The notes beneath the pieces were generated by a model. It saw only the letters and a list, made by a program, of their open reading frames with translations. It was not told the DNA's origin and did no database searches. Position numbers and translations under genes: made by a program. 64,000 bases of DNA. Origin: Tetrahymena thermophila SB210. Taxonomy: Eukaryota > Ciliophora > Oligohymenophorea > Hymenostomatida > Tetrahymenidae. Each line of letters starts with the position of its first letter. Position 1 is the stretch's first letter. The stretch covers positions 124,001 to 188,000 of the forward strand of contig NW_002476348.1 in NCBI RefSeq assembly GCF_000189635.1, given 5' to 3'. Below, in pieces: positions 1 through 64,000 of the stretch.

Positions 1-233
1 TAGTAAGATTGATAAAATGATGTATGTAATACTAATTTAAAATAAAATAATAAATGGAAATATAAAATACATAAATAAATTTATTATATTAATCAAATTT
101 GTATTAATTATTCAATTACTTATTTCTTTTTTCATTATTAAAACAAATCTTATGAAAATATTTGCCTATTATAAATTAATTATCAATAATATTTGCAATC
201 CTTGCAATCACTTTATTTTTAATATATTTCTAA

Positions 234-788
234 TCAATTTTAAGTGGCCTTAAGTGTATCTAAGTCTTTTTAAATCTAACTCAATGGAGTTGAAGCGGCG
301 TAAAATGAAACTACTTCTCCTTTTGTGTTGATAAGAAATTTGGAAAAATCTTCAGTTATTTTTGCTCCATTTAATAATTTATAATTATAGAGAGAAGAAT
401 GTCTCTTCAAGAATTTGTAGAGAGGATGCATGTATGAACCATTTACCTCTACCTTCTAAAAAACTGGAAATTATACAAGGCTAGAATATGAATCTTTAAT
501 AGTTTTGAAGTTTGAAGGTTCATTATAGAACTAATTACAAGGGAATGCCAAAATTTCTAATTTATCTTTGTTTTCTTATTTAAACTAATTGAGCTCATTG
601 ATTTACTATTTAAAATTTGGATTTTGAGATCCAGTATTTACTACTATTGCATATTTATTAGCAGTCAAATCTCCTAAAAATACTTCTTCCTTATCTAAAT
701 TAATAACTTTAATATCGCTTAAGCTTCTGTAAGGAGATTCGACGATGTCTCCTGCAAACAAAAGCTTTCTCAGACCACTATTTCCCAT
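234..788 (-). CDS. Glutathione peroxidase-like protein with degenerate active site
   Basis: Single-exon ORF of 184 aa when TAA/TAG are read as Gln; it begins at the ATG at 788 and ends at a TGA. The thioredoxin-like GPx fold is recognisable from AFPCNQF (aa 81-87), the VNGSYMHPLYKFLK stretch and the C-terminal FSKFLINTKGEVV. Known members reduce peroxides with a tetrad of Cys/Sec, Gln, Trp and Asn. Here the NVASxC motif reads NTGSQNP (aa 51-57), so the peroxidatic residue is Asn56; the usual Trp-Asn pair is Glu146-Asp147; only Gln86 remains. Seen: an intact reading frame with three of four catalytic residues changed. Inferred: not a working peroxidase, perhaps a structural or regulatory relative. 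There is no in-frame TGA that could encode selenocysteine. Family assignment is firm, function is not. Confidence 0.85.
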
Positions 789-1964
789 ATTTACTTTTTT
801 GGCTTAATAAACTTATATAAAAATGAAGATAATATCAAATTTTGCTTTTCAATTATTATATCTTTAATTTAGATTTTTCCTAACCTTTCTTTTTGATATT
901 TATTTTCATTAAGATATCAAAAAAAACATACATACATACATATTTATTTCAAGCTCTGTTTTTAAAAGCAAAAAAATAATAAAATCATTCACTAGCAAAA
1001 TCAACAAATTCTAATATTTTAATAAAAAAATCAATTTATTTTTAAATTAATACAAATGTTTTGAATGAAATCAATTTCAAAGAATCAAATTTATGAAAAT
1101 GTTTGAACATTCAATCAGTTTCAACAAATAAAAAATTAAGATATTTTATATTTTTTGTAATTCTGAAATTTAATAAAATCTAAATTCGATAAAATAGAAT
1201 CCAAAAAAAAAAATGATCTTTAGATATTTTAAATTATTATGATTATTTACAATATTTTAATTCAGTTAGTTTTGAACAGATATATTTATAATTATATGGT
1301 TAAAAATAAACTAATAGATAGAGATTTAACATACTCGATTTTTTATTATGGCATTATTTTTTAGCAAAATAGTAAAATCGAAAAGGAAATTTTAAAGGAT
1401 TTTCACAAAATTTATTAATTTTCTAAAAATAAAATGAATGATAGAATTTTTTTTATTATTATTTTTAGCTTTAATTTATGTTTAAAGAGAGTAGTTTTTA
1501 TATTTAATTTTATTAAAAAATAGAAAACTTATTTAGTCTAAAAATTTTGCATTAAGGATTTTGTTTAAAGGAAGTATATATATTTGGTAGTATTCAGAAA
1601 TAAATGGATTAACGAATATTTTAGACTTTTTCACCTTAGTTTATAATTAATTCCATATATTTATAAAATATTGAAATTTTTAATGATTTTAGTTAATATT
1701 TTTTGTTATTTTGCATCTAAATTTTCTAATAAATACGTGACTGATAAATAATACTCTTAAGAATTACTGAGCATCATTTGTTTTTGGCAACTAAAATATT
1801 CCTATTAAAATTAAATTAATAAACTGTTGTTATATAAGCATAGACGAATATTCAAAAACTTTTGCAGATTACTAAACACAAACACACATAATCATATAAT
1901 TAGAGAATTTTGTTAAGTTAGCATTTTGAAGCTAGGGGATTGATCACTTTTAAATTATGAATTT
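789..1964. other. AT-rich spacer between divergent genes
   Basis: Lies between the start of the minus-strand GPx-like gene and the start of the plus-strand coiled-coil gene, so it should hold both promoters. It consists of A/T runs and short simple repeats; I see no convincing reading frame, RNA gene or recognisable element. Confidence 0.6.
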
Positions 1965-4900
1965 ATGAAAGGAGGAAGAAGCTAATCACTTGATACACTT
2001 AAATTGTAGTAGTTACATGCTTAGCAACAATTAAAAAATAATGATATTAAGCAATCGTATTTACAGATATAAGAAAATTTATAATAAAAGCTCATAAAAT
2101 AGGGAGCTTTATAATCTTTAAGTCATTTCAATAATGCAGTTAGTGGTAACCACATGTCTATAAGCTCTAGCAAAAAAGTAAACATTATAAATGAAACTTT
2201 TTAAATAAATATTTGAAACATAATTTAGGATTTTAATGGAGATCCATAAGAAATAAAGTTGTTTGTTTAGCAACATAACTAGAATTTTAATAAACTAATG
2301 AGCGAAAAATTAGATTTAGAAGAAGAAATCAAATATCTAAAAGGGTAGAATGAGTAGCTGCTTAAATATCAGCAGCTTCTTTCTATTTCAAAATCTAAGC
2401 AAAACATGGAACTTACATCTACACCTTCAGGATAGACTTCATATGTTAGTTATTTTAATTTTATATTAAATTCAACATAATAAAAAGAGTTAAAAATGCT
2501 AAAATAAATAAATAATTCATAAAATTTTAAAACAATTCAAATTTTTCAAAAAAAAAGCATTGTATTTGGATTTTTCTAGCAATAGCATTTAAACTGGAAG
2601 TATTTAAATTATTTTATTATTAAATACAAATTAAAAGAAGGAATATAGCAACATTAAAGTGGATTTAATGAACTACTCAATCAGAAATAAAGAGTTGGAG
2701 AATGAGTTATTTTAATTACAACAATAGATGAGAATGTATAAAATGCAGTTAACAAATGACTCTCCTAAAAAATTTCTTTCAAACACAGACTATGATCCTC
2801 ATCAATTCTCAAACAAAATAAGCGACTTAGGGAAAATAATAGCAGATCAAAAATCAGAAATTCAATGTTTGTAAATGGTACTCTTTAAATTATTTATTAG
2901 ATTTTTAATTAGGGATATTTTATTTATTTTTTAAGAAAATAAAAGAAAAAGAAAGATAAATTGAAGTCTTAAGTGACAATGCAAAGCAGATGTAAACAAG
3001 CATTAACTTGTTGGAGAAAGAAAAATTTGTATTAGAAACAAGTTGCCAAAGTGAAATATAAAGGGTTAAAGATTCTTAGGCAATGGAACTCGAATCCCTG
3101 AGAAAATTGAATAAATAACTTGATGAATCAATTATGAAAGCATAAAATTCTTTAAATGAAAGTGAGTAAAATAAGCAAGAATAATTGAAAGCGAATAATA
3201 AACTAATTATTGAGTTATAGGAAGAGCTTAAAAATGTTACTAAGCAGAAAAATTAATTAGAGTAATAGCTTTCTTCCTAGTTAATGGATTTGAGAGGAGA
3301 AAAAGACTTGCAATTAATCCATTTTAATAACAAAATTAAGGAGCTAGAAAATTCAGTTAACTAATGGGAAATAAAATTCTATAAATAAAAGGTATTTTTC
3401 TTTTGATTTTAGATAGTAAAATAGCTTGATAAACATTATAGGTAGCTCAAGAGTAGGAAATAGATTAGTTAAAGGAGTTGCATGAACAACGAATATTATT
3501 AATGAAAAAAGAAATGGAAAGTAAGGAGAATTAGTAGTTAAAGAAATAAGAAAATTTTCAACAAAATTTAAGGGATGCTGAAAAAGATAAAAATAATAAA
3601 TCAGAAGTTATAAAGTAGCTCAGAATTGAGTTAGAAGACATTAAAGCTAAGTTTAAACTAAGCAAAGACTCATATGAGATACAAATTGAAGATTTAAGAT
3701 AGGAAATCAAGAGGTTTGGCTAATCAAAAATGGAGATGATGGCTTAGCTTGAAGAAAAAGAAAGAGAAAACAAGAAATTGTTTAGTTAAATCTAAAGCTG
3801 TAAAGCTGAAATTGAAGAATTAAAGTCAAATATAGAAGAAATGAACAACCAAGTAACAGAATTGCAAAAATAAAATTCTGAAGAATCTTTTTCACATATT
3901 CTTGACCAGAAAATGATGGATCTAGAAAAAGAGTTTCAAAGAAGGCAGAAAGAAGTAGAAGACGAAAGGATTTTAGAATTAAAAGCTTAGAGAGATAAAT
4001 TCATTGGGGAAATTATTTAGCTAGAAATTAAACACAAACACGAAATTTAGAAATTCTAAGATCGCTTAGATGGCTATCAAATGAAAGATGCTTAATCAAT
4101 GAAAAGCTTGGATTAGAGAATTTAAGATATCAAAGATAATTATGAAAGCTAGATCGAGCATTTAGCTAAATAAAGTTAAAGTGAATTAAATTAAACCAAA
4201 TAAGATTATGAAAAGCAAATTGAAGGCATTAAGAAAGAATAAATACAGAAAGAAGAAAAAATGAAATAAGACTTTGAAAGTGCTTTGTAAACTTAAAAAA
4301 TTGATTATGAGCTCAATTACTTAAAGCCTTTGAAAAAAGAATACAACGATTTATAAAAAGCTTCAAAAGAAAAGATAAGCGCTTTAGAATCTTCTTTGCA
4401 AATTATCAAACAGGAAATGGAAGGATAAGTACATTTCTAAAAAATCTAACTAGAAAATACTAAAAAAGCTTTTGAAATGAAGCTGTCATCTGATAAAAAG
4501 ATAATAAAAGAATTAGAGGAATAAATAGAGTTATAAAAACAGTAAATTGAGGAGTAGAAAAATACAATTTCAGAACTTTAAGATTAAGTAAAGCAATTAA
4601 ATGCATTGATAAATATTATCAAATGCGAAAAGTCAGAGCAGTGTAGCTTCCTAGAAGATGAAATCAGTAAAATTCACCAATCTTACTCTTCGAAAGAAGT
4701 AAAAAAATATTCATTATTTATAAAAAAGTTTTTTGATTGATAATTTTGCTGAACAATTATTTGCAATTTTTCTTTTAAATTTTATTAATTAATAAAAATA
4801 ATTTTACATTTTATTTATTTATTTATTTATTTATTTATTAAAGAGTGATTTGATTTTGAAATACGAATAAGATTAGAAGAAATAAAATAAAGATAATCTA

Positions 4901-6469
4901 AAATTTATTTTGAAAGTGAGATAGTAATTTGAGGATTTACTTTTGATTGAACACTAGAAATATGAGAAAGTTTTAATGGAATATGAGGAGCTGCTAAGAC
5001 TTTATGATGCAAAAGGATGCAGAGAAGAAGATGCTATCCTTATTCAAGCTCTTAAAGATGAATGCTTTAAAACATAAGAGGAACTTAAGTATCTTATTCT
5101 GGAAGTTGTAAATCGAGAGAAGATGTATAATAAAATATTTACTAATTACCAGGAAACGGAATTTATGTAGATTCTATTAAAGAAAGCAGAGAGAATAGAA
5201 TAATTCAAAAATATGATTAATACCAATCAAATAAGCTAGCTTGAGAGCGAATAGAGTTAGCTTGATATTCCCTTAAACAGTGAAGAGTTACTGCTTCCTA
5301 ATTTGAATATTTCAACAAGAAATAATAAAGAATTCCTGCCCATGGTCAATACTTCTAAATCATTCAAAGGATTTAAAAGTGATGAAACCCCTTCAACTAG
5401 TGCTAATTCTGGTGCTTTGAAGTTAACCTCTAAAATAGTGAATAGGGGCTTTGATCTATCTGGAAATGGAAATCAAATAAAAAACAAAGCAGAAAATATT
5501 CCTATCGCAAATAACTAGAAAAAACAAAGTATATCAATCTAGTAAAATAGTGTGATAAATTAAAGTTAGGTTATCACTAAGTAAATGCAACCTCATTATA
5601 TGATCACTTAGCTTAACTAAACAAATAGTGTATTTAAAGGAAATATCGATTTGAACAAAAATTTATAAAATTCAAGCTCATCAAATAACTAAAGGCCTAA
5701 ATATGAACAATTCTGTACCCTTGACAATATTTAAACAAGCTAACAATTTAAATCGAAGCTTAATTCAACAAAAAATTAATTCCATAAATAAAATAGCTCT
5801 GTACTAGGCAGTGATAATAATTTAGGAGACTTCTCCTCTTCAAAAAGAAAAGTAACAAATAGAGAAAGGAGATGTTTTTCATAGATGTCAGATTATTAAG
5901 AAGATGTCATGTAAAAGTAAAACGATAGGTAGCATACAGAATTTAATGTGCAAACTGAAGAACCGCTTCTCGTGGTTAATGCTTAAAGTGTGAATATTTA
6001 GAAAAATCCTTAAGGGCCATTTTTAACCCATGGAAACTAAAGAAGAAAATACCTTTAAAGCAATAAAAATAAAGCATAAATGCATTAAACTACAACTAAT
6101 TCCTTTTAAACTTCACACTAATAGAGATTTTCAACAGGAAATATTAGCATAAATAGCCAAATTAATTTATAACAAGAGTTACTTCCTGCCTTTTAAAAAA
6201 GCCAAGAAGATTAAATAGATTAATATGAAAATATGCAACTTAAAATGCTCAATCACAAAAGTGTTGAGATTTCTAACCATCAAAATGAAACTCAATAAAA
6301 TAATAATCTAAATATGAGTATGAGTTCTTAATAAAACTACGGTTCAGTACCTGCTGAGTCGAGAAAGACCTCATATGCATAAATTTATGCATAAATGTTT
6401 ATGAACAAAGTGAGTAGAATAGTAAAAACTTCTGATGGGAGTTAAAATGTTCGTAAAAAAATAATTTGA
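1965..6469 (+). CDS. Large coiled-coil protein, 1338 aa, seven exons
   Basis: Exons by splice inspection: 1965-2177, 2229-2444, 2580-2599, 2649-2877, 2936-3391, 3442-4698, 4844-6469. They total 4017 nt, in frame throughout and ending at TGA; introns are 49-145 nt and one exon is only 20 nt. The first ~95 residues are Gln/Lys-rich. From about aa 95 to 940 the protein is dominated by heptad-like Glu/Lys/Leu/Gln sequence typical of a long coiled coil. The last ~400 residues are Asn/Ser/Gln-rich and probably disordered. No enzymatic or membrane motif was seen. Such proteins often serve as cytoskeletal, basal-body or tethering scaffolds, but nothing here selects among these. Exon 4 and the middle exons are secure; the 20-nt exon and the two introns around it are the least certain part. 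Confidence 0.8.
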
Positions 6470-7907
6470 TTTAAAATATTCATTAATTAAATATTATTGT
6501 ACATAAGCCAAAAAATATAATTAAACTTACAATTAACTTATTTATAAAAACTATTTTTAATGAGAGGATTTCCTTATTAGTTTAAATATCTTTATGAATT
6601 TAATTTATAATTTAAAAATGTTGTTTATTTTTAAAAATGAGAATTTATATAAATATAATAATATAATTATACTTTTTACAATATTTTTAATAATCAGATT
6701 TCTTAATTAGCTTTTATATCTTTAAAAATCTACTTAATAAATTAAAAAGCTATTTCAATTTTTAATAAATTTTATAAATTTTTAAGCTTAAATGCTTTAA
6801 TAAGTAACTTCTTCATATAAAATAAAATTATTGATAAATTATTCTTTTAATAATTAGATTTCTTAATTAGCTTTTATATCTTTAAAAATCTTCTTAATAT
6901 CAATTTTTAATATATTTTATCATTTTTAAAATCTAAATGCTTCAAAAAGTAACTTTTTCATATAAAATAAATTAGTATTAAAAATTATTTATAAATTTTT
7001 CTTTTAATAATCAGATTTCTTAATTAGCTTTTATATCTTTAAAAATCTTCTTAATAAATTAAAAAACTATTTTAATTTTTAAAATCTTAATGCTTCAAAA
7101 AATAACTTCTTCATATAAAATAAATTATTAATAGTATTAAATATTATAGATAAATTGTTCTTTTAATAATCAAATTTCTTAATTAGCTTTTATATCTTTA
7201 AAAATCTTCTTAATAAATTAAAAAACAATTTCAATTTTCAATAAATTTTATAAATTTTTAAGCTTAAATGCTTCAATAAGTAACTTCTTCTAATAAAATA
7301 AATTAGTATTAAAAATTATTGATAAATTATTCTTTATTAATAATTTAAGATAATTTAAAAAATAATTTTATAAATCAAATTTAAAACACATTTTAATCCT
7401 TTATTTAAAATTAATAAAAAATTTTTAATATTTAATTCATCAAATTGCTTGTGTTGTCTTCAAAATATAAAAAATATTTTTTTGATATTCCTGAGAATTT
7501 ATTAATTCTTATTAAGATTTATATAAACATTCTTCTTAATTTAAAATAATACTTATTTTAATTTTAATATCTTAAAATTATTGTCATTTTAAGTAGAATT
7601 TGTTTTTATAATTAAAAAAATTTTCCATTTTTAAAAATAACAACAACTTTTTTTATGAATTAGTAATTTAGACTGAAAAAAATTCTAAAAAAAGTACTTT
7701 TGGATAAAATAAGCTTAAGTAACATATAATTTGATAAATAAGAATATATTTAAGATCAGACTCATTATTACTTATTTTTCTGATTTTATTCAATTTAAAT
7801 AAAAACTAAGAAAATTTGATTTATAAACAATTAAGTACTCAGACAATTCTACTAAATTTAAATATTAAAAAAGATATTAAAAAGATACTTTAAAACTTTA
7901 GATAAAT
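6470..7907. other. AT-rich spacer holding a tandem repeat
   Basis: Noncoding region between two plus-strand genes, listed because of its length. Its middle is occupied by the ~160-bp tandem array described separately; the rest is A/T-rich without a supported gene. Confidence 0.6.
6685..7330. repeat. Tandem repeat, ~160-bp unit, four copies
   Basis: The phrase TTTTAATAATCAGATTTC, or a near match, followed by TTAATTAGCTTTTATATC begins at about 6685, 6845, 7002 and 7161, giving periods of 160, 157 and 159 bp. Each unit continues with a block resembling TGCTTCAAAAAGTAACTTC. A degenerate fifth start is visible near 7331 and a weak one before 6600. It carries no reading frame and lies just downstream of the coiled-coil gene. 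Confidence 0.8.
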
Positions 7908-9591
7908 ATGTAGCCAAAAAAATAGGTATTAATTTATTGGGAAAAGCAAGGTTTGGATTAGCTTTGCGGAGTGCATTGCATAAATTCTTTGCTCTAAGGT
8001 CCATTTTTCAATGAAGTAAAATACTTTTTTTTTTATTCTAATTTAACAATTAACCTTTGTACAAAGATTGAATTAGCATCTATTGCCAGAGAATTAGATG
8101 ATTTGGAAAAACAATTAATGGCAGCATAAGGAATGGATTCAAAAGAATATTTATCTTATTTAGCAGTAAAATTAATTTTACATTTTGATAATTCTTCTTA
8201 AATGAATAATAAATACATATCTTTTCGAATTTTAAAGCAAGACTCATAAAATGTTGCTGATGATGGAAATTATTCAATTTAAGTATTGTAAGCAGCTCTT
8301 AAAAAGATGGGAAATTTAAATATAGAAAGTGTTGATTCCGAAATAAACAAGGGATAGGATCTTAGGTATTATTTTTAATGAAATTGGCTTCTTATAAAAA
8401 AAAATGTTGTTATTTAGCACTGAAATAGGATTTATTTGCAATTCTGATCATCACTGGTTTTCAATAAGATAAGTTGATGGTATCTGGTATAATTTGAACT
8501 CCACTAATAGAAGAGCTCCTGAAATTATTAGTGATTTTTATTTAAGGTAAAATTTAAACTAATTCCTGAAACTAGATAAATATATAGTTAAACTTATAAT
8601 TTATTTAAAGTGCTTTTTTGATGTCAGTAAAAGAATCAGGATATAATATTTTTGTAGTAAGAGGAGAGTATCCTAGTAGCTCAAAAGAAGTAAATAGAAA
8701 CTAATTTAGTTTAAGTAATAAAGAATTTACTCTAAATTTAAAATAAAAAATAGCTTTTCCCACAAGTTTAGAATTACTAAAAATGGCTCACTAAAGAAGA
8801 AGTTTTCTGTAAAAATATTTTAAATTAGTTTAAACAAATTTAGCAACTAACATTTATTTTTAATAAAGAAATTCACTAACAAGTTTCAAAAGACAAGAAT
8901 TTTAAATTGAATATCGGGGGAACTGATTAAGAGATGATGGATAGAGCCCTGAAAGAATCATTAGATATGTATAATAAATAAAACTAAGGAAAAGGTAATA
9001 TGGATGAAGAATATGGTGACGAAGACGAAGATGAAGAAGAGAGAAAAAAGAAGGAAGAGGAAGAAAAGAATAAATTTAAAGCATTTTAAGGTTAAGGTAT
9101 AAGCATGCAATCAAATACTAATAACTAAGAACATGATTAACTTAATTAATACTTTTCACAGTTTGAAAATCACGAAGATCCTGAGTTAGTCTTCGCTATT
9201 ATAATGTCGTTATCTACAGTAAATATCATTATAAAATTGAATAAGCTAACTAACCATTTTAATCTATAATAAGAAATTTGAAAGTAGACCAAGTCAAGGA
9301 TTAGTTCTCTAATTTAGATTTCCTGATGGATCTAAAAAGGATTGGACTTTTGCTTCAACATAAACAATAAGAGTATTTTTATTTTTTAATTTATATGATC
9401 TCAAAAATTAACTAAAATCTTTTGTCAAATAGGATTTATATGATTTCTGCAAATCTATATAATAACCAAACAAAGAATATAAGTTTAAATTAAGCTAAAA
9501 CTTCCCTAAAGTAGAGCTTAATAATTTAGATATAACCTTAGAATAAGCTTCTATAGCTAACATGACAGCTTTAATAGTTACTAAGATATGA
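7908..9591 (+). CDS. ATXN3: Ataxin-3-like deubiquitinase: Josephin + 2 UIM + UBX-like end
   Basis: Eight exons (7908-8015, 8067-8165, 8238-8365, 8418-8546, 8611-8689, 8772-9218, 9274-9372, 9433-9591) give 415 aa. The Josephin cysteine-protease domain fills aa 7-180: QLCGVHCINSLLQG carries the catalytic Cys20, HHWFSI the His124, and WYNLNS the Asn137, matching the Cys/His/Asn triad of human ataxin-3. Ubiquitin-interacting-motif helices follow at ~aa 235 (EMMDRALKESLD) and ~aa 318 (DPELVFAIIMSL), the second separated by an acidic EDEDEEE run. Residues ~331-415 resemble a UBX domain (LQFRFPDGS at its start, TLEQASIANMTALIV at its end). The family trims ubiquitin chains and works with p97/VCP; a UBX domain is a classical p97 adaptor, so a direct p97 link is inferred. 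The 60-nt last intron keeps frame if retained, but removing it gives the better UBX match. Confidence 0.92.
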
Positions 9592-10256
9592 AATTGTTTT
9601 TAATTTTATTAAATTAACTTAATTTTGTGAATTTATGCAATTTAAAAAGCTTTTGTAAATATTCATTTTACTTATGTTTGTTTTTGCTAATTTTAATATT
9701 TTATTTTTTGAGATATTCAAAAATTTTTAGTAAATCTATTAATTAATTACTTAGAATTTATTTTTGTTAAATAAACAAAAAAGGGATGATCTATTTATTT
9801 ATTTTTTTATTTACCCTTAAATCTCCAATCATAAAACAAACAAACATTTCATAATCCCAAAATCTTAAAATCATTTTTTATTTATTGTAAATGGAAATGG
9901 CTTTTTATTCTATATTAAAAGGATATTTAAAATTACAGATAGTTAGATAGATAGATAGATAGATAAATTGATAAAGTTTGATTAGAAGAAAATTATACAT
10001 GAAAAAAAAAAATTATTATTGATTTTATCAAAAAGTAGAAAATAAAAATAAATATTGTAAATTTTTAAATAATGTGTATTTATTTGTAAATAAATGTATT
10101 TCTTATAATAAAACAAGCTTGAAATGTTAGCAAGAATTTATTTTATCTTAAGAAAAGTAATATAGTATAATAATATATAGTGATTTAATAATTAGCATAT
10201 CTTAATTCATATTCAAAAATAAATTTTAGATTATTTATTTTTATTCTGATAAAAAA
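9592..10256. other. AT-rich spacer between converging genes
   Basis: Contains the 3' ends of the ataxin-3-like gene (plus) and the OSCA-like gene (minus). A short GATA microsatellite lies at 9943-9966. The part near 10260-10300 is open in two minus frames because of the uncertain OSCA C-terminus. Nothing else was recognised. Confidence 0.6.
9938..9966. repeat. GATA tetranucleotide microsatellite
   Basis: Five to six consecutive GATA units with a slightly imperfect left edge, in noncoding DNA downstream of the ataxin-3-like gene. Confidence 0.85.
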
Positions 10257-13200
10257 TCAATTAGGATTATTTTATTGTCTCCTTCTTCTTCTAGTTGAAG
10301 GCTAATCAACACTTTACTCGTTTCTAATATATTTAATAATTTACAATTGTAATGTTTTTAATTATTTGAAAATAAATTAGTTAATTATTTATTACATATT
10401 AGTTAAATTTGATAGAGGAATACGTAGATTCTACTGTACTTTATTATCATCTTTTTATTTTACTTGCATTAATCTATCTAGGAATTTTTATTTCGCTATT
10501 TATTTTGTTGCTGGATTTTCTCTCTCATAGTCCTTTTTAATCAGTAATTAATTAATTAATTTAATTATTAATGTATTTCTAATAATTTTATGAAATTTAC
10601 AGTGTTAAATTTATCTTCAATTTAAAAATAAGATTATTCATTAGGAGGTGCATCTGCAACTTTAAATAGTTTTTAATTTATTTTTTGCATAGGTAAAACT
10701 GCATTTATTAAGCCAATTCCACAAGCAATAAACTGATAAATGCTATCAATTCCAAGATTATTATTACCAATTACAAAGATAGAAAAGAATATATTACCAG
10801 CCTAATTAATTTATTAATAAAAAATATTTTTAAATTAGATGAAATTTAATAGATTATTACACAAAATATTATAATTGCAAGTTCTAAAAGCTCAGTCATT
10901 TCTATAGTAATTTCATTACTAATATTATACTTCACTATTCTTCTATACACTAGCTCGTACTTTATTAATTTTAAGTAAAATAAACAGTCTTTTGATATTT
11001 TTAAATTATTTTACTTTATCTAAAATATAGTTGAGTAAAAGAGTTAATGCTACCCACGGCAAGCAAGCAGGTATGATTGGAGCATAGAAAGCCATTAAAA
11101 ATATTGTTTTTAGCTGTCTGCTATACTTAAGAATGATATCAAACTCAGGATCTTCAAATATTCTAAAAAATAATTAAAATAAAATTCTATATTAAAAATT
11201 TGAATGAATGAATTAATTAATTACTAATTGAGTTATTATTGAGTCGAATAATTAGTTTGATTCTAACAAGAATTCTTTGCAAAATATCTTTTAATTGCTT
11301 TAAAAATTCCAGGAATGTTCAGAAACTGTAAGAAAGAGCCCATGATTGTGCTTGTGATAAACACATATTAAATATTATATACTAAACCACCTTTATCAAA
11401 TATCTTTTAGAAATAGCTTCCACCATCTAAGTAAAACATCTAGTTTCCAAAAATAATCAATGCAGATACTGTAAATTAAGTCAAGGATATCTTTTAAATA
11501 GCACTTATGTAATATTCAGATCTTGTTTTTTATTTTTCCAAACTATTAAAGTATATTAAATAATAAATTTATTTAACTCTTTAATTTTGTTGTTTATTTA
11601 AAAAATATTCAATAAAAAACATTAAATTTAATAAAATTTAATTGATTTTTTATAAATATTCAATAAAAAACAGTAAATTTAAAAAAATTAATTGATTTTT
11701 CTAATAATTACTCTATATTATTGAATAATTAATTTAAAGAAAAGAGTTAAATTAAATTAAATTAAATTTAGAATTTAAGAATTTTAGTTAAATTTATTTC
11801 AATAATTTTTTAATTAAAATCAAAAAGTTATTTTTTATAAATTTATTTTTTTAGAATAATCAATCATAAGATAGTAAGTAGCTAATAGCTGAATAGATAA
11901 CCATAAGATAGTAGCTGATAGTAGAATAGATTCCATATAAATAATAAGTAAGGTTTTATTTAAATAATTATTATCTCTAAATCTATTTCTAAGGATTAAC
12001 AATAAGAAAATAGCTAACTGTTGAATGAATTTTTAATTTATTTGCAAATCATTTTAATGGCTTTAAAGATATAAATGAATGAAAATAATTACTTGGTAAA
12101 TAAAATGCAGAGTTCTTTTAAGATCAAATTCATAACATTGATAATTACAGATATTACTATTCCAACTATTTGAAGAGTGACCTCAGTATCATAGACATAA
12201 ACTGTTTTGTTGTTTTTAATAGTTTATTATTGTTTTAAAATTTAATTCACTACAAAGAAGCATCCAGTTAGTAAACCTACAAGAATTATATACATAAAAA
12301 TCTATCTCAAATTTTGGCTGTGAATGTGAAGATTTTCCCAAAATACATCAGATGGGGCTGGTGGTTTTTGAATTTATAACTACTTTCCACCGTAATTCAA
12401 TTTTTTAGAAAATCGCAAAATCCTATGAAAGGGTTTATAAAAATCTATTATTTAGTCTTTTTCTGTTATAAAATATATTTTTATAAAATTTAATTAAAAA
12501 ATTTAAATTATAAATTAATTACCTTTAGCAGATTCAAGAGAAACGAATGCCCAGCCTGTAAATTTACTAGAGAATATTTCTGCATCATTTGAATCATAAA
12601 ACTTTTTAGATAGGGAAGTTAGTTCGGATTCCATTACTTCTAACTCTTTATCAAGTTTATAAGCACTCTACCCAGTTTAATATTCACCATGAACGTATCT
12701 ATATTTTACTGCTGCTTTTTTTTATTATATGATAGCATCCTTTTTTTTTTATATTGCCTTGAATTCAACCAAATTGTAAGAAAAGTTTATCTTTGATACT
12801 GAAGTATATGCATTTTCTATCAAATTTTGTTACAAAAATATTTTTAAATCTTCAAGGTAATTCCCACTTGTAGGATTTTAAATTACGGGAATTTCTTTCA
12901 CTAGCATAGTATAGTCTTCTGCAGAAATATCAATTATATCAGTGACAGTATCAATTTTTCTGATGTAGTATCTGAAGTACTAAAAACATAACACAACAAC
13001 ACAGACAGTAGCCATATTCAGTATATCTTAAATTTACAATAAAGTAGTTTCATTTTTCTTATTTCCAACAGTCAAAATAGTTATCCAATTGCTTTGACAA
13101 GTGTATTTATAATCAACTGCTTATTTAGCTTAGTAACTATTCGAGCATTAGTCCCCATAATATATATTTGTAAATAAATTAAAGAAACCAGATGTTAAGA

Positions 13201-13948
13201 ATAGCATTAAAGTGAGAAATATTGAGAATTTTGTAAAGCCAAAATAAAGAGGAAATCCTGCTCCTAAATAAGATAGCTAGGAATTATCACTGCTTAAACT
13301 TAATTTTGATCTATAAATAGTTTTTGTACAACAAGGACACAACCCTTCCTTTTCATCTTAAGAGCTCATTTATAATAAATCAATAGGACCAACTTTGCTT
13401 GCTTTCTATTTTAGTTTAAAAGTTTTTAAAAATTGAACATTTCTAAATTTATTTAATTTGTTTTAATTTATTTATTTTTTAAGTTATTTTGCCTTTAATT
13501 ATTAGTAATCAATCACTTTTTTTGATGAAAAACTTATGATTAAATAAAACATACTTACTTATTTACTTACCTTATCATAAAATGAATGTTAAAATATATG
13601 AATTAATTACTTAGTGCTTCAGCGCAATATCTAAATTCGGTGGTATTTAATCTTTATCAAATTCATTTTATCCAGGCAAATTTACTTATGAAGATCGAGG
13701 AGGCAATAGCATAGATTTTATTTTTTCTGCAACTACTTTTTACTACTCTTCTATATCATCTTTTTTTGCTATCTAATTATAATTAGCTGATGTTAAATCA
13801 TCACTTGACTTATTGCTATCGTTTTGTGCAATTAATTTATTATGCTCGCTCGTTAATGGCACTATAAAATTATTTTCATAATAAATTGAAAATTAATTAT
13901 ATTAAAATAAAAGAATGATTGATTACCAACTCTATTCTTTTTAATCAT
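10257..13948 (-). CDS. OSCA/TMEM63 (CSC1-like) mechanosensitive/osmosensitive channel
   Basis: Nine exons read downward: 13948-13927, 13861-13611, 13492-12523, 12462-12093, 11542-11225, 11162-11015, 10959-10861, 10801-10601, 10532-10257; 884 aa. Family hallmarks in order: an early membrane segment (GFPLYFGFTKFSIF), an RNA-recognition-like cytosolic segment opening with EDYTMLVKEIP and closing with FTGWAFVSLE, the KPPAPSDVFWENLH motif before the next helix, a Gln/Lys/Thr turn (LEKQKTRSEYYISA) before the pore helices, and the AFYAPIIPACLPW...LNYILDK block. Known members are cation channels opened by membrane tension or osmotic stress. The N-terminal ~160 residues are hydrophilic and the start sits in a 22-nt first exon. 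One intron is 550 nt. The last ~50 residues are uncertain, because a splice from about 10430 to 10325 would give a different, longer end. Confidence 0.85.
11543..12092 (-). other. 550-nt intron of the OSCA-like gene with internal repeats
   Basis: Unusually long for this window. It separates the KELCILFT and LEKQKTRSEYY coding segments with consistent phase. It contains two near-identical copies of AAATATTCAATAAAAAACA about 65 bp apart, an ATTAA repeat run, and a run of AAGATAGTA/GCTAATAG-like repeats near 11870-11930. No alternative exon with family similarity was seen. Confidence 0.7.
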
Positions 13949-15326
13949 GCTTTTTACCAAAAAAAATAATTTAATTTTTATATTATTTAGATAAGTTTTG
14001 TTTATATAATAATTAGAGCAAACAAGAAAGTATTAATTAAATCTTTACAAAGTAGTCAGCAACAATATTGCGAGATCATAATAAAGTCTACTTGATTCAT
14101 TTTAAAATTCATTTTAAATTTATCAAACAATGCAACATAAATAATGAACATAGAAATAATAATAAAGAATTTACAATTTATATTTAATTTATGAAATAAT
14201 ATCTATTTCTTCTATTATTTTTTAATATATGTGCCAGAATAAAAATTTTGTTTCTATTTTTTTTTCAGGCTAAAAATCAATTAAATTTTGTATTTATATG
14301 TTACTTATTAAAACTCTACCAACTTCTATTGCTTTTAGCTATCTTTTTCACTAAATAAACAAATTAAAAAAATATTTGTATGAATAGTTGAATTCAAAAA
14401 AATGTAATCCTATCTCTGTGCAATTAAGTTATTAATAATCTTCATCTTAAAATTCATTTTAACTGTTTGTTTCAAATTTAATAAAATCATTCAATTAATC
14501 AACTCATAATAAAAAATAATTTGCTTCTTATTTAAAGTAATTCAAACATCCTAATTTCATTTTTCTTCTTTCAGTATTCATTATTTTAATTGACCAAAAT
14601 TTAAGAGTCAGTAAAGATTTTTAAAATAATGAACTTTTTTTATTTTTTTTTAAGATATTCTTTTGGTAATAACCACTAAATAAGCAAACATGTTTAGATA
14701 TATATCAATGCAATTACAAAATATTGAAAATAATAATCAAAATTTTAATTAAATTTAAAAGTTAGTAATTTTTGTATATTAATAAAGGAACGAACAGAAA
14801 CCTTTCATTAGATATTAGAAATTTATCTTTGATATTTTTGAATGAGTTCAAGTTCTGTTTTATTTGTGCTTATTGTATTCTATAATACCTAACTAGCCTT
14901 GTAGTTCTTTTGAGAATACTAATTTCTTTTGTAAGAATTAGATATTTAGTCACCAGTTTATTGTTAGTAATACTTTGAATTGGATTGTTTAGTTGAGTTT
15001 ATAGCTGAATCTTATGAAATTCTATGTAGTTTTTATTGAAAGGAATCTATTTACTGGAAGAAAGTATTGCTTTAAATGAATTATTCACTCTAATAAAAAA
15101 AACTTTGCTATTAATTAAAAAATATATTTATTTTATTAGGTATTTGTTTGAAATTTTCATTTGAACAATTTTGATCAGTTCATTTATTTATTTATTAATA
15201 TAATTTATTGGAATATAGATTTTTAATAAAATATAAATACAACCTTTTTATTTGATTTACAAATTTTAAATATTATACATATTTTGTTTGCTTGTTTGTT
15301 TGTTAATTGATTTTATGATAGTAATT
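13949..15326. other. Spacer between two minus-strand genes
   Basis: Holds the OSCA-gene promoter at its left end and the 3' flank of the FHA-BRCT gene at its right. Most of it is AT-rich noncoding DNA; base composition rises around 14800-15100, where the low-confidence ORF at 14705-15160 lies. Confidence 0.5.
14705..15160 (-). CDS. Possible small hypothetical protein, 151 aa
   Basis: A TGA-free frame with an ATG at 15160 and TGA at 14705. It falls in a stretch visibly less AT-rich than the surrounding spacer. The predicted protein is basic, with many Lys/Ile/Asn, a central patch around YLILTKEISILKRTTRLVRY and a hydrophobic C-terminus. No family was recognised. In DNA this poor in TGA, a 150-codon open frame can arise by chance, so this is offered only as a candidate. 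It begins 167 nt downstream of the FHA-BRCT stop on the same strand. Confidence 0.3.
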
Positions 15327-18300
15327 TCAATTTTTAAAAAAATCTTCTGATTAAATCAAATTTTTATCAGATTTAAATTCACTAAACAATGCTGCATCTA
15401 ATATTGATTCTGGCATAATGCAAGTTACAACTTTAAGCTTAGAAACGGTTTTGTATGTATAAAGATCGCTTGGCCCCAAAATGACAAAGATTTCTCCTTT
15501 TTTGGCTTACTTATTTGGTAGAGTCTTTCTTATTTATCCTCCACCAGCTTCAATTAGAGAAGTTAATTCTTCTTCGTTTGGTTCAGTTATACTTTTAGAA
15601 ATGTAAAATGTGTAACCTTCAAATATTTAATTATCGTGGGAAATCTATTTTCTTTTTTATATAAAGAATTCTAAATCATTGTTGAATCTCTCCTTAAAAT
15701 ATTATGATTCTTCTGGCTAGTAATTCGAGTAATTAGACAACAATTTATTCTGTCTAATACTATCTGTTAGCCATTTTTCATGAACAATTGGTTTCTTTTT
15801 CATGACTGCCAACAATAACTTTATTGTTCTTTTTGTTTCTTTTACTACTAATATATCAAAATCCTGATTATCTTCTATAAGCGTAGATTTTAATTGCTTG
15901 ATGCCTTTCTTTTATTCTGGTTTTAGCTTAAATCCACTTACTGATATCTTCATACTTTCTTTTATAGCATTTCCATCTATATCCTCAGCTACCATAGATT
16001 TATCTTGACTTTATCTTGTTAATCTACCCTTGCTTTAAGAATTTTATTCCTTACTAACGCTATCCTCAGATTTAGTCGAGTTTCTTGAGTTTTCATCTTA
16101 CATTTTACCTGTTTTTTATTTGAGTAATTGAACCCAGCTTGACTAGACTTTTTATTTCTTCTTAGGATCTTCACCAAGGTCTTCTGATTGATCACCGTTA
16201 CTATTATTTTTTTCTTCTTTTAGGTCATTCTATTTATTTTTTGATTATTAAGCTCCTCTTTTATTTCCAGATGAGAAAGCTTAATCATCACTGCTATTTA
16301 CATCACTACTTTAAAATAATGTCTTTTAAGGAACAGTGCTGCTTGCTTTATTGAATGCCTTTTCCTCAAATTCCTCTACCACAGATGGCTAAGTTGAAGA
16401 AGCAATAGGAGATATAGATTTTTTCATGTCAGACATTGTAAGAGTACGTAAAGGAAATTTTTTATTCATAAGACCTATGTTTCTTTGCTAAGCTCCTTAA
16501 AATTATCCTGAAACTCCTTAGTTGCTATTTTCTACTCCTGATTGACTGTCTTCTCTTTTTAAGTTATTTCCGAATCCTGTTCTGCTGTTTTCTCTTGAAG
16601 AAAGCTGATGATTGGAATTAATTTTATTTTTGTTATTTTCTTCCTGTTCTTCTTCTTCATCGTTGCCAAATAAATCATCAAATTAATTCACTTTATCTAA
16701 ATTAATATTTTTCGCCTTTTTTTAAGGATCATCTTACTTCTTTGAGTTATTATCGCTTAAAGTGGGAAGTACATTTATTACATAGTTTTATTCATTATTT
16801 AAAGAATTTAAATTTTATCTTAAATCGTTTGTTTCATTTTATGTCTTTTTTTTATCAGTTTAATTTTGTTAGGCCTTACCTTAGCTTTAAAGTTATTCTC
16901 TTAATTTCTTGAGTTCTTCTTCTTGCTGCTTTATCTTGTTAATTAATTCTTAGTTTTGTGTATCTTCTCTTTTTCCATTCTAACTCTCAGGGGAATCTAT
17001 TAAAGTATTCTAAAGAGCAGCAGGTTTTTCGCTGGGAAGAGGAGAATTTATCTTGCTATTTGAGTCAGTTTGGTCTATAAGAGTGGCACCAAGCTCTTAA
17101 TTAGAAGTTGACCTTGATTAAGCTGATTGCTGAGATAGTTTCCTTTGCTTTTCATTTTGAACAGACAAAAGATTCAAATTTACTTCTTCATCTAGAAATG
17201 TAGGACTTAAAGATATTGGGCTTTTATGTTTTTTATTAACTTTATTTTAACTACTTATTGATTAGTTAGCAGATTTTACACTAACTTAATCATCATCTAC
17301 TAACGTAGGGCTAAGAGGAGATGTCTTTTTATTATACCTAAAAGACTGTGATTAATTTTGACTTTAAGGCGAGTCTAAGAGAGTTGCTACTAGATTCAAG
17401 TTAGTATTTCTCTATTATTGTGTTTTACTTCTTTCTTAAGTACTACTCTCGAACCATCCATCATCATGAAAGGAATCTTCATCTATTAATGTCTCCTAAA
17501 GCAATTCTTTCTGTATATTTTTAGATGAAGGTTATGGGCTCAAAGCTTTTTTAATTTCATTTTCTCTTCTTTTAATAACCTCTTTTTTTTGTTGCTTTTC
17601 CTCTTCAGATAAATCAGGAGTTTTATCGTTTTCAGGTATCATTTTTTTATCATCTTAAACTGATTTCTTATTGCTTTAGCTTTGGTTTTCAGCTATCATT
17701 TTTTTATTTTCCTGATTATTTTAACTTGACTCGCTAGGTTAACTAGCTTAATTTTAATATTTTTTATATAAATAATTGTTCTTTAATATCTCCATCCTTC
17801 TTTATTTTTCTGAAAGACCTTGAGAAGCTTAAATTGGCAAAGAGCTTTGAGTAGTCTAAATAGGTAACGAAGCATTAAAAGAAGCTTGATTAGGCTCTGT
17901 TTAATTAACAGATTTTTAAAATAATTTTGAATCTTCTTAATCATCTTTGTCTGAGAGTTCAAGGGTCTTTTCACATTCCATTTTATTATTATTTCTTCTA
18001 TTTTGTTAGTTTTTGAATAAGCTATTCTCATTATCACTCTACTCTTTATCACTTAACTCAAGAGTTTTTTCAAACATTTATTGATTATTTTTCTTTTTTT
18101 AGCTTTGTATGTTTTTATTTTAAAATAAATTGTCATTATCTTCTTCTCCACTTTTGTCACTTAACTCTAATGTTTTATCATATTAATTGGCATCATTTTG
18201 CTTTTTTTATTAGCTTTTGTTTTTAAAAATATTTTATTCTTCGTCATCACTTTTATCACTAAGCTAAAGTGTTTTCTCACATTCCATTTATTTATTAGTA

Positions 18301-19382
18301 TTTTTTTTACTGCTCTAAAAAAGATTCTAGTTATCTTCATCACTGTTTTTATCACTCAACTCTAGCGTTTTATCATAATTGTTAGCATCTGACTAAGCAT
18401 TTTTATTTTTAGTTTATTTACTCCTAAATAAATTATTTTCCTCCTCTCTATCACCTTCATTGCTGGATAGTTCTAAAGTCTTGTCATACTCACTGCCTTT
18501 TTAATTACTTTGATTATTTTGATTAAAGATATTTCCCTCTTCTTGATCATCCGCATCACTCTTGATCTCCAAAGTTTTCTCATAATCTCCTGCAGATTAT
18601 TTATTTGAATTTTAAAACAGCTGCTATTCTTCTTATTAGTTCTCTTAATCACTCAATTCAAGTGTTTTTTCATATAAATTAGATATATCTTTCTTTTTTT
18701 TAAAAAAATAAATATCAATTTAATTATTCTATTTTAAATAATCAATCAAGGATTTTCTTTCTTGCTTACTTGCTCATTCATATTATATTTTTTCTGGTCT
18801 ACTTGATCTTAATCTGCAAAAATATTATTATTTTCAACATCATCTAAGTCTGTTTCATCCAATTCGATTGTCATATTATACTCTATTTTCAATTTGATTA
18901 AATATAATTCAGTTAAAAAATAAGTAATTAATTCATTCATTACTCTTTTAGCTTTAAGATTAGCTTATTTCATCTCTTTCCCTTTATCTCCTTTCTTCGC
19001 CCTTTTTATAATCCTCATCAAAGGCGACTACATAACATTTATATTTTCCAATATAAAACTCATGGTCAGGAATGATGCTGAATCTTTGATTTTGTTCAAG
19101 GCGAACTTTTTTATTAGGGTTAAATGATGCCTTTTTAAAGATACCTTGCTTACTGTTTAGATCTTAAATATATGCATCTCCATCATTAGTGATATAAATT
19201 TCTGCATGAAGAGGAGAAACACCTTCTGCTTCTATAACGACTTCTGATTTAGTTGAATCTGAGCCTATATTATTTTATCCCTCATAGAGGTAGTATTTAG
19301 ATGGGACTAATTTCTTTAATGGGTTTTGAAAAACAGCCAAAATAGCCCATTTAACTCTATTTTATATATTTGCGATATTCAT
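15327..19382 (-). CDS. FHA + Thr-acidic repeat + tandem BRCT scaffold, MDC1-like
   Basis: Three exons read downward: 19382-18944, 18882-18770, 18692-15327; 1305 aa. An FHA domain (about aa 15-125) shows IGSD, VSPLHAEI (SxxH) and DLNSKQGIF (Asn-Ser). Next, aa ~150-430 hold nine copies of a ~30-aa unit of the form KTLELSD + acidic run + NLF. A long Ser/Asn/Gln-rich linker carries about six further T-L/F-x-D motifs (TLIDED, TLLDSP, TLVDDD, TFLDEE, TLIDQT, TLIDSP). The C-terminus is a BRCT pair: BRCT1 opens with ISVSGFKL, has RTIKLLLA and the conserved Trp in VHEKWLTDSI (~aa 1156); BRCT2 spans about aa 1205-1290. The Ser-Gly and Thr-x-Lys residues that bind phosphoserine in BRCA1/MDC1-type pairs are present. 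The architecture matches the DNA-damage mediator MDC1; that role is inferred. Repeat sequence itself is unlike anything I recognise. Confidence 0.88.
17890..18890 (-). repeat. Nine-copy KTLELSD coding repeat
   Basis: In-frame protein repeat within the FHA-BRCT gene. Copies read as EKTLELSDQ, EKTLEIKSD, DKTLELSSN, DKTLELSDK, EKTLQLSDK, DKTLELSDK, EKTLELSDK, EKTLELSDK, preceded by a divergent TIELDETD copy in the small second exon. Each is followed by Asp/Glu-rich sequence and usually by LF or IF about 12-20 residues later. Thr-x-x-Leu and Ser-Asp-x-Asp/Glu patterns look like phosphorylation sites for acid-directed kinases such as CK2. Confidence 0.85.
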
Positions 19383-20661
19383 ATCTCACTGATTGATCGG
19401 CTAAAGCAATATGAACAATTAATTTATTATTTAAAATTATTGAATTCGTTGCTATGAATCAATATATTAAGTATCTTCTTTTGTAAATTTTCTTATTGTA
19501 ATTAAAACCTTTGCTAACTATAATTTTATTACCGCCGTTCTTATAAAAAATCAAAATAATAATTCAAATCTATCAGATTTAATTGACTGTAGCTTCGAAG
19601 TTTACTTTAAACCAGGTTTTTTAATTAAGCTGTTATCAATCATCTCCTATAATAATTTTATCAAACAGGATGTCAAAAATACCTTATCAAAAAAAATTTA
19701 AAACAATAACAAATTCTCAACATGCTTTTAAATGCTATTTAAATACTAAGATGACCTAATAGAAATTTACTATTTTCAATACAAATTTTGTTTCCTAAAA
19801 ATAAATAATTAAATTAAAGCAAAATTATTTTAATTTAAAATGAATTAAATTTAATCAAAAGGTAAACAACCATTAATTAATTGATCATTTATTTTAAATA
19901 AACTAAACTAAAGTAAAAAGAAAAACAATTTTTAAATGAATATTCACTGTTCTAAAATTTCTTTGATCATTTTTGTAGTTTTTATGAAAAATTTGATTAT
20001 TTATTTATTTATTTATTTATTTAAATACCTACTTTAATACTTGAAAAGCTATTATGAGAAATTAGTTAATTTTAAAGAATAATAATTATTATTAAAATTT
20101 GAAATTTTGATATAAATTAATTTTTTTAGCTGTACTTCTTGTAATTCTTGTAAGAGTTTAAAATGTTTAAATTTTTTTCTTCAGTAAAATTTTTATTTCA
20201 TGTTTTTAATGGAGTAAAAATAAGTACAGTCAATCCTTAGTTTATGGTTACCACCTTAATAATATAAGTAATGCCTTATTTTTGGTAGATTTTTTTAAAG
20301 TATTAATAAAAAAAATATATTTATAATAAACCTTGACAATTTTGGTGTCTTGATCAAACATTTTAGTAAATATGAGGGTGAATTTTGAAAGATTTTATTG
20401 TATTTGAAATACTATCATTTAATATTTCTTTAATATATTTATTTATAGATTTCAAAACAAAATTAAGAAATGTTGATTGATACAAACAAATATTTTGGAA
20501 AAGGAAAAAATTAATTGAAAGGTATTTATTTATTACTTTCTTAAATTGAATTAAATTATTGATTGATATTTATACAAATTTAATTACACATGTTTGATAT
20601 TAATTTTAAGATTTGAATAGATTTATTAATTTTTAGTTGCTTATTATTTTGCAGAAAGATA
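19383..20661. other. Spacer between minus-strand genes
   Basis: Upstream region of the FHA-BRCT gene and 3' flank of the next coiled-coil gene. It is AT-rich with a TTTA run near 20000-20025 and a slightly richer patch around 20120-20300, but no reading frame is convincing there. Confidence 0.5.
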
Positions 20662-22394
20662 TCAGCGATTGTAGTTAAGTATTCTTTAAAATTGTAATTA
20701 TTTTTTGCTATTATCCCACACTGAATTAAATTGTGAGAATTCACTTGGTTTTATATTATTAATGTGCTAGTAAGGTTTCAGAGTGGTATTTGTTTAGTTT
20801 TAATTTAGACTACCAATACTTTAATTTGAGAATAAACCATTTTTTGGAAGTTTTGAATGAGTATCATTTGGTTCTTTATGGTCTTTTGAATGACTAATTT
20901 ATCCAAAAAATAGATTGCTTAAGTACTAAGTATTTGACTACCTTTAAAAACCTCTTTACACAAAAGCCTCCATACTTTTTTATGGTTCAAATTTATTTAT
21001 TTTATCTTTTATTTCATTTTTTTTATTTATTTGTCCAAGTGTATTGAAGATTGATAGACCTTTATTGTTAGAATTTTATTCTTCTTATTTAAGCTATTTA
21101 AACAATCTAAGCTAGGCACTTTTCTAAAATTTATTCTTCAAATTAAATATTTCTAGGTTTTTCTGTATTGGTTAATCAATACTTTGTTTATATTATTTTT
21201 GCATCATGGCTAACACGCCCATAGTCTTTTTTTAAAGGATTTATTACTTTTAGTTTTGATTACTTTCATTTTTAATTAAATTTTCATCCTTTTTCTAGTT
21301 ATCTATTATATTTGAGATTGCATTTTTAGAAGGATTCTCATTTATTTATACTTAAGATATATTTGAAAGAGATTCCTCAGTGATGCTTTCATTTGTTTGA
21401 GGTATTGATTGTTGAAAAGCTGGCATTTATTGAAAAAGATTAATTTAATCACTCAACTATACTCCTACTTTTCTCTTTTTTAATCCACCAAAGTTATAGT
21501 TATTAGATCGAGAACCTGTTGGATCATTCTAAAATTATTTGAAGTAAAGAAATAAATTAATTAATTAATTAAATAAAGAAATAAAACAATTAAATTTCAA
21601 AATAAAAAATTAAAGTTCAATTTAACATCTAAATTTTAAAGAATTAAATTTACAATGTTATCATAGATTTATTACTATAAATCGGCTATTTTCTTCAAGT
21701 GCTGATTCAGTTCAATAGAGTCATCCATATTAACCTCATTCTCATTGATAAGACCTCTTTTCTTTAGCTTTTCAAATTTTTCTTGCTTTTATTTTTTCAT
21801 GAGCTTTTTCTAAAATTCTTATTTGGCAAAGTTAGTTACTATTGAATTTGTATTTTTTTTATAAGTTTGCTAAGCGAATTTGCGTATTAAATTCATATCA
21901 TCCATAGTTTCTTTCATCAACTAATGTGCTTTGATAGAATGGGATTCTAAATAATTCATTTCAACAAGTTTGTAAACATCAGCATATGATTTCATTGTAT
22001 CTATGAATTACTTTTACTTCTTGTATTATTCTTATTCTTCTTTTTCTTTTTTTAGCAAGTTTCCTACTTCACCTTAAAGCTTCATATTTTCATTTATATT
22101 TTACTAAGTCTTTGACATACCTTCATCATTCTAGTTGTATTATTCCTTGATGATTGATAAGGTGCTATTATTTAATTTAGGTGTATTTCCTGGATTTATT
22201 TTTTGTTCTGAAATAGAACCGTTTTTTTCTCTTATGATCTAAATAAAGCTATTTTGATCTAGTGACGCTCGCTAATTCTATTTCTGCTAAAATTAACTCG
22301 CTTTAAGTACAGAACTTTACCTATTATTTTGTCTACTTTATAAATTAAAAATTAAAAGTTTAATTTAAATTATTTGCTACTATTTTTCTCTCAT
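20662..22394 (-). CDS. Coiled-coil protein, 535 aa, unknown function
   Basis: Two exons, 22394-21654 and 21528-20662, joined across a 125-nt intron in phase 0. The first half contains a helical Glu/Lys/Gln-rich stretch (around MKSYADVYKLVEMNYLESHS and the KKLMKKQKQEKFEKLKKRG run) that looks like a coiled coil. The second half is Asn/Ser/Gln-rich with an isolated DPTGSRSNNYNFGGLKKRK patch. No catalytic or membrane motif was found. Codons 6-20 are extremely AT-rich and are bounded by GT and AG in matching phase, so a further 45-nt intron may lie there; both readings stay open. Both neighbours are transcribed in the same direction and are only loosely spaced. Confidence 0.72.
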
Positions 22395-22511
22395 TACTAT
22401 GAAGGATTCAAAATATATTTTCCAAGTAAAAAAATATTTAATGTAAAATTTCAAATATTATTTCAAAAAATATATAGTAAAACCTTTGTTTTTTACCACC
22501 TTAAAAAATAA

Positions 22512-25500
22512 TCAATGCATACTAACGAGGTTAGATTATTGGTTGAAAGTTAAAAGAAGATAAGGTAAATATACTTTATAATATTAAAATATAAATTTCA
22601 TGATATCTGTATTATAAAGTTTATGCAAAATGATATTTTATTTATGTTAAATTAAAATTTTAAATTGATTTTACTCGCTTTCTTTTGAATGAGCAGGAGA
22701 GTTGAGATTTTAATTATGTAGTTGACCTGTTGATTCACTTTTTCTGATTTTAAAAGCTTTTTTAGGAGAGACATCATCTTAGGTTTTATTTAATTAGCTC
22801 TTTTTAGGAGTTTCAATTCCTAATAATTTTAATCTTTAAAGCATTTAGTCGTTGCTTGATGAAATCCTTTTTTGATTGGACTCATCAGCTTTACTAAAGA
22901 CTACACTTATAGGTAAAATTTTTAGTTTGTAGTAATCTTCAAGAGCTTTTTCATCTTCTTCACTGAGCTTCATTTTACCAGTCTAAGATTTAAAATTAGG
23001 ATTTTATTAATTCAATTTTAGTTGGTACTATTGCTGATTTTTCTACTGATCCTATTTAAAGCCATTATTAAAGGGTGACAAAGAATACTTATTGAATTAT
23101 TTAATTTTAGGTGATTTGTTTGAATCTTAATTCTAGTTCTCTTTTCTAGAGCTTTAAGGTGTGTAGTCTAGATTTAAAATTTTATTATGATCCAATTTTT
23201 ATGGTTAATATTTGGTTTATTTTATGTCGTTTGCTTTTTTAATCTTTAATTATAACTTTTTGTAGTAGGAATCTGGATCAAAAAGTTTTTAAATTATTGA
23301 TGAATTTTAGTTTTAGCTTTAATCATATTGCTCAATACATTTATTACTGCCATCATTAGCTTCATATTCATTATTTGGCTTTGCTGTAAACTAATTTATT
23401 GATTATTAATCTTCGTTATTATTATCTTCAGACGAAGAAGAAGATGTTTATGATCTATGAGATGCTTTAATTTATCTTTGAGATTACTATCGAGAAGAAC
23501 TCTTTTGACCTATAGATTAACTATATGATCTAAACTTTGATGTTTCTTGAACTTAATCTTCTTCTGCTTATTTCGTGTACTCTCCTAAGGATTAAAAAGC
23601 ATTTGTGAAGTTTAACTTAGCTGAGTACTAGTTTTGTATTGCCTTTAATTTCAAATTATTAGGTGATGCCCCTTATGATAAAGCTATTTTTCTTTATGAA
23701 GATGAGTGAATTGAAGTTAGTCTTGCATAATTAATTGTATTTGAATGCATCAGTTTTCTCTCCTTAAGGAACTTGTTGAAAAGTTCAGAAAATCTATCTA
23801 ATTTCCATTCTCTTTTTTGAATAAGCGACTCTAGCAAATTAAAATAATTATCCTCCCTGTTATTGGTCAGATTTTTATAAACATTCTCTAAATCATAATG
23901 ACTTATTCTGTACACCTAGCTATCTAAGGTACTTGCTTAAATCGAGAAGTCTCTTTTTTTTAAGCCCAACACGCTTTCCTCGCCTAATATTTCAAACTAA
24001 TGGCAAACGCAAATCAAAAGGTTCTCCTTCATAGTAACTAATTTACTATGTTCTACATCTTAAACTTCACTTATTTTAGATTAGCATTATTTAGTAATTT
24101 TAAACTCTCCTATTTTAATCAGTTTATGTATGATTCAACAAAAAATTAAATTTAAATTATTGAAAAAGTTTTTTAAATATTAGATTTTGTAGAGAAATAA
24201 ATTTCATAGGGTAATAAATAAATAAGTTAGGTATCAAACTTTCAAATATTTCAAAACAAATTAATTGTATTTTTTTTATAAAATTTGTAAAGGACAATCT
24301 TTATTTACATTATTTTAATATTTTTATAATGGGAAAAAAAGCGAAGCATAACTTTCAAATTGGCAATAAATTTGTTAAAAGTGAAAAATAAATATATAGA
24401 TAAAATTATTTTTTTTGGAAATTACAAAAAAAGTGTCTTAAAAAATTAATAATCAAGACGATTTTGATGAGTATATCGAAAATCCATTTATTTTATTGAT
24501 TTGTAAATTGTTGAATAAAATTAAGTAATAAATAAGCAATAGAAAATTTGAAGTATGTATGTATGTATTACCATGTTGTATCATATACAAATAGTTTGAA
24601 TTATCTTCCTCCTTGTATAAAAATGAGCCTTTTGGCACTTGTTATAATTCGAGAGAGTAACTCAATATCCTTAGGTCTTTTTTATCCCAATTTTGAAAAT
24701 AAGGAATATTTTATAGAAAATCTAGTTTTTCTTCGGCATCGCCTTATTGAAAGGGTGTAATAATTTCCATATAGTCATTTCTAGAGATGACAGCCAACTC
24801 ACATTTTTCATCTGCAAAAACAGTTGTATTTCTTTAATTATTTTACTTTATTTGCATTGACATTTCTCCGAATGATTCACCTTTTCCAAGCTCTCTTACT
24901 ATGTTATATTTATTACTTAATTCTTCTAGATAATCTTTAGGGTCATAACTTTCTTGATTTGTATTTTATAGAGAACTTCTTTGATCTAAGAGTAACTTAC
25001 TTAGTCTCCTTTTTTAAATTGCGATAGAATTTTACTAGAACTCACTCATTTTAATAAATATTTGGGAAGATTTCTTTCCTCGAAAAGAATTACTTTAATT
25101 TAATATTTTCTAAAATGGCTCACTGATTGAATTTATTGATATTAATTAGCTATTCTTCTTTAACTAATTTTTTGGAGAGCTCATCATGCTCTACCTTTTT
25201 GGAGAAATTTGAGGATTCATAAAACTAGAAATCCTAGAAAGAGCCTATAAATTTGCTTAAGCATCTTAAATTTATTTCTTAGGAATGGTGACTTTAACCT
25301 TACCAGAAAGTATTATGTAAAATTTATCTCCTTTATCACCAATCTAAAATATTTTATCTCCTTTTTGAAAAGTTTCATATTTCATCACTTTAAAAACATT
25401 TTTTAAAGCTGAAAGACCATATCTACCTGATATTACTTTAAAGAAGTCTATTCTCTCGCCATAACAGTCTTATAAAAAATTTAAATCAGTTTCATCACGC

Positions 25501-26093
25501 TCTTTTTAGTCTTTTGCAAGAATTGTACGAATTTTTTTAATTATTTCTTCTTTATCAACAAAAGTCTAAGAAGGTTACTCACTAAATTGCTTGATAACTC
25601 CTTAATTCATGAGCTGCAATACTTTTGATCTATCTTTTTTTTAGTATTTAGAAGGTACATGATCAAAATCCTAACCATGAGAGTTATACATTTAATCTTA
25701 AAATAAATTCTCATCAAATACAGAGTCTTATCTTTAAAATGAGCTCTATCTATAAACTTATCCAAAAGAAATTTACTTTTGCTCCTTCTCTTGACTCAAA
25801 TCTTCTTCTAATTTTAAAGTTCTTGCAGTCTATATAGTCATCGATTTAACTTTCTAACGAATCATCCTATTTAATCCTTCCTGGTCGTGAAGTAAATTAG
25901 AACTAGATTTATTATCACCATTTTAATTCAAAATATTATCTTGTGCATCTTTTTATTTATTTGAATCATCACTCGTCTAATTTAAATGAGGATGATCATT
26001 AATGTTCAAAGATTAGTTCTTATGCAACAATTTATTTCTTTAAACCTAAAGCTTGAAGATTTACTTTCTTAAATCCTATCCTTCCTCAATCAT
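22512..26093 (-). CDS. Protein with two cyclic-nucleotide-binding domains, 1039 aa
   Basis: Two exons, 26093-24572 and 24109-22512. The 462-nt intron falls inside the second domain (LYMIQH-G/EFKITKQ), which shows that the halves are one gene. CNB1 spans about aa 215-440: FQKGDKIFQIGDKGDKFYII and LSGKVKV form the first strands, and GESFGEMSM...QRNTTVF is the phosphate-binding cassette with its Gly-Glu and Arg. Between them sits an unusual ~125-aa Ser-rich insertion. CNB2 (about aa 445-600) has VPKGSFLYKEEDNSNYLYMI and LGEESV...KKRDFSI. The N-terminus (~200 aa) and the last ~400 aa are Ser/Gln/Asn-rich. No kinase, channel or GEF domain is attached. It may be a cAMP/cGMP-responsive adaptor; that is inference. 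The final ~40 residues run into AT-rich DNA and may be mis-modelled. Confidence 0.82.
24110..24571 (-). other. 462-nt intron inside the second CNB domain
   Basis: Phase-1 intron, GT at 24571 and AG at 24110-24111, which splits Gly of the QHG/EFKITK strand. The spliced product restores a canonical cyclic-nucleotide-binding strand order. The intron is AT-rich, with a GTATGTATGTAT run close to its 5' end. Confidence 0.75.
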
Positions 26094-27489
26094 AGCATAT
26101 TGGTTTTAAAATTAAGTAGAATTTAAGATTGTATTAAATATTTATTTGATCTATGAATTATTTAATGACAATTAATTAATTATTACTTGGAATTACTAAT
26201 TGTAAATAAGATTTATACTTATAAATCTAATAAGCAAAGCAATATTCAATTACTAAATAAATTTACTAATTAAAATCTCTTTAATTCTTTAATTGGTTTG
26301 TTTTGTTTGAGTTAAGTCACAAAGCAAATAAAGAGAATCAATCAATCATAATTTAATTTTCTTTACTTTCTTTAAACTAAAAGGTTGTTTTTATTCATTA
26401 TAATTTTTATTAATGTAAGTTGTTTTATTTAACATTAATTTTATTTATGTTAACTATAATAGTATGTGAATTAGACCTTAATTTTACAAAAAATAAGTAA
26501 AATAATTTTATATTTTTATCTCTAAATTCTTCATAATAAGTTAGTAATATTTTCTTTCTAATTAAAATTCATAAAAATAATAATTATTTTTTTTAATTTT
26601 TATATCTTTCTAAACATATATTTGCTATTAAAAGCTTATTTTTAATGATAAAGTTGTTAAATATTAAACATTTTTAACACAAAATAATATAAAATAAATG
26701 ATTAGTTTTGGTAAAGTTTATTTATTTTTTAATAGTGATTTATTTAGTAAATTTAGAGAAAAATATTAATTATGAAGAATCTTTAGCATTTCAATTAGTA
26801 AATGAATGTTTATCATGAAATATCTTAAGAATACAAATTTATTTATGAAGATCCAGACTGCTATTCAATCCTCATTACAAACATTTTAGATTTTCTATAA
26901 TAAGAATCAATAATATTTACTAAAAATTCATTAATTTTCTTTTTTAAATTTTACCTTACTTTATTAACATAAATTTTTTAAATAAATAATTTTATTTTAA
27001 TGGTAAATTTATAAAAAGTTGAGGCTTATTATAATAAAATAAAATATATAAATAGTGTTTATTGTAAGTACATTTTTTTTATAAGTTTGGAATAATAAGA
27101 TAAGAGAAATGTATATTTTTAAATGTCAGGAAATAAATATCTTTAGCATTTAAATTAATTAATGAAAATGCCTCTACAAATCATTTCTCAATTCAAAAAA
27201 TTTTAGATTTTGCAAATACTTAATCAAAGTTAAAATATTCTGTTTAATAAAAATAAAAAAATCAGCTAAATATTCTTTTAATTGCTTTTTTTAAATTTTT
27301 ATTTCATTATTAATAAATTTGAGATTGAAAAATAATTTTTAATGATGAAACAAACAGTGATAAATTAAGAATTTTTATAAACAAAATAAAATATATAAAT
27401 AGTTTTTAGTATAAATTTATTTTTTTAATTAATAATTTAGTAATTTACGAGAAACAAGCTAAGGAAAATTATTATTTTTAAGATATTAA
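26094..27489. other. Spacer with decayed copies of the upstream gene's 3' end
   Basis: Region between the stop of the SLC44-like gene and the start of the CNB gene, both minus. Its right two thirds are built from the ~350-bp repeats described separately; the left third (26094-26600) is AT-rich and holds the CNB-gene promoter. Confidence 0.6.
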
Positions 27490-27740
27490 TCAGGAAATAT
27501 CTTTAACATTTAAATTAGTTAATGAAGATGCAGCTTGCAAATCATCTCTCATTGAGAAAAATAATTAATTTTTAACTATAGTGCTGTCTTTTTCAAAAAG
27601 AATTTCACACATATTATAAAATGCTCCAATAGAATATAGAACCATTTAAAAGTTTTGAACAAACAAATCTTTTGTTTGTATTGTGATGACGTATACCAAC
27701 TATATAGAAATTTTAAAATGATTAGCTTTAAATTTAGATA
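26690..27740. repeat. Three ~350-bp repeats carrying the SLC44 3' terminus
   Basis: The phrase ATCTTTA(G/A)CATTT(A/C)AATTA appears at about 26780, 27140 and 27497 (steps of roughly 357-363 bp), each followed by a block that reads on the minus strand as, or as a decayed form of, the last ~20 codons of the SLC44-like protein. A second shared phrase, AAAATAAAATATATAAATAGT, lies at about 27037 and 27383. Only the copy nearest the gene supplies its real C-terminus and TGA. Confidence 0.75.
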
Positions 27741-30089
27741 TTATTAAATATTTACAATAATTCCAAAAACCAAAGCCCAAGAACTTAATTTGAGAAGAAT
27801 TAGGATATATATGCCAACAATGAATCCACTTAAAAAAGTAAAGAATGATAGGATTCCACTAACTGTATCAGCACCCCATATGACAAACAAAAAATAGAAA
27901 GGATCGTGCAAAATTTGTTTCAGTATATCTCTTGAACTTTCACAAAAGTTGTTTCCTGTTAAAGCAATCTATAAAAAAATATTTAAAAAGTAATTTATAA
28001 AAGTTAAATTAATTTACTCTAATCAAAGTCAAAGACGATATTAATTTTTCAAGAGGCTTTCTGCAGCGCTAAATCAATGAAGAAATGCAAATTAATCCAA
28101 TATTTTAAAAAGATCTTTCTATACTTTTTATAATTTCTATCACATAGTGAAGCAAAATAATTAAAATAGTTTGAAAAGAGAAAGATCCTAGGTGATTGAA
28201 GCCTAGCTTTATGCATTCAACAACAGTTACTTAATTTGCTCTACCAAAAAACCACTAAGCACACATATACTATTTCATTAATTTAAAAATTAGTATATCT
28301 CAATTAAAAAATATGAAATATAAATAAATAATCTATATGTAGATTCTCTCATTTGCTTACCACTCATTAATTTATTATCTTAAAAAATTAAAAAACCATA
28401 CTATTATTTTAATTTTGGTTTTAATGCTATTAAATATGTGGTCACATATGAAGAACTTACAGTAATTTTAAATCATTCTGAATATTATAAAATATTTACT
28501 GAGATGCAAAACTTATAAAATTGCATGGTTGTATTGCACAAAAAGAAGAAATTAAATGTCATTGTGTATAAGAGAGACTTGTATGTAGGATCAATATCAA
28601 TAGTCTAATTTACAACAGTGTATTTAGATGCCAAGAATAGGATTGAAAATAAGTAAAAGACAAACCAAATAATAAAGATAAATAAAAAAGTTAAAGTTAA
28701 GCAGAATTATCCAGCCATTTCAACTGTAAATTTGTAAGACAACTGTTTTTTTATTTATTAACTCTTTATAAATTATTAATATAATTTAAATTTACTTTTG
28801 CAACTTTATCAAGAGCAGGTAATTTTTAGTAAAGTTTGTATGCATAAAATAAGTAGATAAGGAAGATGATTACAAAGACTACTCCAAAAAAGATTCTAAA
28901 TTTCAAAAAGTAAGTTATAATTAATATTAGCTTAAATTGTTAATTACTATTTAGTTATAAATCCCATAATAGCTATTGCGATGAAGAGGATTAAGCAGAG
29001 ACACAACAAAGACATTAAAATGCAATAAGTAAATCTCATCAAAATAATCTATAAAAGTAAGCTTTTTGTTTTTAAATATTAATTTTAAAAAAATTCTTTT
29101 ATAATAAAAACTAAATAAATATTACCCAATTATGAAAGTAGTACCAAACGCAGCAGCAACAGCAGGCATACCATTAAAAAAATCAGAAATATTGAATGTT
29201 ATTGATACTTTTATAGTAAAAAATATAAAATTATAATTTAATTATTAATTAATAATTCTTTGTTATTAATTAGCTTTCAAAAGTAAATAAATATCTCTCA
29301 AAAATATAATTTAATTAAATATTTTCTAATTAGGCAAATTTATTTAAATTAATTAAATTTTTTAAAATAAAAACTATTTTATTTAAAAATTTTAAAAGCT
29401 AAAAGCAAATTACCACGAGTACTGCCAGCTTTGTTATACTAATCAATCAAATCAAATGGTTTACACGTAGCAAATCCAACTATACCAATAGATAGAAAAC
29501 ATAAAAAATTTAAAACAAAGAAGACCAATGCCCATATATCTGTCATAGATCTCCCTGCGATAGGTCCTGCAAGTAATAATTTATTTGTTTTATCTTCGTT
29601 CGATAGATTATCAAAATTCTAAGGAACATTGTTGTCCTGGTATTTCATTTAATTATATGTTGATTATGTATTACTTAGAGTTGTTTGAGGTTGCCATGGG
29701 GTCTTCATTAAATCATATTAAAGAAGTTAAGTATTAACTGGAGGGTGATATTAATTTTATTATATATTTTGTTAAGGCGAATAAGCAGCATTTCTACTTG
29801 TAGATTAATCACTATTTATAAATTACGCTTAAAGAGGACTTTGTGATTGCTGTAAGGGAGATTAATTTACACCCATTCTGGAAGAAATCATTCGAGATTA
29901 TGCTAGTTAAGGAGTTGCTGGTTGACTCATTTATGAAAATTGGTTAATTTAGAATTCTGTCATTTAGATGTCTGAAGGAGGAGGAAATTATTAAGTGAAA
30001 GGACTTGAATTATTTTATTATCTGTATTAAAGACTTTTTAAAGCTTTCTAATTTTATGTAAACTAGAGGTTTTATTAAGTAAAGCGCAT
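27490..30089 (-). CDS. SLC44 / choline-transporter-like (CTL) membrane protein
   Basis: Eight exons read downward: 30089-29414, 29207-29126, 29061-28948, 28895-28796, 28742-28500, 28269-28018, 27968-27756, 27699-27490; 629 aa. The first ~185 residues are Gln/Pro/Asn-rich and probably cytosolic. Ten or so hydrophobic segments follow. CTL-family features are SMTDIWALVFFVLNF at the first helix, a STR motif before the large loop, YMCAQWFFGRAN, the LGFNHLGSFSF block (the family's HxGS motif) and a C-terminal AFYNMCEILFEKD. Members move choline and ethanolamine across plasma or mitochondrial membranes; substrate here is unknown. The family is firm because every exon contributes a conserved piece. 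The last exon is embedded in a tandem repeat that continues downstream. Confidence 0.87.
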
Positions 30090-33000
30090 TCTCTCTCACA
30101 ATAAAAGTATGAATGTTTGTTATTTACTTAATTGTTTAAATGGTTGATTATATTTTCTTTTTTTGAGTTATTTTGTAATTTTGATTTGTTTTAAAATATT
30201 ATCTATTGTTGGTTGTTTCTTTTTTTCTTTCTTACTCAAAATTTTGCAAAAAAGTATTTATTTACTATGAATTTTTATTTAATTATCTATTTTATTACCA
30301 CTAACTAACAAATCATTGATTAGATTAAACTTTTATAAATCCATTAAAATTATTATGAATTAGTAAATCAATTAGTGAATAAATATAAATCTAAATGTCT
30401 TTTTCTTCACTCTCCTATTAAAAGTATTACATTAATACCCTTACTCATTTTTGTTAGGGTATCAAAATTAAAACAATCAATACACTAATAACTATTAGTC
30501 TTTGTTTGTTTGTTTATAAATTAATGTTTATTCATAAAAGATTTATAATATATTATAGAGTTAATCAACCAAATGTGTTCGAAATTGAATTTGACTATAC
30601 GTAATTATTGTAATTTTTATTAACAGTGAAAAAAATAAATATTTTGATCTTTTCCCCCACACTGTTCATTCAATAGTATTACATATAAAGACTTAAATAA
30701 AATTGTTGCTAAAATAGTATTCATTAAATTTTTTAGTAATGTATAAGACTAAGTATTTAAAATATATAATTTTATTTATATATTTAAGCTGATACGATAT
30801 CATTTTTATTTATTTTCACAGCTTTTAAGATAGTTTGTTTTTGTGTGGTTAAGCTGGAAGAAATTCAAAAAAAAATAATCGAATTTAAATTTTTATTTTT
30901 AGCTTTTATTTCATAAATAGTTAGATAGTTATCGAAATTAAAACTCGAATGATTCTTTTTATTATCTTGAGTTTTATTTTCATGCCTTTTTTAATGGATA
31001 GTAAGCCATTCTGTGCAGTTAAAAATATCATTTACTTTCAAATCTTTTTTGAATGAAGAATTAGTTAGCAATAGAATTAAAATTCTTCTCAAAATAAAAG
31101 CATGTAAATTATGAAAAAAATATATTTTCAGCTACAAGTTAAGATTTGTAAATTATTTTTAATTATTCCTCTACTTAAAAAAAATTATAATAGTATTTTT
31201 ACTTTTTTTTAAATATTTAATTTTTGAAACATTCTTTTGATGGAATAAAATGAAGATTATGATGGCATTCTAAATTTACAAATAATGTTACAAACTACTT
31301 TGTAAGCTTTTTATAAATGAATTGATTCCATTTTATATTAATTTTAGGAAAGAATACATATAACAAGCATCTTTTTACTTTATCAATAGGAACAAATTTA
31401 TAAATACCATTTTATTTTATTTTTTTGTAAAATGCTGTGAGATATTTTATCAAAGTATTGAAAAGACTAAATAAATATCAATTGCTCTGTTTGTTGTATT
31501 TTCTGATTTCGTTCATGAAAATATTACAAATTAATTTCGAGTAAAATCTAAATAACAAACTAATTATTATTTTTTTATTATTTATTAAATAGATCATTTT
31601 AAGGTTTTTTATGGTATATGTATACTTCTTTTTTCAATTATTTAGTTTACTTTTTTAGAAAATTATTAAATAAAACAATATTATTTCTAAATTTATCATA
31701 TAAAGCATCCAAATAAACTAATTTTACTAGTATTAAATAAATTTAAGAATAAAACTATAAAAGTAAAAACAATTTAATGATAAAAAGCAGCGGCTTTTTA
31801 CTTTAGAAAAAGTATTTATGTTTTTTAATTTAGCAAAATAATTTAAAAACGCTAATTAGCTATCCAAAATAAATAATAATTTATAAATTTTTTATTAGCA
31901 AACCAAAAAGAAATACATCTTGGCAGTATTTTTAAATAAAACTATAATTGATTATTAATTATATTTTAAATTTTTAGAATAAATAAATTGGTGTCTTATA
32001 TATTTTTTAATTCTTTTAATAAAACTATTAATTTTTTATTGTTAATAAAAAAAGACTAATTTATTTTTTTTAATTATAAGAGTATAAAATTTATAATAAT
32101 AATCAATTAATATTTATTTTCCTTACAAATTTTAATATTCTATTAAACTTATTAAACTATAAAAAGTAATATGATAATGTTGTTCAATTTTTTTTGAGTC
32201 TTCACAAAAAAAGACTAATTTTTTATTTTTTTGAATTATTAACTATAAGATTACAATTATTAAAATTTAAGTAAGATATTCAAATTATTTTTATTACCAA
32301 TATTTAATTTTAAATATGACATTTTAAATTTATAAAATGTTATTTATAGCTTAAAAATAGATAGCCAGTGCTCCTAAAAACTCAAAAGGCCAAATCCCTT
32401 GGTAAACTACTAAAATATGTTTTTTGGCTTGGTATTAGGTGGGATATATATAGAATAGTTAGGCTAATTAAAATTTTTATTTTAAATTTAAATTTATTAA
32501 TTAATTTTCTACTATTTAATGGAAGGAAAACTAAAAGAAGATACTTGGTCAATTTTTTTATATTAATTATTTTTAAGAGTCGTTTCAATCTTTATTTTTT
32601 TTGATAGATAGTAAATATATTTATTCTAATTTTTTAGGTGCTAAAATTTATTTTTCCAGATGTTTATCTGATCTGATTAATAAATTTAATTAATTTTATT
32701 TATTTTGGATAGATATCCATCCATAAGTTGAGAATAGATTAGAAGAAAGTTTAATTTTCTAAATTTTTATTGATAACAATTTTTTGAAGAACTTTCTTCT
32801 TATAATGTTCGAATATCTTTTGAAATCTTTTTTTATTCATTTCTGATTTCAAATATTTTTAATAGAATTTATAAATATTAAAATGAGACGTTTTTAAACT
32901 AAAATTTGCTAAAATAGTCAAATAAATCAGATTAGGTTTATATTTTTAAATAAAGTAAAATATAACTTTTATCTATGTTATTTTGTTGACTTAAAATAAT

Positions 33001-33227
33001 ATATTGTCTTTCTTTTTTAAACAAACATCTGCTTGTTTTTTTTCTAAATTTTTACAAAAATTCTTTAATTAATCTGGAAAAAATCATAAAATTAAAATTT
33101 TATTGAAATAAGAATAACAACAAAAAAAGTGATTTTTGATTATTGATTAATAGAACTTTCAGAGGATTTGTAATCTTAAAAATATAATTCTTATCATTTT
33201 ATTTTTATAATTTTAACAATAAAAGAC
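30090..33227. other. 3.1-kb spacer before the GST cluster
   Basis: 30090-31230 and 32860-33227 look noncoding: long A/T tracts and no coding-like island. The centre, 31240-32860, contains short coding-like islands flanked by GT and AG and is listed as a possible decayed or many-exon gene. The right end should contain the GST1 promoter. Confidence 0.5.
31240..32856 (+). pseudogene. Possible multi-exon or decayed gene, unresolved
   Basis: An ATG at 31240 opens MEQNEDYDGILNLQIMLQTT, and a plausible 46-nt intron (31302-31347) joins it to KEYIQQASFYFINRNK and onward for about 70 codons. Further short islands bounded by AG and GT lie at 31776-31814 (QRLFTLEK), 31898-31930 (QTKKKYILA) and 32358-32403 (ASAPKNSKGQIPW). 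The last recalls the KGKxPW element of GST-like/FAX-type thioredoxin folds, but the match is too short to name a family. I cannot connect the islands into one certain frame. It could be a real gene with many tiny exons, a decayed gene, or chance. Confidence 0.28.
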
Positions 33228-34014
33228 ATGGCTACTTTAGGATATTGGGGTTTTAGAGGTTTAGCATAACCTATTCGTTTTTTATTAGCTTATTTGGGTG
33301 TACAATATACTGATAAACACTACACAAAAGGAGAAGATTGGTTTGAAAATGATAAAAAGAATTTAGGAATGGACTTTCCTAATATTCCTTATTTCATTGA
33401 TAACGATATTAAAATTAGCGAATCATCTGCAATCCCTTTCTATATAATCAAGAAGTATAAAAAACCCGAACTATTAGGCTAGAATGCCGACGGATCTTTC
33501 AACGAAAAGGAAATTAAAGTTCAATAAGTGATCGGCGTTATTAAAGATATCAATAAAGAATTGATGGGACTTTGCTTCAATCCTGACTTTGCTAATGCCA
33601 AAGACAAGGTTTACAACGAAAAACTTTCAGTAGGTCTTAAAGTAAATATTCATGTTTATCTCAATTAAAAAACTATGTTTAAAATATTATATTTTTTAAA
33701 TTCTTAAAAATAAATGCAAGCATGTTTGTAAAATAAATATATAAAAATATTTTAATTCTGTTTAATAGAAATTAAATGACTTCTTAGGCAACAAAGATTT
33801 CTTGCTTGGTACTCTAACATATGCAGATTTCTTATTCTATGAGACACTTTCTTACTTCAAACACATTTTCCCTTAAAGTATTACTCCTACCCTTGCAAAT
33901 TACTTAAATAGATTCCAAAATCTTCCTGGAGTCAAGGAATATATTGCTAAACCTTCAGTAGATCTTAATGCCTTTTTACCTCCCTAAAGAGCTGCTTGGC
34001 ATGGTCCTAAATGA
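33228..34014 (+). CDS. Mu-class glutathione S-transferase (GST1)
   Basis: Two exons, 33228-33641 and 33769-34014, split by a 127-nt phase-0 intron; 219 aa, about the normal mu-GST length. The N-terminal thioredoxin-like domain carries [14 protein letters not shown] with the catalytic Tyr6, FPNIPYFID and SESSAIPFY for glutathione binding (the family's LPYLIDG and QSNAI motifs). The helical C-terminal domain has [15 protein letters not shown], the conserved Asp N-cap region. The enzyme adds glutathione to electrophiles in the cytosol. It is the first of six GST-related loci on the same strand within 11 kb and the only one of these with an intron. Confidence 0.95.
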
Positions 34015-34961
34015 GATAAATAACTTAGATTTACTAATATACACAAAATAATTTGAAAAAACAAATCAACTGTTTTATATTTTATGTCATCAATTGTTAT
34101 AAATGTCTGTATTAAAATAAGAATAAATTTATTAACAATTTTCTTCTCTTAACATGATTACTTGTTAAACTTAGTAACTAACTAACTAATCAATTATATT
34201 ATTTCAAACCATTTTATCAAAATACAAACAAATCTTTTAAAGTAAATTTAAGTTTTTCTTAAAATTTTGAAAAAAAAAAAAGCAATCTTCATAGAAAATA
34301 TATTTCCAAGTAATATCAGAAAAATAAAAATTAAAGGAATGTTCTAAAATTCTTTAATTTTTCGATTGCTCTGATGTCAATTGCTTAACAAAAATTACAT
34401 CATAAAAAAAAGTAATAATTCCTCAATTAATATTATAAAATCAATTACAATTCAAATTTTCTCAAGTTCAAACACTTCTTCTTTAAATTGATGATTAAAT
34501 AATATATATTTGATTTATATATATATTCATCATCAGATTCAAATCTTTCATTCATTTGATAGTAAAATATGTATCCAAAAAGATATTTCTTTTTTATAAA
34601 ATACTATTTATCATATTTAAAGTGTTCTTATCTTTAAAAAGCTAATAATGCAAGGAAAAATAAAGAAATTCTAGAAAATCTAAACAAAAATTCTGTTAAA
34701 TTTTTATCTTAAATATATTTTTACATGTAATCTTTACACTTGAAGTCACATCAGAAACCTTCTTTTAATCTTCTATGATTTTTCTAGATGCTTAACTAAT
34801 TTTTGGAAGTTATTGATTGAGTAATGTGTTATACTACTAATTAGGAGATGTGTTTATATATATATATATATCCACCAAAAAGATATAATTTTTAAAAACA
34901 ATAATAAATAAATCATAAATAAAATAAAACATCTCTAAGAAATTTAATTCAATATAAATAA
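34015..34961. other. Spacer between GST1 and GST2
   Basis: AT-rich noncoding DNA containing an (TA)n run at about 34856-34870, roughly 100 nt before the GST2 start. No other element was recognised. Confidence 0.6.
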
Positions 34962-35621
34962 ATGACAACTCTTGGTTACTGGGGCATCAGAGGTTTGGCT
35001 CAACCTATCCGTTTCTTACTTGCCTACTTAGGTGTCTAATACACTAATAAGGCCTACGCCAATCCTGAAGAATGGTTCGGAAAGGATAAGAATGAACTCG
35101 GCTTTGACTTCCCCAACATTCCCTACTTAATTGATGGTGATCTTAAACTTACTGAATCTTCTGCTATTCCTATTTATCTTATCAGAAAGCACAAAAGAAA
35201 CGAGTTGTTAGGATCTTCTGCTGACGGTTCTTACAGTGAAAAGGAAGTTAGAGTCGCTTAAATTGTTGGTGTTATTAGAGATCTTTTTAAGGAACTCACA
35301 GGCTTATGTTTCAACCCTGACTTCAAAAACATTAAAGAAAAGCTCTACACTGAAAAGCTCGAACTCTTAATTAAGAGACTCGGTGCTTATCTTGGTGATA
35401 AGGAATTCATAGTTGGTACCTTGACTTATGCTGATTTTCTTTTCTATGAAGCCCTCAGCTATATTAGACATATTTATCCCCAAGCCATTTGTGCTACTCT
35501 TACTGCTTATATCAACAGATTTGAAAACCTCCCTGGTATTAAGGAATACATTGCTAGCCATGCCTAAGAACTTAAGGTTTTCTTACCTCCTCAAAGAGCT
35601 ACCTGGTCTGGTCCTTAATGA
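34962..35621 (+). CDS. Mu-class glutathione S-transferase (GST2), high-expression codon usage
   Basis: Intronless, 219 aa. [14 protein letters not shown] includes catalytic Tyr6; [23 protein letters not shown] forms the glutathione site in two motifs; [15 protein letters not shown] is the helical-domain signature. Codon choice stands out from every neighbour: many codons end in C or G (GCC, CTC, AAG, TTC, ATC), the pattern seen in highly expressed ciliate genes, while the flanking DNA is ordinary. This suggests it is the abundant cytosolic GST of the cluster. It has the same orientation as the other GSTs, with its own spacer of ~950 nt on the left. Confidence 0.96.
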
Positions 35622-36017
35622 TTTAATTTAAATAAGAACATTAAATTTATTCTAAGTATTTTTTATATTTTCATATCTATCTTGCAAAAGAATTTAACAT
35701 TCTTTTTAATTATCAAAAATCTTAATTTAATTTTGACCAAATTATATATATAACAATTAAGATAGATAACATTATTGAGAATCATTAAGAAAGTTTCTTT
35801 AATGTTTATATTTATTTATTTATTGATTGAATATATGGTTAATTGTTGTTATTAATCGTGAAAGTAAAAATTTTCATCAGAAATCTTTGTCAAAGAAAGA
35901 ATTATTATTATTTTTGATTTTTATATAAAGAGGACAATTAATTAATTAAAGAATACAAATAATTTCAGTCAGATATAAATTCTACCCATTTAAAGATAAA
36001 AAATAATAGAAAGAGCA
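35622..36017. other. Short spacer
   Basis: 396 nt of AT-rich DNA between GST2 and the phosphatase-like gene, with a TTTA run near 35808-35822. No feature was recognised. Confidence 0.6.
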
Positions 36018-36593
36018 ATGGATAAGTTATCAAATATAATAAATAAGTCACAAGCTTATGCTAATTCAGTTAAAGATATAGAGCAGTTATGCTTTGAAAA
36101 AATTAATGAAAAGTAAGAAAATTCAAATTAAGTTAACTAAATTATGACTATTTGGCATAGACCCAAAGAAGAGCACTTGTATGCTCTGAAAGAAAGAAAA
36201 AATCTAAGCGTAGTTATTACTTTATAATCATAGAGTGAGGATATAGAATTTATTTAAAATATTTGCAAAAGCCTGAAAATAGGCTGGATTAATATTTAAC
36301 TACACCACAAGGGCAATTAAGATATTTTTGAAAAGAAAGATGTAGATTAAATTATATAAAATGGAATAGCTTCTCTTCGTAATATTTTAGACTAAAATAA
36401 AAATGAGGTAATACTTATTCATTGTTCAGCTGGCATACATAGATCAGGAGTATTTAGCTATGCTATTCTGAGGAGTCTTTCTTATGATAGAAATGAATCA
36501 CTTCAAAAGATAAAATCTATTAGGAAAATGACTTTCAATGGATTAAAAGAATATAAATTAGACTATATTGATTAAAATATAATAAATATATGA
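36018..36593 (+). CDS. Dual-specificity protein phosphatase-like, 191 aa
   Basis: Single exon, ATG at 36018 and TGA at 36591. The cysteine-phosphatase signature HCSAGIHRSG (about aa 135-144, CX5R) sits in ILIHCSAGIHRSGVF, with upstream LSVVITLQS and WINIQLHHKG strands typical of small atypical DUSPs. The catalytic Cys and Arg are both present. The general-acid Asp is not obvious; candidates lie in the QDIFEKKDVDQ stretch. The CX5R fold hydrolyses phosphotyrosine, phosphothreonine or other phosphates; the substrate cannot be told. It interrupts the GST array between GST2 and GST3 on the same strand, with nothing to link it to glutathione chemistry. Confidence 0.85.
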
Positions 36594-37369
36594 AACAATG
36601 TAGAGATTAAAATAAAGATATATATATATACTTCTCCCTACTTTAAATTTTAAACTTAATTTTTTAGCTAAATATTTTATATTCTAAAAAATTGCTAGAT
36701 GAGAAATTAATTTTGAATTAAATAAATATATTACATATTCATTTATCAATAGAGTTGTCTACAAATAAATCCAAATATTTAAGTAAAAAGAAATTTGACT
36801 CAGTCTAATCTATCCTAATAATTAGTTATAAAAAATTTATAAATAATATTTTATTAAATTTTAAATTTTTTATATCATTTGTATGTATTAGGGGCTTACT
36901 GCTTGGATTGTTTGCAAAGTCAGCTTTTCTTTTGAGAGATTTCTAATTCCAAATTTTATAATTAATTAAAAATTTTATTTATTAATTTCTGAAAAAGATT
37001 CAATCGAGAGCTATTTGAAATAAGACAGACACCAAATAGATTATCTAAAAATTAATTTAATTTAAATAAATTCCTAAAATAATATTTAAGTTTTTTATTT
37101 ATTAGAATTCTTATTAATAATGTCAGATTTTATATTACCAATTACAATAGTTAAATTTTAATAATCTTTTTGATTTCAGAAATCAAAATTGATTCATTTT
37201 ACAAAATCTTAGTTACTTAAATTTATAAATTAATAATTTAATTCAGATTACATTTAGCTAAACATGAAAGCAATATTTTAAAAAACTAATTATTATTCTA
37301 AGAAATTAATGAATTTTAATGTAAGATTTAATTTTTTAAGAAAAAAAAATAATAATAATAACTAAATTG

Positions 37370-37401
<32 letters not shown>

Positions 37402-38152
37402 TATTTATTGAGAATTTAAAATAAAATAGATTTTACTTTTTTATTTATTATTTTAAAGATTGGTATAAAATTTATTTTTACTAAATAATTGATTGATTTT
37501 TTAATTAAATTTTTATTTATTTTTAATTTGATTTGATTTGTAATTTCTAATGAATTCTTATCAAACAATTAAATTTTTGATTTACAAAAAATCTTTGAAA
37601 TTTCTAAATCATAAATCAAAATTGATTTATTTATTTTACAAAATCTTAGTTACTTAAATTTATAAATTAATAAATTAATTCATATTGCATTTAGATATTC
37701 ATGAAAGCAATATTTTAAAACATGAATTATTATTCTAAGAAATGAATGAATTTTAAAGTAAGATTTAATTTATTAAGAAAAAAAAAATAATAATAATAAC
37801 TACATTGATGATTTATTTATACTTATTAAGAATTTTAAAAAAAATAGATTTTACTTTTTATTTATTATTTTAAAGATTGATATGAAATTTTTACTAAGTA
37901 TTTCATTGATTTTTTAATTAAATTTTTATTTATTTTTTATTTGATTTGTAATTACTAATTAATTCTTATCAAACCATTTAAATTTTTGATTAATAAAAAA
38001 TATTGAAATTTTTAAATCTATTTACATTTTTATTTACTTAATTTTATAACCTTTTGCTGTGTCTTTAAAACTGATGATTTTTACAATAGTATAATTAATT
38101 ATAAACTAAAAAAGATCAATACAAATATCAACAAAAAATAAAATTAAAAGAA
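36594..38152. other. Spacer with direct repeats upstream of GST3
   Basis: Noncoding, AT-rich. The right-hand kilobase is two direct copies of a ~435-bp block (listed separately), so the GST3 promoter lies in repeated DNA. No gene was seen. Confidence 0.6.
37190..38090. repeat. ~435-bp direct repeats upstream of GST3
   Basis: TTAGTTACTTAAATTTATAAATTAAT recurs in shifted form at about 37209 and 37645. It is followed in each by GAAAGCAATATTTTAAAA, TTATTATTCTAAGAAAT, AAAAAATAATAATAATAACTA and TTTATTATTTTAAAGATTG. A third, more diverged copy lies upstream of GST5 (about 41180-41590), in the matching position of the large duplication. The first copy contains an expanded TTTA run (37372-37404). Confidence 0.8.
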
Positions 38153-38806
38153 ATGATTACTCTTGGCTACTGGAATGCTAGAGGATTAGGATAGTCTATC
38201 CGTTTCTTACTTGCCTATTTAGGTGTAGAATATACTAATAAGGCATACAGCACACCAGAAGAATGGTTTGGTAAAGATAAAAATAACTTAGGTTTAGAAT
38301 TTCCAAATCTTCCTTATATTATCGATGGGGAATTTAAGCTTACTGAATCTTAAGCAATTCCTATCTATCTACTCAAGAAATACAAAAGAGTCGATTTATT
38401 AGGTTTATCTAATGATGGAAGCAACAGTGAGAGAGAAGTTAGAGTTGCTTAGCTTACTGGAGTTATCAAAGATATATACAAAGAAACACTTCCAGTATGT
38501 TTCAGCCCTGATTTCGATAAAATAAAAGATTAAGCTTTTGCTAAGGGTGAAGTTTTACTTAAAAAACTTGTAAGTTTTCTAGGTGATAAAGAATTTTTGC
38601 TCACTACTTTGACTTATGCTGATTTTCTCTTATATGAAATACTATGCTATTATAAGTATATTTATCCTTAAGCTATAACTCCTACATTAACAGCTTATAT
38701 GAATAGATTTGAGAATTTACCTGGTATTAAATAATACATAGCAAACCCAAACATAAATCTCAAAGCTTTTCTTCCTCCATTCGCTACTTGGTCAGGTCCT
38801 CAGTGA
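38153..38806 (+). CDS. Mu-class glutathione S-transferase (GST3)
   Basis: Intronless, 217 aa. LGYWNARGLGQSIR keeps Tyr6, but the usual AQP after RGL is GQS. FPNLPYIIDGEFKLTES retains the glutathione-binding loop, followed by QAIPIY, where most relatives here have SAIPIY. The helical domain carries LTYADFLLYE and a tail ending in TWSGPQ. It is the closest relative of GST5 (nearly identical over most of the protein) and is part of duplication copy 1. Expected role is cytosolic glutathione conjugation; whether the Ser-to-Gln change in the loop matters is unknown. Confidence 0.94.
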
Positions 38807-39890
38807 AAAAATAACGCTTTTGACATTAATTATCATAAAAAAGCTATTTTTTAAATATTAAGTTAGCAGTTTAAAGAAATAGAAATAATATTTTCTTTTA
38901 ATGTATTTTTTTGTTAATACATTCATTCTCTGTTAATAGTATTTTAATATTCATTCTATTTCTATAAAATATTCCATCTAATACTCAACTTTTTAAATAC
39001 ATTGTAAGTTTTATATTTATACTTCTAATGCTGTATAAACAAACAATAATGATAAAAATATGAATGAATTAAAAAGATAAAGATTTTTTAGATATGACTT
39101 TTCTTAGCATTAAATAAACAAAAAAATAATAAAAAGTATTCAAAAAATAATCTTAAATTTATCTAAGATAATTTTTTTAAATATATATTAATTTTATTTG
39201 ATTGTTTCATATTTATGGGTATGATTTTTTCTTACCTTGTTACATAATTTAGATGCAAAATATAGAGCTACAAAAGTTTAGACATTTTCATTAAAATTAT
39301 CATGGATAAGATTTTATTTTTAAAATTTACTGAATTAATAAAAATTAAATTTAAAAAAGCTTTTTGAAGAATTTACAAAAATAACTCAAACAAAATTATT
39401 TCATATTCATGAATGCAAAACTAAAAAAATTTATTTTTGCTTGAAGATCCAAGAGTATGCTAATTATATTATTTAAGGTAACACTCAAAATTAATATAAA
39501 TGATAAAAAATCATAATCAACCATAAATTATTTAAATTTTTATAAAAGTAACAAAATTTTTTTATTAATTTTCCTGGCGATTTCTGGGAACGGATTACTT
39601 GTAATAAATTTTAATTAGATAAATTGAAACTAAAAAGGATCTTTCTTTATTAAAGAATATTATTCGCTGATTTAATTATTTCTAAAATGGAAAACAATCT
39701 TATAAATTCTTAAATAATTACTAATTTAATTTAATTTAATTTTTAAGTTCTTTAATTTTTCTAATTCTTCACTTTAAATAGCAAATAGAAAATCTGTAGT
39801 TAGCTTTTTAATATAAAATATTGTAATTAATTTTCAAGATTTTTAAAAACTCAAAACAAGATAAAACTTAATATTAAAAGCTCAAGATTT
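38807..39890. other. Spacer between GST3 and GST4
   Basis: AT-rich, alignable with 42294-43371. It contains the conserved GC-richer block at 39566-39603 (listed separately). Otherwise nothing was recognised. Confidence 0.6.
39566..39603 (+). promoter_or_regulatory. Conserved GC-richer block upstream of GST4
   Basis: About 38 nt containing CCTGGCGATTTCTGGGAACG, close to half G+C in a region of over 80% A+T, located 288 nt before the GST4 ATG. The same sequence is unchanged 283 nt before pseudoGST6 although flanking spacer has diverged. TTCC and GGAA could pair around a short loop. A regulatory site or part of a small RNA are both possible; no known motif was identified. Confidence 0.4.
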
Positions 39891-40562
39891 ATGATAACTC
39901 TAGGATATTGGGGAGTTAGAGGTTTAGGAGAATCTGTTAGATATTTACTTGCCTATTTAAATGTAGATTATAAACACTAAGCTTATTATAATCCTTAAGA
40001 TTGGTTTGCTAAGGACAAGGCTTAACTTAAAATAGAGTTTTCAAATCTTCCCTATCTAATAGATGGAGAGTAGAAAATTACTGATTCCTATGCAATATCG
40101 ATCTACATCATAAGAAAGTATCATAGAGAAGACTTATTAGGATATTCAGAAGACGGAAGCTACAATGAAAGAGAAGTTAAAATTGCTTAGCTAATCGGCG
40201 TTACAAGAGATATATTTTAATAAATAGTACATATCTGTTTCAGCCCTTAATTTGATAAGATAAAGGATTAGGCTTTCGAAAAAGGACAAATATTTCTCAA
40301 TCAGCTAACTGATTTTCTTGGTGACAAACAATTTTTACTTGGTCATTTAAGTTTAGCAGATTTTCTGTTTTATGAAGCACTCACTTATTATTAAGTCCTT
40401 CATTCTTAATCTATTACCTAAAGGCATGAAGAGTATATGCATTAATTTGAAAGTCTTCCTGGTATTAAATAATATTTAAACTATGCTAGCAAAAACTTTA
40501 ATTCGTTTTTGTTAAATTTAAAGTAATAGTAACAGTAATAACAATAAAAAATTTCTTTATGA
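39891..40562 (+). CDS. Divergent mu-class GST with poly-Gln tail (GST4)
   Basis: Intronless, 223 aa. LGYWGVRGLGESVR keeps Tyr6 but replaces AQP with GES. The glutathione loop is FSNLPYLIDG followed by ITDSYAISIY, where relatives have TESSAIPIY, so Pro and one Ser are lost. The C-terminal domain keeps [14 protein letters not shown]. The normal WSGP ending is absent; instead the protein ends in eight consecutive Gln encoded almost wholly by TAA/TAG and then KISL. The frame is intact, so it is probably expressed, but substitutions at the binding loop suggest altered or reduced activity. Its duplicate at 43372 is broken. Confidence 0.88.
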
Positions 40563-41636
40563 AGATATTATAATAAATAAATAAATAATTATTAAATATA
40601 TACTAAAAATGTATTCAAATCATACAAAAGATGTTGTTTGTTTTTAAATTAAAGCAGTTCTAAAGTTGATAGAATTTATTTTTCATTTTAAAAAATACTT
40701 GAAAATGTTGTTTGTTTTTCTATAATTTGTAAATTAATTTTATTTTTTAATCTAATTAAATGAAAAGAAATGTTTTTAATTTAAAAAAGATTTTAAACAA
40801 TAAACAAATAATTTTTTAAACAGAAAAAATATTAAAAAAAAAAAAAAAATAAAATCATCAATAATTAAATAAAGATGCTTGGAATAAAGCAACCTATTCG
40901 CATTTGTGTTTAATGTATTTAATATTTATATCAGTTAAATTTTAATATTATTTCAGTTAAAAAAATGTTATTTTATCCTAAACCAAAATTCAAAATTTAT
41001 GACAAAAAAAATTTTTAAAAATAAAAGTTAAAAAACATAATAAAAATTTAATGTGTTTAAATGAATTAAAATTAATAAGAATACTAATATAAAAATATTA
41101 TTATTTTAAATGTTTTTATTCATGAAAAATAATATTAAAAAATAAAGGGCTTTATAAAATATAGTGATTTCTTATGATTAAATTTTAGAGCTATCAAAAC
41201 ACTAAAGCAATATTTTTAAAAATTAATTTTTATTCTCTTTAAAATGAATTTTATTTAATTTTTATTAAATAAAAAATAACAGTAACTAAATATATCATTT
41301 ATATTTATTTAGAATTTTTGCTAAAATAGACAATACTTTTGTATTTATTATTTTAAAGATTGAGATGAAATTTTTACTAAGTATTTCCTTAGTTTTTTAA
41401 TTAAATTTTTAATTATGTAATTTTTTAATTTGATTTGTGATTACTAATGAATTCTTATCAAACAATTAAAATTTTTGATTAATAAAAAATCTTTGAAATT
41501 TCTAAATCTATTTGAATTTCTATTTACTTAATTTTATGAGCTATAGCTGTGTCTTTAAAACTGATGATTTTTACAACAATCTAATTATAAATTATAAAAG
41601 ATCAATACAAATATTAAAAAAAAAAAATTAAAAGAA
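40563..41636. other. Spacer between GST4 and GST5
   Basis: AT-rich. The left ~220 nt match the 3' flank of pseudoGST6, and the right ~450 nt match the repeats upstream of GST3, so the junction between duplication copies lies near 40780-41130. No gene was seen. Confidence 0.6.
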
Positions 41637-42293
41637 ATGATTACTCTTGGCTACTGGAATGTTAGAGGATTAGGATAGTCTATCCGTTTCTTACTTGCTT
41701 ATTTGGGTGTAGAATATAATAGTAAGGTTTATAGCACAGCAGAAGAATGGTTTGGTAAAGATAAAAATAACTTAGGTTTAGAATTTCCAAATATTCCTTA
41801 TATTATCGATGGGGAATTTAAGCTTACTGAATCTTCAGCCATTCCTATCTATTTACTCAGGAAATACAAAAGAGCTGATTTATTAGGTTTTTCTAATGAT
41901 GGAAGCTACAGTGAGAGAGAAGTTAGAGTTGCTCAGCTTATTGGTGTTATAAAAGATATCTATAAAGAAACAATTCCAGTATGTTTCAGCCCTGATTTCG
42001 ATAAAATAAAAGATTAAGCTTTTGCTAAGGGTGAAGTTTTACTTAAAAAACTTGTAAGTTTTCTTGGAGATAAAGAGTTTTTGCTTAGTACTTTGACTTA
42101 TGCTGATTTTCTCTTATATGAAGTACTATGCTATTATAAGTATATTTATCCTTAAGCTATAACACCTACACTAACGGCTTATATGAACAGATTTGAGAAT
42201 TTACCAGGAATTAAATAGTACATAGCAAACCCAAGCATAAATCTCAAAGCTTTCCTTCCTACATTCAAATCTACATGGTCAGGTCCTCAATGA
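41637..42293 (+). CDS. Mu-class glutathione S-transferase (GST5)
   Basis: Intronless, 218 aa. LGYWNVRGLGQSIR with Tyr6, [23 protein letters not shown] for the glutathione site in two motifs, and LTYADFLLYEVLCYYK in the helical domain; it ends STWSGPQ. It is a recent paralogue of GST3, differing at scattered positions, and retains the common Ser in SSAIPIY that GST3 has lost. One more residue near the C-terminus accounts for the length difference. It is expected to be a functional cytosolic GST. Confidence 0.95.
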
Positions 42294-43371
42294 AAAAATA
42301 ATGCTTTTCATTTTCTCAAAATAGCTATATTTCTAATAATAAATTAGAAAGAAGTTTAACGAAATAGAAATGATATTTTCTTTTAATGTATTTTTATATT
42401 AATAGATAGATTCACTGTTGTTAGTTTTTTTAATACTCATTCTATTTCAATAAAATATACATATCCCATTTAATCTCAACTTTTCAATTACATCATTTAT
42501 TTTATAATTATTCTTTTAATGCTTTATTTATAAATAACATAATAAAGAAGTATGAATCAATAAGATAAAAATTTTCTTAACAAAGATTTTTCTTATTTAT
42601 TTATTTATTAAGGAGCAAAAAAAGAATAAAAAGTATGCAAAAAATAATAAATCAAAATATAAATAAAATAAGTTTATTTTTATAAAGCATTTATCAATTT
42701 TATTTGATTGTTTTTATTTTTTGATAATTATTTTTCCTTAATTAATTTTGTTAATAATTCAGTTATGCAATATATTGAGCTCTAAAATTTTAGATATTTT
42801 CATTAAAGCTGCCAAATATAAGATTTTATTTTTAAAATTTATGGAATTACAAAAAATTAAATTTAAAAAAGCTTATTGAAAATTTTGAAATCAAACAAAA
42901 TTTCATACTTATGTAAAACTAAAAAACATTTTATCTTGAAGGTCGGAGATATTGTAGTCAAGGTATGGTATATTATTTTAACTAAGACTCAATTAATCAT
43001 AATCAACTAAAAATTAATTAAATTTTTATAAAAGTAACAAAAATTTTTGATTAATTTTCCTGGCGATTTCTGGGAACGGATTACTTGTAGTAAATTTTAA
43101 TTAGATAATCCTAAATTAAAAGAGATCTTTCTTTAATAAAAGATATTATTCACTGATGTAATTTATTTATTAAATACATAATAATCTTATAAATTCGTAA
43201 ACAATTATTAATTAATATCTATATTTAAGTTTTTTAAAGTTTCTAAATTTTCACTTTAAATAACAAATAGAAAATCTGTTGTTAACTTTTAATGTAAAAT
43301 AATGTAATTAATTTTAAAAATTTTTAAAAATTCAAAACAAGATAAAACTTAATATCAAAAGCTCAAGATTT
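42294..43371. other. Spacer between GST5 and pseudoGST6
   Basis: AT-rich and alignable with 38807-39890, including the conserved block at 43051-43089. No gene was recognised. Confidence 0.6.
43051..43089 (+). promoter_or_regulatory. Second copy of the conserved GC-richer block
   Basis: The sequence around CCTGGCGATTTCTGGGAACG is identical to that at 39566-39603 over about 38 nt, while surrounding spacer shows substitutions and indels. It lies 283 nt upstream of the pseudogene's ATG. Confidence 0.4.
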
Positions 43372-44023
43372 ATGATAACTCTAGGATATTAGGGAGTTAG
43401 AGGTTTAGGAGAATCTGTTAGATACTTACTTGCCTAATTAAATGTAGATTATAAACACTAAGCTTATTATAATCCTTAAGGTTGGTTTGTTAAAGACAAG
43501 GCTTAACTTAAAAAAGAGTTTTCAAATCGATGGAGAGTAGAAAATTACTGATTCCTATGCAATATCGATCTATATCATAAGGAAGTATCATAGAGAAGAC
43601 TAATTAGGATATTCAGAAGACGGAAGCTACAATGAATGAGAAGTTAAAAGTGCTTAGCTTATTGGTGTTACAAGAGATATATTTTAATAAATAGTACATA
43701 TCTGTTTCAGTCCTTAATTTCATTAGATAAAGCATTAAGCTTTCGAAAAAGGACAAATAATTTTGAATCAACTAACTGATTCTCTTGGTGAGAAACAATT
43801 TTTACTTGTTCTTTAAGTTTAGCATATTTTCTGTTTTATGAAGCACTCACTTATTATTAAATCCTTCATCTTTAATCTATTACCTAAAGGCATGAAGAGC
43901 ATATGTATTAATTTGAAAATCTACCTGGTATTAAATAATATTTAAACTATGCTAGCAAAAACTTTAATTCGTTTTTGATAAATTTAAAGTAATTAATAGT
44001 AATAATAAAAAATATCTTTATGA
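43372..44023 (+). pseudogene. GST pseudogene (GST6), broken copy of GST4
   Basis: Colinear with GST4 from ATG to TGA but clearly disabled. A 14-bp deletion after the FSN codons removes the glutathione-loop segment and shifts the frame; an AGA codon in the NEREVK region has become TGA; and a 1-bp loss at the LLGHLSLAD segment shifts the frame again. TGG-to-TAG (Trp7) and TAT-to-TAA changes would be Gln codons in this code, not stops. The poly-Gln tail is also eroded. Decay followed the segmental duplication. Confidence 0.9.
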
Positions 44024-44337
44024 AGATATTCTAATAAACAGTTATTAAATATGTACTAAAAATGTATTAAAATCATATAAAAGGTGTTATTTTTAATTTA
44101 AGCAGTTCTAAAATTAATAAAATTTATTTTTGTTTTTCAATAATACTAAAAAATTTTGTTTTCAATTAAGATTAATTTTTTTTCTTTCTATTAATTAATT
44201 GAAAAGTAGTGTTTTTAATTTATTTTGATTTTAAATTTTTAAAATATTTTTGTAAACAGAGAAAATAAAAATAAAATCAACAATAATTAAATTTATAATT
44301 TAAGTAATTACTTATTTTTTACAAAAAAAAAAAAAAA
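44024..44337. other. Convergent spacer
   Basis: 314 nt between the GST pseudogene (plus) and the end of the NACHT-WD40 gene (minus). It is AT-rich with a long A run at 44323-44337 next to the latter's stop codon. Confidence 0.6.
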
Positions 44338-46056
44338 TCAAATTTCATATAATTAAGCAAACAAATTTATATTTTAAAATTTATCACTTTATTCATTATT
44401 ATTTTAAATTTCATCAAGCTTTTACAATCCTTTTGCTGAATCAAGTATTTTACACCCTAAATCATGGCATAAAGCAAGATATTTTCCACAAGGAGAGAAG
44501 GATAAATAATTGATTTTACCTTCATAGTTATATATTACATTTAAGAGTACAAAATCTTATTTAGTGTGATATACTTCACAGCAGTTAGTATCAAATCCAA
44601 TAATTAAATATTTAGAGTCTAATGAAAATGCTGCACATAAAGGTAATGCTTTTTTATCTAAAAAAATAATTTTAAATATAAATTTTTATAAAACTATTTA
44701 ATTTTACTTTGAATTGTTTTAATTAATTTAAAATTGTCTGATATATCGGAGATGTTACATCTTTTATCATACGAAACAGAGGCATAATACTTATTATCAG
44801 AGGAAAAAATAACTTAATAGATTTTACCTCCATGCCCATATTTAACATAAATTTCTTAAAATTCATTGTTAATATCCCACACCCTGCAAGTATTCTACTC
44901 TCCTATGCTAAAATATGCACTGTCTTTAGAGTATGTCATAGGACAATTATAAAATGTTGCTATATTAATTTTCCTAATATGTTCGAAATCCTTTTTAATT
45001 AAATATACATCTAACTATTTATGAGTTAGTATTGTTAGATACTTCCCATCAAATGAGAAAATTATATTTTGTACTGAAGAATTTTATTAGATTTATTTTA
45101 TTTATTTAAAATCTTATTCTAAGTTCCATATTTAACAAGCATTTCCCTCCACACCAAGAGCTAAATATTTTCCATCTGGAGAAAAAGCAGCTGATTAAAT
45201 TTTATAATCTTAACTCTTAAAAGTATTTTTAAGCTCAAATCCTTTATTGACAGTCCACACTCTGCAATCTTTATCATTTGCGTATGTAGCTAAATAAGTG
45301 TTTTAATTATAGAAATCTGCTTACTTTACAAAATTGTTATGGCTTTAGAGAATTTTAATACTTTCATAACTTTTTTCTATATTCCAAACCTGGAAAGTAC
45401 CATGAATGCAAGTTGTAGCAAAATATTTGCTGTTTAACGGATTGAATACTGCTAATATAAGCGATTTGTCATGTATAATATTTATAATTTCAAAGTCTTT
45501 TTCAGAATCATAAATTATGCAACCCTCATATTCAGCCAGAGTTAATAAATATTTGCTATCCGGTGAAAAAGTTGTGGAAGATATACTAAATTTATGTTGA
45601 GATAACTATTTAATCAGATTGAATTCCTTATTTACTTTCCAAATTTTACAAATTTTATCATCAGAAACTGTGACCATGTATTTATTGTCTTTGGAAAAAC
45701 ATAAATCATTAATATGATTACTATGACCTTATATTTATTTTAACATATCAAAATCCTATTCTACATCAAATATAAAAAAATCTTTTTGTTTGTAAGCAGC
45801 TAAGTATTTGCTATTAGCAGAAAAACTCATTTTCATTGTCCATCCTCCATAATCCTCACTTTCATTTTCTTATTTTTTATTTATAAAAATTTATAAAACT
45901 TCAAATTACTCAAAATTCAGATTTATTTTATCAATTAAAATCATTACTCAAAAAAATAAATAAAGATATTCTAAAATATTCTATTCAAAATGTAATAAGA
46001 AAATATGACAAATGTTTTGAAATTAAAATAATTTGGGATTTCTGTTCAGAATAATC

Positions 46057-46091
<35 letters not shown>

Positions 46092-49000
46092 TTGTTTACA
46101 TTATTGCCATTTTTTTAATTTATATTTGCTTGCTATTAATTAAAAATAATAAAGTATTCGATTAAGTTAAATTCTAAATGCTTATTTTTCTATTTATTTA
46201 AATGATAATTTTGAGAAACTTAAAACTTACTTTTCTATTATTTTTTTAATTAATATAAAACTTAAAATTAAGAGTTATTTGATTAATTAAATTAAATCAG
46301 TGATCTCAAATAAAACTAAAATATCCTATTTAAAAAATGAATTTAATATTTAGAATATATGATATATGTTTTCAAATAAAAATATTATGGGATTTACTGA
46401 TCAAAATTATTCCTATTAATCTTATTTATATTTTAAATGCTTATTTTTCAATTTATTTAAATAATAATTTGTAAAATTCAAATTTTACCTTTAAGCTTGT
46501 CTATTATTTTTATTGAAGAAAAATTGTTGTTTGGATTCAGAATATTGAAGCTGTTATCATACAAACTTAAAACTAGGTACTTTTGATCTGGTGAAAAAGT
46601 TAAATGGATTATTTCTTAGTTTAGTTTTAAGGATTTTGTTAGCTCAAACTGTTTTGAGATATTCCATATTTTACAAAAGTTATCTATTGAGCAAGTAGCT
46701 AAATACGTACCATTTGGAGAAAAAGAGAGAGAATTAATTTTATCATCGTGTGCTTTAATTTTATGGAGTAAGCTATAAGATTTAGATGGATCCCATACTC
46801 TTAAATAAGAATCATCTGAACATGTTGCTAGATATTTACCATCAGAGGAGAATTAGATTTATCCAATTTTATTTGTGTGAGCAGAAATAAAATATTTAAC
46901 TTAAAAATCATTTTAAATATCTAAGATTTAACAAACAAATAGCTATGAGCTAATGCTAAGATATTTAGAATCTCTAGAAAAATGGAAAGAGTTTATATTT
47001 TCATTGCGGTCAAGTTCGAATACTAATTCAAAATCATTTTCAACATTCCAAACTTTTGCATTATTTACCGTTAATATAACAAAGTATTTACTGTCATATG
47101 AAAATATAGAGTATTCAGGCAAAATAAAATTATCAGATTTATAATTGATCCTTTCCAACAAATCTTCATTATTAGATTTCTACCACACTTCAAATTAATT
47201 TTCATTTAAAGCAACATATAAAGTATCTTAATTATTTGAAATAATATTTTCAAAGCTAATGCTATCCAGCTTTTTCTTCAGCTAAAATGATTGAAGCTCA
47301 AATAAAAGCATATAATAATCTTAATATGAGATGATAAATTCTTTGACAAGATGATGGTTTTAACCTTCTAATTATATTTATTTGAATCCTTTAGAAATGT
47401 TTCCATAGAATGTTTATTTGTTTTCTAAATTTACTAAGTAGTTATTATTTTTATATTAAATATTTTTTATTATGTAAGGAAACTTGAAAGATTAGACGGT
47501 TTCTAAGTTAGAAGGATTTACTTCAAATAGAGACTATTAAGAATACAAAAAAAGATTATTTTCTTCAAGCACTATAGCTTTTATGCTTTAGCAACACACT
47601 TTCTTAGATCCAAGTAGAACTTGTTCTTAAATAGAAAAGCTATTAATATATCCAGATTTACTGACTGAAAATATTTTGTCTTAGTATAATATTTATCCAT
47701 TAGATTGATAAACATCATCCATATCAAATTCTTTTTTGCAGGAATTTATCATGGCATTTTTTGTCAATGAGCTCTCAAAACTGCAGAGGTTTTAGTTTTC
47801 AAGATATGAATAATTAAAATTGCATTAATCGAAATTCATCCTAAAACTCTTTCGAGTTGGTAGGTAAGATTTTGAAAAAGAGCACTTTGCTATGCTCAAT
47901 TCTTCAAAAGCAAATTTGCTAATGAATAGAGTAGATAGTAGATTAGAAGCTCCTCTATCTATTTCACTTACATCAGTTATTTTATTAATTGTTGATCTAC
48001 GAAGATATTGAATGAATCTATTAGTTTTAGTGATATCTTTTTCACTGTAATTTTGTATGAAGGATTCGCTTTCTATTTCCTGTTTAATGAGTCTATAAAA
48101 TTTAACTAAAACTTGCTACTCTGACTTATTTTTCTCTAAATTCATTACAATTTTCTTATTTATGTTAAATTAAATTAATTTTTGCATTTCCAAATTGTAA
48201 ATTTCTTCTCCATGAATATCAAAATCGTATTTAAAAGCCCTAGCAACAAAGTATTCAAATAATGATTTGTGTTTAAACTCAATTATTTATGAGTATTTTC
48301 CCACTTGTTCTTCTTCACTATCATTATCCTTAACTTTAGTAATTATTTTAGAATTCACATAATTTACTATTTTTTGTTACAAGTTGCTTTAGTCTTCTTA
48401 TTTGAGCATATTACAAATATTAGGCTATAAATGAAATACGATTTCCTCTTTAGTGAGCTGCAAAAAGTTAGCTTTGAAACCTTTATTGAGAAACATCTGC
48501 ATGGCTACTGATTGAAAATACACAAAAAATGACTAAACTACTTCAGCTATTAACTACTTGTTTGCTTGGCTTTCTTATATTTGATCAATGAAATCAACAG
48601 CCTCTCTTTAAAACTGCTCTTAGAAAAATATTTCTTGAATTTAAATTTAGTCAGTTATGTTATGAATTATATCTGATAATTCTTCTTACTTTTTATTTAT
48701 CACCATTCTTGTAAATAAGTAGAGATTAATAGGTAAGAATAGTAAGTTTTCTAGCTATTTATTATTCAAGCACATCTCCATCATACTCAAAAACTAATTT
48801 TCATTTATTTGAATTTATTGTTACTTAATGGTCTGCTTTTCAAAGAACTTCTTGCAGTACTAATCAACATCTTTTCTCATAAACTCTTACAACTTAACTA
48901 TACAATAAGATGTTTCATCTCTTACCATTTAGCTATCATCTATACTAAAGTATAATTGTGCATCAGTTTCTGATAACTTTTCCATTCTTGAAGAAACAAT

Positions 49001-51118
49001 TACCACTGTATTTTTCCATTCACTTAAATTCAGCTCATAATAAATTCTAAAATAATTTCCAGAATATTCATCATACCCATCTAGCAAGATAAGCTTGTTG
49101 TTTTTTGTCTACTTTAACAAATTTATCTACTGATTATCAAGTCCTTAACTTAAAAAATAATCATCCAGAGAGGGCTTCGAAGAATCTAAATTATTGCACT
49201 TAATCAAAAACGTAATATAATTGAGTTAACTACCCATTTTTGAGTTTTTTTCTTTCATCAGAAGAGTTTCTAGCCTTTTGAATAACATTGATTTGCCAGT
49301 TCCACCTTCAGCAAGAATACCTAAAATTTTACAGCCCTTACTAATATTTTATTTTTCTTCTATTTAATTCGATTTATTTTAGTGAGGAAGTAAGAATTAA
49401 CTTATAATTAAATCTATTGCATTTTTTTTATATTTCCTTTAAACTCCATCAATATTTAAATCTTTTTGCTCAATTTTTGTGCCTTCAAATATGTTGCTAC
49501 CACTCATATATGCTATATTTTAGTCTATATAGAGATCTTAAACTTCTAAAAGTATATCATCTTTTTAAGCTATGCCCTTTTCTAATCTTTATCTTGCATT
49601 CAATTCCCACTTTTCTATCATCCTGAGAGATATTTTTTCTAGAAAATCTGACTCATCTTTTATTGTTTCTTCAAGCTCATCTATTTCACTTTAGCTTATT
49701 TTATTATTTATCATTTGTTATTTTCTTATATTTTGATATTTCACTACTATACTAGCTAATCTACTAGGATTCTTCTTGACCTCTTCATTCACGGTAGATA
49801 CAAAAGCTTGATTGCCTAAGAAAATTAATTTGATAGACTCATTCTTCTCAGTTAAGTACTAGTGAACAAGGTGAGTAAATAAATATTCATTTTATTGTGA
49901 TCCTTTAGATGCTAAAATTTAGTAGAATAGCATTAGTATTTGATTAGAAAGAAATCTGTATGTGATATCAGTTACTGTAAATTTGAAAAAAAGCAAGAAT
50001 CTCTCTGAAAAAGATTCTTATTGTTTTTCACTTTGCTATTATAAAGTCCTTAAAAATTGATTTAGCTTTTAATTAACTTCAAAGAGGTTGTTCAAGTCTA
50101 TCATAAATTAACTATTGTTAATATTCTTGAGTAAAATACAGTGAATTTATATTAGCAAGTATATTATAATACGACTCGATGCTTAGATATTCTATTACTC
50201 AATAACCTGCTCAATAAAGAAAATAAGCTCATCCGATGCTTAAATTTATTGTTACTTGTAGAATCTTTAGGTTTTTAATTCTAATAATAAAGAAACTTGT
50301 TTTGCAATCGAGTATTTAGTGAAAGATCTTATTTTTTCGTGTGCTTTATCAACAACCTGCCAAACATTATCTAAATGTTCTTATTTATCTGCATCTATTA
50401 GAAAATTTTAATAGCTTTTTCCACTTTCTTAGTTTAATTAATGTTTTTCATTTATAAATAATGGGTGCTGATGTTATCCGCCATTAAGTAAACTTAATTT
50501 ATAAAATTCAGCTATTATTGACACATTCTTGTAGCTTTAAGAGTTTTAATCAAATTCTAAATCGCATAAGTCATATAAAAATTAGTATAAAAACTCTAAA
50601 TCCAAGCATGGAAATAGATTTATATTCTACTTAATATGACTCAAAAAGATATCAATTTTACTAATAATTTAATTTGAATCATCTTTATCGATATCAAATG
50701 CCCCACTAAAAACATATTGAAAACATAAATTAAACATTTCAATTATGAAAATTCTATACTAATTGGTTTAGACGGTAATCTATTCTTTTTTTTTATTCAA
50801 ACATTTATCAAAAATGCTAATAATTTCAGTCGCATAATCCCTTTTATCCACAATTTCGCTTATGTGAAATTTGTTTGCAACATTTTTATCAAAAAATTTT
50901 TAAAATTAGATATCTATCTATAACTTTTTGTCTTCTTATTGATTTATGCTATTTTACTATTGAAAGTCCTTTAAACCTTAAGTTATATCTTGCCTACTAC
51001 AGCATTAGCCTCCACCAATTATTCTCTATTTTGCCATGCTACCAAAAGAATTTTCCTTTTTACTTTCAATATATCTTATCAATTTCTTTTCGTCGTTTTT
51101 ATTAAGCATATTAATCAT
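44338..51118 (-). CDS. NACHT-WD40 STAND protein, 2036 aa
   Basis: Three exons read downward: 51118-46489, 45868-44708, 44657-44338, with matching phases. The N-terminal ~580 aa are helical and Gln-rich with no known domain. The NACHT NTPase follows: Walker A AEGGTGKSMLFKR (~aa 605) and Walker B NKLILLDGYDEY (~aa 680), then the winged-helix-like arm. From ~aa 1260 to the end there are at least fifteen WD40 repeats (SSDGKYLATCSDDSYLRVWD, SPNGTYLATCSIDNFCKIWN and others), enough for two or more propellers. STAND proteins of this type act as ligand-triggered switches in immunity, cell death or self-recognition; the ligand is unknown. The chosen ATG is the first in this frame, but the frame stays open upstream to about 51540, so a 5' exon may be missing. 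Confidence 0.85.
45869..46488 (-). repeat. 620-nt intron with internal duplication
   Basis: Intron of the NACHT-WD40 gene between IIDKLK and ENESEDYGG. Sequence near the 5' splice site (AAATGCTTATTTTTC, then TACTTTT/TACCTTTAAG and CTATTATTTTT) recurs about 260 bp further into the intron at 46170-46260, and an AAATATCC/TCTATTYAAAAAATG block also occurs twice. One copy ends at the real splice site, the other has decayed. The intron also holds a long TTTA run (46056-46093). Confidence 0.65.
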
Positions 51119-52778
51119 TTTCTATCTTCTACACTATGAAAAACTAAAAATTTCAATTTTATTTTTTAAAGAAGATATAAATGATAAATCTTTTGAGACG
51201 TTATTGAACACATTTTTTTATTGTTGTTGTACAGATTGATAATTCTATTATTAAAGATTGTGAAGATTTTTTTTAGAAGGGATTAAATCTTTGACATGTT
51301 ATTACTAAATAAATTTATCAATTAATGCATATAATTTGTCCTAAAATCTAAAATGAGTAATAAATTCCTTAGTTGAATGCTCTTTTTAGTTATATTTCTC
51401 AATATTTAATTTATGCTTCTGACCTTTTTTTAACAAAATTCATAGTATTAGCTATTGAATAGTTTAATATTTGTAAGCTAAAAAAAGATATATATAACAA
51501 ATATTTATAATAATGATTTTTGAAATATAATTGTAAAATATATTCTAACATACTTAACATATGGCTACTCTTTTTTTAAAATATTTCGCTTATGCAGATT
51601 TAATTTTGTTAAAGATCAAGCTAAGAATGTATTATGCTATTAACAAAAGACTTAACTTCAAACTAAATATGTTATGAATGTTAGTTAAAATTCTATTAAT
51701 ATTTTTTTTGTTCTATAGTTTTATTATACAATTAAAAAACGGGATATTTGTTAAAAATTTAAATTAATAAAAACAATTGCATCAAATTGATTACTAAATT
51801 AAAAAATTAATAAAAAAGATATTTATTTGCGTTATTAAAAAAGATTCTATATTTTTACTACACAAAATTATGTTTATTTATTTATTTAATAATATTTTAA
51901 TTGCAATAAATTAACATAAATAACAGGTGATGACAAAAATTGTAGATAAAGTAAAATCAATTAAATAAGCCATCAATCTTTTTAAAATTTATGACAATTA
52001 TATTAATTATCTATCCTTAACACTTAAAGACAGACATATATAAATTAATATAGTTGGATTTTCAAATCCCATACCAATAATTTAATAAGAATTTGTTGAT
52101 TTTTCAATTCATTTTTTATTTTTGCCGAAAGTAAATATGTAATTTTTAAATTTTCATTTTTAACCACTGGTTATTATTAATTTTATTGATGGAAGTTATT
52201 AATTGTAGTTTTTAAATAGTTTATATATTTTCGCTATGAATACCACACTAATGTATGCAAACCCAAGGATAATTAAATTAAAAATTGAATTATTTAATTA
52301 TTTTTATAAAAAATTGTTCATTTAAAATTATTTTTTTATGATATCAAATTATTTGATTAAATAAAACTAGTTCTTATGAATAAAAATAAAATACTATTTC
52401 AGTATTGTTTACATTAACTATACTTAAGGACTTACCTTATTATTAATCGAATAAATAGGTGAAACTACTTTGAGAATTGAACTTTTTCATATAAAACTGG
52501 TAAGCAACAACAAATTAGTTTTTACATAAGTGTTAAGATTTAAAATATTAAAGGTATTTAAAGTATCTCATTTTATGAATTAGTCTTATTTAAATACTAG
52601 TCAAATACTTCCTTTTTAATTAATTTGATTTTTTAAATCTACGATTAAAAAGTGACAAACTTCAAAAAAAAATAAGAGTGATATTAAAAACAGAAAGGAT
52701 AGTTATAAAAATTTATAAATAAGCAAATCAAGCTTACCTTAAAAAACCATTAAATTAATATTTTTTTAACAAATAAAT
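51119..52778. other. Divergent spacer, possible missing 5' exon
   Basis: Lies between the start of the NACHT-WD40 gene and the first ABC gene. The NACHT frame remains open to about 51540 on the minus strand with coding-like sequence (for example KNLHNLQQQNYQSVQQQQ), and another minus frame at 51560-51700 also looks partly coding, so the gene may start further right. From 51800 to 52778 only AT-rich DNA is seen. Confidence 0.5.
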
Positions 52779-57505
<4,727 letters not shown>

Positions 57506-58420
57506 TAAACTAATTAATAAAAAAATAAAAATATTTATTTTTAAATTTTTATTGTATGAAATTGTTAATTAGTATTTTATTGAATTAAATTTAAATTTAT
57601 GTAATTAAGATAAAAACAATGAGGAGTAATTTGTCAGATTTTAATATATCTATAACTTACAAATCTTTCTAAAATTTTATTTTAAACATTTGCTTATTTA
57701 ATGTTTTTAATAAAAGATAATAAATAATTCAAAAAATAAATAGATAAGAATTTTATAATAAATGGGTAAAGAGATAATAGCTCAAAAATATTTAACAATT
57801 TGTAATCAAATTTTAGATTAATTCATACTTTTTCTTTATATTTACTTTCTTTTTGTTTCTATTCACAAATGTAAAAAGCTTTAAGAGATTAGTCCCTTTT
57901 TAATTTACAAATATTTCGTAAAATATTCCTTTTTTTCTAAAGTTTTAGAAGTAAGTAAGATATTTCTAAAGCAAAAGAATGGTAAAAAGAAAGTGTTTGT
58001 TTTCTTATTTTTTATTGTTTAGTAATTTGATGTTATTCAGTTTTAATGCTTGAATTGAGTAAAGAATAATATTTTTTAAAGTTTGAGAAACATGCTTCAA
58101 AGAAAAGGCTTTTAATGCATCACTTAAGACATATAGTCAATATATTAATCAAAGGGTTTGATAATTAATTACTATATTATTCTTAGATGAATAAATCTGA
58201 ATTTTATGGATATTTTTATTATTTAGATTATTTATTATTTTGGATGATCAAAATTTATTTAGTATAATTATTATATTTTTAAGGTTTATAAATTTTAGTT
58301 TCCAGAAATATATTTCTAAACTGTAAACAATAAAAAAGAAAATTAATTACTTTTTTGATAGAAGTTTTAATCTGAAGTTGCGACTAAATTATTACAATTT
58401 TAGGTTGACGCTTTTTAAAA
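57506..58420. other. Spacer between the two ABC genes
   Basis: 915 nt, AT-rich, with a slightly richer patch around 57950-58150 that gives no persuasive frame. It should contain the ABC-2 promoter. Confidence 0.6.
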
Positions 58421-62803
<4,383 letters not shown>

Positions 62804-63570
62804 TTAAATAAATAAATTATGCTTTTTAAAAATCATTAAATTATTTATTTATTCTTTTTAGTTTTTCATGATTTAAAAAAAGTTTGTTTGAATTTTAAAA
62901 AATTTTAAGAATTTTTTATTAGAGTTAAATTTTAAAAAATAAAAATTTTTATATTTAAGTGAAGATATATTTTAGTTTAATAATTTGTATTTAAGTGAAG
63001 ATAAATTTTAGTTTAATCATTTATTTTTAATTAAGAAATAAAAATAAATTATTTTAAGAATTATGTCTAAAGTTAAAATATTTATTTTTTTTTATAGAAC
63101 TAAACTTTGATAACTTTTTGAGATTAAATAAGAAAAAATCTTAGATCAATTCCAGAATAAATAAATATTGAAGGATACTATTTAATCTTTATTTAGAACT
63201 AATTTAGTTTTCTATTTATCAATTTTTACTTTCTTTAAGAAAGTATTCTTATCAATTTTGATGTTAAATTTATTGAATTGAATAATTAAGGTCAATTTTA
63301 ATAAAATTCCTGTAATAAATTTTTTAATATCCTGATTAAATATTATTAGGAAATAGTAAAAAACAAAATCTAATCTGTGAAATAATATTAAATTTGATTT
63401 GATTTGACTTTCTCAAACTTTTTTTTCTAGAATATCATAATAAATAATTTTCATTTTTTCAAATATTTTTAATTATTTTTTTGTAATTTAAAAGCAAGAC
63501 ATTTTGATAGATAATATTTTTAAGTTAACAAACAAATTAAAAAAAAAATAATAATAAAATAAAATAAGAT
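62804..63570. other. Spacer between ABC-2 and GST7
   Basis: 767 nt, very AT-rich. A TATTTAAGTGAAGATA(T/A)ATTTTAGTTTAAT phrase is repeated in tandem at about 62951-63020. No gene was seen. Confidence 0.6.
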
Positions 63571-64000
63571 ATGGCTACTCTTGGTTATTGGGATATTAGA
63601 GGTTTGGCTGAACCAATACGTCTTTTGCTTTCTTATTTGAAAGTCCCTTATACCGATAAATTGTACTAATTCGATAACAGTGAATGGGTTGAATAAGATA
63701 AACAAAATTTTGATCATAGCTTTCCTAACTTACCTTACTACATTGATGGAGATATTAAGATAGTTTAATCATCAGCTATACCTATATACATCATCAAAAA
63801 AAATAACAGATACGATTTAATTGGCTAAAATATTGACGGAACCTTTAATTAAAGAGAGATTAAAGTGATTGAAATGGTTGGGGTAGTTAATGATATTAGA
63901 ACTTAAATTATTAGACTTTGCTTTAATCCTGAATTTAAAAAATTGAGAGAAAATTATTTTGCAACTAACATTTCGGGATTGTTGAATGTAATTTAGTAAT
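63571..64000 (+). CDS. Mu-class glutathione S-transferase (GST7), 3' end outside window
   Basis: Starts at ATG 63571 and is open to the window edge, 143 codons. LGYWDIRGLAEPIR carries the catalytic Tyr6; [23 protein letters not shown] forms the glutathione-binding loops in two motifs, here with the classical Gln-Ser of mu GSTs. The protein is clearly more diverged from GST1-5 than they are from one another. It shares strand with the two ABC transporters and sits about 19.5 kb from the main cluster. Confidence 0.93.

Follow-up and report, generated by a model that had tools for sequence, protein, structure and literature searches.

A candidate MDC1-type mediator in Tetrahymena thermophila, with two threonine-motif arrays between an FHA domain and a BRCT pair

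A gene on the minus strand of the analysed window, a stretch of 64,000 nucleotides of the Tetrahymena thermophila SB210 genome, probably encodes a divergent, ciliate MDC1-type mediator or scaffold with docking arrays of its own, a reading to which we assign a probability of about 0.6. It is based on the Pfam domains of the protein, the ranking of its BRCT pair among PDB sequences, the matches found when human MDC1 is searched back, the pocket residues and an hhalign comparison, together with the tail of the H2A encoded by the genome, the constraint on the arrays and the presence of FHA-RING proteins. The coordinates given in the initial annotation are exact. Three open stretches, read in the ciliate code and joined across two putative introns, give a predicted protein of 1305 amino acids, which according to Pfam consists of an N-terminal FHA domain, a long low-complexity linker and a C-terminal BRCT pair. 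The features, all on the minus strand, are the following.

19382-15327, minus: gene, ATG at 19382, TGA ending at 15327, ciliate code (table 6)
18944..19382, minus: exon 1, aa 1-146, with the FHA domain (frames and Pfam)
19268-19074, minus: FHA domain, Pfam stretch aa 39-103 (PF00498, E = 6.9e-10)
18883..18943, minus: putative intron 1, 61 nt, GT..AG (frames and splice signals)
18770..18882, minus: exon 2, first and degenerate array A repeat, T151 (frames)
18693..18769, minus: putative intron 2, 77 nt, GT..AG (frames and splice signals)
15327..18692, minus: exon 3 to the TGA, with eight repeats, linker, array B and BRCT pair
17919..18880, minus: array A, nine units [YFC]-x-[KM]-T-[LI]-[EQ]-[LI]-acidic-[LI]F (alignment of copies)
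18880-18818, 18674-18615, 18584-18525, minus: array A units 1-3
18488-18426, 18377-18318, 18281-18225, minus: array A units 4-6
18182-18123, 18074-18015, 17975-17919, minus: array A units 7-9
16752..17501, minus: array B, seven [LV]xxT[LF][ILVS]D motifs (T585, T621, T647, T682, T721, T747, T828)
15726..15944, minus: BRCT1, approximate limits, with S1103-G1104, R1139 and K1142 (Pfam, alignment; S codon 15938-15936)
15411..15629, minus: BRCT2, PF16589 stretch (Pfam, alignment)
15410-15408, minus: E1279, directly after BRCT2, aligned to the SPE Glu of MDC1

Two further genes of the genome, C122 and C140, present the same FHA-linker-BRCT-pair layout and are homologous in their FHA domains (9e-15 and 3e-10, respectively).

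The threonines of array A lie at positions 151, 194, 224, 256, 293, 325, 358, 394 and 427. Nine KTLELSD repeats had been announced; their number stands, but the exact heptapeptide occurs in only five, three copies being close (KTLEIKSD, KTLELSSN, KTLQLSD) and one degenerate (MTIELDE), and the second half of what is a bipartite unit, an acidic run followed by a closing [LI]F in 9/9, had been missed. T and F are invariant in all nine units, F falling 15-17 residues after T, and the spacers between units vary freely. Over eight copies the core displays a pS of about 1.0 vs a pN of 0.21, the flanks a pN of about 0.5-0.6 and a pS of about 0.5 in an ungapped, partly non-homologous comparison; position -3 (pS 0, pN 0.21) has no synonymous change, hence no constraint is demonstrated there. 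A degenerate DNA pattern of the KTLELSD type has 8 exact matches in the whole genome, 5 of them within the gene, and since the reversed-pattern control yields 6, the three outside correspond to background. The repeat is, as had been proposed, different in sequence from SDTD (neither SDTD nor SDT occurs in the 1305 aa), and it is under constraint.

Downstream, the pattern [LIV]..T[LF][ILVS][DE] of array B was observed 7 times against a mean of 0.017 and a maximum of 2 in 50,000 shuffles, and the shorter T[LF][ILVS][DE] 7 times against 0.11 expected, a count reached in 0/20,000 shuffles. The linker TxxD sites pointed out earlier are likewise in excess (8 T..D in aa 452-1099 vs 1.8 expected; 0.0004 of 5,000 shuffles), the significance of these linker patterns being somewhat overstated because they were picked after viewing the sequence. 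SQ/TQ sites are not enriched in the protein (24 vs 20.1 expected, P 0.18), which was counted against the MDC1-type reading and led us to drop an SQ/TQ cluster interpretation; among the 6 TQ there is neither a TQxF nor a TQx-hydrophobic motif.

The T...LF units might instead be phosphate-independent linear motifs docking on a basic, hydrophobic groove of the kind offered by RPA70N, the Thr being structural. We consider this unlikely, albeit the best placed of the alternatives: hydrophobic residues occupy +1 and +3 in 9/9 units, all of which also end in [LI]F, and Ser stands at +4 in 7/9, yet the Thr is never replaced across nine copies using four synonymous codons, while other residues could fill many structural roles, and array B shares the hydrophobic -3, T and L with array A but not the LF.

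The C-terminal end proposed initially was recovered by profile search, PF16589 (E = 7.6e-16) and PF00533 (E = 9.1e-12) each matching two stretches. Among PDB sequences the pair matches MDC1 best (3.6e-6, aa 44-216 of 227), followed by PTIP (1.5e-5), Mdb1 (7p0j, 2.4e-5) and BRCA1 (0.003). The MDC1-like layout of FHA, long linker and BRCT pair suggested at the outset is supported. The MDC1 pocket comprises the phosphate-binding T/S1898 and K1936 and the carboxylate-binding R1933 with E2063 (PMC4013092, PMC11014961). Their equivalents are kept as S1103, K1142, R1139 and E1279, the last three matched by alignment and S1103, outside that alignment, placed partly by eye. The residue that we take to be E2063 was located by counting along the MDC1 C-terminus. 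The Ser-Gly and Thr-x-Lys residues of BRCT1 noted earlier are present as S1103-G1104 and R1139-T1140-x-K1142. A profile of the three ciliate pairs aligned to the MDC1 segment with an hhalign probability of 97.2% over 154 columns. The genome also encodes an H2A ending in ASQDL (C-terminal SQDL), a putative ligand which, together with the pocket residues, makes the BRCT pair a candidate gamma-H2A.X binder. The single-sequence model of the pair has a mean pLDDT of 33, and the weak AlphaFold models of the protein parts were counted against the MDC1-type reading.

A slightly less probable alternative, also unlikely in our opinion, is that the pair reads another phosphoserine ligand, as in BRCA1, BARD1 or TOPBP1, within a checkpoint, replication or spindle scaffold, gamma-H2A.X being read by C122 or another protein. 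When the human MDC1 segment was searched back (E<=10), C122 came first (4.1e-6) and the gene second (5.5e-5), with nothing else, so that the role of H2A.X reader need not fall to this gene; C122's own best match is MDC1 (1.2e-6). The three-pair profile ranks a BRCA1 chain (1.6e-11) above Mdb1 (1.1e-10) and MDC1 (1.3e-9), and a further, mitotic role that does not depend on gamma-H2A is described for Mdb1 (PMC4013092). Against this, single-sequence ranking favours MDC1, PTIP and Mdb1, and neither paralog retains Ser-Gly and R-T-x-K together, as the gene does. The preference of the profile for BRCA1, the first place of C122 and the proximity of the C140 pair to BARD1 (1.5e-5) were all counted against the MDC1-type reading.

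The N-terminal FHA, an MDC1-family feature, was found as initially annotated (PF00498, above). Canonical phosphothreonine-reading FHA domains carry the Arg of GR, the Ser of SxxH and the Asn of NG, of which only the Ser is kept here (SPLH), Ser replacing the Arg and Gln the Asn. The GR Arg is replaced by Lys/Thr in the two paralogs; it is kept in 19/27 other FHA stretches of the genome, sampled and counted by eye (41 matches in the genome search, 12 of which were left out of the sample). The domain thus appears to have lost its canonical phosphothreonine contacts, protein contact or dimerisation being its more likely role; the FHA of Drosophila MU2 binds the MRN complex. Self-association through this FHA, with the domain reading TxxD or KTLELSD sites of adjacent molecules once these are phosphorylated, as the initial annotation had it, is accordingly very unlikely. 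pTxxD is a known FHA preference, the FHA of MDC1 self-associates via its own N-terminal pThr, the SxxH Ser is retained and the arrays are many and constrained, but the phosphothreonine Arg is missing from all three proteins and the paralogs retain their FHA with no array-type motif in the tested linkers (594 aa of C122, 134 aa of C140).

Other FHA proteins are better candidates as array readers, such as the FHA-RING ligases of the genome, which include a CHFR-like one with zf-CRD (3.7e-31). A RING regex matched 7/22 loci (20 FHA loci and the paralog loci L030 and L031), two of the 7 being confirmed by Pfam. A kinase-loop regex had no match in the same 22 loci and FHA-kinase partners were set aside. 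An origin of the repeats by neutral expansion of low-complexity sequence, in a ciliate linker rich in N, Q and K, a reading to which freely varying spacers and the Q-rich tracts reported in ciliate proteins (PMC10942620) would lend themselves, is strongly disfavoured and was dropped in view of the core constraint (pN 0.21 vs pS about 1.0, with the above reservation on the flanks) and of motif counts far above shuffles.

Under the MDC1-type reading, the BRCT pair would grip the phosphorylated H2A.X C-terminus (...ASQDL) around double-strand breaks, and the low-complexity middle would display the two Thr-motif arrays, phosphorylated in turn, the TLxD array fitting an acidophilic kinase such as CK2. 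The phosphorylated arrays could recruit several copies of partners with a competent FHA, for example FHA-RING ubiquitin ligases; as the T...LF unit has hydrophobic anchors, some of its docking might proceed without phosphate. The FHA would serve protein contact or dimerisation. More tentatively, the three genes could form a ciliate family of scaffolds whose FHA gave up phosphothreonine reading and of which one member invented two multivalent arrays (T...LF x9, TLxD x7), making it a lineage-specific platform that would convert a gamma-H2A.X mark into recruitment independently of ATM, a kinase reported as missing from Tetrahymena (PMC8076904), with the work perhaps split among the paralogs for germline and somatic nuclei.

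Tetrahymena is described as forming gamma-H2A.X at three stages (PMC5482572), namely at meiotic prophase, in the pronuclei after meiosis and while DNA is being eliminated in the new macronucleus. The reorganisation of its meiotic nucleus is driven by ATR via targets reported as unknown (PMC8076904). Among the matches listed for literature combining MDC1 or BRCT with ciliates or Tetrahymena, no ciliate MDC1 or gamma-H2A.X reader was recognised. The gene and its paralogs represent concrete candidates for such mediators, and the two paralogs are new here. If the reading is true, it places mediators with FHA and BRCT pair in alveolates and strengthens the case for an ancient layout with docking motifs re-invented per lineage.

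Among known systems, NBS1/Xrs2 also combine an FHA with a BRCT pair, but FHA, BRCT1 and BRCT2 are contiguous there (PMC12400192), whereas about 980 residues separate the FHA end (about aa 121) from the BRCT1 start (about aa 1100) in the gene. An NBS1 identity was rejected on this layout, the NIBRIN_BRCT_II profile giving an E of 0.05 on the protein; its search of the genome had no match, with the controls silent too. In Arabidopsis BCP4 the BRCT pair, which reads gamma-H2A.X, follows a disordered region bearing TQx-hydrophobic and other lineage-specific motifs, but the protein differs in having no FHA, Asn/Gln in the pocket and other motifs (PMC11014961). The BRCT pair of Schizosaccharomyces pombe Mdb1, also close to that of the gene, reads gamma-H2A; its N-terminal domain is a suspected divergent FHA, that of the gene being recognisable, and the protein has 624 aa, with no comparable arrays in its description (PMC4013092). 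Human MDC1, like Drosophila MU2, shares with the gene the N-terminal FHA, a long middle with repeated motifs and the C-terminal BRCT pair with T/S, R, K and E in the pocket, and the pair finds its best PDB match in MDC1. RNF8 and NBS1 are recruited by MDC1 through TQxF and SDTD, respectively, in place of which the gene, without SQ/TQ enrichment, carries the [YFC]xKTLEL...LF and [LV]xxTLxD arrays; it also differs by its FHA without the phosphothreonine arginine and by its two paralogs. Docking motifs of the MDC1 family are reported to differ between lineages, SDTD being also missing from invertebrate MDC1 and the PST repeats confined to mammals (PMC11014961), hence TQxF is not family-defining across eukaryotes. 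The suggestion of an independent solution is possible for the repeats and limited to them, because the association of FHA and BRCT pair is common to the MDC1 family, described in animals and Amoebozoa (PMC4013092). The MDC1-like proteins of Dictyostelium and Polysphondylium (EAL70982, EFA74881), likened to the gene by their description, exhibit an N-terminal FHA and a C-terminal BRCT pair and thus the layout outside opisthokonts (PMC4013092).

The MDC1-like gene on the minus strand of the window, from 19382 to 15327, comprises two small GT..AG introns, inferred from reading frames and splice signals, and encodes a product of 1305 aa. HMM searches bore out the FHA and BRCT-pair ends proposed in the initial annotation, the FHA domain lying at aa 39-103 (6.9e-10) and the BRCT pair in the final ~200 residues (7.6e-16 and 9.1e-12). 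The Ser-Gly and Thr-x-Lys residues of the BRCA1/MDC1 class, also claimed for the first BRCT, were found there as Ser-Gly and R-T-x-K. As a single sequence, the pair matched the solved structures of MDC1 (3.6e-6), PTIP (1.5e-5), and Mdb1 (2.4e-5) ahead of BRCA1 (0.003); the first three all appear in a figure of gamma-H2AX/H2A readers in a review (PMC8651625), whose remaining readers, Crb2, 53BP1 and MCPH1, were absent from these matches. The MDC1 residues named there, T1898, K1936 and R1933, have S1103, K1142 and R1139 as counterparts, and MDC1 E2063, which pairs with R1933 according to PMC11014961, aligns with E1279. Since a profile of the three ciliate pairs described below ranked a BRCA1 chain first (1.6e-11), followed by Mdb1 (1.1e-10) and MDC1 (1.3e-9), the pair belongs to the BRCA1/MDC1 phosphopeptide class, the affinity with MDC1 being best seen in the window gene and its paralog C122 (1.2e-6).

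The genome searched (101 Mb, 445 contigs) was translated with TAA/TAG as Gln. This code, the long C4A2 repeat runs (among the first places listed, they open contig C4 and recur in inverted form ~465.6 kb further on) and a single ciliate telomerase RNA (161.9 bits) lead us to infer a Tetrahymena-type macronuclear assembly. Searched with the BRCT pair of the window gene at E<=1, it returned only the gene itself and two paralogs, named after their contigs:

C122:1529500-1536500 (L030): FHA at 1531112-1531330, BRCT at 1533682-1534185.
C140, locus 4881-3412, minus strand (L031): FHA-type and BRCT-pair ends.

Both BRCT pairs are homologous to that of the window gene, as are the FHA domains (C122, 9e-15; C140, 3e-10). 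C122 displays an FHA (4e-7) and a Lys-rich stretch of 594 residues ahead of the BRCT pair in one frame, while the FHA-like stretch of C140 (E 0.0019, under the cut-off) shares a frame with its pair, which is nearest BARD1 (1.5e-5). A human MDC1 segment matched only C122 and the window gene, C122 being the best match. Ser-Gly and R-T-x-K occur together only in the window gene, C122 and C140 having Ser-Asn with R-R-L-K and R-R-A-K. Because the Ser, Arg, Lys and Glu pocket positions are retained in both, and plant BCP4 binds gamma-H2A.X despite a more altered pocket (PMC11014961), the paralogs are also possible gamma-H2A.X readers.

Among 9 translated histone matches (12 in the genome), two are conventional H2A, with C-termini ASQDL and STEPEH, and a third, variant-like H2A ends in TAEPR. 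The H2A.X-like motif is used in PMC11014961 as a terminal SQ-[ED]-hydrophobic, and gamma-H2AX is described in Tetrahymena meiotic prophase, post-meiotic pronuclei and developing macronuclei (PMC5482572). Another locus (C364:62140-62427, minus; frame at locus 1399-2751) joins, in one open frame, leucine-rich-repeat-like sequence, assigned by eye, and a C-terminal H2A-type histone fold, which would make it an unusual LRR-histone fusion.

The linker of the window gene carries two arrays. The nine KTLELSD repeats initially annotated do correspond to nine units (array A), from T151 to T427 and 30-43 residues apart, but Ser at +4 is present in only 7/9 and the unit extends further, through a stretch of acidic residues to a closing [LI]F whose Phe stands 15-17 residues past T in 9/9. 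Thr is invariant and uses all four of its codons; Y/C/F at -3 and L/I at +1 and +3 occur in every unit, with E/Q at +2. The core shows pS 1.01 and pN 0.21 (eight clearer copies), against 0.47 and 0.58 in the stretch +18 to +24 (gapless comparison). Array B consists of seven [LV]xxT[LF][ILVS]D motifs (aa 582 to 831), whose T and D are invariant with synonymous change; one more T..D, the eighth, is TMSD at 936, without the remaining motif residues. Shuffling placed [LI]F correctly in a mean of 0.12 of nine units (maximum 3; 20,000 shuffles of the post-core stretch) and yielded 0.017 array B motifs (maximum 2; 50,000 shuffles), figures weakened by the choice of patterns and windows after inspection, which leaves the synonymous/nonsynonymous contrast unaffected. 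Selection thus holds the Thr and closing Phe of array A most firmly. The array B motif was absent from the paralog linker stretches examined (594 aa of C122, from locus position 2338 onward; 134 aa of C140).

T-x-x-D qualifies as a site for CK2-type kinases and likewise, as pTxxD, as a ligand for FHA domains. The proposal that the protein's own FHA reads the repeats fared poorly. At the positions that we take, after Rad53-type FHA domains, to contact phosphothreonine, the GR arginine is Ser and the NG asparagine Gln, SxxH being retained: these positions are largely lost; the paralogs have Lys and Thr in place of the arginine. By eye, this Arg is present in 19/27 other FHA stretches and absent in 8 (41 FHA matches in the genome, including the window gene and C122; 12 left out of the count). 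Its loss is thus not rare in this genome, yet common to all three family members, and speaks against reading by the own FHA. An unusual binding mode is possible; in Drosophila, the FHA of MU2 binds MRN (PMC2672170).

The RNF8 ligase of animals binds MDC1 at its ATM-phosphorylated TQxF (PMC11014961), and ATM is reported missing from Tetrahymena (PMC8076904). As SQ/TQ is not enriched in the window-gene protein (24 vs 20.1) and TQxF or TQx-hydrophobic is not found in it, docking through TQxF is not suggested by its sequence. A RING regex matched 7/22 loci, including a CHFR-like ubiquitin ligase, L053 (C199, locus 2972-1203, minus; FHA, RING and zf-CRD, 3.7e-31), and a second FHA-RING gene, L050. 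Such FHA-RING proteins may be partners of the window-gene protein, with L053 as candidate array reader. Two further genes of this genome were noted by eye: L032 (C209), BRCA1/BARD1-like with RING plus BRCT, and L034 (C60), multi-BRCT and TopBP1/Rtt107-like.

Other frames of the window are:

11867-13618, minus: PHM7-type cytosolic domain (PF14703, 4.4e-10).
46481-51439, minus: 1653-residue frame, NLR-like NACHT-WD40 protein (NACHT 2.4e-6, C-terminal WD40 propeller).
52656-54224 and 58409-60220, plus: both match PF00664, the second also PF00005; they look like neighbouring ABC transporter genes, intervening and following frames lying outside the scan.

In the literature searched, of partial coverage with most subscription papers outside it, no description of a ciliate MDC1 was recognised. 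The FHA-linker-BRCT-pair layout is already known, since animals and Amoebozoa are recorded as having MDC1 homologs with both ends (PMC4013092), and variation of docking motifs between lineages is known as well (PMC11014961). New to this layout are arrays A and B, the changes in the FHA and the family of three genes.
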